A stretch of DNA of 64,000 nucleotides, from assembly GCA_947568835.1 (NCBI GenBank), contig OX387605.1:12280418-12344417 (forward strand), given 5' to 3'. Each line of letters begins with the position of its first letter. The first letter of the stretch is position 1. The stretch is from Protonemura montana. Taxonomy: Eukaryota; Arthropoda; Insecta; Plecoptera; Nemouridae. The notes beneath the pieces are model-generated. The model had not been told where the DNA came from. It saw only the letters and a list, made by a program, of their open reading frames with translations, and did no database searches. Shown one piece after another: positions 1-64,000 of the stretch. A program made the translations under genes and the position numbers.

Positions 1-435
1 GACAGAGTGCCCTCAGTTCGCGAGCGTACCTGCTCGGAAAATACTGCCATATTGCTGGCAAATAAAGGAGAACTTGACAATGTCAACCAATGTGTTGACC
101 TATAGACCCCACAGCAGCTGCGTTTTGAACCAATATACTATTTGTATGGGATGTAACATTTTTATGTCATATGACTTGCGTCCCTGATAACTTTCACAGC
201 TGACTCAATCTAGTTCAGAAAGCATGTCGTAGAGAAAATGCAGTGGTTGTTTTTCTATCAATGGGACGTTCTCTTTATATGTTGGTTCCCTAGCTAATTC
301 ACATGCATTCAGAATCAGATCCTGTGCTCAGATTTTTTCGGTTTTGTGCCCTGGATAGCAGAGTGATAATCCACTTTATTTTTTCCATTCTAAAAACAAC
401 ATGATCTAATTCCTGTGCTTTGATATCTTTTGCAG

Positions 436-903
436 GTTAAAATCTGGTTCCAAAACCGCCGTACTAAGTGGAAAAAGCAGGACAACATCAGCAACGCCGA
501 GGCGGCCGAGCACAAGAGTGCTCTGAAACCTGAACCGACTCCGGGTGCCAAGGCCACCGCATCGCCCGGCTCCAAACCCGCGACACCCACCATCGCCCCG
601 GCTACGCCCGACGCGAAGGCCGAAGACGACGACGGCGTCCCTCCAAGTACGGCCACGGCGACGACCACCTCATCGACGCTGCCCAACTCTGACATCGACG
701 ACCATAGCGACGGCAGTGTGTTTTCGAGGGACGACGGCTCGGTCTCCGAAAGCGGCTTCTCTGACGGCGACCATCAGATGGTAACCACCAGTTTGACGCT
801 GAACGTCGACGCGTTGGCCCCCGACAAAGAGGCGCTGCCGCCAACGCCACCTGCCAGCGAGATCGCGACGTCGACAGAGCCGCCGGTGTCGCCACCTAGC
901 TAG
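436..903 (+). CDS. NK7.1: NK7-like homeobox protein, last exon (C-terminal part)
   Basis: Sequence-specific transcription factor of the NK class, acting in the nucleus. The exon opens after a splice acceptor (ctttt-gcag) exactly at homeodomain position 45 (VKIWFQNRRTKWKK), a common homeobox intron site. Trp48, Phe49, Asn51 and Arg53 of recognition helix 3 are all present, with Gln50 and Thr54. The homeodomain is followed by QDNISNAEAAEHK, which I recall as typical of NK7.1, and then a low-complexity Ala/Thr/Pro/Ser tail with an acidic Asp/Ser stretch, ending at TAG (901-903). Helices 1 and 2 lie in upstream exons outside the window. The homeobox assignment is secure; the NK7 subclass rests on the post-homeodomain motif from memory. 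The next best guess would be another NK1/NK7-type gene. Confidence 0.78.
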   Translation, partial: VKIWFQNRRTKWKKQDNISNAEAAEHKSALKPEPTPGAKATASPGSKPATPTIAPATPDAKAEDDDGVPPSTATATTTSSTLPNSDIDDHSDGSVFSRDDGSVSESGFSDGDHQMVTTSLTLNVDALAPDKEALPPTPPASEIATSTEPPVSPPS

Positions 904-1590
904 CTAGAGGTAAAACAGCGTGGCGCCTCGCGGCGGCCGTCGCGTGAACTTTGAACGATCGGTAGCGCGATCTCTTGTCGGGTCCGTGCAACTAACGTGC
1001 CATACTAAAAATGCGTTCTCTTTTCCAACGCCTTGCCGATAGTTTAGTGGGAAGACAAGTGGCGCCGTCATTAGCTGCGGCTGAATGCGAACGTTTTGAC
1101 GTTTAACACATGCCAAGTGCTTTTCAAAATGTTGTAGTCAACACAGTGGTTAGTTTTGCGCACTCGTCTAGCTCTCTGATCGCGACTTACAACTTCGTTC
1201 CACGCTACTCCTGTAAATTTCCCCATCGTAGATCACCCAAAGAGATACCACTCAAAATCAAACTGCACTTGTGAAATTTGAAATAACAACTTGTCGCCAC
1301 CCGGGTAGCTAAGTAAATCAAGTGATAAGTTCACAAGCAGCCAATCTGCAGCCAACAATCGCATTGCATGTGGTTGTTGACCGCATTCCTTTATTTGTAC
1401 ATGATATAGCGCCAAAGCCTTGGCAGCCATCTTAAATCCACAATTAGTGCACTAGCAACGGTTTTCTTTTCCTGTCATTGATATTCAATTAAGGGCGTGG
1501 CCCCAATGTCTCAGGCGACGCCATTTTGTGACACTGTGCCGTTCGGGATCCAGCGACAAAAATAAAATGTGTCGATGAAAAAACCGTACT
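904..1590 (+). other. 3' UTR of the NK7-like gene
   Basis: About 660 bp follow the TAG stop up to an AATAAA polyadenylation signal at 1561-1566, the first canonical signal downstream. Cleavage would fall near 1580-1590. No conserved RNA structure was recognised. The end is inferred from the signal only. Confidence 0.5.
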
Positions 1591-4500
1591 CCCTCTGTCG
1601 CAGAATTTTAATTTGCGTGGAACGTCATCAGTATGTGTCGTGTACTCTCGCGGGAACAATGTGAATCTCTAACAAATAATTGTGATCCGTGTGCGTTGAG
1701 TTTTTAGCAAATGGGTAATCGTTTATAGCGACTGTTTATTCTTTGGGAGCGATGCACCCAGCGGTAAACCGCACAACTAATTCAGATATTTGTACCTAGT
1801 GGATGTGCGTAAGCAGATTATACTATACAGTCGACTCGAATAAATTGATTGAAACCGATTTTTAAGCGATTGAAGCGTGCCTAGTGGCAAAGGAAACAGT
1901 CATGGCAGAAAACGACTGCAGCTACTCTGTAAGGAAAGCATGTTCCTTATGCACTGTTCTGAGACACTGCTCCACTGAGTCGTGCTGATAATTGCGTTCC
2001 TCTGCCGATTGGTGTTGCTTACGTTCACGTTTGTCACCTTTGTTTCCTCCTATTTCCTACTATTTCCTACCCTCATTTTCATCCAAAATCAGACTTCAAT
2101 TCTCGCACCTAGCTGCCATCGAATAAGCAACACCAAGGAGATTTTTTAGAAGGTTCATAAAGATACCTCCAGGTCTTGCTTTCGTTATAATAATAGTCAA
2201 TATAAATTTGCTTAATACGTTTCAATTAAGGCCGAACGGCAGAAACCGTATACTCTTTCTTTCCACATAATCCCTATGAAGACATCATAATCACTAGCCA
2301 CCAAAGCGCTCCCTGGTGAAGATCTTACAGGAGCTCTGCCACATCTAAAACGATCACGAGTGCTCGTATCTCACGACGCCAACGACGCCTGTCGGCGATC
2401 GGCCGAACTTCGGCAGCGTCAAAAGAGTCACCCAGCCGTGTCTGTAGCCCACGGTCTTCTGGAGTCACGTGGCCGTTTCTTAGCAGGCAGTGGCGTACTG
2501 CAGAGAACCAGTACCTCCACAACTCTGTTCTAAGGTACGTTGGTGCAAAAATACCTAATGTCATATTGAACTACATTGATCAATTTAAAGTACGCGGTAC
2601 CATCAGGTGTCACAGGTCCCGTAGGAGTGATATGTGTTATGCTATTGCAGTTCTGCATAATTCGTTTTATAAAATTCTAGTATGTGAATCTTCTACGGTT
2701 CCTCAAATATTAACAGTTTTAATTTTCAGTGTGCAATAGTATCTTAATAGTTCTAAATCCGCAAATTTACAGTGTCATTCCATTTTGGAGAGCTTAGATA
2801 ACCGGCATATTCAACTCTTCATTGTGACATAACCCAATTCTCAGCCCTCTCTAGCCCTTCCATGAACCGTACCCCACAGTAAATGCTTTCACAAATCATT
2901 GCCTCTTCGATTGTGTCCTGTTCCTTTGCAGGCAGAGGCGCTTTGTGCGGAATCGTGTGAGAGATTGCGCTGGCTTTGCGGACGCCGACGCCGTTTGTCA
3001 CTGGTCGAGGATGACGTCGGCGTCGCGGTGCTTGCCCATCGCGTCCCGACGCCTCCAGCTCGGTCCACCTTTGATCTCACTCCGGCCGGCGTCTCTAGTT
3101 AGTGTTATTTATGTTCATTGTTCATGTACTTAGTTAGCTCACAGAGACGGTCTTAAGCTTTGTACCTTTGAATGCGTTAAATACATGTAGTACTACCTAT
3201 TTTCAGCTTCAGGCTAGACCAGAGTTTCAACTTTTTGATTAAGTTATATGATGTATCTACATTCTAAGTAATTTCTAGATCATTCTTAGTTTTCAACAAC
3301 ATCCGTAGAGTGCGTTACAAATTTAAAAATAATCAACAGTCCCGAGTCATTCATCACTCTCAACAATTGTTACTTTCAGTTTAAAAATGGAATGTTTCAT
3401 CGTACACTTGTCGTTTTTGTAGCAATTTTGTATCTAAGAACGTTAAAATCCTATCATTATTATTACCATGCCGTCTCTGCCATCTTTGATTGTCATACGA
3501 CACGGAAATCGGATGTAAATCAATTGTATCCGTTTGTGCGACCTGCCAAGCCGTGAGCGTCGCGCGACACTAAACCTGTTGTCGTTAATTTGGCCGCGGT
3601 TTTTAGTACCTCTCCCCGCCACCGTCACCGCCGCGAGCGCGCACCTTTATGCGAACGGCGCGGCTCGATTTAGAACGCGACCAATCAAATTGACATTAAT
3701 AATCTCTACGCGTTCGTTGGACGCTCTCCACGCAATTTATGCGCCATCTATATGGATAGCGTGGCAATAACGGATTAATTTGTCTATTTCTGTTCTACTA
3801 GTGGCTGCAGGCCAGGTCTAGGGGGTGCTCTTTATCGCGAGAATTTGTAGGCAATGTAGCGAGTAATTTGAAATGTATATAACTTGTAAAGCCTACACTT
3901 AGGTCTGGGGTCAATATTCTCTTGAGGATGAGAAATTACACTTTTGCGTAATGTGAAATGGAAACCGCTTACTGAAGACGCAACATTGCGGATCAGGAAT
4001 TTTATATCAATACTGCAACAGATGCACGGACAGCCACTTGCAATACGTCAAAACACTTGTGTCCATTAATTACAACCTAGTCTTCACAAGTTGCACTAAT
4101 GTTTTCCAGTTTATTTTTCAATCCCGTCAACGTGAATCGCTGTTAAAACGGCGACGAGACGTTTTCTCCGCTTTGCAACTTAGTACGCGAAACTAATTAG
4201 CTCCATGGCGTCGCTGGCGTCGCTGGTGCCTTATACGGCGTCGTAGGTCGGCGTCTAAGAGACAGGCAAGAGACAGCGTCGCGCTGACGAAGCCACGGCC
4301 GCCTGGATTATGTCGTGGAATTATCACAGCCACCCTTCTCGTGCCTCCCCCAGCAACCCATACCATGCCGTCGCAAGGATATTCGAGACGATTCGCGAAA
4401 CTAATTACATAACAGCTGAATAGCGGATGCAACCAAAGCGAGGTTGATTTCATCTCGCTTCTGTGAAACAAGATTTGAATATCAGACAGGCGAGAAACTG

Positions 4501-7500
4501 TGCATGAATAGCAATAAGTAATAAACATTAAGTATGCGCTGAAATTTTGATAGTTGAACAATGCTCAAGTGCTTGCCACTTCTCGTTATACTCTAAATCA
4601 AAATATCCCGTACGTGTATAACTATAATACCTACCTAAATCGGTGCAACATTTATGTGTAAGTCTCGTTGCTCGGACGAGTGTAGTTTATAGATATGGAC
4701 TGAACTGAATTAATGATTTTGATCCCGTTTATAGTCGCGACTGGATTGACAATTTTCGCGAAGTAGTATACCTCACTCATTCTCCCTGGACGGCGATGGT
4801 GACAAGCATAAAAAGGGTGCCTAGAGGCAGGGAGAAAGCTTGCCCTTACCGTGTTCTACGTGGGGTGAAAAATTAACTCAATTAAATGTCATGGGATAAA
4901 AGGGTGGGGTGGTTGTGAAATATGCCTGCGAATAATTCGCACGTCTGTTGGTGGTCGATCACCGTGATCACGCCATCAATCGGTTTGAAAACGTGGCGTG
5001 GTCATGCTCATTTTACACCTGCCCCGAGTATCAGAATTCAGAGTATGGTTTCTAAGCGGTTTTTGACTTGACAAGTTTTGCTCGGCTACACGAATCATTG
5101 GACGTCGACGGGGATTTGTTACTTAACGATTGGTTATCGGACTTCAAGAGGGTTAGAAAAAGCGGAACAAAAAAATTATATACATTTTATCCAGAACACA
5201 AAGACGAAGGGGAAACATTTTCCGGTGAACTATAAGCAAGTTTCTCTCCGCTCTTCTTTTTCTATCGTTTGGACGTTGCAGCCAATATCTGGAAAAGTCC
5301 CCACCCTCCTCCAGCTCCGTCACTATCCTGCTGAATGCAAGGATGTTAGAGCTCGTAGCTTAGCTCAACTTGAATTTCACAACAAATGCTTCTTCGTATC
5401 CAAGAAGGCCGTGAAGCAGACAGACAGATCGCGAAAACAACTTCCGATCGGATAAAGTTTCGTAGGCTAGGTTAACGCTAGGTTCTAAATGCTTTGATTT
5501 CTTCGTTTCGTCTCTTCGACTCTCTCTCTCTCTCTTTCTGTTTCTAAGCGTTTTTTTTTCTGCGATCATTGCACCAGTAATGTATTGACAGTTCTCATTG
5601 AATTAGTTGAAATATTATGGGTCCCACCAGGAGTAGAAAGCGATAGTGGACGGCGTAATGAAAGTAGGTAAGACATTTTTTATTGTCTTGTTATATTTGA
5701 CACTTATTGATAAACATGTCTGTTGGTTTTCATTAGAGGAAGAAACAGGAAATCTACCGGACATCTGGTTATGTAATATTCCCTGACGTGTTCTAAATTA
5801 CTTTACAAAGTATTATCTGCTTGTCAGATATTATGGGTACTAGCTAGGCACCAAAAATGTGGATGTATATTACATTTTCACCTAGGAAAATACTAATAGT
5901 TGCATATTGGCTCGCGAGCACGTTTGGAAAACACGACTAAAATACGAATTTCAGCTCCAAAACCCCATTGTAAAAGATCTCGCAGATCCGAATGGACACA
6001 ATCAGTTAGGCAGCCGAATCATCGCACCTTGCCTTCACAGTGAGTTGTTGCTAAGTGGGCCCCGCCCACGTTGCCCCGTGACAAGTGACAAGCGTGATCA
6101 GGTGGCAGCACTGCAGACGACGCGATCCACGCTGGATATGACCATCGAGCCATTAGTGGCTAAGTGGTTGGGGCAGGGCAGACTGATATTTATGCGTCCA
6201 GTCACCAAGGCAGTGGTAATTTCAGAGACTGACCACACACTGGGTGAGATCTCTATCGAGGCGAGCACGATATCTTGTTCTGCACCGCGGTAAAGAACGA
6301 CAATTCGACCATCCCAAAGGGCGTTATGACGCGGGTGATTAATTTAAATTTTAAATATGTCTTTGGCAAAAGGGGTAAACATTTTTTTCAGTTGAGAACA
6401 GGTAGTTGGTCGTTTTAATTGATATAATTGGTCAATGCAGGTGATTGGACGTTTGTGGTGTCCATGTATTGTCATTGGTTGATTTCTGGGTGGGCAATGA
6501 TAATTAAGATAGCTATGGGTGGTATCGGGATTTGATCGGGGAAATATTGGACTTGCTTAATCAATAGTTGTTATTTTGCTTATTATTATTTCATTTATGT
6601 GCCCCATTGGCAATTGGGTGAATGATTTGTAGTGGTGAAAGACGCACCGTTTTTAATGCGGGTCCTGTGGTGAATGGGTGATTGATGATGAGTTTTACCT
6701 AGAGGAGCCTAGGAGCCTAGAAGAGAGTTATAGTGATCCGGTACTGGTATGTGGGTACTTCTGTCGAAGAGTGCCGAATATCGTTCCTTCGAACAACATG
6801 ATTCCTCAGATGATCGTTTTTAGACTCATGTCTACTTTATCTAACCTTAGCACTAGTTTTGACAAAAAATATTTTAACTGGTTTTTGCCATGATTCCTCA
6901 GATGTTGATTACCACATAGGTGAAAATATTAAAACTTATTTTCCTGACGCCTGATAGAAGGAGAGCGTCAAGGTATATAATGGAAGCAAATTAATAGCAT
7001 AGTATATTGTTTCGTGGTTTCTAATCAAGTTTTTCTATTAAATCTGAATCACATGTGTAATAGTCTAAGCATATTTTTCATCGGGAAGAAATTCCTTATA
7101 ACTATTTAGACAGATCGTGCAATAAAAAAAAATCAGTCAGAATTTCTCGACACTCTTTTATGAGTGTAGTAATATATTCAGCCACAAAACGTTCAACGAA
7201 CACGCGTGCCTGCAAGATTTAAAACTCAATTCCATCGTCTCCCGTGGTCGCATTTCGTCCGGCCGCGGGCCAACGAGGACAGACCGGTCCAGGCGACATC
7301 CGTGCAAGAGCAAGATGTTATCTCCGGGGCGACACGAAACAGTAGCCGGCCACTGTCGATCAGTACACGGCTTCCGTAGAAGCATATCGATGTAAATGCC
7401 TCTCCCTGTAGCAAACCGTGGCCTAACAGTTCTACCATTCGAATTAATGAGAAATTAATAATTAATATATTAATATTATATTAATATTATATTAATATTA

Positions 7501-8218
7501 ATAATTAAAATATTTAATAATAATTAAATTAATAATAAAATGAGAGAGACTCTTAGTTAAAGATATATCCACCATGCATTATGAAGACATGGATAAACCG
7601 TAAACGACAGTGGCATAGAAGGTCAGTACCTACTTGTCGGTCAACGATAAGCATATGGATTTATCCAATTGCACAAGGGCTTGTCTCTAGAAACATAGAC
7701 TCTTGGCTGCTTCTGAAATAAAATAAATCGCCACTAGTTGGCATCAGAAGGGGTTAAATAAGGTGCACTTTTGAAAACTATCGTGCTAACCCTCTACAAG
7801 ATGACATCATTAAAAATTATATAGAAATTATACAGAAATCACTAGAAATAATATCATTTTTAGAAAGAAATTTAATGGCTATCTTTCAATCAAACCGAAT
7901 TTGGTTCTCGAAATCAGTCTTTTGAATTCGTGGATAGCCCCTTCCTTTTTACCCCTGTTGTTGGGAATGCCACTTGGGCTCGTCACAGCCACTTAGAGCT
8001 CCACCCGACGCAATCGAATGATCTAATTAAGTCTAGGCACGCATGTCTTGCCTGAGAGGATTCACGCACTTTTCTCGGCCTCGCCCAATCGGCCACCAAA
8101 GGTGCCTTTACGCTAAATCTAAACCAGATACTACTGATCCATCTCATAATATTTGTCATATTTAACATACCAGGCGTGAATCGTCCCGAATCTTCTTCGG
8201 TCGTGATTTGGTTTCTGC
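1591..8218. other. Intergenic region downstream of the homeobox gene
   Basis: No recognisable protein gene apart from the orphan exon at 2932-3102. GC-rich islands at about 2330-2530, 3530-3760 and 4200-4350 sit in otherwise AT-rich DNA. The 3530-3760 island holds several TAAT/ATTA and TTTATG-type motifs (for example CAATTTATGCGCC) among CpG-rich sequence, which could be a developmental enhancer of the homeobox gene (inference). A CT-rich microsatellite lies at 5519-5540, and a nearly pure A/T stretch of short palindromic TTAATATTA units at about 7440-7540. A weak frame at 5907-6293 has an acceptor-like start but no recognisable product. Confidence 0.4.
2932..3102 (+). CDS. Possible orphan terminal exon
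   Basis: A strong polypyrimidine tract and acceptor (ctgttcctttgcag) ends at 2931 and is followed by a CpG-rich open stretch. Two frames are open: one ends at TAG 3100-3102 (57 codons, Arg-rich then Pro/Ser-rich) and one ends at 3133. A weak AATACA-type polyadenylation signal lies near 3180. It could be an alternative last exon of the homeobox gene or the end of an unseen transcript. No family was recognised, and a chance frame in a GC island cannot be excluded. Confidence 0.3.
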   Translation, partial: AEALCAESCERLRWLCGRRRRLSLVEDDVGVAVLAHRVPTPPARSTFDLTPAGVSS

Positions 8219-8226
8219 CGTATTAC

Positions 8227-8302
8227 CGTTGAGTGTGCATATAGGTAGAGGCCCAACGTTATTGGTAAGGTCTCTGCGTGAAAGCTTTACCTCCCGAGAA
8301 AG
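8227..8302 (+). repeat. Left terminal inverted repeat of the P-type element
   Basis: Pairs with 13116-13186. Both arms share CCAACGTTATTGGTA, GTCTCTGCGTGAAAGCT and the outer CGTTGAGTGTGCATATAGGT with few mismatches. The high arm identity suggests fairly recent mobility. Confidence 0.85.
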
Positions 8303-8346
8303 GTCCCGAGAGAATGCGCGGGCATGTCCTCCAAGAACCCTCAAAA

Positions 8347-8566
8347 GCGAGGCGGGTTAAATTCAGACAGACGTTTATCAGCTGAATAAATGCCTAGCGG
8401 TCGCATCGCCAGCGACCGAGCTGTGACGTCGCCTGGAGTGGGGGTAACTCCACTCGCTTGGCAAGCGAGGCGGGATGAATTCGAACAGACTTTTGTCAGC
8501 TGAATACATGCCCTCCCTCAGACCGCCGGCGACCGAGCTGTGACGTCGCCTGGAGTGGGGGTAATC
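8347..8566 (+). repeat. Tandem subterminal repeats of the P-type element
   Basis: Two direct units, 8347-8455 and 8465-8566, share GCGAGGCGGG at the start, CAGCTGAATA in the middle and GACCGAGCTGTGACGTCGCC near the end. A third, inverted unit lies at 12949-13020 (GACGTC...CAGCTGACAAAAGTCTG). The arrangement resembles the subterminal binding arrays of other DNA transposons. Confidence 0.8.
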
Positions 8567-8650
8567 GCAAGCTCTTGGCAATGCATGCAAAGCACCAAGG
8601 TCGCAACAATAACACAATGATAGCGACTGGTGGTTACCCTCTAGCTAAGC

Positions 8651-11600
8651 ATGTGGTTGGTCATTTCCGCGGGTAGATTTATAACCCTACGGCTTGGAGC
8701 AATATTACTGTCAGCAGCATTGCTTTTTGGGAAGAAGGATTTGGTCGGAATTTTTGGGCGAAAACATAAGTCTTGTTGCTTGATTTACTTAAAAACATTG
8801 TTTACCGAGCAAAAATCTTTTATAATTTCCATCCCAGCAGTATTCCAATGGATAGGGTGTGGTAACGTAAAATCGAAGGAAGCCGTCGATTTAAACTTCT
8901 TTGGATTTCCCAGAGATGACGAGGAGAGATTAGACGAATGGCTTGAATTTTGCAACAATTTCCGCCTATCGGGGGCGTTCCTGAGGGCAGCTGTGATCTG
9001 CCAACGACACTTCACAGACGATTGTTTTATGAATTCCGAGCACAAAAAATTAAACAAATTGGCTGTGCCTACTCTTGATGGTAAGATCTTACATGACCGC
9101 ATTACCCAGGACTCGGTTATGGACGCATATCAAATAGGAAGCCAAAATTTAACTGCAAGGCCGAGTCTGACTTGCACCTCGGAGAAGACATCTTTACCCT
9201 CGACTTCTAGAATAGGAGATCGACTGTTCCACCAGACGGCGGACAGTGAATACAGCGACGATATCAATATTCCTGACGTCGAAACTCCTACAAAACAAAA
9301 TTACCAAGAAATAATTCGCGATTTGAATTCGAAAATTGACGAACTTCAAGAAAGAATTAAGTCAGACGATACCCCGCGAAAACGTAGGCTGTCATGTCGC
9401 ATTTCTGATTTGACAGCTAATGTTCATCGGAAGCGGGCAAAGGCTAGGTACTCTGATCAAGCCCTTCGGAAAGAGATGGACAGAGATCTGTCCCGTGAGG
9501 AGGTAGCCGAGGCAGCTGAACAATATTTGCATGGCGCCCCCCTAACATTTTTTCGCATGCAATTGCTTCATAAACAAAGTCAACGCTGGCGCGAAGATGA
9601 AAAGCAATTCGCAATGGCCGCCCACTACAAATCCCCTGGACTCTATCGAGATCTGAAGGATAAATTTGGGTTTAAACTCCCTAGCAAGTCAACGTTAGAC
9701 AACTGGCAGAACGTCTTAGATTTGCAGCCCGGGCTGTGTCCACCCCTCATGGACAAAATTAGAATCAAAATGTCAGAAATGCATGAGCGAGAAAGACAGT
9801 GCGTTTTGTTGTTTGACGAAATGTCAATTAAGAAAGATTTGCAGTTCGCACAGCAATACGACCTTGTCGAAGGATTTGAAGATTTAGGCGAAATTGGTCG
9901 AACCGCGGCGCCAGGTACGCACATTTTAGTATTCATGATTCGCGGACTAAATTTCAATTACAAATTACCAATTGCGTATTACGTGGCGTCCACCGTGGTC
10001 AAAGGAGACGCTCTGCTGAAATTAGTGCATTCGGTATTGGACAGTTTGCGCGAAGCCGGGGCGATAGTTAGAGCAATCACTTGTGACCATGGCCCAAATA
10101 ACCGCGCGTTCGTTAAAGCAGCAAAAATTCATAAAGACGAGCAATACTTTTACCACGGTGGACAGAAGCTCTTTGTTCTTTACGACGTCCCTCATTTGTT
10201 TAAAAGCATCCGAAATAACCTGCTGTCCAAAAATTTTTGGGTCGAAATCGAGGGAAAACTTCGCCTTGTTTCCTGGCGCGACATTCGCGATGCTTTTGAG
10301 TTAGATCAGCGATCGACGCTTGCGCGAGGCAACGTGCGCCTTAGTTCTCGCCATATTGCTCCAAATTCTTTTGAACGCATGTCAGTCAAACTTGCAGTCC
10401 AGGTTTTCTCAGAATCAACTGCAGCTTTGATCTTAACCGCGATTGAAACTAAGCAGCTAAATAGCCCTAGCGCGGAGTGGACGGCTAAATTCATTCGCGA
10501 ATTGAACCATCTTTTCGACGCTCTCAATAGCAGTCAAATGCATGTCGGGAACCCTTACAATTGCGCCATTTCGGATGAGCACAGAATAGCTCGCGAGTGT
10601 TTAGAAAACGCGTCTAAATTCATCGGTACGTGGATTGTGTCCGCAAAAAATTCTAAAACGCACCTTCGTCCGCCTTGTTTTGATGGGTTACAAAACACCA
10701 TCAAAGGCATACTTGCTCTTTGGAAAGATTTGAAGTCGGATGGTAGTAAATTTCTGTTAACGTCTCGACTCAACCAGGACCCCCTAGAATGCACGTTTTC
10801 CGTTATCCGGGGACGTGGTGGCTACGATCGTAATCCCTCTGCACAGCGCGTGCGCCGCGTTATGCAGATCATAATTAACATGCACTTGGCAAAGCCTTCC
10901 CGCACATCTAATACCAACAGTCAGCACGACGACGATGTGAATTTGCTTACGCATTGTGCAGAGGGAATCGAACCCGGAGCTCTCACCGAAGCCCTCGTCG
11001 CCCCCGACCTACCTCTAGACAATAACGACACACCGATTGACGAGACTGACTTGCCGTACGACGACAATGTTGAGCCTGAAGTCATTCGGATAGAGCCAGT
11101 AGCCGAGCCCGAACCCGCCAACGAGCCAATTGGCCAAGAAGGACTTCGGGACCTAAAAATTCGCATGTCACTTCTCGAGAAGGAAAGTTATTTTGACGAA
11201 ACCGAAATGACCGAAGAAGAATACATCGCACAAATAGAATCACTCGAGGATCTTGAAACCAATCCAAATTTACATCACGACGCTTTACTGCATGATGGTC
11301 GGGGCGCGACGTTAGAATCTAACTCAGTCAGATACTACGCCGGCTATTGCGCGAAAGTTTGTTTACGAAAGTTTTCTTGCGATTTGTGTAAGTTGGATAT
11401 GATCAAGGACAATAAAACTTTAGAGAGCACACACGAGCTTCTTCTTTTCTACAAAGCATATCGCAACAAAAACGAGGATCAATTGGGGGGACTGTGTCCT
11501 CCCACTGATTTCCTTCATGAAATTGCTACAATTGCTCTTAGAACTTACGCGCGTGTGGCTACGACAACCTTCCACCATCCGCAGATCTTATGTAGATCGA

Positions 11601-11863
11601 TGGATGCTGTTATCAACGCTTTGGATGTGTCTCATCCAGAGTGGCTGTCAGCTGAACACACATGCTACAATCATCGCAAGTTTTTCTTGAGGCATATGAT
11701 TTTTGTCAAAATTAGGAAAGATTGCAATTGGCGCTCAAAAGAACTTCGCATGCCAAAACCCCAGAGGAAAAATAAGGATCGTTCTGCCAGTTCAGAAGGC
11801 TCATCGCAGCCTACGAAAGCCGACCCGCGCTATCAAAAACTTCAAAATTTGCGGCACGCATAG
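8651..11863 (+). CDS. THAP-domain P-element transposase, full-length open frame
   Basis: Transposase of the P/THAP9 superfamily: binds the element ends through an N-terminal zinc finger and cuts and rejoins DNA with an RNase H-like core. The frame is 1070 codons without a stop. Residues 70-142 form a THAP domain: Cys70, Phe86-Pro87, Trp97, CxxH at Cys117/His120, and closing AVPTL. The first Cys of the C2CH set is not visible, and residues 1-62 look unlike a THAP start. There is a good acceptor (atttccatcccag, 8824-8837), so the true N-terminus probably lies in a small upstream exon. A short coil follows at about 210-240. The catalytic core shows LFDEMSIKKDL (Asp389), CDHGPNN (Asp479) and QDPLECTFSVIRGRGG (Glu713), a plausible D-D-E triad. 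The C-terminal YYAGYCAK...CxxC motif is also typical. It looks intact and potentially active. Confidence 0.88.
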   Translation: MWLVISAGRFITLRLGAILLSAALLFGKKDLVGIFGRKHKSCCLIYLKTLFTEQKSFIISIPAVFQWIGCGNVKSKEAVDLNFFGFPRDDEERLDEWLEFCNNFRLSGAFLRAAVICQRHFTDDCFMNSEHKKLNKLAVPTLDGKILHDRITQDSVMDAYQIGSQNLTARPSLTCTSEKTSLPSTSRIGDRLFHQTADSEYSDDINIPDVETPTKQNYQEIIRDLNSKIDELQERIKSDDTPRKRRLSCRISDLTANVHRKRAKARYSDQALRKEMDRDLSREEVAEAAEQYLHGAPLTFFRMQLLHKQSQRWREDEKQFAMAAHYKSPGLYRDLKDKFGFKLPSKSTLDNWQNVLDLQPGLCPPLMDKIRIKMSEMHERERQCVLLFDEMSIKKDLQFAQQYDLVEGFEDLGEIGRTAAPGTHILVFMIRGLNFNYKLPIAYYVASTVVKGDALLKLVHSVLDSLREAGAIVRAITCDHGPNNRAFVKAAKIHKDEQYFYHGGQKLFVLYDVPHLFKSIRNNLLSKNFWVEIEGKLRLVSWRDIRDAFELDQRSTLARGNVRLSSRHIAPNSFERMSVKLAVQVFSESTAALILTAIETKQLNSPSAEWTAKFIRELNHLFDALNSSQMHVGNPYNCAISDEHRIARECLENASKFIGTWIVSAKNSKTHLRPPCFDGLQNTIKGILALWKDLKSDGSKFLLTSRLNQDPLECTFSVIRGRGGYDRNPSAQRVRRVMQIIINMHLAKPSRTSNTNSQHDDDVNLLTHCAEGIEPGALTEALVAPDLPLDNNDTPIDETDLPYDDNVEPEVIRIEPVAEPEPANEPIGQEGLRDLKIRMSLLEKESYFDETEMTEEEYIAQIESLEDLETNPNLHHDALLHDGRGATLESNSVRYYAGYCAKVCLRKFSCDLCKLDMIKDNKTLESTHELLLFYKAYRNKNEDQLGGLCPPTDFLHEIATIALRTYARVATTTFHHPQILCRSMDAVINALDVSHPEWLSAEHTCYNHRKFFLRHMIFVKIRKDCNWRSKELRMPKPQRKNKDRSASSEGSSQPTKADPRYQKLQNLRHA

Positions 11864-12948
11864 CCAGTTACCGACGCTGTACATTCTTAGTTTGTGCCGA
11901 GTTTTGTGTCTACCACTTCAAAGCCATCCTTAAGATGGATGTGGAGGCATTTTGCTCATACAAACTGTAATTTAAACTCTCGAATTCCAAAATGATAATT
12001 AGCAATCAACCAAGGTAATTAAAAACTACGTCTCAAGTGAGAACTTATGATCATGTACATAATTAATCGTATGCATGTTAAATTGAATGAATGTGTACAT
12101 AATGAATCGCATGAACGTGTTAATCTGCCATTGTGTCTATTAACTAGAAATTTTACACATTTTGCAGGTCTGGAGCGCCCTCCTCATATTTACTTGCGTT
12201 ATAAAATTGTTTTTATTTTCTAGGATTAGATTGTATAAATTTGACATTTAATAATGGCAAAAGTGCATGATTGTAAAAATGCATGCCTCAACTAATAATT
12301 AATTTTATTTTTCTATAATCTAGGAGCAGTGCGATGACAATTGTGTGAACGTGTTTCTTTTCAGAGTATTCGAGAGTGAGGAGGGTGGCGAGGAGGGGGG
12401 GCCGGCGTGTTTGTGTGAACTTGGTTGTATTTGTTTTTTATCAACCTGTTCATGCCAATATATCGGTCCCTTCTCCTTTAAACACCGGCTTGCACTCCGG
12501 TCCATCGATGTAAAGCAAGCACAGAAGAATGATAGAGATAACAAAAGTCATTGATGAATAAACAGAGTGATATAATGATTAGATAGAAACCCAGCATGTA
12601 CCCAAACAAAACAAACTGCACTGTCCTCAGCTCAATAAGGGTTTGGATTGGGAGACTTTAGGTAGTTTCTACTTTTTAATATGCACTGTAAACTTTGTCT
12701 TCGAATTAAACAAGCATTTAAGAACACGTGCCTAATTCATATTTCTAACTGAATAACTGATCCTCGATTCTCGGCGTGTCAGCTTCTTGGCTATGTTTGC
12801 TCCGAACATTCAGTGGTTGCTAAAACGCGAATATTGCTAGATTGTAAATCTAAATATAGCTGCCAGTAACCGGCCGCTGTTGAGTGAATACGCGGCCAGC
12901 CTACAGAGAGAGAGAGAGAGATAGAGACAAACTACTCCCCTCACTATT

Positions 12949-13020
12949 GCGACGTCACAGCAGCGACGCGACTGATGCACACGCAGCTGACAAAAGTCTG
13001 TTTGAATTCCTCCCGCTTGA
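12949..13020 (-). repeat. Inverted subterminal repeat near the right end of the P-type element
   Basis: The reverse complement reads TCAAGCGGGAGGAATTCAAA..., then CAGACTTTTGTCAGCTG, then GTGACGTCGC, in the same order as the two left-end units. A (GA)n microsatellite (12904-12923) lies just inside it. Confidence 0.7.
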
Positions 13021-13115
13021 CAGTTTAACCCTGAAACCACCGCTTTTCACAGTGGATCGCTAGATACCAGTAGGTGACGGAGCTACCGATCGCAGCGCAG
13101 CCAAACGGCGGCTTC

Positions 13116-13186
13116 CTCGGAAGGTATAGCTTTCACGCAGAGACCGTACCAATAACGTTGGAACTCTACCTATATGCACACTCAAC
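13116..13186 (-). repeat. Right terminal inverted repeat of the P-type element
   Basis: Reverse complement of the left end. It ends in CACTCAAC followed by the GGTATTAC flank. The inner part (AGCTTTCACGCAGAGACCG) is the sequence also found in the MITE at 62.7-63.2 kb. Confidence 0.85.
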
Positions 13187-14092
13187 GGTATTACTGCATA
13201 CTTCAATTGACTCACAAATTGCCATATTTATAAACATTCACAAATCACACGTATATAATTTAGTAATTTCTGTTTATCTACAAACACGTGTTAATCGCGC
13301 CATATTGTCGCAAATTACAACTTTAACAACTTTGAAAACAATCAAATAATAAATCAAATCAGCAACAATTTGTCAGAGTCGATGGACTTTTGAATGTTGC
13401 TCGAAAACACCATAATTTTTATTTGAATTTGGTTGAACCGTTCCAATAGGCTTTGACAGAAATCAACTTGAAATACACCTATTTGACTTCTTTCCTCGAT
13501 AATTCGGAGAAACTTTAACTGTTCTTTCTGCGTTTAAGTAAGTTGCGTAATTTTTAATCAATTTGATAAGCATGTATAATGTTGTCTGATTATTACAAAT
13601 CTGAAGAAAAATTTACGCATTTAATATCAGTGGGTCGTTTGGTTTGTACTTAGGTAGGTACCTACTATAACAGTTACCTGATACCTATTTTTCCTTGCAG
13701 GAGCGGTGGCATTCTGTAGAAAATAACTGGTGATGAATAACTCTCAGCGTCAGGCAATGAATACAGACATGGGTCAAACACGCGTAAGACAATCCACAAA
13801 TCTTAATTTTTAGCGTTTGGTATGTAGAAGCAGCTTGCTGCTCTAGATTTGTCTGGTTATTACTACCTTTTGTCAAGCCCTTCTGTATAAAGCAAGAAAA
13901 TTGTAATGTCATAATTGTTATTCTTGTCAATACTATTGCTATCTGGAGGAAATAATGTATTTCTTTCCAATTGTTCTAGCAGGTCAGAACCATTACAAAT
14001 AAGTTTATTATTGTTCATTATTGTATTCAATATTTCACTAACAATGTATTATTGTTTCAATTATTCATGTAAAATCATTCTTATATGTTTAG

Positions 14093-17000
14093 TCAAAACA
14101 GCGCAGCAGTGTGGCAGAAGCAGACTCTGTGCGCTTGGCCCAGGCTAAGCTGCTCGGTGCTGAACTTGGGACGCAGGCTGGCACCATTGAAGTTGTTTGT
14201 GATACCCTCCGCGCAGAGGTGGGAAACGGAAACTACTTAGCAGTAATGCTACTAGATTTTAGACTCAAAACTTGGCTGAATCATTGATGTTATTTTTGCA
14301 TTAAACATTTTGGCAGAACTATGAGCAAAAATTGCTAACAATGGGAAATGGTTTGAAAACTTTTCCACTTGTATAATATGAAATGAATTAAAAATTAGTT
14401 AAACTAATTAGTAATAAGTACATTACATAAATTAGCATTCAACAATTACGCTAGCACAATAAGTACCGAAGTAAAGAAGAGACACCAAATTGGTGTCTTA
14501 TGTTGGACAAAAAGATACGGTTTAATTTGCGGTTTCAGGCACAGAAAAAGCAGAAAGCATATGAGTTTGCGGCTGCGGAACGGACCAAGCAGGAAGCTTT
14601 GATTACGAAGATAATACAAAGCCGTGAGCAGATGGAGCAGGACCTTGAGACTCAGGAGCAAGCCCAGCAGGCTCTCATTGCCAAGGTTTCTATTTTTTTT
14701 GTAAAAAACACTTTCTCGCCACCATGGATTTGCCGCTTTTCGGCATTTCTTTGAGGATTTGCAGATGCAACTGATTCTTTGACAGTAAGTGTGGTTCCCT
14801 GGGTCTGAAGATAATCATCATTAAATCATTTAAATGAATCAAAACTTCCTTTTTGATCTGTTGTTTTCATTCTTCAGGTCAAACAAAAGTCCTTGAGACC
14901 TGTTTTTTTTTCACCAACTACTGTGCAAGAAAATTACTTTCAAGATATGTTCACAAAGATCTGCTTAGCATTATTCATCTGTAATTTTTTTTTTTAGTAA
15001 AAAAAAAGTTAAACCACAGTGTAATCAGCATTTCGGTCTACATTTTCTCCTCGTTTAAATTGATACCACGAAATTGTCCTTAAAATTTGGTGCCTACTAA
15101 TCGAGCACATTCTTTCGTTTTGTACCACTAAGTGAACATTGGTAATTAGTGCATTCACAACCACCTGCCATGCAAATCATTATATGAGTATTCGGCTTTA
15201 AGATCTAAGTTTCAAGTTGTATACACCGTACTTGCTAACAGGTGGAACTGGCCCGACAAAACACCGAGGCGTTGGCCGCCCTGTACAATCTAGTATCCAC
15301 GGCAATCGAGGCGGAGGCTTCCATGCATCACCATGCTCAAATGCACTGGGATGGGCGTGCTGCGGAGGCTGCACAGCTTCGCTCCGCGCTCCAAGCTTTT
15401 AAGCACAACTTCACAGCCGAGTGCGAACAGCTGCGGCAGCTTGGTCAGTAATGACTTACTCTGGACAAACCCATGCCAGCAACCAATTATATTGCATAGC
15501 TTAATAATAATCACTTAATATATCATTCATCCATGACCAAACAAATCAGTTTTGGATTTTAGAACAGCTTATAAGTCCTTTTTTCTCCTACCTTATTTCT
15601 TTGTCACAACATTCAAAAAGTTGCACCATTGGGTCAACATGTTCAGTCAGAGTAATCAGAAGACCAGCGTTAGTATTCAACTTGGAACTTAAGTGATAAA
15701 CGAGCCTCCTATACGAGGTACCATTGGTGACCACCTGCTCTTACGGCTGTACTTTTAAATAAACCACTGCAATTAAAAACATATGACTCAAAGTATTGGT
15801 ACATGTAAATCAATGACTGAGGTTAGCGCATAAGTAAATTAATTGAACATAAACAAGTCTTTAGTGCAAGTTATCTGTGAGAAATAACAAAATACACTTT
15901 TTTAACACTTGAAATGATGTTGAACCAATCTTCAATCATGTTATCACTGTAATCTCTGCCCCATCACAAACTTTCCCATTCATCCCCATCTCCGGTACAG
16001 GTAGTTCACACAACACGAATTTAACCAGAGTAATGTAGATAAACAAAATCGTTTGGGGCAACAATAAACTTGACCTATGATATTTGTGCAGCCGCCGAAG
16101 AGCGTTCTGCGGCGCTATCCCAGGCGCGCAAGTGCGCGGAACTCGAGTCCGAGACGGCATACCAGGCAAGGCAAATGGCGCAGACTTTGGCCAAAAATCA
16201 GAGCCGCAATCTAAAGCTGGTGTCTGCCCTGGCTGCAGACAAAGCGGCCGTTGCTGCGACCCTTGCAAGTATGGACGAGCAACAATGCGCAAACCAGTCC
16301 GCTATTGTTCACCTACGCGATGCCATCAACAGCGCCAAAGCAGAGGAGCAGCGGCTCCTGGCTCAGTTGGCGGCGATTGAAAAAATCGGACGGGAGTTTC
16401 AGGTAGGTTTAGCCATGTCAGAGTAATACTACTGCAAAGGCATGAGGCACACTAGTGCCATTTTAATCCAAGGAACATTATTCTACTCTATGGGTAAAAG
16501 GTGACATAGCTGAAATGTCGTGCAACTACGGAACGATTTGGCCTATTGGAAACACTGGTTCACCAAAGTTAAGCAACACTGCGCTGGATCAGGTATTGGA
16601 TGGGTGACCTGTTCTGTTTGGGAAAGAGGTAGGACAGCAACATCATTAAAACTAAGTTTAGTTAACAATATCTCGACAGCATGGATTTTTGGAGGAATCC
16701 TGCTGTTTGCATTGTACCGTCTTTCAGTTGGGCTATAAGTAGGCTACGAGCTAGCTCCGGGTTTCCCCTCTTCTAGACTAGGTTCATCACAATCTTCATC
16801 ATCATCCACTCATTCACCTATGCCATTAGACCAGTGACACATGACCCGTTGTCAAAACGGTGCCTTTTTAAACTCCACTAATTCATCACATCAATTAAAC
16901 AGTCAACTCTCTGCATCTTTTGCAACCAGCTTTGTTGACAAGCTTTAGTAAGTTATGTTCCTTCTTTCCTCTCTTTAAATTATAAATTTATAATTTTGTT

Positions 17001-20000
17001 ATAAATTTGGTAGATTCGAGGTAGACAATTTGGGAAGAAAGAAAGGAAAGAAAATAAAATGAATGCAAAATTACTTTTTTTCCAATTACTACATTTTTCA
17101 GTAAATTTTTTCAGTTTTTCAGTATTTTTTTACTATATTTCAGAATTTACATAGTTACTGCTAAAGAATTAAATTTTGCCATAGCCGCAACAGGAGTCGG
17201 TTTCCGCACATTATTAGATATTGATATCTGTAAGATGAATATTAATTCTGGGGGTCTGGCTATTTAAAAATATTATACATATTTGTCTTGTGTTGATTTT
17301 TTATTATTATGCAATAAGTTCCAGTTAAGTATTGAATGACAGAGATTTACACATAACGACAGCTATGTGTCAAGGCGTTAATGAAAAGGAAGGTAATGGA
17401 AGGACGATGAGAATGGTCCTTGTTACATTTTCATACACATAACTTCAGACAAGACAGCCTGATTATTGAAATTGTAGTAACCAAGAGTGGAAATTAAGGG
17501 TAACGCAAGCCTTGCTTGGGCTTGACCCTATATGACCCTATATCTATGACCCTATATTTATGTTCCTTTTATGTTGTATGTTGTTGCTATATGTGATCCA
17601 ATAGCTTGATAGCTAAATAAAATATATTAATTCATGATAGAGCCACAGAAAATAGCAAACATTGTGACATAGCATATCCCGGCTCTCTTTACGCCTCTTG
17701 CAGAGGCTGACTGCGCTGTTCGAGGCCGGGCAGTCGGTGCTGGCTCAGACTAAGAGCCGGTTGCGTACTGAGCGCGCCGAAGTGGACGCACTCACATCCA
17801 AGCTGCAAGATGTGGATCGGGCAGCGAGCGCCGCCACGCAGGAATCTGCTGTCGCCACCCAGCAGGCTGCCGAATGGCGCGTAGCAGTTGAGCAGGCCGA
17901 GCGAGAACTGCGCTCAGCAGAGCAGCAGCTGCACGACAAGGAGGCTCAGTACGACGCTGAGGATAGGCGTACCACCCAAAGGATACAAGAGAAGGAGGCA
18001 GCAGTGCTGGAGGTGGTTGCCAAGGTAGGTACATGTGCAATGTTAGATTTTGATTGGTAATCTTGTTCTAAAGTGCACGAAGAGTTGGTCGTTTAGTGGA
18101 TTTTCTTCTTCTGAAGATATGAAAACAAATACAGCTGATAGTATGTAAAGTAAGCAATGACGTTTTTCTACAAGTTGAATATGCATTCCAGCATTTTTTT
18201 GCCTTTCATTTGGCTTTTTCTAGTTTATGCTTCCAACATCCTTTTTTTTGCTTTAGGCAAAATGGCATACATTATAACATTGTTATTTTGAAAGAATTAA
18301 CGTCATCTCATAGGGAGATTATCTTTACTCTCGCAGCATAATACACGTGATGCTTTTTAATGGATGCACTGAAAGTTGTCATCATTTTGCTTTCAATAAC
18401 ACGTTTTATTCTCAACTATGCAAAACTTACCTGTGTTTAAGATGAACAAGCATTTTGCTGTCCTAAAGAAAATATTCCAAAAGTATGACATTGACCGGCG
18501 GCGTTTGTGGTTGACTCTCTTTAGCGTGCCGAGGAGGAAAAGCTGGTTTGCCAGCTAAACAAGGAAGAGTCTGCTCTAGACGAGCTTCTTGCAAATTTTT
18601 CTGGAGTCACCTCCTCTCGGGAAGCAGTGGAGGCAGCTCGGGCGCAGAAGACTGCAGAATGCAACCAGCTCCAAGAAACTCTTCTCAACAAAAAGGTCGG
18701 TACATTCTAAAATCATGGTTAGAAGAATCATGGAAAGTTAGTTGGAATTTGTGGTGTTTTGACAACAGGCCTTGTGGTACTGGTTTTATGGCGTCTGTGA
18801 ATTAGCAGTTGATGATAATGACTAATGAGCCTTGTCTTGTCTAGAAGAGAGGACGGAAAGGGGACTACCAGCCTTATGTCCCTTCCAAAATAGTGTACAA
18901 CTTGTACCTACTACATGAATTTTTAAGAAATCATTCTGTTTGCTGTCAAGAGGTTGAGGTTGCAAGGCAAGTTAAGTAGTTATGCTAACTTCAGTCCCCC
19001 CCAACCTCTCTCCTGAAGTTTTGGAGTTGCATCACATGGCTAGATAATTTTTGTGCTATGGCACAAAATCTTTAGAGCTTGGAGTGTTCACAACCAGACA
19101 AAAAGAGCAGGTGTCTTTTGAGTCGCATTTAGATGTTTGCTCACTACTGCCCAATAAAGCTCAGTGTGATGTTGTGGAGATCGTGATGCTTGTTTACCTT
19201 GCAGGCGAGTCTATCTAGTGCAGTGACAGAGAAAGCCAAATGCACCTTGAGCTTGGATGCGGCAGAGACGGAGCAGAAGACTATGCAGACTGCGCATGCC
19301 GCACAGGCCGGTCTGCTGTCCACAGCGCAGGAATCCCTGCGCGTGTCCAACAAAGACAGACACAATCTTGGTGAACGGCTGGCTGCGTTACAGGTAGGTA
19401 GAGCATTTCAGGTGTGTGGTGCCACAGGCATCATTTTAATTCACTATCAAAAGATTTACAGTATTTTTTGTTTTTTAAGTACTACATAGCACAAAACGGA
19501 AATTTTTTGTAGGCAATTTATATTGAATGTAATGTATTGACACTTTTGACAACTATTTACCTAAATCTTGTTGAGATGGAATTAAAAACGCAACAAAATG
19601 ATCCCTGCAGACACTGCAATTGGAGCAGTGTGCCCACGAAGACGAATTGGAATCGAAAATGTCATCTGTGCTGTCTGCCAATGTGACGCTGAAGTCTGAG
19701 CTGGTGGCCCTTGAGCAGCGCAAAGCAGATGGCGAGTCAGCCCTCGGGCAGAGACAGGCACGGCTTGTGGAGGAACAAGCAAGCCAGGCACAGCTTGTGC
19801 TGGCGATGGAGGCTGCTTCCAAGGGGCGGCAGACCGTGATTGCAGCACTTGAGGAGGTTCAGGTCGAAATCAGGGTGCTGGCTAAAGAGAAGGAAAAGGA
19901 TGCCTATGCCTTGCAGACAGCCAAAGACGATCTTCAGGCAAAGGATGAGGATGTGAGGCTATGGGAATTGATTTAATCCTGCCTTAAGGTATGGTTTTGG

Positions 20001-23000
20001 AGAGGGGAGGGAAGGGCACAGATGCGTGTTTTACTAGATACTCGAAAAATAGATGGCCATTTATTATTCCATCAATATTTTCAAGTTTCTGGTAAGTTGC
20101 ACACTCTCTTTTTCTTTTTCCCTCCCATACCAATAAACCAGCCTTTTTGGCACTGTAACTTATTTACAACAAATTAAATAAACAAAGATGAATTCTATTT
20201 TTATTTACCTGGAGAAAAAGGCCCATAGTACGAGAAAAATAAACTGATCACAGCTAAGATATTAGACTTGTTAAAATTTTGGACTACTGGATTTTTGTAT
20301 TGATTATTTAGTTTTTAAAAAGATTTTTTTATTCATTATTTACTATACCTTATTTTTCCAGGTCTTGTTTTATATTAATTATATTGAAGCTCAAGCTTTA
20401 AAATAGCAAATTCAGTCACCAAACTTACACGTATCTGTTTTTAGATGGGCTCCGTACAAGCTGAGCTGAGTCAATTGCGAGTCAAGGTCTCCGAAGGGGA
20501 AGATTTGATGGCAGCGATCCAGACGCGCCGTTTTGAGCTGGACCAGCGACACCAGCGCTGTGCGGATGTTGGCGCAAGGTTGCAAGTCGAGTTAGCAAGC
20601 GCTAAGGCCGCTGAGCAAGACGTTGCCAACCAACTGGCAGTTGCCGAAGCAGATTCCCTAATGGAAGAGGTGGGGTCTTGAACTAAATGTTTTATTAAGT
20701 TGGTAATGAAGGGGTGAAGCTGTTGCCATGACATGCCATTCTATGGCAGGACATGTCTTAAGGTCTATTCTCAACAAGCGCAAGTGGTGTAACGCGGAAG
20801 GAAATCAACCTTAAATTTTAAATGAATGTACACAAATAATCTGAAGTAACTTTAAGAATTTACCAAGGCAAGGGCAAGGAAAAAGATGTAGTTCAATTGA
20901 AATTTTTCATTTGCTTACGACCTCTCAAGTAACCGTCAGTGACAAAGTCAAACAACCACAATTGCCATCACGCCAAGGCCATGCGTCTTTGTGAAAGTCA
21001 CATTGTTTTTGAAAATTTCAGAACAAAATGTGTAGAGTGATGCCATCGACATTTTGCTTCCATTTTGATCCGTGCTACGTTCCATTGTGGGCACTTGCTA
21101 ATATCATTCCTTTTTTCTTGCAACTTGCATTTTGGCACCGTCCATCATCTGCTTCTACTTGCCTTTGTTGATGGTAGGTCTTCTAGTTACCATTGAAAAT
21201 TGTGGGATATAATGATTACCAAATAAGATAGTGGTTCGATAAGACCCCGCCATTCCAGCGAGCGAATGCGGAACTCCGTGCAGGAGAGCAGCTGCAGAAG
21301 CTGGCTGTGCTGGCCAGTGCACTAGACCTTGCAATGGCACAGGAGCGTACCAGCGTAGACGCACGCGCCTTACAGCTGGCCAGCGCCACAAAGAAAGCAG
21401 CCATCACATCGTCCCAGCGTTCCGACTCCCGGCGCAGTTTTGAAGCCGACATCGAGCGCTTTCAGGTCACAAGCATCCGGCTTAAACGGTCGCAACGAGT
21501 AGCCAAAGCTCGTGTGCGAAAGCTGGAAAAGGCAATCGCTGGAGTCGACGAGAAGAAACAGGTACGTTAGTCGTTGGTCTCATGTGCTATCTGGTTGCTA
21601 AACTTAATTGCCTAGTGAATTTCTTGAAGATGCATTCTGCTTATTTGAGCTGATAGGTTTTGAAGAGTTCGGTTGTATTTCTTAGTATTCATGACCAGTA
21701 GTTCCATAATTAAATTTAGCTTGGAACAGTTTTGTAAATTCTAATAATTTAACCATTCTCAACAACTTCTTACAATTCTAAGCACTTCTAAGCTGATTCC
21801 TCGCTAACGATTTTTTTTAGGCCTCGATGCAGCGTCAGGAGGAAAACGCCAAACTGGTGAAGGAGATAGCATCTAGCCAAGATAAGCTGGTACAGCAGAA
21901 AGCAGCCCTGGTACGTACAACAGCTTTATTGGGCACCCAGCCATGTTGAATCCAATTCTTTTTTTAGCTCATCATTTTTATAATTACCTGTAATGGTAAA
22001 TACACATAAATCTATAAATCGTATATTAGCCATCTATATGACATTTTATATTTGAGCATAATTGCAATTTTATTTTGGCTTAAAAGTGATCTCTTCATTG
22101 AAATTGCTTTGTTACTTGAAAAGTAAAATCATGTCCTTCCTTCTCTCTAATCATGGCTTTGGCTTGCAGGCTAATGAGCTTAAATTCTTGGAGAACCTGC
22201 ACTTTAAGAGGAACGCAGAAAAGCGAGCTCTCAGACTGGAAGTTCGGAATGCAGAAATGTCCGTAAATAACCTGTTGGTGGTACGTTTAACTCTAATTCT
22301 AGCTCCTAAAATATCATCTAGTAAAAAGTTTAAAAGGGACCTTCCTTTGATGAGAAAAAAGTTTAGGGATGCTGTGGAGAATCATGATAAGTCATCACAG
22401 TCATGATCATGATAACCGTCATGATAAGTAAAAAAGAAATTGCAAACAAATTCTCAAGTACAGATCTGCAAACAAATGCTCTCATTAGAAGATGTTACAT
22501 ACTTTCTCACCGGCATATCGGAATGGTAGAAAGATGTGTTTGCAATGTGACATTTGAAATGTGGGCTTTGTTTCCAGGAGGCAGGCCAGACACCCAAGAG
22601 CTGTTTGAAAAGTCCCAAGAGTCCGGTCAGCCCTTCTTCGGAGAACAAGCGAGTGACGTTTAGCTCGCAGTCTGAGGTCAAGACAGACTCGCAGTTCATC
22701 CAGGTATAATAATAATAATAACGATAATATCTTTATTTGTCCAGAATTGATCATTTTACATAATATTGGATAAGTCGTCTTTGTCGTTAAAATATTCTGT
22801 CACATTATAAAAACACTTTCCAAGTAAGTATTGTTTTAAAATATTCTTAAAATTTACCTAGGTACTCAGTATAAACCTACCCAGTGTAATTTACTGGTCA
22901 AGTACTATTAAACTTTTTCTGGTTAGGTCAATTAGTTAATACGTGGCACTCATCAACGTATATGACTTTAATCCCTCCAATCTTTCCGAACTAAGTATGA

Positions 23001-24032
23001 ATCACTCATCCATACTCGACCCAATGTTGTGTTTGTGAATTTCGGTAACATTTTTCTAAATAGGGTTCCAAGCATGCTAAACTGTTAAGCCTCAAATAGC
23101 TTCCTTCTCATTCTTATAGAATGATATATGCAAAAATAATGATTATGTATATGTTTACCGCTAGTTAATACATACCTTTTTCCCTTTGGTAAAATTTTAT
23201 TAAAACGAGATGTAACTGAGTTACGAACTACTGAAACACAGTTTCAGTTTGCAGTTTTAATTATTTATATTTTGCTCGCATAACACTATAGGATTTGATT
23301 TAGGGGGTTTAACGACGCACAGTATTAACAACAGATTACAGGATTTGAGCTCGACAGTGCAGCATTAATTCGAATGACCAATCAAGCTTGTTAATTTTTG
23401 TCATATTAATCATAGTCATAACTATAAGCAAAAAGCTCGCCTAGGCTTTCCTTATCAACAAGAAATGTAGAATTTTTTTAAGACTTATTCAGTCTGGCAA
23501 CACTTGTGATTCTGGTGTGTCCCAATCCCATTTATTTCAGAAGGTGCCAACCAAACGAACGAGCAAGACTGCGAACAGTCAAACACCGAAGAAGGTGTGT
23601 ATTTATAATTATTCTATATTTTTAGAGCAGCATCTGTTTCACTGGAATAATCATTGAAATTGGTATTAGTGGTAATGGATTGTCGTAGCTATACCTTTAG
23701 TCACGAATCTCTTTAATCTAGCCCGTTTTTGTTATTTACGTGTATTCTCTTAGACAATTTGTTCATGAGTTATAGTAACAAAGAAGGTATATAACAAAAA
23801 TGCAAAAACTCTATGAATGTTTTTGTACCCACTAGGGCCCAATCCATGAAGCAGTTTTGTTTATGTGGAGGGACTCTATTTTTAGGCACGAGATGACTTT
23901 GAGAATAAAGCTGCTTCCCAGGAATCGCCAAAGAGACCGACAAAGAAGAGACCAGGCAAGAAGAGCATCTCGCCCAAGTCCAATCCGTTCGAATTACCAC
24001 AAATAATTGAGCACGACACTGTGGAGGTCTGA
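14093..24032 (+). CDS. Unrecognised long coiled-coil protein (15 exons, 5' end missing)
   Basis: Exons: 14093-14218, 14539-14685, 15242-15443, 16092-16402, 17704-18024, 18525-18695, 19205-19393, 19611-19952, 20445-20669, 21259-21561, 21821-21910, 22170-22280, 22578-22703, 23541-23594 and 23886-24032 (stop TGA). All borders are AG/GT. All joins are phase 0 except the third, which is phase 1 on both sides, giving 954 codons. Exons 1-12 encode a nearly continuous Ala/Gln/Glu/Leu-rich coiled coil with few prolines. Exon 13 has Ser-Pro sites (KSPKSPVSPSS) and KRVTF, a good match to the RVxF docking motif for protein phosphatase 1. Exons 14-15 are basic (TPKK, ESPKRPTKKRPGKKSISPKS). That plan suits a filamentous scaffold, perhaps nuclear or chromosomal; no family was recognised. 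The start codon is not located. A polyadenylation signal ATTAAA lies at 24118-24123. Confidence 0.75.
16531..16892 (+). mobile_element. 5S-rRNA-derived SINE (SINE3-type), diverged copy
   Basis: In an intron of the coiled-coil gene. The 5' part resembles 5S rRNA: AAGTTAAGCAACACTGCGCT, then TATTGGATGGGTGACC (internal promoter boxes A and C). The body holds GACAGCATGGATTTTTGGAG and the tail GCCATTAGACCAGTG...GTTGTCAAAACGGTG, all shared with the copy at 42103-42526. More diverged than that copy. Confidence 0.8.
18746..19020 (-). mobile_element. 5S-derived SINE, 5'-truncated minus-strand copy
   Basis: In an intron of the coiled-coil gene. Reads tail-first on the plus strand: TTTGACAACAGGCC, ACTGGTTTTATGGCGTC, then the body with GTCAAGAGGTTGA and CCAACCTCTCTCCTGAA. 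The 5S-like head is missing. Confidence 0.7.
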
Positions 24033-24289
24033 GAAGATCTTTGTTCAATGTTTTGTGAGTGCTTAGGCAAGGCTCTTCGTTGACAAAGAAAATTTGTAAT
24101 ACGGTTCTAGAATATTAATTAAATGTATATCTTAACAAGTTCAGGCAATGGCTGGACAAGAAATAACAGTTCGCTGAAAAGAATTTCTGGAGCCCTCTGA
24201 GATGTTCAATGTTTTGGGAGTGCGTAGGCAAAGATCTTCGTTGTCAAAGGAAATTTATGCTTAAATTTTAGAATATTAAAAATATATAT
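24024..24289 (+). repeat. Tandem duplication in the 3' UTR of the coiled-coil gene
   Basis: Copy 1 (24024-24129) and copy 2 (24190-24289) share TTCAATGTTTTG, GAGTGC, TAGGCAA, TCTTCGTTG and TAGAATATTAA in order. Copy 1 spans the stop codon region and the ATTAAA signal. Copy 2 is diverged and untranslated. Confidence 0.6.
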
Positions 24290-25207
24290 TTGGTACAAAC
24301 AATACCTCATTCATATAGTAAATCAGTACAAATAATCTGGTATATCTTTCGGTTCCTCAACATGTCTCGACTTGCTCGACTACAAAATAGCATTGAATCA
24401 TTGAACTGAAATGTTCGTCAGGCTCTCCCTGTTGTTACACTGTGTTTTGTACAGCAATAAACAGAATATATATCTATACACTTTTAGAAATGTATGGCAA
24501 TGGAATAATTTCTCACACCTTGTGTTCTTGGTGTACGTACGACATGATTCGTAATTTATTGCTTTTTGCACTTTTAGCATGCGAATATGTACCCAGTATA
24601 CAAATTGCAAAAATCGATCGAAAAAGGCTGGAAATGGTTCTAATTTGTACACTATTTCGGAGCATAACTAATTGTGACATTTACACTGCGATTCTATGGG
24701 GTTTCACTATAGAGAACTTTATCTAAAACTCGCTGGCAATTAAAGATTTTGACAAATTTCAAATGAGATCACAAGAGTGAATGAAAATAAAATCTTGCTT
24801 TTAGACAAGGCAAGGTCAAGAGTCTTGGTGTGTGATTAAGATGTTTTTCATAATATTTTGTGGAGATTTTTTTTATAAGTTTTGCACTCAGCGAAATGTT
24901 TTAACAAATTATTGACGGCAATCTTTTGACAGCTTACTTCAAAGGCTAGAGAAGATTTTATAAATTTAAACGGGATCACACAATTTCTTTCAGACAACAG
25001 GATCTTTCATAAAATAGATTGTATAATTATAATTATGAAATTAATTTTTTCAAGAAAATCAAAATACCACTTTGAAAGATAATATAGAACAAATAGAAAT
25101 GGGGAAGCAGAGAATTTTTCATTTTAAGAAACTAAATTTATGGTTAATGAAACCATATTTGAATACCTTTCAAGCATTTTTTAAAAATTAACCTATCTTA
25201 ACGACAG

Positions 25208-25448
25208 CCGACGCAATTTGAGAAAGAAAAGCAGCGAGTGCACCCCAAAATTCAGTGCTGTCCCGCAGTTTGGCGACGATGGAGGATCGCTCAGCACCAG
25301 GATGCAAAGGGTTGCTTGTTCGAATCATGTAAGTAACATGTCATCAATCCTTATGTGTTTAAAACTGCTGGATATGTGTCAATCTTTACAGAAAAAACGT
25401 TCATCTTATCTCTATGGTGTAGTGAGATCCCCGCCAGCTGCTATTCAA
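25208..25448 (+). CDS. Two orphan coding exons
   Basis: Exon 25208-25328 starts after acgacag and ends at a strong donor (AATCAT|gtaagt). Exon 25392-25448 starts after aatctttacag and ends CAA|gtacat. Read as C+40 codons and then 19 codons they join in phase 0, giving a Ser/Arg/Lys-rich stretch (RRNLRKKSSECTPKFSAVPQ ... KKRSSYLYGVVRSPPAA). They may be a further C-terminal portion or alternative end of the coiled-coil gene, or part of an unseen gene. The frame does not connect cleanly to the TGA-terminated exon at 23886-24032. No continuation was found before the retroposon cluster that begins about 30 bp downstream. Confidence 0.45.
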
Positions 25449-25477
25449 GTACATGTTATTTCCTCATGCAGTGACAG

Positions 25478-25571
25478 GTCCCAGTGGCTGATTGGTATAA
25501 CCGTCTCAACGGTATAACCACATCTTCAAGTGGAAATTCAAAGTTACCTGGGTTCGATTACCGCTCGGTGC
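25478..25571 (+). mobile_element. tRNA-like SINE head
   Basis: A-box-like TGGCTGATTGG and B-box GGTTCGATTAC at tRNA spacing. The DNA between them does not fold as a good cloverleaf, so this is a tRNA-derived retroposon head rather than a tRNA gene. It begins about 30 bp after the orphan exon. Confidence 0.6.
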
Positions 25572-25729
25572 ACATTTTGTTCTTCATCAAGTGACGACTG
25601 GCATTCATTGAATGCTGCACCTGTTGCATCACGCGTCCATCCATCAAAACTCTTCAAATATCATTTTCATTACTCTGAATTGTCGTCTCCTGCGATTCAT
25701 GTATCTCTTACTTCCCTCCAACAATTACC

Positions 25730-25812
25730 GTGGCACGGTGGTTGATTGGCAGAGTCGCACCTCTGTGAGCAGCATATGCCAGGATGGACCAGTTTCGAAG
25801 CCATGGCCGTTC
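25730..25812 (+). mobile_element. Second tRNA-like SINE head
   Basis: A-box-like TGGTTGATTGG and a decayed B box (AGTTTCGAAGCC). Followed by GTTCTTCAGAAAGTAGCGAC, which resembles the TTCTTCATCAAGTGACGAC after the first head, so the two are tandem members of one family. Confidence 0.5.
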
Positions 25813-26159
25813 CGCTTTTTGTTCTTCAGAAAGTAGCGACAGAAATTTGTTATGAGAGACAGATTGCATCACGTGTTTGATAACAAATCAAGCAAATATT
25901 CTACGTCCTCGTAGCGCGGTAGCCCGCATCTTTGGAGTAGACGATTGCCCCTGCACTACTTGGGGGTCAGGTCCACTTCTTGCTCGCTGCGTAAGTGATC
26001 ATAGTCGGCCATTATATTTTCAATTTCTTACCGAAACGCGAAGAAAAATGCGACTCCAAACCGTAGTATACATTGAGTGCAGTCAGTGACATGTGCCTGC
26101 AGTCAACCCGGTAGACAGGGACATCAGAAATGAAATAAAAATATATTCAGTTGTATCAA

Positions 26160-26822
26160 AGGATGTATGACCGTCTACGTAGCACAATTGAAATGTCGTT
26201 ACTTCGGAAGAATCAAGCAGCGATGTAACCTGGTTCGGATCCGCTCGCCGGCAAAACGTTTTTTTCTGATGGAATACGACATTCAAAATGCACACATGGT
26301 AGCTGCAGTCAGAAGACGTAGATACTTGAAAAATGCTGACGAGAGGAGATGCCCGCGTGGTCGTGCGGTACAAGGCACTACCTCATCAACAAAGAGATAA
26401 GAAATGTGTGGTGCTGGGTTCGAATCTCGTCCGTACGATTGTCGCAGTTTCACACCTCTTCAATTTTTTTTTTAACGTTCAATAAAGAAACCAGGAAAAT
26501 CGCGAAGCGCAACTGGCGCTTCGCGCCAGTTGCGCTTCGCGATTTTGACGGCGTCCAAGCGCGCTTCGCGCGCTTGGACGCGCCCGCGCGACCTAGCGCG
26601 CTCCGCGCGCTAGGTCGCTCCGAGGAGCTCCGGCGCGAAGCGCCGGAGCTCCTCGGAGCGCGGGTGCGACCGGCGCGGAGCGCCGGTCGCACCCGGGCGT
26701 GCCACTCTTTTCTAGCGCTGGCTCCTACGTCTAGCATCAAGTATATAGGAACGATTATAATGAGTGTTAAGCATCATCAGCGCCACCTGTTGGCAGGATT
26801 TTGTACTACACTCTCGACTCTA
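26160..26822 (+). mobile_element. Composite tRNA-like retroposon with palindrome module, copy 1
   Basis: Modules in order: a first tRNA-like segment (ACCGTCTACGTAGCACA...GGTTCGGATCC, 26168-26240); a linker; a second tRNA-like segment with A box TGGTCGTGCGG and B box GGTTCGAATCT (26351-26440); a T-rich stretch; five abutting GC-rich palindromes (26496-26695); and a 3' module, GGCTCCTACGTCTAGCATCA ... CGCCACCTGTTGGCAGGA ... ACTACACTCT (26720-26814). The same module order recurs at 27053-27530, with only one palindrome. Pol III-type boxes suggest a SINE. The palindrome block is not part of any SINE family I know. Confidence 0.7.
26496..26695. repeat. Five back-to-back perfect palindromes
   Basis: 26496-26546 (24-bp arms), 26551-26581 (14-bp arms), 26588-26618 (14-bp arms), 26616-26660 (21-bp arms) and 26661-26695 (16-bp arms). 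All arms are perfect. All have a 3-nt centre (TTC, TTC, TCC, GAA, GGA) flanked by GCGC, so each apex is GCGC-NNN-GCGC. Arm sequences differ from palindrome to palindrome, so this is not a tandem duplication of one hairpin. Confidence 0.95.
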
Positions 26823-26952
26823 AAATAAGGAGACATTTGCCTTGGAAAATATCAAAATATTTTTTCAGAGTGTAGTACACAATCCTGTCAACAGGTGGCG
26901 CTGATGATGCGTAACACTCATTATTATCGTTCCTATACACTTGATGCTAGAC
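26729..26952. repeat. Large inverted repeat of the 3' module
   Basis: Arms 26729-26814 and 26867-26952 are reverse complements with only a handful of mismatches (GTCTAGCATCAAGT, TATAGGAACGAT, TCATCAGCGCCACCTGTTG, GTACTACACTCT), separated by about 52 bp. The right arm is an inverted copy of the retroposon 3' end. Confidence 0.9.
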
Positions 26953-27052
26953 CTAAGGGCCAAGGCGAGAATATGGCAGGGTCGCTCCGGGTGCCCATGA
27001 TATGTTGTATGGTAGTTTGTTCATCCATGGTGAAAATTCCAGGAAGAGTTAA

Positions 27053-27530
27053 CGGATGATCGTCTGCGTGGCACATTGGTATTGTCGCTGCTTCGGCATC
27101 GTCTAAATGAAACATGAAATGCAACATCCACCCGTGGGACCTGCGGTCATGAGATTTGTATATGTCAAAAAATGAAGGGGTAAATGTTTATCCGCGTGGT
27201 CGTGCGGCTAAAGGCATCGGATTGATCGATCACATCAATGTCGAATTGACGACGTACCGGGTTCGAATCACGCTCGTGTCTCGACGCAGTGTCATACTTT
27301 TCCATTTTTTGGGCGTATGTTTTTTAGACAGTAGCAAAATTGCCGGGCGCTCCTGGCGCTCCGCGCCAGTCGCACCCGCCAATTTTGCGGGACGTTCCCA
27401 CGACCCCAGACCCCACCTAACCCCGTGTGCGGCTCCTAAGTCTAGCATCAAGTATATAGGAACAGTTGTGCGTGCTAAACTGCCACCTGTTGGCAGAATT
27501 TCGAACTACACTCTGGACTTATAAAATTTT
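27053..27530 (+). mobile_element. Composite tRNA-like retroposon, copy 2
   Basis: Same modules as copy 1: GATCGTCTGCGTGGCACA segment; linker; CCGCGTGGTCGTGCGGCTAA...GGGTTCGAATCAC tRNA-like segment (27191-27290); one imperfect palindrome (27334-27388, apex GGCGC-TCC-GCGCC); 3' module GGCTCCTAAGTCTAGCATCA ... GCCACCTGTTGGCAGAAT ... ACTACACTCT. More diverged than the arms around copy 1. Confidence 0.7.
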
Positions 27531-27598
27531 TGATATTTTATCCAGCTTCATCGAGTTTGATTATTAGCTACCAGAGCGACTTGAGCTCAGAGCTGCCA

Positions 27599-27680
27599 AA
27601 AAGCTGCACGGCCGGGATTCGAACGCCTGACCTCCTCAACACGAAGCAAGCAAGCTAACCACGGAGCCACGCTGGACTGA
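27599..27680 (-). mobile_element. tRNA-like SINE head, minus strand
   Basis: The reverse complement has A box TGGCTCCGTGGTTAG and B box GCGTTCGAATCCCG with near-tRNA spacing. The ends do not pair as an acceptor stem, and it lies among other tRNA-like retroposons, so it is called a SINE head. Confidence 0.55.
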
Positions 27681-27802
27681 TGAGAGGGAACTGAAATAAA
27701 GCAACTAAAATGTCAAAGATTCGATGTAGCTACAATCTCTTTACATATCGTTGTGTTGCAACAATTTATATTTATTAAAACTCTGCGCTACTTTGTGACC
27801 AG

Positions 27803-27890
27803 CCTCGTGGTCAAGTTGTCACGTTGCCTGTTTTAAGTATGCCAGCGGGGCCGAAGTATGATACCCGCTCTGTGAATCTAATATTATTTC
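27803..27890 (+). mobile_element. Degenerate tRNA-like segment
   Basis: CTCGTGGTCAAGTTGTCACG resembles an A-box region, followed by GCCGAAGTATGATACCCGC in place of a B box. Likely an old member of the same cluster. Confidence 0.35.
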
Positions 27891-29649
27891 ACTAAAAGTT
27901 TAGGTGTTCGACCTATCATTGACTTCAAATTATACGTTTATTTGCCAAAGTTGAGAAAATGTACATTTAGGCGTTCTCAGTAAATTAAATTAATAATAAT
28001 ACAAGTATGAGTAGCAAATAAATGTATGTTAAAATTTAACATAAGTTCATCTATATATTAGCACTCAGATTATAACAAATATGACAGATGTATTCAAGAA
28101 TATTACATTATTACAGATACATACACAATTACGACATTACATACAACAGGTACAAAGAACAGATTACATATAACCACCAAGATATTATCTACGCGCATAT
28201 AGAGAAAGAAGGCTTCGCTTCTACACAATGTGTAAATGCCGGACCGGACCCCAACACCAAGCAGTGCTGAGGCACGCGGCCACTCCAAAAAATGGGCTTT
28301 CACCAGTTGCCACGATCTAACGCGAAAATGCAAGCCTTAGAGTCCGACTGGAGGAACGCCAGTCGAACCCCGTTGCTCGAAGGTAGGTCCCCTGGTCAAC
28401 CATACCAAACAAGTATCACCGAACCAGCAGTCGAGTTAAAGCACAAAGTGATCGCAAACGCAATCTGTTGGATATCAAATGTACTTGATCAATTAAAATG
28501 TCGATAAATCACGGCCATCGGTCGGTAACCCTTGTATCCACCTTGTTGAGTTGCTAACCTTGAAGCTATAAAATAACGGAATCGTGCCCATAATAGCCCA
28601 GTGTTCGGAAGTGCAAACTATCACATGGACCAAGTATGGGCGAATCTTAAAAAATCAATAAAAACCGTAAGAAACGTAAAACACATCCATTGATTTTTTT
28701 ATAATTTTTTAGTGGAAATTTAAGTGAGGGACTTTGACTCGCGAGGGGTGTCAACAGGGGTAGAATTGTAAGGGCAGTTGAATACAACCCCCTATTTGAA
28801 CCTACGATGGAAACTTACCACAATTTTATTGATTTTCTTTTGAGAATTCCCCGAGTTCTTCGACTCCCAACGCCTGGACTGTAGACATAACGTAAGCGCA
28901 CAACTATACGATGGGTGGCCTAACCATCAGGATTCATACATGAATATTGGTGTGATCACAAATCGGTCCCAATATACAGGACCCTATAGCGCAGTATTTA
29001 TTTTATTTTTTATTTTTCGCAGATAGGATAATGGGTAAGAGGTTTTTGGAATACAGATAACTGTGTAAGCAAAATTTTGTTTTTATTGTTAGTGATGGTA
29101 GTACATTTTATTATCACAAGCAGCAACAAAGTCACATTTAAAAAAACTACCTTCAACTAAGTTTTTTTAATGCTAAGTGAAGAACAACTTATTTTCTTAA
29201 AGTTTTGCAACTTATTCCTGTTACTTTATCAAGGGTGAAAGAAGTCTTGACATTTCTTTGATAACAAAAAGAGCCACAAAAATATAAACAATTACTTTTA
29301 CTTACATAATTACCCTCATAATTACTGTTGGTAAACGTTGGGAAAATGAGCTGTTCTTAGCATTAAAAAACCAATTTGAAAAGAGTTTTCTCGAAACCGG
29401 TGCAAAAGTCCTCCGAATCCAAGCCACGAACCAACAACCATTTCAAGTTCAAAGCAGAACACAAAACGGATTTCAGACCGCCCTGGAAGCTATTGGGTAG
29501 CTACGTCCAATAAACAAAATCAAAATTAGTTTTACATTCCAGTTGACCGGTGCTTTTGATTGGAGGAAGCTAAAGAACAGCTGACAGTTTCCCAAGATAT
29601 CTGTCTCAGTGACCTTTTGCTTCTCATCCTGCGGTTGTTTAATTCCTAA
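27891..29649. other. Intergenic or intronic DNA without a recognised gene
   Basis: AT-rich with a GC-richer patch at 28215-28400. That patch includes short hairpins (GCCGGACCGGACC; TCCGACTGGAGGAACGCCAGTCGAA) that may be a further decayed tRNA-like element. No supported exon. Confidence 0.35.
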
Positions 29650-30329
29650 CAACACTTATATTGGTGACTCCGGGAGCACCGTCGAGCCGTGGACCAGGGA
29701 CAGAGCACCTCCTCTCTGTACCAACATTTCGAGATGACAGCACACACGATAGATTTCGACGGCATCAAGTCGCTGGCCGCAGTCTCTCACTACACGGCAA
29801 GGACGATCCGGGAGGCGATCGAGATCGAGAGGCGCCCTCATAATATGAACAAGCGCGACGACTCCATCCGACTGGCCCACGCCTGGAAACCGGTCACGGA
29901 GAAGATCTTGGTGGCCCCCTGAAGACCCGTCCGAGTCATCAGTCGAGAGGTCGAGACCGAGCGAGGGCCAGTCCCCCGGCTACAAGACCATCAGCACCGG
30001 CGAAGGCGGCCCCGCATCACGCACCCGTGCGGCGGCCGCCCGAGCAGGGAAACAGAACGGTAACCCGGCTACGCAACCTGATTCGACCAATCCCGGTCGT
30101 CCTGGGCTCTGATTGGCCCGCTTGCCGTCTGCCGTTAGACACAAAAAAAGCAGAGAACACCAGCTGCACATCACAGTCTTGATAATGCCAGCGCCAACGC
30201 TGGCGAAACGTCGACCACCGACACGGTCCTTTTTAGGACCAAAAAACCATTCAACAGAGCAAAAACTGTTTCCACCTACACCATCATCTACCGGCTCTGA
30301 ACCCCTTCGTCTTACCAACACTTATATTG
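29650..30329 (+). mobile_element. 5'-truncated Penelope-like retroelement with target duplication
   Basis: Insert 29664-30315 (652 bp) is bracketed by a 14-bp direct repeat, CAACACTTATATTG (29650-29663 and 30316-30329). The 5' part encodes the end of a GIY-YIG-type endonuclease region (IDFDGIKSLAA, then REAIEIERRPHNMN, then RLAHAWKP), characteristic of Penelope-like elements. The 3' part holds GCCAGCGCCAACGCTGGCG followed by GAAACGTC, the hammerhead-like element end described for this group. Only the 3' end of the element is present, a common outcome of 5' truncation. It is a fragment, not a working element. Confidence 0.7.
30176..30215 (+). ncRNA. Degenerate hammerhead-ribozyme-like motif
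   Basis: Stem II is a perfect 7-bp hairpin (GCCAGCG-CCAA-CGCTGGC, 30186-30203) followed by GAAACGTC as in minimal type-I hammerheads of Penelope-like elements. The upstream core reads TTGATAA where CTGATGA is expected, so self-cleavage is doubtful. Confidence 0.4.
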
Positions 30330-30630
30330 TCCTATATGTGTGTTTTTTCCGATGCCAAGAATCGATCACTGTGATAAAATAAAAAACAAGCTTTTCTCCC
30401 CAAGGGACAGAAAGTGGACAAAGCGGCTGGTCTTGCATCGACGTAGATCGATGTTTCCTCAGTCGAGTTCTACTTCTGTTGGGTGCAGCGGGTCGACTTT
30501 CACGGCCAAGAGGGGAGGGAACGCCAACCTGCAAAATGAGGGAAACATTAATGCACGTCAGGATAGACAACTGTGCCAGACTGGCAAGCTAGCAGGTTGC
30601 AACTCTGGTTGTTTGATTATTGGGATTTAA

Positions 30631-30723
30631 AATAGCACTGTTTTGACAACAGTCCATGTGGCACTGGTCTAATGGCGTCGGTGAATGAGTGGGTGATGAT
30701 GAAATTAATCTAGCCTAGAAGGG
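30631..30723 (-). mobile_element. 5S-derived SINE, 3' fragment
   Basis: Tail-first on the plus strand: CTGTTTTGACAACAGTCC, GGCACTGGTCTAATGGCGTC, GGTGAATGAGTGGGTGATGA, TAGCCTAGAAGGG. Matches the tail of the full copy at 31149-31589, only 430 bp away. No 5S-like head. Confidence 0.7.
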
Positions 30724-31063
30724 AAAATGTAAAAAAATTAAGCGATAAAAAAATGTGTCGCTGGTTCATCTGGTGTCATCTGGTTAATTTAAAAATCCTT
30801 TTGCAAATGTCACGGAATGCTCACCGTCCGGTTTAAACTGGCTAAAAGCTGGTTCAAACATACCTGGCATGCTCTCTTATAGGCAGTGTACACAAAGGCA
30901 CTCTTATAGGTAATACAGCATTACAGGTAATCTAGCATTAGTTTTAAAATGTATGCTCTAGGAATCTTCATTTAACTGAGGTAAAAAATGGTGACAATTG
31001 TTAAAATAATGCTATTGTCTAGCATTTCTCTGAATTGCTCACCTTCAGTAGACATGACAAGCT

Positions 31064-34000
31064 TTAAGAAAACTTGTAGACAGTCTCTGTTGTTGGCCTT
31101 TCACAAAAACAGGTCTCCAGCAGTCGTTGACAGCAATCTAGAAGAATTATTATTATTATTTGTGGTGTTTAACGACGCACTGTTTTGACAACTGGCCCTG
31201 CGGCACTGGTCTAATGGCGTCGGTGAATGAGTGGATGATGATGAGGATGATGATGAACCTAACCTAGCCTAGAAGGGAGGAGGGGAAACCCGGTGCCGGC
31301 ACGTAGCCTACTCCTGTCGAAAAGCACCAAGGGGACCACCGGCTTCACGTCCCTTTCGAAGGACGGTACAACTCGAACAGCAGAATTCCTCCACAAATCC
31401 ATGCTGTCGAGAGGTTGATAAGCAAGGCGAATGAAGTTGCTGTACTAACTTTCATCCCTTCAACCTCTCTCCCGAACAGAACTGGTCATGTGTATAATGG
31501 TCACCCATTCAATACCTGACTCAGCGCAGTGTTGCTTAACTTCGGTGATCTAACGAGAACCGGTGTTTCCAACACGCCAAACCGTTCGGTCTAGAAGAAT
31601 TCATGACTCAGACATCGACAGCTTCTCGTTGGTTTCTCATCAGAGGATTTCTATGAACTTCAACTAACCTTGTGTAAAGTTGTATTGAAAGCAGTGCAAG
31701 TGAGTCGGTGGTTCTTGAATCCCTAATGCATCCAACAATGTGTTGCTGCCATCCTTGGCTCCTGGCCATCTTTGGACTCGGTTTGCTGCAAACAAAGAAT
31801 CAATTAGTACCTAAACATAAACTACATTGAGTAAATCCCAGACCTTAAGATCAAACATTATTTTTTTTATTTGGCAGACCTATAGTAAAATGGACATGAA
31901 TAAAAGCTAACGGGGAGACTAATGGTAAGACTAATTGGGAAAGGGATTGGAATTTTAGAAAGAAGTTAAGAGAGGAACGGGTTTAAGTGATTGGAAACAG
32001 ATGATAAAGAATGTTTATAGTTTTAGGAAGTTGTTAAAAGAAATAATCTAAGATCTCAAATGCTACTGTTAAGAAATTACTGAACAAAAAACAGAAAAAA
32101 AAAAAATATATATATGGATTGGCAAAGTGGTTCACTGTCGTGAGTAGATGGGGTTGTGTGAAAAGGTATTTCTATGTTTTAATTGACTTGCGGTCATGAA
32201 AAGACTACAAAGAACCCAAAGTTGATATTTCATCGGCGTTGTCGAGATAATACAGAGATTAAAAATAGTTTGAGTTGTTTAAAATGAATAAAAATACAGA
32301 GTTAAAGTAGAGTTAAATAAAGAGAACTCACCACAGATGATCAGAGAGAGATTGGGTCTGAGCATATAGACGGCGATTACTAGGTGAAGTCTCGTCGAGG
32401 TGATGTTTGGGATGTTTTTAACATTTTTGAGCTTTCCCTTACTTATGAACTCATTCTCAGTCTGGAGTAGGTTTTCCAAGTCAGGTTTTACGTCAGATGT
32501 TTGACTGTGTTCTGGTGCTGCAAAAATTATTGAAACAATGTTAGTATTGGGTTTAGTGCCCATAAAACAACAGGGTTACCACCAACCACAGTAGAGAAAC
32601 GTTGCTAAAAAAAAAATCGACTGTATACAACATATATATAAGTATTGTTTAAATTGGGGAGAATATGAACAGTTCATCCAGATGAAGCTGCAATTTGAAG
32701 CTTGTCAGTCAGCAAAAATATCTTCCATTCAACATCAAGTCTTATAGCCACTAATCCTTTATCTATGCTTATAGGAAGGCAGTTGAAAACTTCTATTGAC
32801 AGAAATTACATATAAAATAGTCAGGAATAGCATAAAGAGTCACCTGTAGAGGGTTGCAGTTCCATAGTCTAGTGACTGAATTGCAATTGCAAGTATCTGA
32901 AACTGGTTGCCAGGAGTGCGATTCTGTAGCTTTCATTGAGTTCTCGTCTCATCTCACTTTAAATTGTTGAAGAGTTACAGAATCACACTCCAGTCACAAA
33001 GATGACTTGCTCCATTACCGAGTTCAGGTCTCTCAGCAGTAATCTTGTGATCAACCTTGTGACCTTTTTAGCTCGCACTTCAATCGACATCAGGAGTATC
33101 CTAGAAGCAAAACAAACCCTCCCTTAAAACATGGAAAGCTACGCAACAGTTGGTGAAGAGAAATGAAGCGTTCAGTTAGATGATTTGGTAGCTTTACTCT
33201 GATCGTTTAATGGCATCGTTTAAGCAGCAAAGGACCCGATTCTTAAAGAGTGCTTTCAGACACCCTCGCCTGGCAAGGAATTTATTTCTACACGTAAAAA
33301 GGCGATATAGGCCATGAGCTAGACGTAACCCATCAGCAGAGATCCATCAGTCATAGGCATAACGGGCATAACCTACGCATAACCCTACCAGATTGAATAA
33401 AGACAATGTCAGGAGACTTACCCAGACAAGAGCAAAATTATCAATCTCATAGGCTGAGAAAACTTGCAGAATAAGTCTAGAGAATACTCTCAATGACAAA
33501 GTACCGTAATTTAGAAGAATATTGGACTATATTAAAGCCAGAAAGCGTGGTCGCAAAGCCGACTAATGTGATGTAAGCTCTTTCTTGGCACTGTTCAGCA
33601 CGACTTCCAGCTAACAAAAAAAAATGTCGTTTCAAAATCACGCGGATTATTTTGCGGTGAAGTAAGAAAATATAATAACTGCTTGCGTAAATTTACAAGT
33701 GAACATTATTTCTAGCGCAAATCTTCCTGTCAGTGACAATACTTTAAGACCGTTTCCCATTGAAATTGAAAAAAAGGGGTTAAAACATTCATTAATGAAT
33801 CAGATATGTAGTAAATATATTTCTTAAACTAATCATTTTACTATTTCAGCTTGATCACGATCAGTGTTCATTAATAAATATTACCTTAAAAAATAATTTA
33901 TTTACACCCAGTTTTATTTACTAACGACCAAAGATTCAATAAAATATGGAAAATAATTAAAGTAATTGACATAAAAGTAATGCATGCTAATATTAATATT

Positions 34001-34105
34001 TGTATTACCTTCATTCTTTATCCTGCCAGTTTGGCAGCTTGCAAATATCGCTCTCGTGTCCAGCTTCAGGACAGAGCGGGTCTCTGGTTCTATGCCTGTT
34101 CGCAT
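31064..34105 (-). CDS. Unrecognised seven-exon gene, 211-aa protein
   Basis: Exons in coding order: 34105-34009, 33476-33422, 33100-33019, 32868-32844 (25 nt), 32517-32332, 31785-31669 and 31137-31064 (stop TAA 31066-31064). All borders are AG/GT (one donor gtaagt). Codon phases agree at all six joins (1, 2, 0, 1, 1, 1), which is unlikely by chance. The start ATG at 34105 follows an in-frame TAG eight codons upstream. The protein has a hydrophobic stretch (MRLIILLLSGILLM, about residues 43-56), a basic segment (VRAKKVTRLITRLLLRDL), a Ser/Glu/Lys linker, and a Cys-rich C-terminus (HLHCFQYNFTQDCCQRL). No family was recognised. It is divergent from ARMC6, with ATGs about 0.88 kb apart, so the two may share a promoter region. 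Confidence 0.6.
31149..31589 (-). mobile_element. Full-length 5S-derived SINE with target duplication
   Basis: Flanked by a 12-bp duplication TCTAGAAGAATT (31137-31148 and 31590-31601). On the minus strand it opens with a 5S-like head (CCGAACGGTTTGGCGTGTTG, then AAGTTAAGCAACACTGCGCT and ATTGAATGGGTGACC), then a body with GACAGCATGGATTTGTGGAG, and ends GTCGTTAAACACCACAAATA plus an (ATT)n tail. It lies in the last intron of the seven-exon gene, directly against the acceptor of exon 7. Confidence 0.88.
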
Positions 34106-34109
34106 AGCT

Positions 34110-34960
34110 TTCTGTTTGTTAGAAGGCTATTCGAAGTCTACTCGGTGGCTGGTTGGAAAGCTCTGAAACTGAAACTGCAGATGAGGATAAAAGATCAAGG
34201 AATACTTCACTCACCTGTCAGGTTGGTGCTTGTTTTTGTAGAATGTTACCAAATGTTAGTAAATGTTAGCCTTTTTTTGTCCAGGACTGGGCCAAAAATT
34301 ATGACTATCACAATTCGATTCTAACATATAACATCTAATTCAATCTAACATCTGTCAAAAATTCAAATAGGTACCCTCCCATCATTTTTGTGCAAATAAA
34401 TGAAAACCACATTTTGTAATGTCTCCGGGGCTGGGGAAAAAATTAGTACTATCACAATTCGATAGCTTGTCACGTTCTCTATCATCTGTGAAAAATTCAA
34501 GGATGTTTCTTTTCGTGTTTATGCGGTATTACCGTATTATGAATGGAATATTTTGGTTTTGTTACTTTTGTATACACTATTTTTACTGCGGTTTATTTAC
34601 TTTGTTTGCGAAGCAATTCCGAGCTATTGGAGGCGAAGGCTGAGGCTAACTTCTCACGACCTTCTACACCCACATAGAGATCAGTGATTTACTCCACTGA
34701 CAGCTAGCATTGCAACTAGTGCATGAAAGTGGGAGTGAAAGTAGGATACCTAAAATCTATGGTAAATGGTTTACCATTGTAGGTTTCTACTCGTTCTATG
34801 AAGAATCTTTTGTGACTCATAAGTAGCATGTACACATGCAGAAATAGATAGATACACTCACCAACACATTTTTGAAAACTTGAGGTATGAAAATTAAGAA
34901 TTATTTAGTGGACCTACCAGTTGAGTGCAAAATGCTCACATGAGCTTTTATATATTACAG
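34110..34960. promoter_or_regulatory. Divergent intergenic region between the seven-exon gene and ARMC6
   Basis: About 0.85 kb between the two divergent start regions. It holds a probable 5' UTR acceptor for ARMC6 (tatattacag ending at 34960). Two related AT-rich blocks (34288-34350 and 34435-34500) share ACTATCACAATTCGAT and GTCAAAAATTCAA-type motifs, so part of it is a diverged tandem repeat. No TATA box stands out. Confidence 0.35.
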
Positions 34961-34982
34961 ATAAGACATCATAGATTCTATC

Positions 34983-37632
34983 ATGGCACGCGTAATCACC
35001 CAAGAAACATTTGATGATGTAGTGAAGGAAAATATTGAGGAATTTGACATGACTGCCGATGAAGCAGTCGATGATGCAGCTAAACAATTCATTGCTCAGG
35101 TAGGCATGAATCCACCTTTATTAATTCATTAGAAATTATCCAGAATATTAAAACCACCTTGCTGTGAATCTGAATCACCTAGGTACCCAGGTACTTTTGT
35201 TTGTTAATTGTTTTAATCGCAAACGTTTTCAGGGGGTAGACTTGAGTTGCATAATAATGGACAAACTGTCAGAAGGTCAGCAACGGCCCATTATACAGCT
35301 AGTTGAAAAGTTGGGTGCATTTTTAAAAAACAAAACAGAAAACACTCTGGAGTTTGTTGAGCTAATAAACAAACTTAAACAAGAATGTGACAAAGGACTG
35401 GCGCAAAAGGTCTTGGCCGGAAATCAAGGTGCCTACGATATCCTGGTCGACTCATTGGAATCATATGTCACCGATCGAAGTGTTAATGTTCCAACATTGT
35501 ATGCCTTAATTTCATTGATGACTGGTAACCCAGATCTCCTAAATTTGAGAGGTATAAGCCAGATCAATAACTACATTGACAACCAAGATGACCCAACTGT
35601 TGTTGTGTTAGTGCTGAAGTGGACGAGACAGTGTTGTATTAAACATGAGATGAATCGGCAAGCTATCTTTGATAATGATATCGTATTGAGACTGAAAAGT
35701 CGACTCTACCACGCCGACAGCTCTGCGGCTATTATCCGGGCTGTGTGTGGCGTAATAAGAGGCCTTGTTCTTGATGACGATATCCGGGTGGAGTTTGGCC
35801 GAGCTCATGAACATGCCAGACACCTCTCAGGGGAAGTGCTTTGCGGACTCACAGATTTACTAACAAGTGCGTATGTTATCTGCTAATTATCTATGTTATA
35901 GCTGAGAAAATATTTGGGTGGAACGAGGTGCTCAATGAACTAGCAAATTATTGTTTATGCTGTCTTAATTAATGTTCATTATGTTGATAGAGTTTAAGAC
36001 AGACGCAGAGACTGTGGGTGATTTAATGCAGACCTTGTCAGCACTTGTGGTCAAGGATGAACTCTGCCAGAAAGTGGAGGCTTCGGGCGGCCTGCTCTTT
36101 GTGCATGACGTCTTACAAGAATTTGGAGACAACGAGGTTAGCACGGGGTCTATCGTAATTAAAATACAACCGCTCGATTGCTGAGTTAAAGGTGCCAAGT
36201 CAAGCTTGACAGTGCCATATGACAGTCGGATCTAATCTCGAATGCATTTATTGCAGAAGCTGACCAGACAATGCCTAAAGCTGCTGAAAGCCTTGTGCGG
36301 CAATGACGATGTCAAGGCCAAGATCATAAGTGTGGGTTGTGGACCGCTGATTGTAAATTCCATGCAAAATAACCAGGTATGGATTGCCCAGCCATCTCCA
36401 GAGTAATGTTATATAATCTGACTAGCCTGTGGGCCTAGTTCAAGAGTCAAGACTGAACTGAGCACTGGCATCTACTTAACTCTGGGAACCTAATCCTTTT
36501 TCTATGCTCCGAGTTAAGGTTCATTTTCATACAAAAATTATAGGTTTGCAGAAATTAAGCCACAATGGAGAACTTGTGTGGTTAATGTGAAGTGGTTAAA
36601 CATTTTTTTTAAATTTGGTAAGAAGGTTCTAAGTCTCCACATCCTGCAAAATATTTTGGCTTTTTTACCCCAACTTACCTTAGTTAACGTCATTTCAAGA
36701 GTGTGTCATTCTTTACGAGCAGGCTTCGGTGGACGTGGCGCTGGCTGGATGCGCCGCCATTGCGGCACTTACCCTACGCAACCCAGCCAATAGCAAGGTG
36801 CTGTTCGATGCCGGCGCCCCTGAGCAGATTGTGGAGGTGATGCGCATCCACAAGGATAACGCTGACGTGCAGGTACGGCTGCAAGGAGCAACCACATTTG
36901 AGGATGACAATAAATCCTTGCTAATTGCCGAGTTTTGTTGCAATGTCATTCTAAGACTGGAAGGACAAAGTTGACATAACACATGCACATCAGTTTCAAA
37001 TAATTTTTACGCTGTGTTTTACACCTGTCCCAGGAATAAAATTCCAATACAATAAATGGAACAATTTTGCAGCCTCTTTTAGTGTTCATAGAAACAATCC
37101 TACCCAGTTTGGGCACAGTAGATATCCGTGGACATTGCCTCATGATTGAGGCGCATGCATTTAGAAAATGGGAACCTAATGGTGTAGAAAGTACTGACCT
37201 GATTTTAATTCTGCCTAATACTAGGCAGAAGGCCTAGTTACGAGGCCTAGTTCTGCCTGATAAAGTACACTTGAGTTTTGTAAAGCATAATCTAGCTTGT
37301 TGAAGGGTGTGCTCACTTGTTGACAAGATTCATTCTTCGGGAGTTTTATAGAAAAAATGATACTCAACCGGGCGGCAGCCAAGGTCACCAGTAAGTTTTC
37401 AACTCATGTTGTGTTTTAGAAGCAAGGCAGCTGGGCGGTGCGCAACATGGTGTCGCGGGACCGGACGCAGTGTGCACGTTTCCTAGCGCTGGGTGTGGAG
37501 CCGCTGCTACACGACGCTCTCGCGCGGCACAAAGCGCGCTGCGAGTACGATGCCAAGGCCGCATTGCGCGATCTGGGTTGTGACGTCGAGCTCAAGGAGC
37601 GGTGGACTGGCAAAGGGGGAAAGCTCAACTGA
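34983..37632 (+). CDS. ARMC6: ARMC6, armadillo repeat-containing protein 6
   Basis: Exons 34983-35099, 35233-35866, 35991-36136, 36257-36376, 36723-36872 and 37420-37632 (stop TGA) join in phase to 459 aa, close to the usual family length. The start [20 protein letters not shown] is preceded by a 5' UTR acceptor at 34960. The N-terminus matches the ARMC6 signature (RITQETF...NIEEF, then QGVDLS). The middle and C-terminus show armadillo-type helical repeats (for example [20 protein letters not shown], then [15 protein letters not shown]). The cellular role of ARMC6 is poorly defined; it is a soluble helical-repeat protein. A polyadenylation signal AATAAA lies at 37742-37747. The last exon is overlapped antisense by an open terminal exon. 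Confidence 0.9.
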
Positions 37633-37953
37633 CGCAAAGGAATGACTTGCTTGGTCATCCTCATTTGCCATCTGAACAGACTTCCATTTGGCTTTGTTTT
37701 GGTGCGGTTTATCACAAGACTTGAATGACTTAACACCATCTAATAAAAGTTGCTTCTTGCCGACTAACGATGGTATTTCCGCTTCTGGCGTAAATTCCTG
37801 CATTCTGAAAGGTTGGGCTTGGTCCACACTGTGGAAACCACATTTGTTTGAGAGCCAAGCGGTGTCTGGTATGTCGCTATCAAATCTGTTGCCAGCCTGA
37901 AGCAAAGATGTTGGGAAGCTGTGCACAATTCGCCTTGAGCTGCCTAGGTGAGA
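37507..37953 (-). CDS. Candidate terminal exon antisense to the ARMC6 3' end
   Basis: 149 codons open on the minus strand, ending at TAG (37509-37507). The composition looks coding ([56 protein letters not shown]). An acceptor-like ctag at 37957-37954 gives a phase-0 join to the exon at 38383-38515. It overlaps 126 bp of ARMC6 coding sequence and the whole ARMC6 3' UTR. The part over the ARMC6 exon may simply be antisense to real coding DNA; the upstream part (37640-37953) lies outside ARMC6 coding sequence and is the better evidence. Product not recognised. Confidence 0.45.
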
Positions 37954-38382
37954 CTAGACTGTTAATACTTATTTACATCTCTAGACTTACAGTAATCAAT
38001 TAAAGGGAATCTCACATAACCACGTAACGCTTCTACATTACCATTTAACTGATTTCTAAAGCTGAAAATATGGCAAACTGAGCCAAACATGCCAATAGTA
38101 CATAACGAAAGTTTCAGAAAATGTTCTAACTAAGCATTTAAATTTGAGTTGATTTTTTGAACATATGAAGTCCAGTCAGGCAGTACAGAAATGACCGAAG
38201 GAATTTTATCTGTTTGTTAAAACATACTAACTGTATTGTATCCAATGATCTACAAAGTTGCACAAATAGTCAGTACCCAGCACTTGTGCCTTAATGTTTT
38301 TTTCTTTTTTTAAGTTTGTTTCGTGTTAATCTTCTTTTTTTACTAAACAGAAAATAAAATTTTGGGGTGTGGTGCTACCTAC

Positions 38383-38515
38383 CTTGATTTTATCAGTCAT
38401 TTCATCCCAGAAATTTTCTCCAAAACCTAAACGAGATGTCCATGTTTCCAGCCCCCAGTGGAAGTGCAATGTCTCTGGAATATTTGTAATTAAAACATCA
38501 TTGCATGCAGGTTTT
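38383..38515 (-). CDS. Candidate internal exon of the antisense gene
   Basis: Open frame with a good donor (ATCAAG|gtaggt at 38383/38382). The coding-like stretch is LHFHWGLETWTSRLGFGENF, then WDEMTDKIK. Two acceptors are possible, giving starts at 38515 or 38474 (aaatattccag, better pyrimidine tract). It joins the 37953-37507 exon in phase 0. Upstream exons were not resolved: tiny candidates near 39653-39631 and 39766-39724 have good borders but do not join in phase. Confidence 0.42.
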
Positions 38516-40034
38516 CTGATATTCGTTGTGGGTTTACCTTTCAATGTTTACTTTGTGTGGCAAAAATAAAAAATCTATCATACTATTTTGTAGGTTCTTG
38601 GGCTTAAAATACCAGGAAAAGTGTGGGCGGATGCACAACCTACCAAACACAAAAAAACTTTTTAGCTGCTGCCTTGATTTGTAGAGTGCAGTGATGATGG
38701 GCACAGAATCTATGCTTAACTTGTGCAGCCGGCTGCTTTGTTTTTATTTAGTTCCATTTTCTTTTATCCTCTTCCTAGTATTTATTATTATTAATAATAT
38801 TTGACATGGTACAATTAACTTTTTTTTACAAAGTGCACACCTAGTTATCTCCCAAGACTAGGATTAACTCGGAAAAATCTTACAGTGAAGAAACAAATAC
38901 CTTGTGCATTACCTACCTTTACAGTACCCTAACATTTTAATTACCTTAACATTAGGAAAAATTAAAAAAAAATGTGCTGATGATTCTTGTACTGAGTAAC
39001 GACACCCAGCCATATTCTATCAGCAAAACAATATGAGACGGGTAGTTTAAAGAATTAGTAAGTGGTCCTTTGCAAGTCTCACAAGGAATTGGCAAGCCAT
39101 CTTCTTAGGATAGTTAATCAAAATTATTGTTGCTGATTTTGTAGTGTTACCAATGACACATAATTTTATGTATGATGTGTTATGCAAATAACGTATGAAG
39201 TAAAAAATCGGGCTGGTGGTCAATGGTCATTAATCAATATGCTGATATAACAATATAAACATTTATTTGCCAATTACAAAATAGAGCCAGAGATAAACAA
39301 CACAGGACAACTAAAATTTTACAGCTGTTAAGCTTAAATCTTTTTATTTAAAATACCATATCCTATCATTATCTAGACATGCAAAAAATCTAGAAAAATT
39401 CTAACCAAGCTCCTATTCCATAAAAACTTAATTACAGGGTCACTCTTGAATGCAAGAAGTAAAGTTAGAGCAAAAAAGCGAAAATTTAAGAAGCACACCT
39501 AGGTGGCGACTGAATGGTCATCTAGCGGCGTTATCAATTAAAAATTTAAGTTGAAATTCTCAACCCATGAGTCCAAAAAGCATAAAAAAAGGGAAGTTGG
39601 ATGTTAAGATTATTATTGTGCTTTCTTACAAAAAGTGTTTCCATTAAAAACGCTGCAGAACACAGAAAATTATCTAATTTAAAGGCAATGATTTTTGGCT
39701 TACCAGTACTTACATTTAAGCATAGAAAAAATGTTGGCCTAGTCTTTGAGCTGCATCTAACCAAAGATAATGATTTCAGATAGTTACTAGAGGGACAACT
39801 TTAATTCAATTGAATTTTAATGGTTTTTAGGCAGTCGACACTTTGAACAGTCAGGGAAATTAATTAATTCCTATTATAAACACACCCTCGTATTACTATT
39901 TTGCTCAATCCTTCGCCTACCATTTTGAAATGGTGCAACCAGTGTCGACTCACCAGTGTCCTTTCATGAGATAAAATGACTTCTCCAGCAAATCAAAACG
40001 ACCCTGTTAACAACGCTGCTAACAAGCCTTTGTA
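38516..40034. other. Region between the antisense exon and CIAO2A
   Basis: AT-rich. Contains the presumed CIAO2A 3' UTR (possible minus-strand ATTAAA at 39805-39800) and isolated splice-like sites at 39620-39770 on the minus strand. No confident gene. Confidence 0.3.
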
Positions 40035-41459
40035 TCAGTCTTCTTCTAAGATGCACTTTTCCACAAGTGTCCTTAATTCTGGATTTTCCATAGCAGCAGA
40101 TATCCTTTCCTTGTCATTGATTTGTTTGTTAACTGTTGGAAAAAGGCAGTTTTAAAAGGAGTTATTAACATGCATAAAAAAGGTAGAAGTTTGGGTTGAG
40201 GTTTTTACAACAAAAAAATTTGGTTTAGAAATTTAGTAGTTACCAAGAAAGATAACTTACTTTCATCTTCTGTTGTGTGAGCACCTTTTTTGATAAATAT
40301 GTCGAGCTTAAATTTATGAACAAGACTCCGCTCCAGCTTGATTCTAATACAGAGACCTATGAGAGTCGCTAGGGAGCAGTGTGGCACCGTAGGGTTGAAC
40401 TCAATCCGAATTACTGCATTGATGTTTGATGTGCTGAGAGACTTAACCTAGTCATGAAGTAATGAAAATTAATCACTGTCATCTGCAAGAAAGAGGATCT
40501 CATTTTCACAGGCTTTTTAACCTACCATTACACAATCCTCATAGACAACATTTAGGTCCTCCAGCGTAGCTGGTTTCTCTGGATCACGGATATTGCGAAT
40601 AACATCTAAAAAATGGAATGTATTAAGAATTTCTAAGGCTCCACAAGGTAGGCAGTTTCATTTATATTAAATCGATGGCAGCATCATAGAATAACGATTA
40701 TGTTAGATAGAAGGTTATCGCTCGTGGAAGAGGCAAAGCTTGCAATTATTAAGTTGTTCAGGGCTTTAGGGGTTTTAGAGTAAAAAGCCACTAAGCACAT
40801 AGGCACTAAGTTCAAATTACCCGAAGTTCTTTATGTATATGTATGCACGCTATGAACTGAGATGCAAAGAACTGCTGGTGGCATACATATACGTGATAAA
40901 CTACGGCCTATTCGAACTTAGCGTCTGTGCGCAGAGCGGTCTACTGCTTTTAGCGTACTTACTGGGCCCAGCACAACCAAATAGTTGCAAGCTTTGCTCC
41001 TTTCCATAAGCCTTCAAACTAACTTATGTTTATTCCATGGCAGAATGTTCCAGTAAAAAATGTACCATAGTATTCTCAAGGTATTAACTTTCACGAAAGT
41101 TAAAATTTGTAAAGTACACCGAAAGTATAAACGAAGGTTATACTAGCGTCTTTGACACAGATAGTCTATATACCAGCTCCAATTTACATCAGTTTAAATT
41201 AGCATGCATTTCTTTCTTTAATTAGGCAGGTTAAGAGCAACAGTCTGATAACAAACTTTCTACCCATTTCGTACTCAAATAAGTTCAGACGAAGCTATAA
41301 ACAAGGTTAATAATTACCATAAATAGTTTCTCGAAGTTCATCTGCACATTCCACTGGCATATCCAGCGATGCAGCTTCCACAGCTGTTTCTATCATAGTT
41401 TTGTCTGATGCCCCTACCCCAAGTAGGGATTTTGACTTTTGATAAAACGAGAGAAGCAT
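40035..41459 (-). CDS. CIAO2A: CIAO2A (FAM96A), cytosolic iron-sulfur assembly factor
   Basis: Exons in coding order: 41459-41318, 40605-40526, 40447-40261 and 40132-40035 (stop TGA). Phases agree (1, 0, 1), giving 168 aa, close to the about 160 aa of human CIAO2A. The MIP18/DUF59 fold is clear: [20 protein letters not shown], the Cys motif [17 protein letters not shown] with the conserved reactive Cys, then KLERSL, and the closing [20 protein letters not shown] and VEKCILEED. The NKQINDKER...AAMENP ending favours CIAO2A over CIAO2B. CIAO2A works with CIAO1 in the cytosol to mature a subset of Fe-S proteins, notably IRP1. Intron 1 holds a foldback element. Confidence 0.95.
40720..41011. mobile_element. 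Foldback (MITE-like) element in CIAO2A intron 1
   Basis: About 290 bp that folds on itself almost end to end. The left arm (GGCAAAGCTTGCAA...GTAAAAAGC...CACTAAGTTC...TGTATATGTATGC) is matched by the reverse complement of the right arm (GAGCAAAGCTTGCAA...CTAAAAGCAG...GCTAAGTTCG...CGTATATGTATGC) with scattered mismatches over about 130 bp. No coding sequence and no clear target duplication. Confidence 0.65.
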
Positions 41460-42091
41460 GTTTATAAAGTTAATGTCACAGCGAAGTTAAGTTCACGGTC
41501 AAGATAAGTTCACCGTGGATAAGATAGGACATACTGCTAGCTGCATTTGACCAATTTCTTCAGTTGCAAAATAAACTACGACTCACTCTGTCACTCGAAC
41601 TCAGAGATGTTAGGTTATAATTTCGTTAGCCAATGCCGGCAACACGATAAAATATATCTCCATCGACCCTGTCACATTTCTGTTGGTAGTACTACTTAAT
41701 TTCAGACGTTTACCAGCGGTAAATTTCAAATATTAAAATAGGGATTTAGGAAACTGTTGAAAATCTATACGAAGGAATAGTACGTGTTACGTCTCCAACG
41801 AGTATTAATGTATTGGGAAACGAAAAATTAAATATTCAATTAGCAGAGTATCTTTTGGCTAGGCGAAGTGGCTCAGAGCCACAGTATTTTTTGTGTAACA
41901 ACGTGCCAAATCAAGGCACGTTTTTTCAGTCCTAGGAAGATAGTTGGGTAAAATAAACGTTGAATTGAACTATCAACATATTGTGGAAACATCAAAGTAC
42001 AGAAAACAGAGGATTCTAATTTTCCAAATGACAAACCAGTTTCCTTTTCAGTGGAGTTAAAATGCGAACCATTCACCACCAAATGAACACA

Positions 42092-42537
42092 AACAATTGT
42101 CACCCGAACGGTTTGGCGTGTTGGAAACACAGGTTCTCACCAGATCACCGAAGTTAAGCAACACTGCGCTGAGTAAGGTATTGGATGGGTGGTTATTATA
42201 CACATGACCAGTTCTGTTTGGGGGAGAGGTCGGAGGGATAAATTTAGTTCAGCAACTTCACTCGCCTTGTTTATCAACCTCTTGACAGCATGGATTTGTG
42301 GAGGAATACTGCTGTTCGAGTTGTATCGTCCTCCAGACGGGACATTAAGCCGGTGGTCCCCTTGGTGCTCTTCGACAGGAGTAGGGTACATGCCGGCACT
42401 GGGTTTCCCCTCCTCCCTTCTAGGCTATGTTAGGTTCATCATCATCTACTCATTCACCGACGCCATTAGACCAGTGCTGCAAGGCCAGTTGTCAAAACAG
42501 TGTGTCGTTTAATACCACCAATCAATCAACAATTGTC
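42092..42537 (+). mobile_element. Full-length 5S-derived SINE with target duplication
   Basis: Body 42103-42526, flanked by the 11-bp direct repeat AACAATTGTCA (42092-42102 and 42527-42537). The head is clearly 5S-like: CGAACGGTTTGGCGTGTTGG, GGTTCTC, AGATCACCGAAGTTAAGCAA, GTATTGGATGGGTGG. The body has CCGGTGGTCCCCTTGGTGCT and CCGGCACTGGGTTTCCCCTC, and the tail GTTGTCAAAACAGTGTGTCG with a TCAATC end. The best plus-strand reference copy in the window. Confidence 0.9.
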
Positions 42538-42622
42538 AATGAATGGTCCTGACTTAATATAAAACAAGGTATTTCTATGCGCAAGCATAACGTTTTTTTT
42601 TTATTTTTTTCTCAGGCCTTTC

Positions 42623-43228
42623 ATGCGTAGTAGCCGGCTATACTTGAGCGCATCCGAGCTCATCAGAAAACGGTTGTTGTTATTTTGCAGAGAAATGGAG
42701 ACACTGGTTTATCATTACGACGCGTTAAACAGGCCCGAAGAAGCACACAATTTAGCATGCCATGGGTATTGCTATTTCTTTACCATCGTTTGTGTGAACT
42801 GTTTTATAAACAAGATACGTACAAGGTTCTTCTAGATAGTGTTAAGCTTTAAGCTGTACAAAAATGAAAAAAATAACAATGAATACCACAAGCAATTATA
42901 GTTAGTACATTATCATACCACATTTATTTTCAAAAATTATGTTTTGAATGGTCACATAGTAGATTTTTAACTAAATGAAGATATTCATGGGCTTGGCCCA
43001 GGGGCCATTCTGTGATCTATGTAGTATAATTTAATGTATAATAATATAATTATGTACAATATTCAACTGAATCCTATAAACATAGTCTCTGACGCACTTG
43101 CACACGTCCCCCCTTTCGACATTCTTCCACGCCCTCTACGGCTTCTTCGTGTCTCCTGACAGGGGTTCATTGTCTTCCACAGACTAGATCACACCGTGGC
43201 AGGACAGGGCGGACAGGGAAAACACTGA
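42623..43228 (+). CDS. Possible small two-exon protein (62 aa)
   Basis: Exon 1 coding part is 42623-42765 (ATG, preceded by an acceptor ttttttctcag at 42615, donor CATGG|gtattg). Exon 2 starts 43183 after tcattgtcttccacag and reaches TGA at 43226-43228 in matching phase (2 to 1). The protein is MRSSRLYLSASELIRKR..., then METLVYHYDALNRPEEAH, ending GQGGQGKH. It could be the C-terminus of a longer gene, since the frame is open upstream of the ATG. Other frames remain open to 43490, so exon 2 is uncertain. Family not recognised. Confidence 0.35.
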
Positions 43229-43229
43229 C

Positions 43230-45324
43230 GCTGTTCGACAACTGTTTGTATCAACCACATTTCGAAGGCCACGAAGGCTTTTCATCTCATCCGCTTTATT
43301 AAGAACACCGTGAAGCTGTATACGAAGATGTGCAACGAAAGCGACACGCTGGCAGAGTTCTTGTTGCCGTGCTGCATAGCTGCTGGGTGTTCTCCTGGAA
43401 CAAGACACGACAACTCAAGCGCCTGGCCACAGTCAAGGCCAGACATTGGAGATATTGCCAAGAAAAATAATAATATTGAAGGTAATGCAACCTATGGTAA
43501 TACTTATGAAAAATGTAAAATGATAAGTTTAAAAATGAAATGAAAAATATACTTCTGGTTTGAAAGATGCATCTCTTTGGGTTGAAACCGATTTTCTTGG
43601 GCCTATTTCTGGGGAAAGTAGCAGAGGTACCGCGGTGCGCTTAAAATTTAACTCAACTTCAGTCGCACTCGCAAGTGGAATCAGTGGAAGAACTTTGCTA
43701 ATTAGAACTTAAAAATCACAAATCTAAATTGGCATACATCGTATCTCTTGTAGCAGAGACCGCTGTACAGCATTGGCCGAATTACTACTGAGGCTTAGTT
43801 AAATGTTTATCTTTTTTTCATACCTTCGGAACAAGGAGACTTGTTGCTTGCCCCTCCCCTCAATGAGACAGTTCACTTCTAGTTTCCATCCCCCTCTCTG
43901 TATAGTCTCTCAAACAAGGGGCAACATCGCCGATTTCTTCGCATCAGATATGGTCAATGTATGCCAGTGCTACCACCGCATAGATTGAATGCTAAGTTAT
44001 ATCGCCGTGCAGTTCCACAATTGCGTCAAGTAGGCGCTCACATGTCAGAAATTAATCTGTCAGCACAAGCAACTTCTGTTTTTTGATGATAACAGCCGTT
44101 GGCAATACCTTCGTAGCTTTTATATTTTCAATACTGAACGAAAATCACCGACGCACGCGAGACTATTTTGTGATTGTAACAATGAGACCCAGAAAAGCAA
44201 TCTAACTTGAAGTTATTTAATATCCTGATGCCACTTTGATTGCCACGATTATCTTGAATACGTACCCAACGTGTCCCCTTTGCAAACAAACGAGCAGGAT
44301 ACTTTTGCATTGTCACCCGCAAATTTAGATCATATCACCCCTCCCCGCACAACTTCGACTCCGCCGCAGAGTGCTTGTGGCAATAAATCATATTATTTCC
44401 TAGCAGCATTCTAATGGCCACCATGAAACTGCACACGTTTAACATATAGTTTCAACATCGACATCCTATTTAATGTTGGAGCAGTTGGGGCATATTTAAC
44501 GAAAGGATTTTGGCAGAAGATACCGTTAGGGAAACGCCAGGCATGATTTTGCCATGGGTTACCATTGCCCACTCTTCTCGTCGTGCCCCTTTCTTGGCTC
44601 ATCCACTGACATAGGTGCATTGAATTAGGCACCTCGTTTTCTGGTGAACCATGCATTGAATACACACCAAACCGTATTACGTTATTTAAATATTGTTCAC
44701 GAATTTGCAAGGATAAAGTAACGCTCGATAGAACATATTCGATGTTTCCACAACGACAAAAACTATCTGAAATTAGATTTAAAGATTTTTTTACCAAGCT
44801 GAGATAAAAATTCATAGATTTGAAAACATTTTCAGGTTCTGCGTAGACTGGTAGATTCCAAGTCGCCAGTCGTGGACTTCTGCTAGAAAACTGCTACCTT
44901 AGACGCTACCTCAGTGTAGCTAGCACATCTGCAAAATCTTGGTATGAGCTCCTATGACTGAGCATTTTGTACACTCTAAACAAATCGTTTAACATGACCC
45001 GAAATAATGCGATCATAGATTATATGGCGGAAGAGTTGATGAACATGGTAACAAGCCCAGGCAGCAGATTGTGCACAGTGGTCGAGTTTTCGTTGACGAC
45101 GAAGTGCGACAAAAGCTCTCCCACAAGATGTTGTCTTTACCGTATTATTTAAATCAGACATGATACCAGACCAGTTCTGATTCATGATGCAGTGCTTGTA
45201 CTTAAATACCGTGGAGCATAGCAATAGCTGATCTTTGGGCATGACCTTCTGAAGATGTAAGTTTACCAAGTAAACCTAGGACATCATCAACGTGACGACC
45301 TCTCAAACCTGGGTCAGGACCTAC
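43230..45324. other. Region downstream of the Dpr Ig2 exon
   Basis: No supported exon. Minus-strand frames at 44411-44815 and 44976-45269 are open but match no family and lack convincing splice sites. The exon that should follow Ig2 in a Dpr gene was not found here. Confidence 0.3.
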
Positions 45325-45648
45325 CATTAATGACGTGCACGTTGACACTCGCCGGCTCAGCCACGGTGGGCAGACAAGTGTAGTTGCCAGAGTCCGTAGT
45401 CCGCGCGCGCGTTATGCGCAGTCGCGAAGTGAGCTCGTCCGTCCACTTGGTGTCGACGGAGACGCGCGGTGCCGGCTCGTGCTCGCGCAGCGGCGTCGTT
45501 GTTGGCGTCGCCTGCACGGCGGTGGTGCCGCGGTACCAGAACACGGTGCCCAGGTCGTGTGGGCCTTGGTTAATTATGCAGGTCAGCGTCACGGCACTGC
45601 CAGTCTTCACGTAGAGGTCGGTGGGGCCGACAATGCGAGCCTTGGCCT
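45325..45648 (-). CDS. dpr: Dpr-family receptor, Ig2 exon
   Basis: Second immunoglobulin domain of a Dpr (defective proboscis extension response) cell-surface protein; Dprs bind DIP partners and guide neuronal wiring. Borders are tcgtccacag acceptor (first base 45648) and AATG|gtaggt donor (last base 45325). The exon reads AKARIVGPTDLYVKTGSAVT, LTC (B-strand Cys), GPHDLGTVFWYRG (C-strand Trp), DELTSRLRITRA, TDSGNYTCLPTVAEPASV (F-strand Cys), NVHVING. The entry phase matches the Ig1 exon at 55038 (shared Glu codon). The loop between the strands is longer and Pro/Thr-rich (TPTTTPLREHEPAPR). Confidence 0.92.
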
Positions 45649-46987
45649 CTGTGGACGAGGAAGTGGTATCAGCATGGATGTTTATAGGACAACCTCCAGC
45701 AAGTGTATGCGTATAATTTAGCTCTAAAAAAAGTCGAAAAAAGTCATTCCATAAGGCATAAACGACACCAGGATGAAGTGACTCTAGTTGATGAGCGGTG
45801 TGATGAAGACGGTGGACCTACCTCCAAGGTCGGTCTGATTTTAAACCAGAATTTTCAGCTAGAATTTGCAGCTAGCATTTTCTTCTAGCTGAGAGCAAAT
45901 TTTTTTTGTTATATTTTGCAAAAGGAATCGCTGAGACCACTCTTAAAAACCAATGCAGCCATTGTTCGTCATTATTCCAGTATCGGTACTTTCAGATGGT
46001 TTGCGAACATCCACCTCTACTGCTTAGAGACGTGTAGAGACGTGGGATGATGCTTTGGGACGAAATCAGTTTTAGAATAGTATGTGATTTTTATAAAAGT
46101 CAATTTTGGCCATTTTAACTATATTTAGCGAGAGTCGTTTCTGACTAAAGGAGAAAGGAAATGAATTTCTATCACCATTTCTACGGAGAAATATCTAAAA
46201 AGCCACATCTCCCTCTGTGACAATGATGTCACGAGCCATGACACAGGTGACTGATAGTCTTGTTGGGAACGACGTGATGAATAGCACCCGGTAGGAAAAA
46301 CTTGTGGCTTCAAGAACTCGTAGCTCGAAAGCATAATTCGTTTGCCTGGCATTGCTGTCGAAACAATCCGCGCAAGCGAGGACACCGTTCATTCGGAAAA
46401 CTGCCAGCGAGTCCTCGAACTGAAGGCCACGCGCTGGCAGCGAATGAAATCTACCAAACCGCTCGACCACCTTGCTGACACGCCACATCGCGACGTCTGA
46501 TGACAATGCTTTAGCTGCTGTCAATAGGCTGCTATACGATTGGGACAACATGTACAATCGATCCTTTTAGTTTTCTACTGCGAATCCCTCGACCAGGAGA
46601 AATTCGCGAACAGCGCAAGAAGAAAGCATTCAACAATGGGACCAATTCTATCGCGAGTCCAAATTGATTGAAGTCGTCCACCAGATACCTTTTATTGAAA
46701 GACTTCCAAAATAGAGTTTCTACTTTTTTTCGCAACGAAAATGAAGGGTCTAGAGGTCTGCCCCCTCCGGAAAAACCACATGGCTCACTATTTCTGAACC
46801 ACAGGTCTAAAAGTTAACAAATTGGGATTTTCACAAATAAATGTGTCTCATTACCGAGCAAACAAAACACAAACTACAATTCATTACCAATCAGAAATAA
46901 TGAACAACGCTCTCGTTTGGCCAGGTCCGCGGACATGTTCCGCTTTCAGCAATAATTAAGCTACAATAGCGCACACGAGTAGCGGCT

Positions 46988-48381
46988 GGGGGGGGGGGGG
47001 GGGAGGGGGTGCTACCCACCTGTCAGGGTTCGTGACCCAGATGCGTTTGGGGCGCCATTATAAGCGTGTTAGTGCCGCCGGCAGCCTCTGCCACCGCGTG
47101 CAAAGGCGCTGCCGGCAACAATGCATTCCGTACACGATTCGATAAAAGGGTACATCTCGATGCAATGTACCTACGCCAAGGGGTAGGGGAGGGGGGCTGT
47201 CACCGGTGCTAATATGCATGCATGATAAATGCATTGGAGAAGTGCAGTGCGGAGGTGACCGCTAGTTTTGTGCATTATTCATCATCGTCATCATCGACAT
47301 TCGGGGTTGGTGGTTAAAGGGAGGGGGGGGGGGGGGGGGGGGGATCGCTTTGTACATTCAACTGATTGAATTAGGAGGCGTGGCACACAACGTTGGCATA
47401 GTTCCCCTGTGTCCACACGCGAGGGCAATTAGTTGAACAATGCAGCTATCATGTGGGTCGAGATTTTTATATCAAATATGTAAAATGAATTTGCTCTTTT
47501 AATGTTTTAATTCATTGCTATAATTTGTTTTGCTAGGAAGCCTTGCCATTAAAGTGATGTCAATGGAAAAAATCCAGCATTAAAAGTAATGGATAAACAG
47601 GTTCTAACTATGATTAATCAATAATGAGTGTCACTTGCTCAAAGCATGTATCAGATTGTAGCAAAGGGGGGGGGGGAAGGGGGGGGGGGGGGAGGTTTAA
47701 GTGTTTCTGCAATTATATGTAGCTCCACGTAATGAATCGCGGTAATTTCTCCGAGCGTCAGTCGTCAGCGTTCTGTTTCTTCCTCCAACTCTTCGGCGTT
47801 GCCGTTCGCTTCGGAGGGCTTACGCAGACAAAGCTGTCGGAATTAGAAGAGACTTAGAGGCGGCGCAAACGACGACTTACTATAGGTTTACTTTCGCCAT
47901 CGAGGGCGTGAAATCGATCATTTTGGTGCGAAATGACGCGAAGTCGAGCTGTGCCCGTGGCGTCTCAAGAAACAGCGGCCCAAAATGGCTCGAGGTGGGA
48001 GAGTTTCTACAAGAAATGATATTATGCACGCGTCAATCAGAATGATCCATGCTCATAAGTCATCGCAATATGTCAGTTCGGATACGTACTGAGCCGAGTG
48101 AAAGCAGGTTCCAGGGACATTTTCATTGCATTCATCATTATTCCCATGATATGTAAATCGCAGTGCAATTAATTTTAATTTGTAATCTTGTATAAGCTGT
48201 ATCGTTTTCTGCTTGGAACGCTGCTCAGCCGAGGAAGGCAGGATACTTACATTTGTCGAAAGATGCGTATAAAGGAAACGAATTCGAGGTCATTTCACAG
48301 GGGTTCAAAACGCCTGCAAAGAGCGCAGGAATCTGCTATCCATGAAGCGTGTCATTTAGATTCGCCCCCCCCCCCCCCCCC
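46988..48381. repeat. Cluster of long G/C homopolymers
   Basis: G16 at 46988-47003, G21 at 47323-47343, G11 and G14 at 47666-47676 and 47679-47692, and C17 at 48365-48381. Runs of this length are prone to slippage, and lengths may differ between assemblies. Confidence 0.85.
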
Positions 48382-49049
48382 GTCCCACCCAAAAAACCTC
48401 ACACCCGTCCTAGGCATGCAGCGCTCCGTGCGACCGGAAACGGAACTCAACGGCGCGCGGGCGGCCAAGTGGAAATTAAGGGAAAGGTAGGAAGCAAAGA
48501 GATATAGATAAATTGTTAAAGAAAATTGAAGAAATTTCTTGAAAGGAATCTGACGGTTTTAAAGGGTAGATAGAACTCAGACTGATGTTATAGCATGCTT
48601 TTCTTTTGCTCGCCAAGATAACGAGACGACAGCAAATCTATTTGAGTATTTTTTCCCTCGCATTTAAGAGGGGACGGAAGCTTCTAGGATGGCATCCAAG
48701 CTTCATTGCAATTAGTAAAAAAAAAAGGGGATTATAATCACATCTTGGAGATGGCTCTATTGCTGTACTCGAAAGCTTATGGAGAGCAAAATAAATACCT
48801 TACGTTCAAGTTAAACTGGTAAGGCGAAGTAGTTAAATTTACCACTGTTTCGTGAATTTACGACTCTTGTAGCCGACAAAGATGAGCTCAAAGTGTTTAA
48901 TGATTAACTTTTAGCACGTTAAAATAGTGCTATTGTAAATATCAAGTCTCAACCCGTTAGCCAGCATGCATGCGATATTGATTCCCCACCAGTGAGGAAA
49001 GAAAACAGTAACGCTTGCATTTTCTAGCATATAACATTATCACTGTCAG

Positions 49050-49165
49050 TCACAAGGGACCCATGATCGAACCCCGGACAGACCCGTTTGCGCATGTAAA
49101 TAATATGTGCAGCCGCGCCGACAGGGGCAGAATTAAGACGAGCACTCTGCCAATTTTTACGACCC
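49050..49165 (-). mobile_element. tRNA-like SINE head
   Basis: The reverse complement shows A box TTGGCAGAGTGC and B box GGGTTCGATCATG at roughly tRNA-like spacing with a long insert. No acceptor stem. Probably a retroposon fragment. Confidence 0.4.
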
Positions 49166-52100
49166 CCCACTGGGCCACTCGTGCAAGAAGATCCGGCCAT
49201 TATCTTTCAGTGTTCTTCTCGCGATCTCGACGCGTAACCATGACTTCGCTGAGCACTGCAGCGGTGGCTCGGCTTGGTAGGCGCATGGAAGCGGCGTCGT
49301 TGGGGACATCGGCGACTTGTTCAGTAGAATCGTTAGGATATGAGAAATACAACGAAGATAGTTATCAGGGAAACTATTTCTCCAACTAGAGTTCGAGTGC
49401 TAAGCAAACTATTTGTGAAATGTCGTGTCTCGCCAGGTCTGAACTATGCTTCCCTCATTGCATGTCTCCGTAAGTGTTGGCTTTCCTCGCATGCATCTGA
49501 AGATCCTTGGGGAAGTAGTGAGCACTAAGCAGAATGGCATCCAAGAAACGGCAGGGAAACAGTTAGAGTAGCAAAATTCTCAGTTAACTATTAATTTTTA
49601 ATAGTAGTGCAGTTTTAAAGACGGAACGAAGTTAGAAGCTTCAATTATCTTCTGTCTAATGAAGAAACTAGTTACGCTCTATGTGCATGTTTAGCGCAGG
49701 GATGCGCAATGCACTAGATTTTCTCTAACACGTTTCACTAGCCTAATCTGCATACGGACCACAGTATTACAGATTTAATAAGCACATACATGCGGCAACC
49801 GTTTCCCATGCCCAAACAAAAAAGCAAGTAGATCGGTCTCATTAAAAACATGATCTATGTATTCTTTAATTACATTAGAATAACGACATATTTACGGCTA
49901 CAACAAAGCAGATGGCTTGCCGCCAGAAATCTTTCCACGCGATATCTCGCGCTTTAATGGGCCTCGAGGCCCATCCCCAAACAAAATCCATGTGTTCACC
50001 CATACTCAGATGTATATGCGAGAGTGCACGAAATTGGTCGCCACGTTCGGTGTAAAAACCCGGCTCACGTACGCTGGCCGCTCATAAAAAGGTAGATTGG
50101 GTCAGTATATCTTGTAATTATCATCGGCGGATGGATGTACCCACCGATTCCGATGCACCCCGGCCACAGGGCCGGACGAAACGCTAGGCAGGAGCGAGAG
50201 AGAGCCACTAGTTTTTATCTTTTTATTAATGAGATCTGAACGCGGCCGTAACGGGCTTGTCGCGCGCGAACCGGCCTATAATAAAGAGCAATCATTTCCG
50301 AACGCTAACGCTGTGTGCAGCGCCAAGTTGCGAGATAGCCGGGATCGGTTATCGCGATTTACGGCAATGGACCTCGAGTTATGGAAATTTTTTCAAAACT
50401 CGGAATTCGCGCGGTAATCATAGGTAACACCTAATTTTAACTGAGTCGGTAGAGATATAGGTAAAAACGTTATACCTCTATAATCTATACGATTGACGCT
50501 TGAAATTGACAGCGGAATCTAATTATTTTCCCGATATTTGATCGAGTGCCACACATGGGTACGGCCAAAAAGACCGCGTTTGACATTCCATGGCACTCAC
50601 AATCGGGCCAAACTCTTTTTAACTACCTCGCGTACGAGCGGCACTTCGGATCGCCTGCGCCGACACTCTTTCCTTTCCAATTTACGCGTCGCCGTCTATC
50701 TATATCCAATATCCACTTGTTATTTCATCTCTTTACTCTGGCACAACGTGGGGGACGCCGTTGGAGATGCCGTTGGAGATGCCGCACGGAGGAGACGAAT
50801 GGTTTCATTCGGCGCCCATGGCTTCAGCGGGCCGAGGTAAGAAAACAGCCCGACGCCGACGACGTCGACGACGAAGACACGCCGGTGCAAGATTGATATG
50901 ATGCCGGATATCGATTCGGCTAGCGAGTAGCGACACGGCAGCGGATGAGCTAGAAAACAAACAAGGTGCTTCTCTCCGCCCAGTGTCTGCGTCGACGCAC
51001 GGGGCTGCAAAGGCAATATTTGAACCCCACCTCGCGCGCTCCATATTCTTCGGGGATGGTATATCTGTGCGCGGAAAGGTGCTAATATCATTATTATGCA
51101 CCTCTTCTCGGTGATAAATCAACTTTGCGGCATTCGCCGAGGGAGAAATGTTTCGTTCGGAATAGGGAAAAGTGTTTGCTCGCGAGGGAATCTTGCGACC
51201 GAATTCGAATTCAATTTGGGAAAACTGCCTCTGCAAAATTTCGAGTACAAAGCTTGGTTTCCGCGCGAAGGACCTGCGAGACTCAGCTGTTTGCAAAGGG
51301 TTTACGTTATTAGCACATTTTGTGGGCGCTCGCTTCGTCGCCTCGCAGCCCACAAATCGTGACGCAGGAGTTATTCCATTTGTTTTTGCCACTACTGCAT
51401 GATAGAAAAATCTCCCCACTAATGGGTGAAATTTGATCGAGCCCATGAACTAGTTTTGTGCGCGTCTAATGCGACTCATTTCTCAAAACTGACCGCCGCG
51501 ATCCATCTCGGCGGTGGGCATTGTTTGCATTATCGCTGTCGACGTCGAGCATTCGCCCGATATATGCGGGGGTCGCTCTCAGCAAAGCAATCCCAGTATT
51601 CAGACGCCGGAAAAGAAATGATGTCCATAAATCACAGGAACGCAGATAAAAAATAAATAAACACGATTTTATACGATATAAAAGTGAAAGCCTTTGTCAT
51701 GTGACATGACACATTGCTTGGTATTCAATATCAGTAGCTTGCTTCATATACGGCTAAACCAACTTCTGCAACATTCGCGCGGCGCACACAATTGTCAGTC
51801 GGCATTAGTATTCATTAAATTAGGAAAAAAACTTTGAATAAAGCTCTCCATAATTGACTCTCTTCAAGTTTGTAAATTCAAATCTACGCACACTTCTTCG
51901 CTATAATTAAGATGAAAGTATATTCAAACTTAAACCGGATTATGAGCGCGAGCAGAAAAATGAAAATATAAGATTTAAGACTCTATATTACGTTGGCGGC
52001 GGCCGTGCTTCGAGCTGGTTCAGATTCTCGCGCAGAAAAACTTTCAAACAAAATTTATTTAATATTACTAGGCGGTATATATATATTATATTTCTGACTG

Positions 52101-55037
52101 AGACGTCCCCCTCCCCCCTCGCCAAAACCACCCCAGTCACCCCGGGGGCGTAATGTGCGAGCCCCAGATTAATGAGCACCTCTCTGGGCGTTAATTATTC
52201 ACCCCCTTGAGACGCAGGAACCGAACCCGGGACTGGATCGAGATACATTTAATTAGATGCAGTCAAAGCGACGCGGCGCGGACGAACGCAAACACGCAGA
52301 GTGCGTACCAGGGACGCACTCGATTAGCCGGCTCTCTTCGGCCCGGTCGCTTTGAAATGTCTCACTCATGTTGATCTATGAAAATAGCGTTCCGCTCTTC
52401 GATACTAAATAAAATATAAGAACCGTTTATGCAATGTATTGATTAAAATCAGCGTCAAGTCAAGAGAACCCACCAAAAACCTTGCTGTGGTAGCTGTGCA
52501 CCATATTTTAAGAGAAGGTCAACAGCTTAAATTCCATCGCTGCTGAGCTCCTTACGGAGATTTTCACAAGCACACGCCAAGAAAATCGAGACTCTCTTAT
52601 TTCTCAAGACCTCCTCGACACTCGTGCCCTTTCAGAATTTTACCCCAAGCATGAATCGTCGTTTCAGTCAACCACCGAACACGGCGCTAGACGAATATTA
52701 TTACAATCATGCAACAACAATACCAACGTTTACATAAACTACGTCCTGAATCGTTATTAAGTTTCCCAGTCGTCCCCTTTCCCCACGCCTATAGCCTCCC
52801 GCTTCGTGAAACAATAGTTTCCTCCAAGTTGTGTTACTGCTTTTGACCTGGGTTCCGACCGACGGAGCGAGAGAGCGGACTAGAAATTCGAGACAAAGTG
52901 CTATAAACTAGAATGAGACACATGCACATACGATTTACTGCCACGAAGGTATATATAACCTCTTAGCGTTGCTGGGTTTGAAATAATCTGTCGCTGGTCT
53001 CACGTTTGCAAAGATGGCGGATGGCTGGAGCGCGTCTGTACCGAGGCGGTAAAACGTTCAAGGACGCAGCGCTTGCAACGTGGCACTCTCGCTGCGCGCA
53101 CGGCAGCTACCGTTTACGGGACACGGTGGTTATCAGGCTGTAATCTAGGGCTGATATTGCGTATGCAAAGTCTATTCTCAAACGTGCAGGGAACTTAATT
53201 ACGTGAGCTAGATGGAGATAGATATTAATTTCAAGAATTCGAGCCACACGAGTTTGAGTTGTGCGTCGAGATTATCCGCCATGGAAGCTGATGATGCTGC
53301 AAGAACGTAGACGTCTTGTCATGTTTGTTGGCCAAAGTTTGCAAATGAGTAACTGTTGTTTACGCGGTGTATGTCTCACATGGGGTATTTACATCTTTTA
53401 CCTGCTTCACGTGTTTTGTTGAATGAAGAAATGGAGAAAACGGAGAACACGTTTTATGAATGAGAAGCGATCGCAATTTACAAAACTCGTGTTGAGTCCG
53501 GCTTGATCCACACAGAATCAAAAATCTCACCCCGGAAAAAGATCGCCGCCTTCTAAAGCAAACCGTCGCGGTGAGCTTTGGTAGTCGACCACTATCAAGT
53601 CCTATGAGTTCCACACCCACCGACGTCAGGTGCAATTTCACCCCCGTTCCCCTCTAAGCCTACCCTTTGACACACGATCCCTTTCACACGTGGGATTACC
53701 CCCTCCCCCCTCCCCCCCCAAACCTACACCATACTCCCATACCCCGTGGATCCTGCTAGCACGCACACATACAAACTAATTCCATTGGATCTTCTAATCC
53801 GATAGTACGCCGTGCGCTGTGGATGGCTCTGGAAAGACTGCTGAATAGCCGTCACATGGTTGTGCCTACCTATGAGGTTGCCGTTGTATGCTGCTTCTGT
53901 TTCGTCGCCGAGCGCGAGACGTGACGGAATTCGAATGGATTTGCACGTCCGCCACATGTTGAAAAGTCAGCCCGAGAGTCAACGTCTAATTTTTTTTTAT
54001 AGGTTAAAGGGGTTGGTGACCTCAATGTTAAAACGTCGAATTAGTTTTGGTGTACAGATAAATAATTGACTTACAATGGCACACTAAAATGTGTTGGGAA
54101 ATCTATGGGAATATAAGAGTTATGGATGTTGGGGGCGCTCGGGAATTTAAAAAAGCCACGGATAAATAACAGCCATATCTCTGGTTGGTTCATTGGTTAC
54201 AAATATTTGTGTGACCAAAATAACTTCTGTCTGCGTCCAAGTTCACAGAAAAATGTAATTTTATGGGTAATAACCAATTTAACGCTATTTTACACTATCT
54301 CTTTTCAGGGAATGAATTGAATGCCGAGGATTGGCTATATACAGAGAAAAAAACAACCCCTTTCGAATGCCATACGAAAAAAAAGCTAAATATTTTACGA
54401 CCTCTTCGTGAAATAAATTGATATCCTGCGACGATAAAACATTTTTTTTAGATCTTTGGATTGTGAATCGGTCAAGGGATCGCTCGTTCCCGCCCCTCGA
54501 TTTCATTTCGGCTGCTTTTTGGGGATAAACTAGGACGTTCCGCGCGAAATGTTGGGACAAAGCTGGCTCTTCGCACCTTGAGCGCTCTATCACGTGACAT
54601 TTGAGCTTGGTCTAGATCGCATGCGTAGCACACACTTTTTTCTCAGTGGGACACCAGGAAATGTTGTTGCAGCCCCGGCCTGTTGGTCCTTTTTCGTCCC
54701 ATCCGTAAATAAAGATTTTTTTTTGTGTTAGGGTGGGATTTCAAAACGTCAGTTCGAATCTGTTTCGTTTCTCCCGTGAGATCAAGAATCCATGTGTTGT
54801 TTGAACGTAAATCTAATATCGCAATATTTTCATGAGAACACTAGTTCAACTCTGAAATCAGATTATAATTGCAAATTCTTGCCATGGGCAGAATATTTTA
54901 CTATTAGGCACATTGATAACTCTCTCAACACTTGGTGCCTAACTGTGCAGGCTCAAACTCCGATCTTCACCTATAATTGGACATTTCACAATAGTTCCGA
55001 TTAAGGAGACTGTCAGCTGATCATCGACATAACTCAC

Positions 55038-55248
55038 CAATGACGTTCAGTCTGAAGGCCAGACTCATCTTGGGCTCCGTGTTGACTTGGCACTCGTAGA
55101 TGCCGGAGTCCCGATCCTGCGGGAACTTGATCTGCAGTGTCCAGTTGTCAGACTTGTCAGGCCGAATAACCTGGAAGCGTGCGTCGCTGGTGTACGTCAG
55201 GATGCCGGCCGTCAGGATGTGGAGATCGCGCTTGCGGATCCAGGACAC
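55038..55248 (-). CDS. dpr: Dpr-family receptor, second half of Ig1
   Basis: Starts at 55248 after tcgtcctaaag, with VSWIRKRDLHILTAGILTYT (C-strand Trp), then DNWTLQIKFPQDRDSG and IYECQVNTEPKMS (F-strand Cys), ending NVI at a gtgagt donor (55038/55037). These are hallmark Dpr sequences. The exon border just before VSWIRKRD is the family's usual split of Ig1. The first half of Ig1, with the signal peptide, must lie upstream (higher coordinates), but no matching exon was found before the window ends. Confidence 0.92.
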
Positions 55249-58200
55249 CTTTAGGACGAATGACAAGAGACAGAGATTAGCTTAGTAAGCTTTGATGTGT
55301 TTTAATTGATGGAATTTTTCTTTCGTAGAAGAAACTACATTGATATAAGGGAACCACTTACAAGATATTTCTCAAGGTCAAACGTATTTTTAGTAACTTT
55401 CCCGTTGGCGAGAATCCCGTTTTCCCGAGGGATTTTTTCCGTTGTTAAGAGAGCATGGTTATTTCCACTGGAATGGTTTCATGGATTTTTATGCATTAAT
55501 GCTAATTCTGGATAGCTTACTTAATACTCGACTGAGTCCATCCACGATAAAAAAAAAAAAGAATATACGTTTGTAATGTATCAAATTCATAGATGGTGTA
55601 GTGGACCGCTGGTCTCGGAATCAAGATTTTACAATCAACTGAATTTTAAATAATCACAGAAGAAATGCTTTTAACAATTATTTCAATGCCTTTTTGAGAG
55701 AAACGCGTTTCTATTCAATTGGCCAGTATTTTAATTGTGTACAGAACTGACTTCCGTAAATCATGTTAACTGATCCATCGTGGAGAAATCAACAAATAGA
55801 AATAGAAATACTATGCGTGATTTGTAGGTGAAACGGTCCTCTTACAGAGACGTTCTATGGTTGGGATCTTGATACACATACCGTGTAATGTATATCCAGA
55901 GTGGAAATTGTCAAACTAGAAACCCACACCTAGAGGTGACATTAATTGCTGTGTTTAATCAGATTATCGGAGTAATTTACTTCTTGTTTCACTGAATCAT
56001 GTTCTGAGTGGAAGTCTTAATCAGACGAACACAGAGGGGGAAAATTTGGAATCAAATGTTCCTCCAAAGACAGCAGTTGTCGCACCTAATCATAATTGAA
56101 TCGGATGGCGAAAGTTTGTCGAACCTAAAACCGGTCCTTTGAGAATTATTTCTTACATTCAATTAATTTTGACCTTCACGTATAGAAAGCAAATGAAATT
56201 ATTGTTGGATAAAATAATTTCTTTCATAGGTTTTGCAGTTATTATTTTAAGTTGGACTCGTCTTGCTTGTTCGGCAATAGCCTCTTATCTCAGACCTCAC
56301 TGTCTCGAGAAAACAATGTTTGCGTGTAGACTTTTACCGCTTTTACTATATGCACATTGCAAAGCAACGCAGACGCTAATGGAAGTTGAACATTTCTTGC
56401 AGAGAGAAGTCAAAAAAACCCACACGAAAGCCCCCATTCGATATATCATTCTCAGAGTCTGAGCCAGAGGAACACATGTATCGGAACTTAGTCGTGGTGG
56501 AGGCTGCCGTTGAAATCAACAGGATGAGGAATCGGGCGACGTCACTTTTGCGGGACGCCCTGCCATGGGGCCACGTGTGAAACATGGCAATATTTAACAC
56601 AATTCACGTTTCAAAAACCACTGCAGCACGCGTGTGTGCGTTATCCACCGACTTTCTCTTCAATTCGTTTCGGTGTTTTTATTTCCAAAAACTTTTCTAC
56701 AAACCCTCTGCCCCCACTCCCCACCACCCGAGTGTGTGTCCCTGCACACAAATCTATCACATTTCGTTAGGAAAGCTATTGCTTGGAAATAAAAATTCAG
56801 TGTGATGGATTGAGGTCGCAGGCAAAAGATGAATTAACTTTCGAAAAAATGTTTGAAAAATGCTTGAGCTGATTGTTTGCTTACTTGGTTCCTCCCATCA
56901 AAGACACTAGAGCTAAGCGACGGGCGCCAGCGACGGTATAACTTATCGTCAGTTGCGCGGAAAGAAATATATTAAACCACATGCCAAATTTTGGCAAAAC
57001 GCAAAAGACACCTCGGGGATTTAATTAATGGCTGCTACGAAATGATCAAGGGTTTCGTGCGAAAAATGAATTCTCCTACTTCAAAGAGACCCGGTGATTA
57101 ACGTGCCCATCTTTTTGTATCTCATTCGCCGCGGGGCTTACAATTTCGGAAGTCTAGAGATAAACCCGGGCACGAGCTCTCTTCTTTAAAACTGAGGATC
57201 AGCGGCCATTAAAAGGGCAAAACTGTTTTCTTCATCAACGACATTAAGCCCTAATCCTTTCGACTTTGATTGAGGCGAGGCTTTGCGCAAAACTCTCTCT
57301 GTTTCTCTCTGAAAGCCTCGACGACGCAAGGACCAAAAGGGTGGGAGAGAGAGAAATGAGGATGCGAACAGTCCAGGGCCACTACGTTTCTAGCGATCTA
57401 TTAGCATCGACGTCATTGTTTCGCGAGCTGCCACTTGACGGGGTTGGGGCAGGCTCCGGTTAAATGATCAACGACGCCGTGGTCCCCGAGCTCTTTAGCC
57501 GCCGGCCACGTCGTCGCGGCGCCCTCGGCGACGCCAAGTTAGCGGCAAGAGCTCGGAGACGACGCTGACGGTCGACGACGGCGGCATCGTATCGATCATT
57601 CCCGACGACTTGGTGGCAATAATAACCCGAAGATCATCTCTTCCCGTCGATAATCACGCCCTCGGGAATCGGTGTGAGCCATTAGCAGGCATCAATTTCG
57701 CCGTAGGGTTAGCAAGGCGCAGATTAGCACCGGGCCGGCACGCTCGGTGGCCCTCGTCAAACTGCATTAATGTGTTTTGACGGGTTTTATTGAAAAGTCT
57801 CTGATCTACCCCATCTCGGGACTGGGACGGCGTCGTGTGATTTGACGACATGGTGATCATGGGAGGTGTTCCGCTCTAGTATCGGCACGTCTTCGGCGAG
57901 ACGCGCAGAGGTCGTGGCTACTGCTTTATACCGAGTATTCGATGATATGAATAGAGGTTTCAGATCCTTTTGTGATCAATAAAGTGCCATTCCACTTTCT
58001 TTGCCCTCGCGCCTCTTCTCTCTCGCTCTTCCAGTCTTGCGTATAAATTCGTCGGCCTCACTCCCGCTCGCAGCGGACTGGAATGGCTCGACGAGAAGAC
58101 GGCTAAGAAATATGTCGAATTCCTCAGAGACTGCCACCGAAATCCCATAAGCTATAAATACGCAGTATTTTCGTCCTTTTTTCAATTCAGTGCAGGAAAT

Positions 58201-61200
58201 GAGAAATAATTTCTTCCACAAAGTCTCCAGCGGCATCTCGCTCCTTTTCCATCAAACATCTCTCCAAATCAAGGGAATTTTCCGCGCTGCCCTCGACCGC
58301 CGCTGCGCGCGCTGCGTTAGGAATTAGTCGCGAGGCCGAGGAGTCAAGGTCGCTGCAGACAACGACCTTGTGGACTAACCGGTTGCTATAGTTACGTCGC
58401 TACCACTGTGTCGTCATAGTCGTGTTGTATAATAGTACCTATGTGGAGTTACGCCAGGGGAGGCTTAACCAGGACCAACTTTGCAGAAGTTGCAGCTTCG
58501 GCAACTCCGACATCAGTCGTACGCACGGCCCGGGTCGCGTCTGTCACGTCAAAGTCCCGAGAGAGGCAGAGAGAGACGGAGAGAAGGGCGTCGAGGGTCA
58601 GATGGCGATTCCTACTGACCGGTTCTATCCATCAACATGTCAGCCCCTCACCCCTCTCACACCCACTCGCCGGAACGACACATGCTGCTTCTCACGTCGA
58701 GCGCGCAATCTGAATAATAACATGTCCGAAGTTGCCTTGACCGTCAAGGGGCGAGTAATTTGGTGTCAGCGCAATCTCTAATGCACCTGAGCCCGCGTTA
58801 GCGAAATGGTCGCGGCTGCGCGCAAGAGAATCCACGTCAGGCGACACTACGAAACCAAACCCCGGTCTCTCTCACCATCCTCTACGCCTCTCCGACACAC
58901 AAGCTTCTCCGGCACGCTCTTATCTCGCAAAAGCCCGTTTACAATGGCTCGACATGCAAATTGAGAACACTTAGACGCTGCCTTCAGCCAGTGTTATATA
59001 CATAGATGTACACACTGCACCACCTACACGTGTAGCCGGCTTAAAGTGAGGGAGCACACGGAGGATGGTGTTACCGTTCTGTTACACGGGCCCCCGGGCC
59101 AGGTCGGGCTAAATATCAATTAACACGGGTCGAAGCGCGGCGCCCGGACCGCGCTTTCATCGGCCACCGAGCTCTTATCAGCACAAAACCTTCGGAGTTA
59201 GATGACGACAAACTCCTGATGGCCGCATTCGTTCGGTTACTGCCGTGTCGTTTGACGTTATCACATGTTTGTACTGTGAAGTGAGATTCAGCGCTGGATT
59301 TGCAGGATAAGGCATGGCCATACTGCAACGGTGGCCAATATCATGTTCATGATTACGGCCGTAATTGATGGCAATTCATTTCGCTGTTTCGCTTTTCCGT
59401 CGTACGTCGTTATTAAAACAATGTACTGTGCTTGGTATTATGTTGAAGTGGTAGTCGTCAGCGGCATAAGGAACCATTTTACCCAAACGAGCCAATGTGA
59501 GCATGTTCACGTCGCTCCCGAAAATGAGAACGTGTAATGCGATAATAAATGTGAGAGAGATTTTTGTCGAACCGACGGAAATTTGCGATCAAGGGGTGCA
59601 GCCAGTCGCAACCCCAGCGCTAACGACGGACGAGACATAAAACAGAAGCCGCCTCCGGGTAAGAAGATGATGACACACGCGCTTACGAGGAGGAGATATT
59701 TAGCGAAAATCGATGGTTTCCAATTACCAGCGAACAAGAGGCCGCAATGGCATGGCGTAACGAATCGAGCCGCCGCACGGTCGAGCTCGCTCTGCGGCAA
59801 GAAAACAGTCTCTCTGTTACCGCGTTCGATTCCCGGCCGATCTCGGCGGTCGAATCCGTGCAGCCAGCCAGCCAGGTAGGATGCCGTTCTGGAGAGACGG
59901 CCGCCGTGGATGTCCCTCGGCCGTCTCGCGGCAACAATATATGCGTGGCTGCGTGCGGCGAGGCGTGCGTCGGGGCCGGGGCGTTGTTTACGCGAGGCCA
60001 CGTTGTCTTTGGGGAGATGGCCGCGACTTTCCGTTCCTAGTCATTATTTCCAGAGCGAGCCGAGCGGAGAAGAGAAACCGTTTCTGCTTTAAAGATTCCG
60101 TGCCGTTGCGAAGAGGATTTGGTTGGTAACCTGAAGTGGAATGGTGCACTGCAGGAGATTGTCGTCTCCCTCTGGAAATGGCTCGCATTTTACTTATGGT
60201 GCCGGGAAATTGCAGGCTGAGCGGGGTGTACCGCGGTAGTTGGTGGCCGATTGTACCGTGCACTAGACAAACAGTCGTGACGTTCGCAGCAAAAAGGAGT
60301 TGATCTGTGTATGTATTCCCTGCCCCCCCCCCCTACCTCGCACCCACCCCACCAACGCACACATTTTAATCTGAGAGAAAAACGCGCGTGCCGGGAATGT
60401 GATATGCTACGAGGACAGCGAAGAACAGCACAAGTGGAAGTAGAGAAATGTGCACCAGACATAAACCATCAGAAGCTGGATGCAAATTTTCTCCGCTCTG
60501 AATAGCATGCTTGTTTTTCATTCGACCAATGTATTGGAAAAGTGTATATATACAAGACTTCTTTGAAATGAAGCCAAAGTGCACGCTTTCAAATGCACAT
60601 TCGATGATCAAGCGAAGAAAATTAAAGAGAGCACGCCGGAGATATTTCAAGCGGGAAATTATTCCGTAAACTCGGCTCAAAGAAATCGCGAACGAAATTC
60701 CAAGTAAAGCAAATCTCGGGCATTGCACGGATGAAAGAAAAAGACAGCGATCGCTCCGATAAATTGGAGAAATCACCGCAAGATCTGGCTCTTATTAAGG
60801 TCCAGATGGCGCGATCGGTCCAGATGCCGTACGACCTGGGAGACTGCCTCCTTGATCCGGCTGTTAATCGATCTGCTCGGCGTCACGACCTCGTCTAGCC
60901 TCGTGCCAGCAACAGGCCCACGTATTATTTTCTCATCAGCATCAGGATCTAGCATCTGCAGCGCGCACTGGCGGTCCGTCAATGTCAGCGCGCTGCCAGC
61001 GTTGTGGGCGATGCTAAATAGTCCCGACGAAAGCTTTTCAAATGGCGAGATCGGATCTATACAGGTATGGCGGCGGCAATGTGATGAAAAGCATTTTGGA
61101 TCTAACCTGGACCGTTTGCCTCGTATGGTAGCTGAGGTCGTGGGCCTTTTATACAAACGGAATTATTGCTGATATGCAGGTAGAGTTTTCTCTGGTTGCA

Positions 61201-62734
61201 TTTGTTTTACCATTCTAATTGATAAAGACATTTTTAGCTAGCAACTGCAAATGGAATACATGTATGGACGGTAAAACGCAAAAATGCAAAGAGGTGCCGA
61301 AATGATTCATCGTTCTTAGAAGGCAGAAGTAATAAGGTCAAGGAAATTTACTGTACATGCAAGACCCTTAACAAAACACTGTAGTTATATTTAAATCATC
61401 ATTTCGTCTTTTGACGCTATCGCGTGCCAGCCAAAAATGCTCTGGGAAAAGAAACGTTCGGAGCGTTCGCGTAAAACACTGCGGGCTATCTGGCAGCAAA
61501 GACGAGGCAAAAGATAATTAGCAGCGTATCGCAATGTTTTATTCATAACTCCTCGTCGTAGTCGTCGTTGTCGTCGCCGTCGTCGCCGTCCCAGACTGAC
61601 GGACCATTGAAGTGGAAAAGCATCAATAATAAATTACCTAACTTGTCTGCCGGGCAAAAAGTACGCGAACCTGGCGACCCCAACGCCCGTTTTCCGCTCG
61701 ATGGACCCGCTCGGAGCGGGTGAGCGCCCCTTGTTAGCCGGTGCGTTCACAAACTGTCGGAGCTTACTCAATGTCGACTGCAAAAATATGGTAATTGAAA
61801 TCGCCGCCATGATTAATTTGACGCGCGCCGCTATTGATGACGTATGCGCCGTGCAAAACAGTAAGAGCATGCAGGGCTACAATTTGCTTCTGCGGTTGCG
61901 GTCATAAATCAGACGAGAAAGCGGAAAACCATTGGAGTGCAGCATTTTTTAAATTATCAGAGTATATTGTGAGTTATTTAAAAAATATGTGCAAAACATG
62001 GTAAATTCGAAGGGGCTCCATTCAGAAACCATGTCTAAAGAGTGTAGCACGGGCCTCCTCCGCTGCAAACGCTTTCAAAAATGGTTATCATTGGATCAGA
62101 GCGTTTAAGCAGGATCGCAAGCATCAACCAGACACGCACGACAATCGTCAATCGTCCACATTTTGAATGAGATCGGGTTCCCATTCACGTTTCCCAATTT
62201 CCCTAAACTCAAGTATTCCATTTGACTTCGCCGGTGCACGAGAAAACAAAACGGCCTGTGCCTCTCGACACCGAACCAGCGCCACTCGGATCTCCTTGTT
62301 CGCCTGTTTCGCCATTTTATGTGATTTCTCGGCATCGTCTCAATCACGGCTCGTCGAGATTCGAGAGCTTTCGAGAGCGAGCCACCGTCGCCGCCACCGC
62401 CGCAAGTCTCGTCACAGAAATGGAAGGAAACTTGCTACGACAGTTGGAAAACTTTGCTTTCGAGAAAGACAAGTTTTTGTCGGTGTGAGAGACGCACGCA
62501 CCTAGCATCAGGAACTCGGTTGGAAACTCGGCGCACGTCGCTTGGGCGCGTGTCGTACGGACGCCACAACGTTGTTTTGCCAACGCAGCGCTGGCAACGC
62601 CCGTTGCCCGGCAAAGCAGAGCTAGTTATTTTCGGTTCACGACGCTCACGATCGCGAAAAGTTAACCTGTGTCGAAGCGGGCTTACAATTGGTTAGTGCC
62701 GTGCTCAAGGAGATTATGACCTTGAGCGCTGATT
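55249..62734 (-). other. Upstream Dpr intron or 5' region without recognised Dpr exons
   Basis: At least 8.7 kb with no sequence resembling the first half of a Dpr Ig1 domain. Strongly CpG-rich blocks occur at 57.1-57.8, 58.3-58.8, 59.1-60.2, 60.8-61.1, 61.5-61.9 and 62.2-62.7 kb. They open frames in several directions, but none has family support. Some carry TAATTA-type motifs and may be regulatory (inference). Confidence 0.4.
56403..56580 (+). CDS. Possible terminal exon opposite the Dpr gene
   Basis: An acceptor (ggaagttgaacatttcttgcag) is followed by 58 codons to TGA (56578-56580): basic KSKKPTRKPPFD, acidic SFSESEPEEH, then VVVEAAVEINRMRNRATSLL. The amino-acid pattern looks coding, but no partner exon was found and the reverse strand is open too. 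Product not recognised. Confidence 0.3.
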
Positions 62735-63161
62735 GGTTGAACCGTTGAGTGTAGGTTATAGGTAGAGTTCCAACGTCAATGTTAACGTCTCTGCGTGAAA
62801 AATTACTACCTTACCGACAAAAATGCAGAGTACCGGACAATCACGTTAAGTGGAGCCACTGTCGTATGAATTTTAATTTCGATATTTCTCGTAGGTTAAC
62901 TCGCTTTTGAAACTTTTCATGCTCAAAAAATCTCCATCAATGTTTACCTCAACGATTGATATACACGTAACGATATTCATAAGCGAGTAACCTACTATAA
63001 ATATCGAAATTAAATTTCATGTTACAGTGGCTCCACTTAACGTGAACTTCCGGTACTCTGCATTTTTGTCGGTAAGTTAGTCATTTGGCGGCCATCTTTC
63101 ACGCAGAGACTGTAACATTGACGTTGAAACTCTACCTATAACCTACACTCAACGGTTGAAC
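62735..63161. mobile_element. P-type MITE (411 bp) related to the transposon at 8.2-13.2 kb
   Basis: Body 62743-63153, flanked by a perfect 8-bp duplication GGTTGAAC (62735-62742 and 63154-63161). It folds almost completely. The outer ends CGTTGAGTGTAGGTTATAGG and GTCTCTGCGTGAAA match the ends of the P-type element, and the spacing between these blocks is conserved. The inner arms (AAAAATGCAGAGTACCGG, TTAAGTGGAGCCACTGT, AATTTCGATATTT) are unrelated to the large element. No coding capacity. Confidence 0.88.
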
Positions 63162-64000
63162 CTTAGAGAAAATAATACGGTTTTGAAGAGATGCTAACAA
63201 ACAGACGAAGCGTCTTTAATTAACGCTGACATTAGTAGTTTCGACGGGACTTGTTAACCCAATTCATTTTTATGTGCCCCTGTTTCATAGCATTGATTCC
63301 TTATTGGCCCGAAAGCTCCGCATCCGATCAACTCGATATTGACGATAACAAACATGGAGAACGGCGTTAGATCAGGTACCCACGTTTCTCATCCCATTTT
63401 ACAGCGCGGAGCTTCTTCAAAGCTCTTCAATCGCGCCGACGGCCTTCTTTTGTTATTCATTACGTCGATGAGCGATCGCATTTCCATAATTCCGTCGCAG
63501 CTATCGAGCTTTGAGCCGATTTAATGAGAGAGACGAGGGCCAAGTCGAGCAAAGGCTAACAATGTTACCCTTTCCTTACGTTTACCTCACGAAGACTTGA
63601 AGGCCTAGTAACTAGTACATGGCTTCTAGCCGAAACGACTGTGCCATCTCTTCTTAAAGGGGGTAGGATCTTTCTGAAAGATGGCACTAATTTTCCACCT
63701 CGATGGTGGATCTCTGCGCGCTAGCGACCAAAGAAGAGCGGGGACATTACGTAACAAGATTGGGTGAAACCCGACGACGCCGAACGCAGGCGTCGGCACG
63801 TGATCGAGAGCCAATGTCAGTGGCCGTATCAGCAGTTTCGATAAGACGTCGCGACGCCACCGCCAACGCCGACGCCTCGTAGACGCCATACACACGGATA
63901 GTTTTGGTCGTCGCAGGCGACTCTCTCTCTATTTATATATATATATATGACTGTTTTTTTCCTTTGTTTCTGGGAAATGAGACTCTACGGTCTCGAATCG
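63162..64000. other. Right end of the window
   Basis: No supported gene. CpG-rich patch at 63660-63900 and a (TA)n microsatellite at about 63932-63948. Short open frames on both strands lack family motifs. Confidence 0.3.

What the first reader, a model, noticed from the sequence alone, without database searches (positions are those of the whole stretch)
26496..26695. Five abutting perfect palindromes with a shared apex rule
Seen directly: five perfect GC-rich palindromes (arms 24, 14, 14, 21 and 16 bp) lie back to back over 200 bp. Each has a 3-nt centre (TTC, TTC, TCC, GAA, GGA) between GCGC and GCGC, yet the arm sequences differ. They sit at the same place in a composite retroposon whose second copy (27334-27388) has a single, related, imperfect palindrome that aligns only with the first of the five. 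So the block seems to have grown by adding new hairpins that obey the same apex rule. On one strand several apices contain GCGAAGC, known to form an unusually stable DNA mini-hairpin. This may be a hairpin-generating process or a protein-binding array in an undescribed element family.
Basis: partly seen in the sequence, partly recalled or inferred. Interest (0 to 1): 0.8.

Follow-up and report, generated by a model that had tools for sequence, protein, structure and literature searches.

The report
Self-repairing, flipping DNA hairpin arrays
A repeated DNA element in an animal genome carries rows of up to six near-perfect mirror-image hairpins whose two halves keep matching and whose three-letter tips often turn around, which looks like the fossil record of DNA copying that jumps between strands.

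Summary
The five palindromes are real (arms 24, 14, 14, 21, 16; 3-nt centres) and the only perfect ones of that size in the 64 kb. They are not unique to this locus: 38 of 48 loci examined in the same 258 Mb genome carry 3-6 such hairpins. The core GGCGC-TYC-GCGCC occurs 730 times against 4 for its control. A commoner, presumably ancestral unit has one imperfect hairpin (468 exact cores); copies with one perfect, three, five and six hairpins exist. Two marks point to template switching during DNA synthesis. (1) Arm changes come in pairs: 83 both-arm against 89 one-arm cells; the element's own wide-spaced inverted repeat gives 2 against 60. (2) Tips invert exactly between copies 1.0-2.4% diverged, in three pairs with unchanged arms. 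Both are the published signature of template switching. All four 3-nt spacer inversions in a published yeast table obey the same tip rule, which matches the very stable GNA DNA hairpin. The process is known; my searches found no report of it on this scale in a nuclear repeat, or of the tip rule. Element class, function and read support stay open.

The parts
26496..26546 (+). palindrome 1 (T1 type), arm 24, centre TTC; same place as the single hairpin of the ancestral-type unit
   Evidence: aligns with 27326-27387 (D2)
26551..26581 (+). palindrome 2 (T3 type), arm 14, centre TTC
26588..26618 (+). palindrome 3, arm 14, centre TCC
26616..26660 (+). palindrome 4, arm 21, centre GAA
26661..26695 (+). 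palindrome 5 (T6-like), arm 16, centre GGA; also resembles the single hairpin of the second unit
   Evidence: (D1, I2)
26352..26434 (+). tRNA-like head (A-box-like and B-box-like strings seen by eye)
   Evidence: repeated in unit 2 (D5 and D6); not confirmed by ARAGORN or Rfam
26464..26473 (+). T-run between tRNA-like head and hairpin row
26710..26814 (+). left arm of the long inverted repeat; holds the 3' module 26720-26814 (671 first-look candidates in the genome, 40 scored)
   Evidence: (I1)
26867..26971 (-). right arm of the same inverted repeat, 90% complementary, 52 nt away; control for arm homogenisation
27192..27277 (+). tRNA-like head of the second unit, by eye
   Evidence: D5, D6
27334..27388 (+). 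single imperfect hairpin of the second unit (ancestral type), centre TCC
   Evidence: I9
27431..27519 (+). 3' module of the second unit
   Evidence: D3, D4
25289..28727 (+). approximate, interrupted span of a diverged copy of the ~4 kb composite element that hosts the row
   Evidence: window 71-75% identical to L058 over the left part, 91% over the right part

Best explanation
A repeat family carries a GC-rich quasi-palindrome with a 3-nt tip that reads GRA on one strand. During DNA synthesis the nascent strand leaves its template at this hairpin. If it folds back on itself, one arm is rewritten from the other and the tip stays. If it jumps to the complementary strand, the arms are made identical and the tip comes out inverted. 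Repeated events turn the ancestral imperfect hairpin into a perfect one, keep it perfect while its sequence drifts, and flip the tip. Longer jumps, or duplication followed by such repair, add new hairpins to the row. Shown: copies with one, three, five and six hairpins; paired arm changes; exact tip inversions between close copies; little such pairing in the wide-spaced inverted repeat. Inferred: the polymerase mechanism, the direction of the series, the role of the GNA tip, and the step that adds hairpins.
For: Both-arm changes nearly equal one-arm changes (83 against 89 of 4,181 pair cells; 3 cells with two unlike changes), where about 1.4 both-arm matches would be expected by chance (my arithmetic); 10 of the 28 distinct both-arm variants occur in one copy only. 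The long inverted repeat in 28 copies of the element gives 2 against 60, and at its 9 sites that differ between the arms the difference is kept in 224 of 237 cells (10 homogenised, 3 other). Mismatched pairs are 2.25% (92 of 4,086) although flanks differ from consensus by 2.5% (downstream) and 6.6% (upstream) per site. Tip inversions: minimum 5, 5 and 10 on the flank tree for T3, T4, T5. Pairs with identical arms and only the tip inverted: L026/L028 T5, L019/L021 T5, L026/L043 T4. L074 keeps the ancestral-type imperfect first hairpin where L073, 1.5% diverged in flanks, is perfect. Single-hairpin units made perfect: L096 with flipped tip, L100 and L101 unflipped. Of the 100 listed of 468 quasi-palindrome cores none is flipped, as expected if a flip also perfects the arms. 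L102 has three hairpins. The same two effects are described for yeast (PMC8604942), and fold-back correction and palindrome elongation with amplification for rad27 yeast (PMC5677150).
Against: In the 36 copies of the tree set the first, second and last hairpins show no flip (36, 27 and 36 tips), although their arms are as long as those that flip; outside that set one damaged row, L040, has a flipped first and second hairpin. No cause was found. Many nodes of the flank tree are weakly supported and recombination between copies could inflate the flip counts. Ten cells of the wide-spaced repeat are homogenised. No reads, alleles or related species were available, so no single event is seen in progress. 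Conservation of the tip may be mere inheritance: TTT and TAC tips survive in some copies.
Confidence: 0.72

Rival explanations
1. The hairpins are kept perfect by selection on a folded RNA or DNA (small-RNA precursor, protein-binding array), by ordinary two-step compensatory substitution in a few source copies.
For: Conserved order and core in most array copies; strong hairpins on either strand; a hairpin after a tRNA-like head could matter to an RNA.
Against: Ten of 28 both-arm variants are found in a single copy each (window, L012, L047, L069-L073), where copy-by-copy selection is unlikely. Tip inversion changes the loop of any RNA yet is common. The long inverted repeat is not kept matched.
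Confidence: 0.1
2. The tips flip and arms are rewritten by cruciform extrusion, resolution and hairpin opening, or by a rolling-hairpin replication stage of the element (compare flip/flop of parvovirus terminal hairpins, recalled).
For: Would also give inverted tips and perfect arms; the arms are long enough to extrude (inference).
Against: No frame above 111 aa in the one full-length copy scanned (L053 3613-7143); the row is internal to the ~4 kb element, not at its end.
Confidence: 0.12
3. Plain common descent: young copies of a few source elements that already differed; no process acts in the copies now.
For: 18 of 28 both-arm variants are shared by two or more copies; T3 tips carry phylogenetic signal (5 flips against 11.6 in shuffles).
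Against: The T5 tip shows almost none (10 flips against 10.9 in shuffles); L058 and L059 are 97.0% identical over 8.3 kb, beyond the element, yet their T5 tips are opposite. The source copies would still need the process.
Confidence: 0.08
4. Assembly or sequencing artefact at palindromes.
For: GC-rich perfect palindromes are hard templates; reads were not available.
Against: The same order and types of hairpins recur at dozens of loci on at least nine contigs; arm mismatches do persist in some copies.
Confidence: 0.04

Closest known systems
Quasipalindrome template-switch mutation; arm homogenisation and spacer inversion in Saccharomyces (PMC8604942)
   Same: Perfecting of arms and exact inversion of spacers; all four 3-nt spacers in its Table 2 are TCC/GGA or TTC/GAA.
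   Different: There single-copy coding genes and ten inversion events; here a multi-copy nuclear repeat with rows of hairpins. That paper's main text does not contain the words GNA, triloop, loop or stable.
Template switching making RNA hairpins in rRNA and microRNA genes (PMC8794818)
   Same: New perfect stems, paired changes, loop inversions.
   Different: There a paired change together with loop inversion was 'extremely rare'; here loop inversion is frequent, and L096 shows both.
Palindrome correction and elongation in rad27-deleted yeast (PMC5677150)
   Same: Quasi-palindrome to palindrome correction; insertions by palindrome extension plus amplification, a model for growth of the row.
   Different: Laboratory mutants; the word 'inversion' does not occur in its main text.
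Mitochondrial double-hairpin elements and similar GC-rich palindromes (as cited in PMC7218506)
   Same: Small hairpins in variable number, thought mobile.
   Different: Organelle DNA; here nuclear, inside a larger repeat at a fixed place.
d(GCGAAGC) / GNA trinucleotide-loop DNA minihairpins (Hirao 1994, Yoshizawa 1997; seen only as cited in PMC11352879 and PMC6479982)
   Same: Tip is C-GAA-G or C-GGA-G on one strand.
   Different: A physical property of oligonucleotides; not known to me as a rule of genome repeats.

Membership tests
template-switch (quasipalindrome) mutation products | imperfect ancestor turned into perfect inverted repeat | tested here: met
   L096, L100, L101 against the 468-copy quasi-palindrome; L073 against L074; direction inferred
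template-switch (quasipalindrome) mutation products | spacer inverted in place with arms unchanged | tested here: met
   L026/L028, L019/L021, L026/L043; minimum 20 flips by parsimony, subject to recombination between copies
template-switch (quasipalindrome) mutation products | short spacer favoured | tested here: met
   3-nt hairpins homogenised, wide-spaced inverted repeat (52 nt in the window) hardly (10 of 237 cells at differing sites)
template-switch (quasipalindrome) mutation products | dependence on replication direction or on repair genotype | not testable with these tools
   needs strains
tRNA-derived SINE | tRNA-related head recognised by a tRNA model | tested here: not met
   no tRNA hit by ARAGORN or Rfam in the stretches given; boxes seen by eye only
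tRNA-derived SINE | A-rich or simple-repeat tail and target-site duplication | tested here: inconclusive
   sharp 3' end ...CCAGTCCGACACTG without A-tail in 15 of 17 right ends printed, one variant (L049), one copy (L054) ending elsewhere; 5' ends vary; no target-site duplication was established
MITE / foldback element | terminal inverted repeats with target-site duplication | tested here: inconclusive
   inverted modules are internal to the ~4 kb element; duplications not sought systematically
mitochondrial double-hairpin element | stand-alone mobile unit in organelle DNA | tested here: not met
   copies lie on contigs of 13-33 Mb inside a larger repeat

The most novel reading that the evidence does not exclude
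The tip itself is the engine: a triloop that reads C-GRA-G on one strand folds so stably in single-stranded DNA that it licenses inter-strand template switching, so any repeat that acquires it turns into a self-perfecting, flip-flopping and multiplying row of hairpins. The same tip marks all four 3-nt spacer inversions listed for yeast, so this would be a general sequence rule for a mutation hotspot.
Probability: 0.3. Interest if true: 0.82.

Novelty: new variant of a known kind. Interest (0 to 1): 0.64.

Why it matters
Template switching at hairpins is a known mutation process, but it is usually inferred from isolated events. Here one genome holds hundreds of related hairpins at graded stages, with a built-in marker (tip direction) and a built-in control (the wide-spaced inverted repeat). 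It could measure rates, show what sequence makes a hairpin a hotspot, and test whether the GNA tip is the cause. It also shows how perfect hairpins might arise and persist without selection for structure, a warning for reading compensatory changes as evidence of function.

Tried and rejected
Rfam hits to microRNA and other families over the row and the inverted modules all lie below the gathering scores and reflect pairing; rejected. DNA folding with ViennaRNA gives the same -7.8 kcal/mol for all seven tips tried; it evidently does not model the GNA bonus, so it cannot test the tip rule. An exact 23-nt module string in genome contigs and viral contigs: no hit. I considered that hairpins flip only when they touch their right neighbour; measured gaps did not bear this out cleanly. 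Wobble against other mismatches (47 against 45) does not separate RNA from DNA explanations.

My second checkpoint note says the first, second and last hairpins never flip; a later check found one exception, L040, and the report follows the check.

Rows dropped: one search assigned a hairpin only at 75% match or better; further left out those below 84% (except window and L032), which favours intact hairpins; one search repeats the mismatch count on the 36 copies without the 84% cut. T2 was not counted where its best place coincided with T3. The tree set of 36 needs T1, T4 and T6, so damaged rows such as L040, and the window, are outside it. Two outlying copies (L015, L070) raise the upstream divergence. 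Of 36 copies, 28 held both inverted modules for the control. Two fetched loci (L077, L078) were not in the 48.

Full report
Observation. The five palindromes exist as described: 26496-26546, 26551-26581, 26588-26618, 26616-26660 and 26661-26695, arms 24, 14, 14, 21, 16, each with a 3-nt centre between GCGC and GCGC. They are the only perfect palindromes with arms of 12 or more and loop up to 10 in the window; Markov-1 sequence with the block's composition gave at most one, in 4 of 300 trials. The single hairpin of the second unit aligns by position with the first palindrome but its arms also match the fifth (D1, D2, I2).

Setting. The window is part of contig C3 of a 258 Mb, 34-contig genome. 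The 3' module next to the row has 671 first-look candidates, of which 40 were scored. I fetched 39 of these besides the window, and ten more loci found with the hairpin block. Forty-eight loci were examined (39, eight of the ten, and the window): 38 hold three to six perfect GCGC-NNN-GCGC palindromes with arms of 10 or more, and 195 of 199 such palindromes have TTC, TCC, GAA or GGA as centre. Of the 40 found by the module, 30 have three or more. The host repeat is about 4 kb in full copies (3145-7136 in L058 turned to the module's strand), with a sharp 3' end and variable 5' ends. One full-length copy has no frame above 111 aa (L053). It shows several tRNA-like stretches by eye, but ARAGORN and Rfam report no tRNA in the stretches given, so I do not file it as a SINE.

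Presumed ancestral state. A simpler unit is far more common. It has a tRNA-like head, a T-run, one imperfect hairpin and the same 3' module; the window's second unit is one. Its exact 25-nt core occurs 468 times (234 on each strand); in the 100 listed, the tip is TYC in 93, TAC in 6 (five of them in one tandem array) and TTT in 1, and never GRA. Genome-wide, GGCGC-TYC-GCGCC has 730 sites against 4 for the reversed pattern. All tips together have 895 sites against 118, and GYA tips have 19 against 9. So the excess is almost wholly GRA/TYC. Many of these sites share ancestry, so they are not independent.

Stages. Perfect single hairpins exist: L096 (arm 26, tip flipped), L100 and L101 (arm 26, tip not flipped in unit orientation, judged by eye from the flanks) and L099 (arm 16). 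L102 has three hairpins in a row, the third with one mismatch and a flipped tip. The window copy has five, the main family mostly five or six. The ancestral-type hairpin corresponds by place to the first of the row; the others fall by arm into a TGGCGC class and a GCGCGC class.

Arms evolve together. Over 210 hairpins (4,181 arm pairs), 89 cells differ from consensus in one arm, 83 in both arms with pairing kept, 3 in both without. About 1.4 both-arm matches would be expected from the overall rate (my arithmetic). The 83 cells are 28 distinct site-and-base changes, 10 of them seen in one copy only. On 36 copies 92 of 4,086 pairs are mismatched, while flanks differ from consensus by 2.5% (downstream) and 6.6% (upstream) per site. 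The long inverted repeat of the same element, with a wide spacer, is the control: in 28 copies 60 one-arm and 2 both-arm cells, and at the 9 sites where its arms differ 224 of 237 cells keep the difference, 10 are homogenised, 3 other.

Tips invert. In 36 array copies the third, fourth and fifth hairpin types carry both orientations. Minimum flips on the tree built from non-hairpin flanks are 5, 5 and 10; the first, second and sixth types show none. Outside that set, L040, a damaged row, has a flipped first hairpin (one arm mismatch) and a flipped second one, so the rule for end hairpins is a tendency. The T5 count is close to that of shuffled labels (10.9), which means very fast flipping or exchange between copies; recombination between copies and weak nodes could inflate the counts. 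Clean cases with identical arms: L026/L028 T5 (TTC/GAA), L019/L021 T5 (TCC/GGA), L026/L043 T4 (GAA/TTC), with flanks 2.0-2.4% diverged; L073/L074 T5 (1.5%) and L043/L076 T4 (1.0%) also flip, with one arm difference each. L058 and L059, the 10-kb versions of L028 and L026, match at 97.0% over 8.3 kb, beyond the element on both sides, so that flip came after the larger stretch had been copied.

Mechanism. Arm homogenisation plus spacer inversion is the stated result of DNA polymerase template switching between inverted-repeat arms (PMC8604942; abstract, passages and section 6 read). An intramolecular switch makes the arms equal; an intermolecular one can also invert the spacer; short spacers favour it. 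PMC8794818 (abstract start and passages) reports loop inversions in rRNA genes and calls a paired change with loop inversion the strongest possible support, but extremely rare. L096 shows that combination. Palindrome elongation with amplification (PMC5677150, abstract start and passages) offers a way to add hairpins; here that step is inferred only.

The tip rule. In Table 2 of PMC8604942 four of ten inversions have 3-nt spacers: PIM1 TCC/GGA, YPS1 TTC/GAA, YBZ1 TTC/GAA, TAT2 GAA/TTC. All four obey the rule found here, and three have the C-G closing pair. If all 64 triplets were equally likely this has a chance of 1.5e-5 (my arithmetic; coding constraints ignored, and noticed after the fact). 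That paper's main text does not use the words GNA, triloop, loop or stable. GNA loops are the extraordinarily stable DNA minihairpins of Hirao and Yoshizawa (seen as reference titles in PMC11352879); a passage in PMC6479982 reports a 6 degree higher melting point for GAA than GTA. The excess of purine over pyrimidine at the middle position here fits this order, but common descent could also explain it.

What is open. Why end hairpins flip so seldom is unknown. Transcription, function, mobility and read support are untested. My literature searches (listings with abstract starts) showed no report of such a nuclear hairpin-row repeat, in a library that lacks most subscription papers.

Noticed in passing
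PMC8604942 Table 2: All four 3-nt spacer inversions listed in yeast genes are TTC/GAA or TCC/GGA, the same rule as in this repeat.
   Followed up: partly
L102:140-255: A three-hairpin row (perfect, perfect, one mismatch with flipped tip) between the one-hairpin and five-hairpin states.
   Followed up: partly
array copies L009-L076, hairpins T1, T2, T6; L040: End hairpins of the row almost never flip their tip while interior ones flip often; L040 is the one exception seen. No cause found.
   Followed up: partly
G000:C1:28855658-31153459: Several tandem arrays with period about 1.7-1.8 kb, units carrying the single hairpin; in one (C1:30578192-30584977) all five listed tips are TAC.
   Followed up: no
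G000:C5:921508-921746 and the right end of L052: The last ~33 nt of the ~4 kb element are tandemly repeated beyond its 3' end, a hint on how it ends or moves.
   Followed up: no
window 8651-11863 (+): Open 1,070-aa frame with THAP and P-element-transposase-type domains.
   Followed up: partly
window 430-903 (+): Frame that starts with the end of a homeodomain (Pfam score just under the cut-off), probably an exon of a homeobox gene.
   Followed up: no
window 8345-8581: Two tandem copies of a 117-bp unit, 82% matches, just upstream of the transposase-like frame.
   Followed up: no
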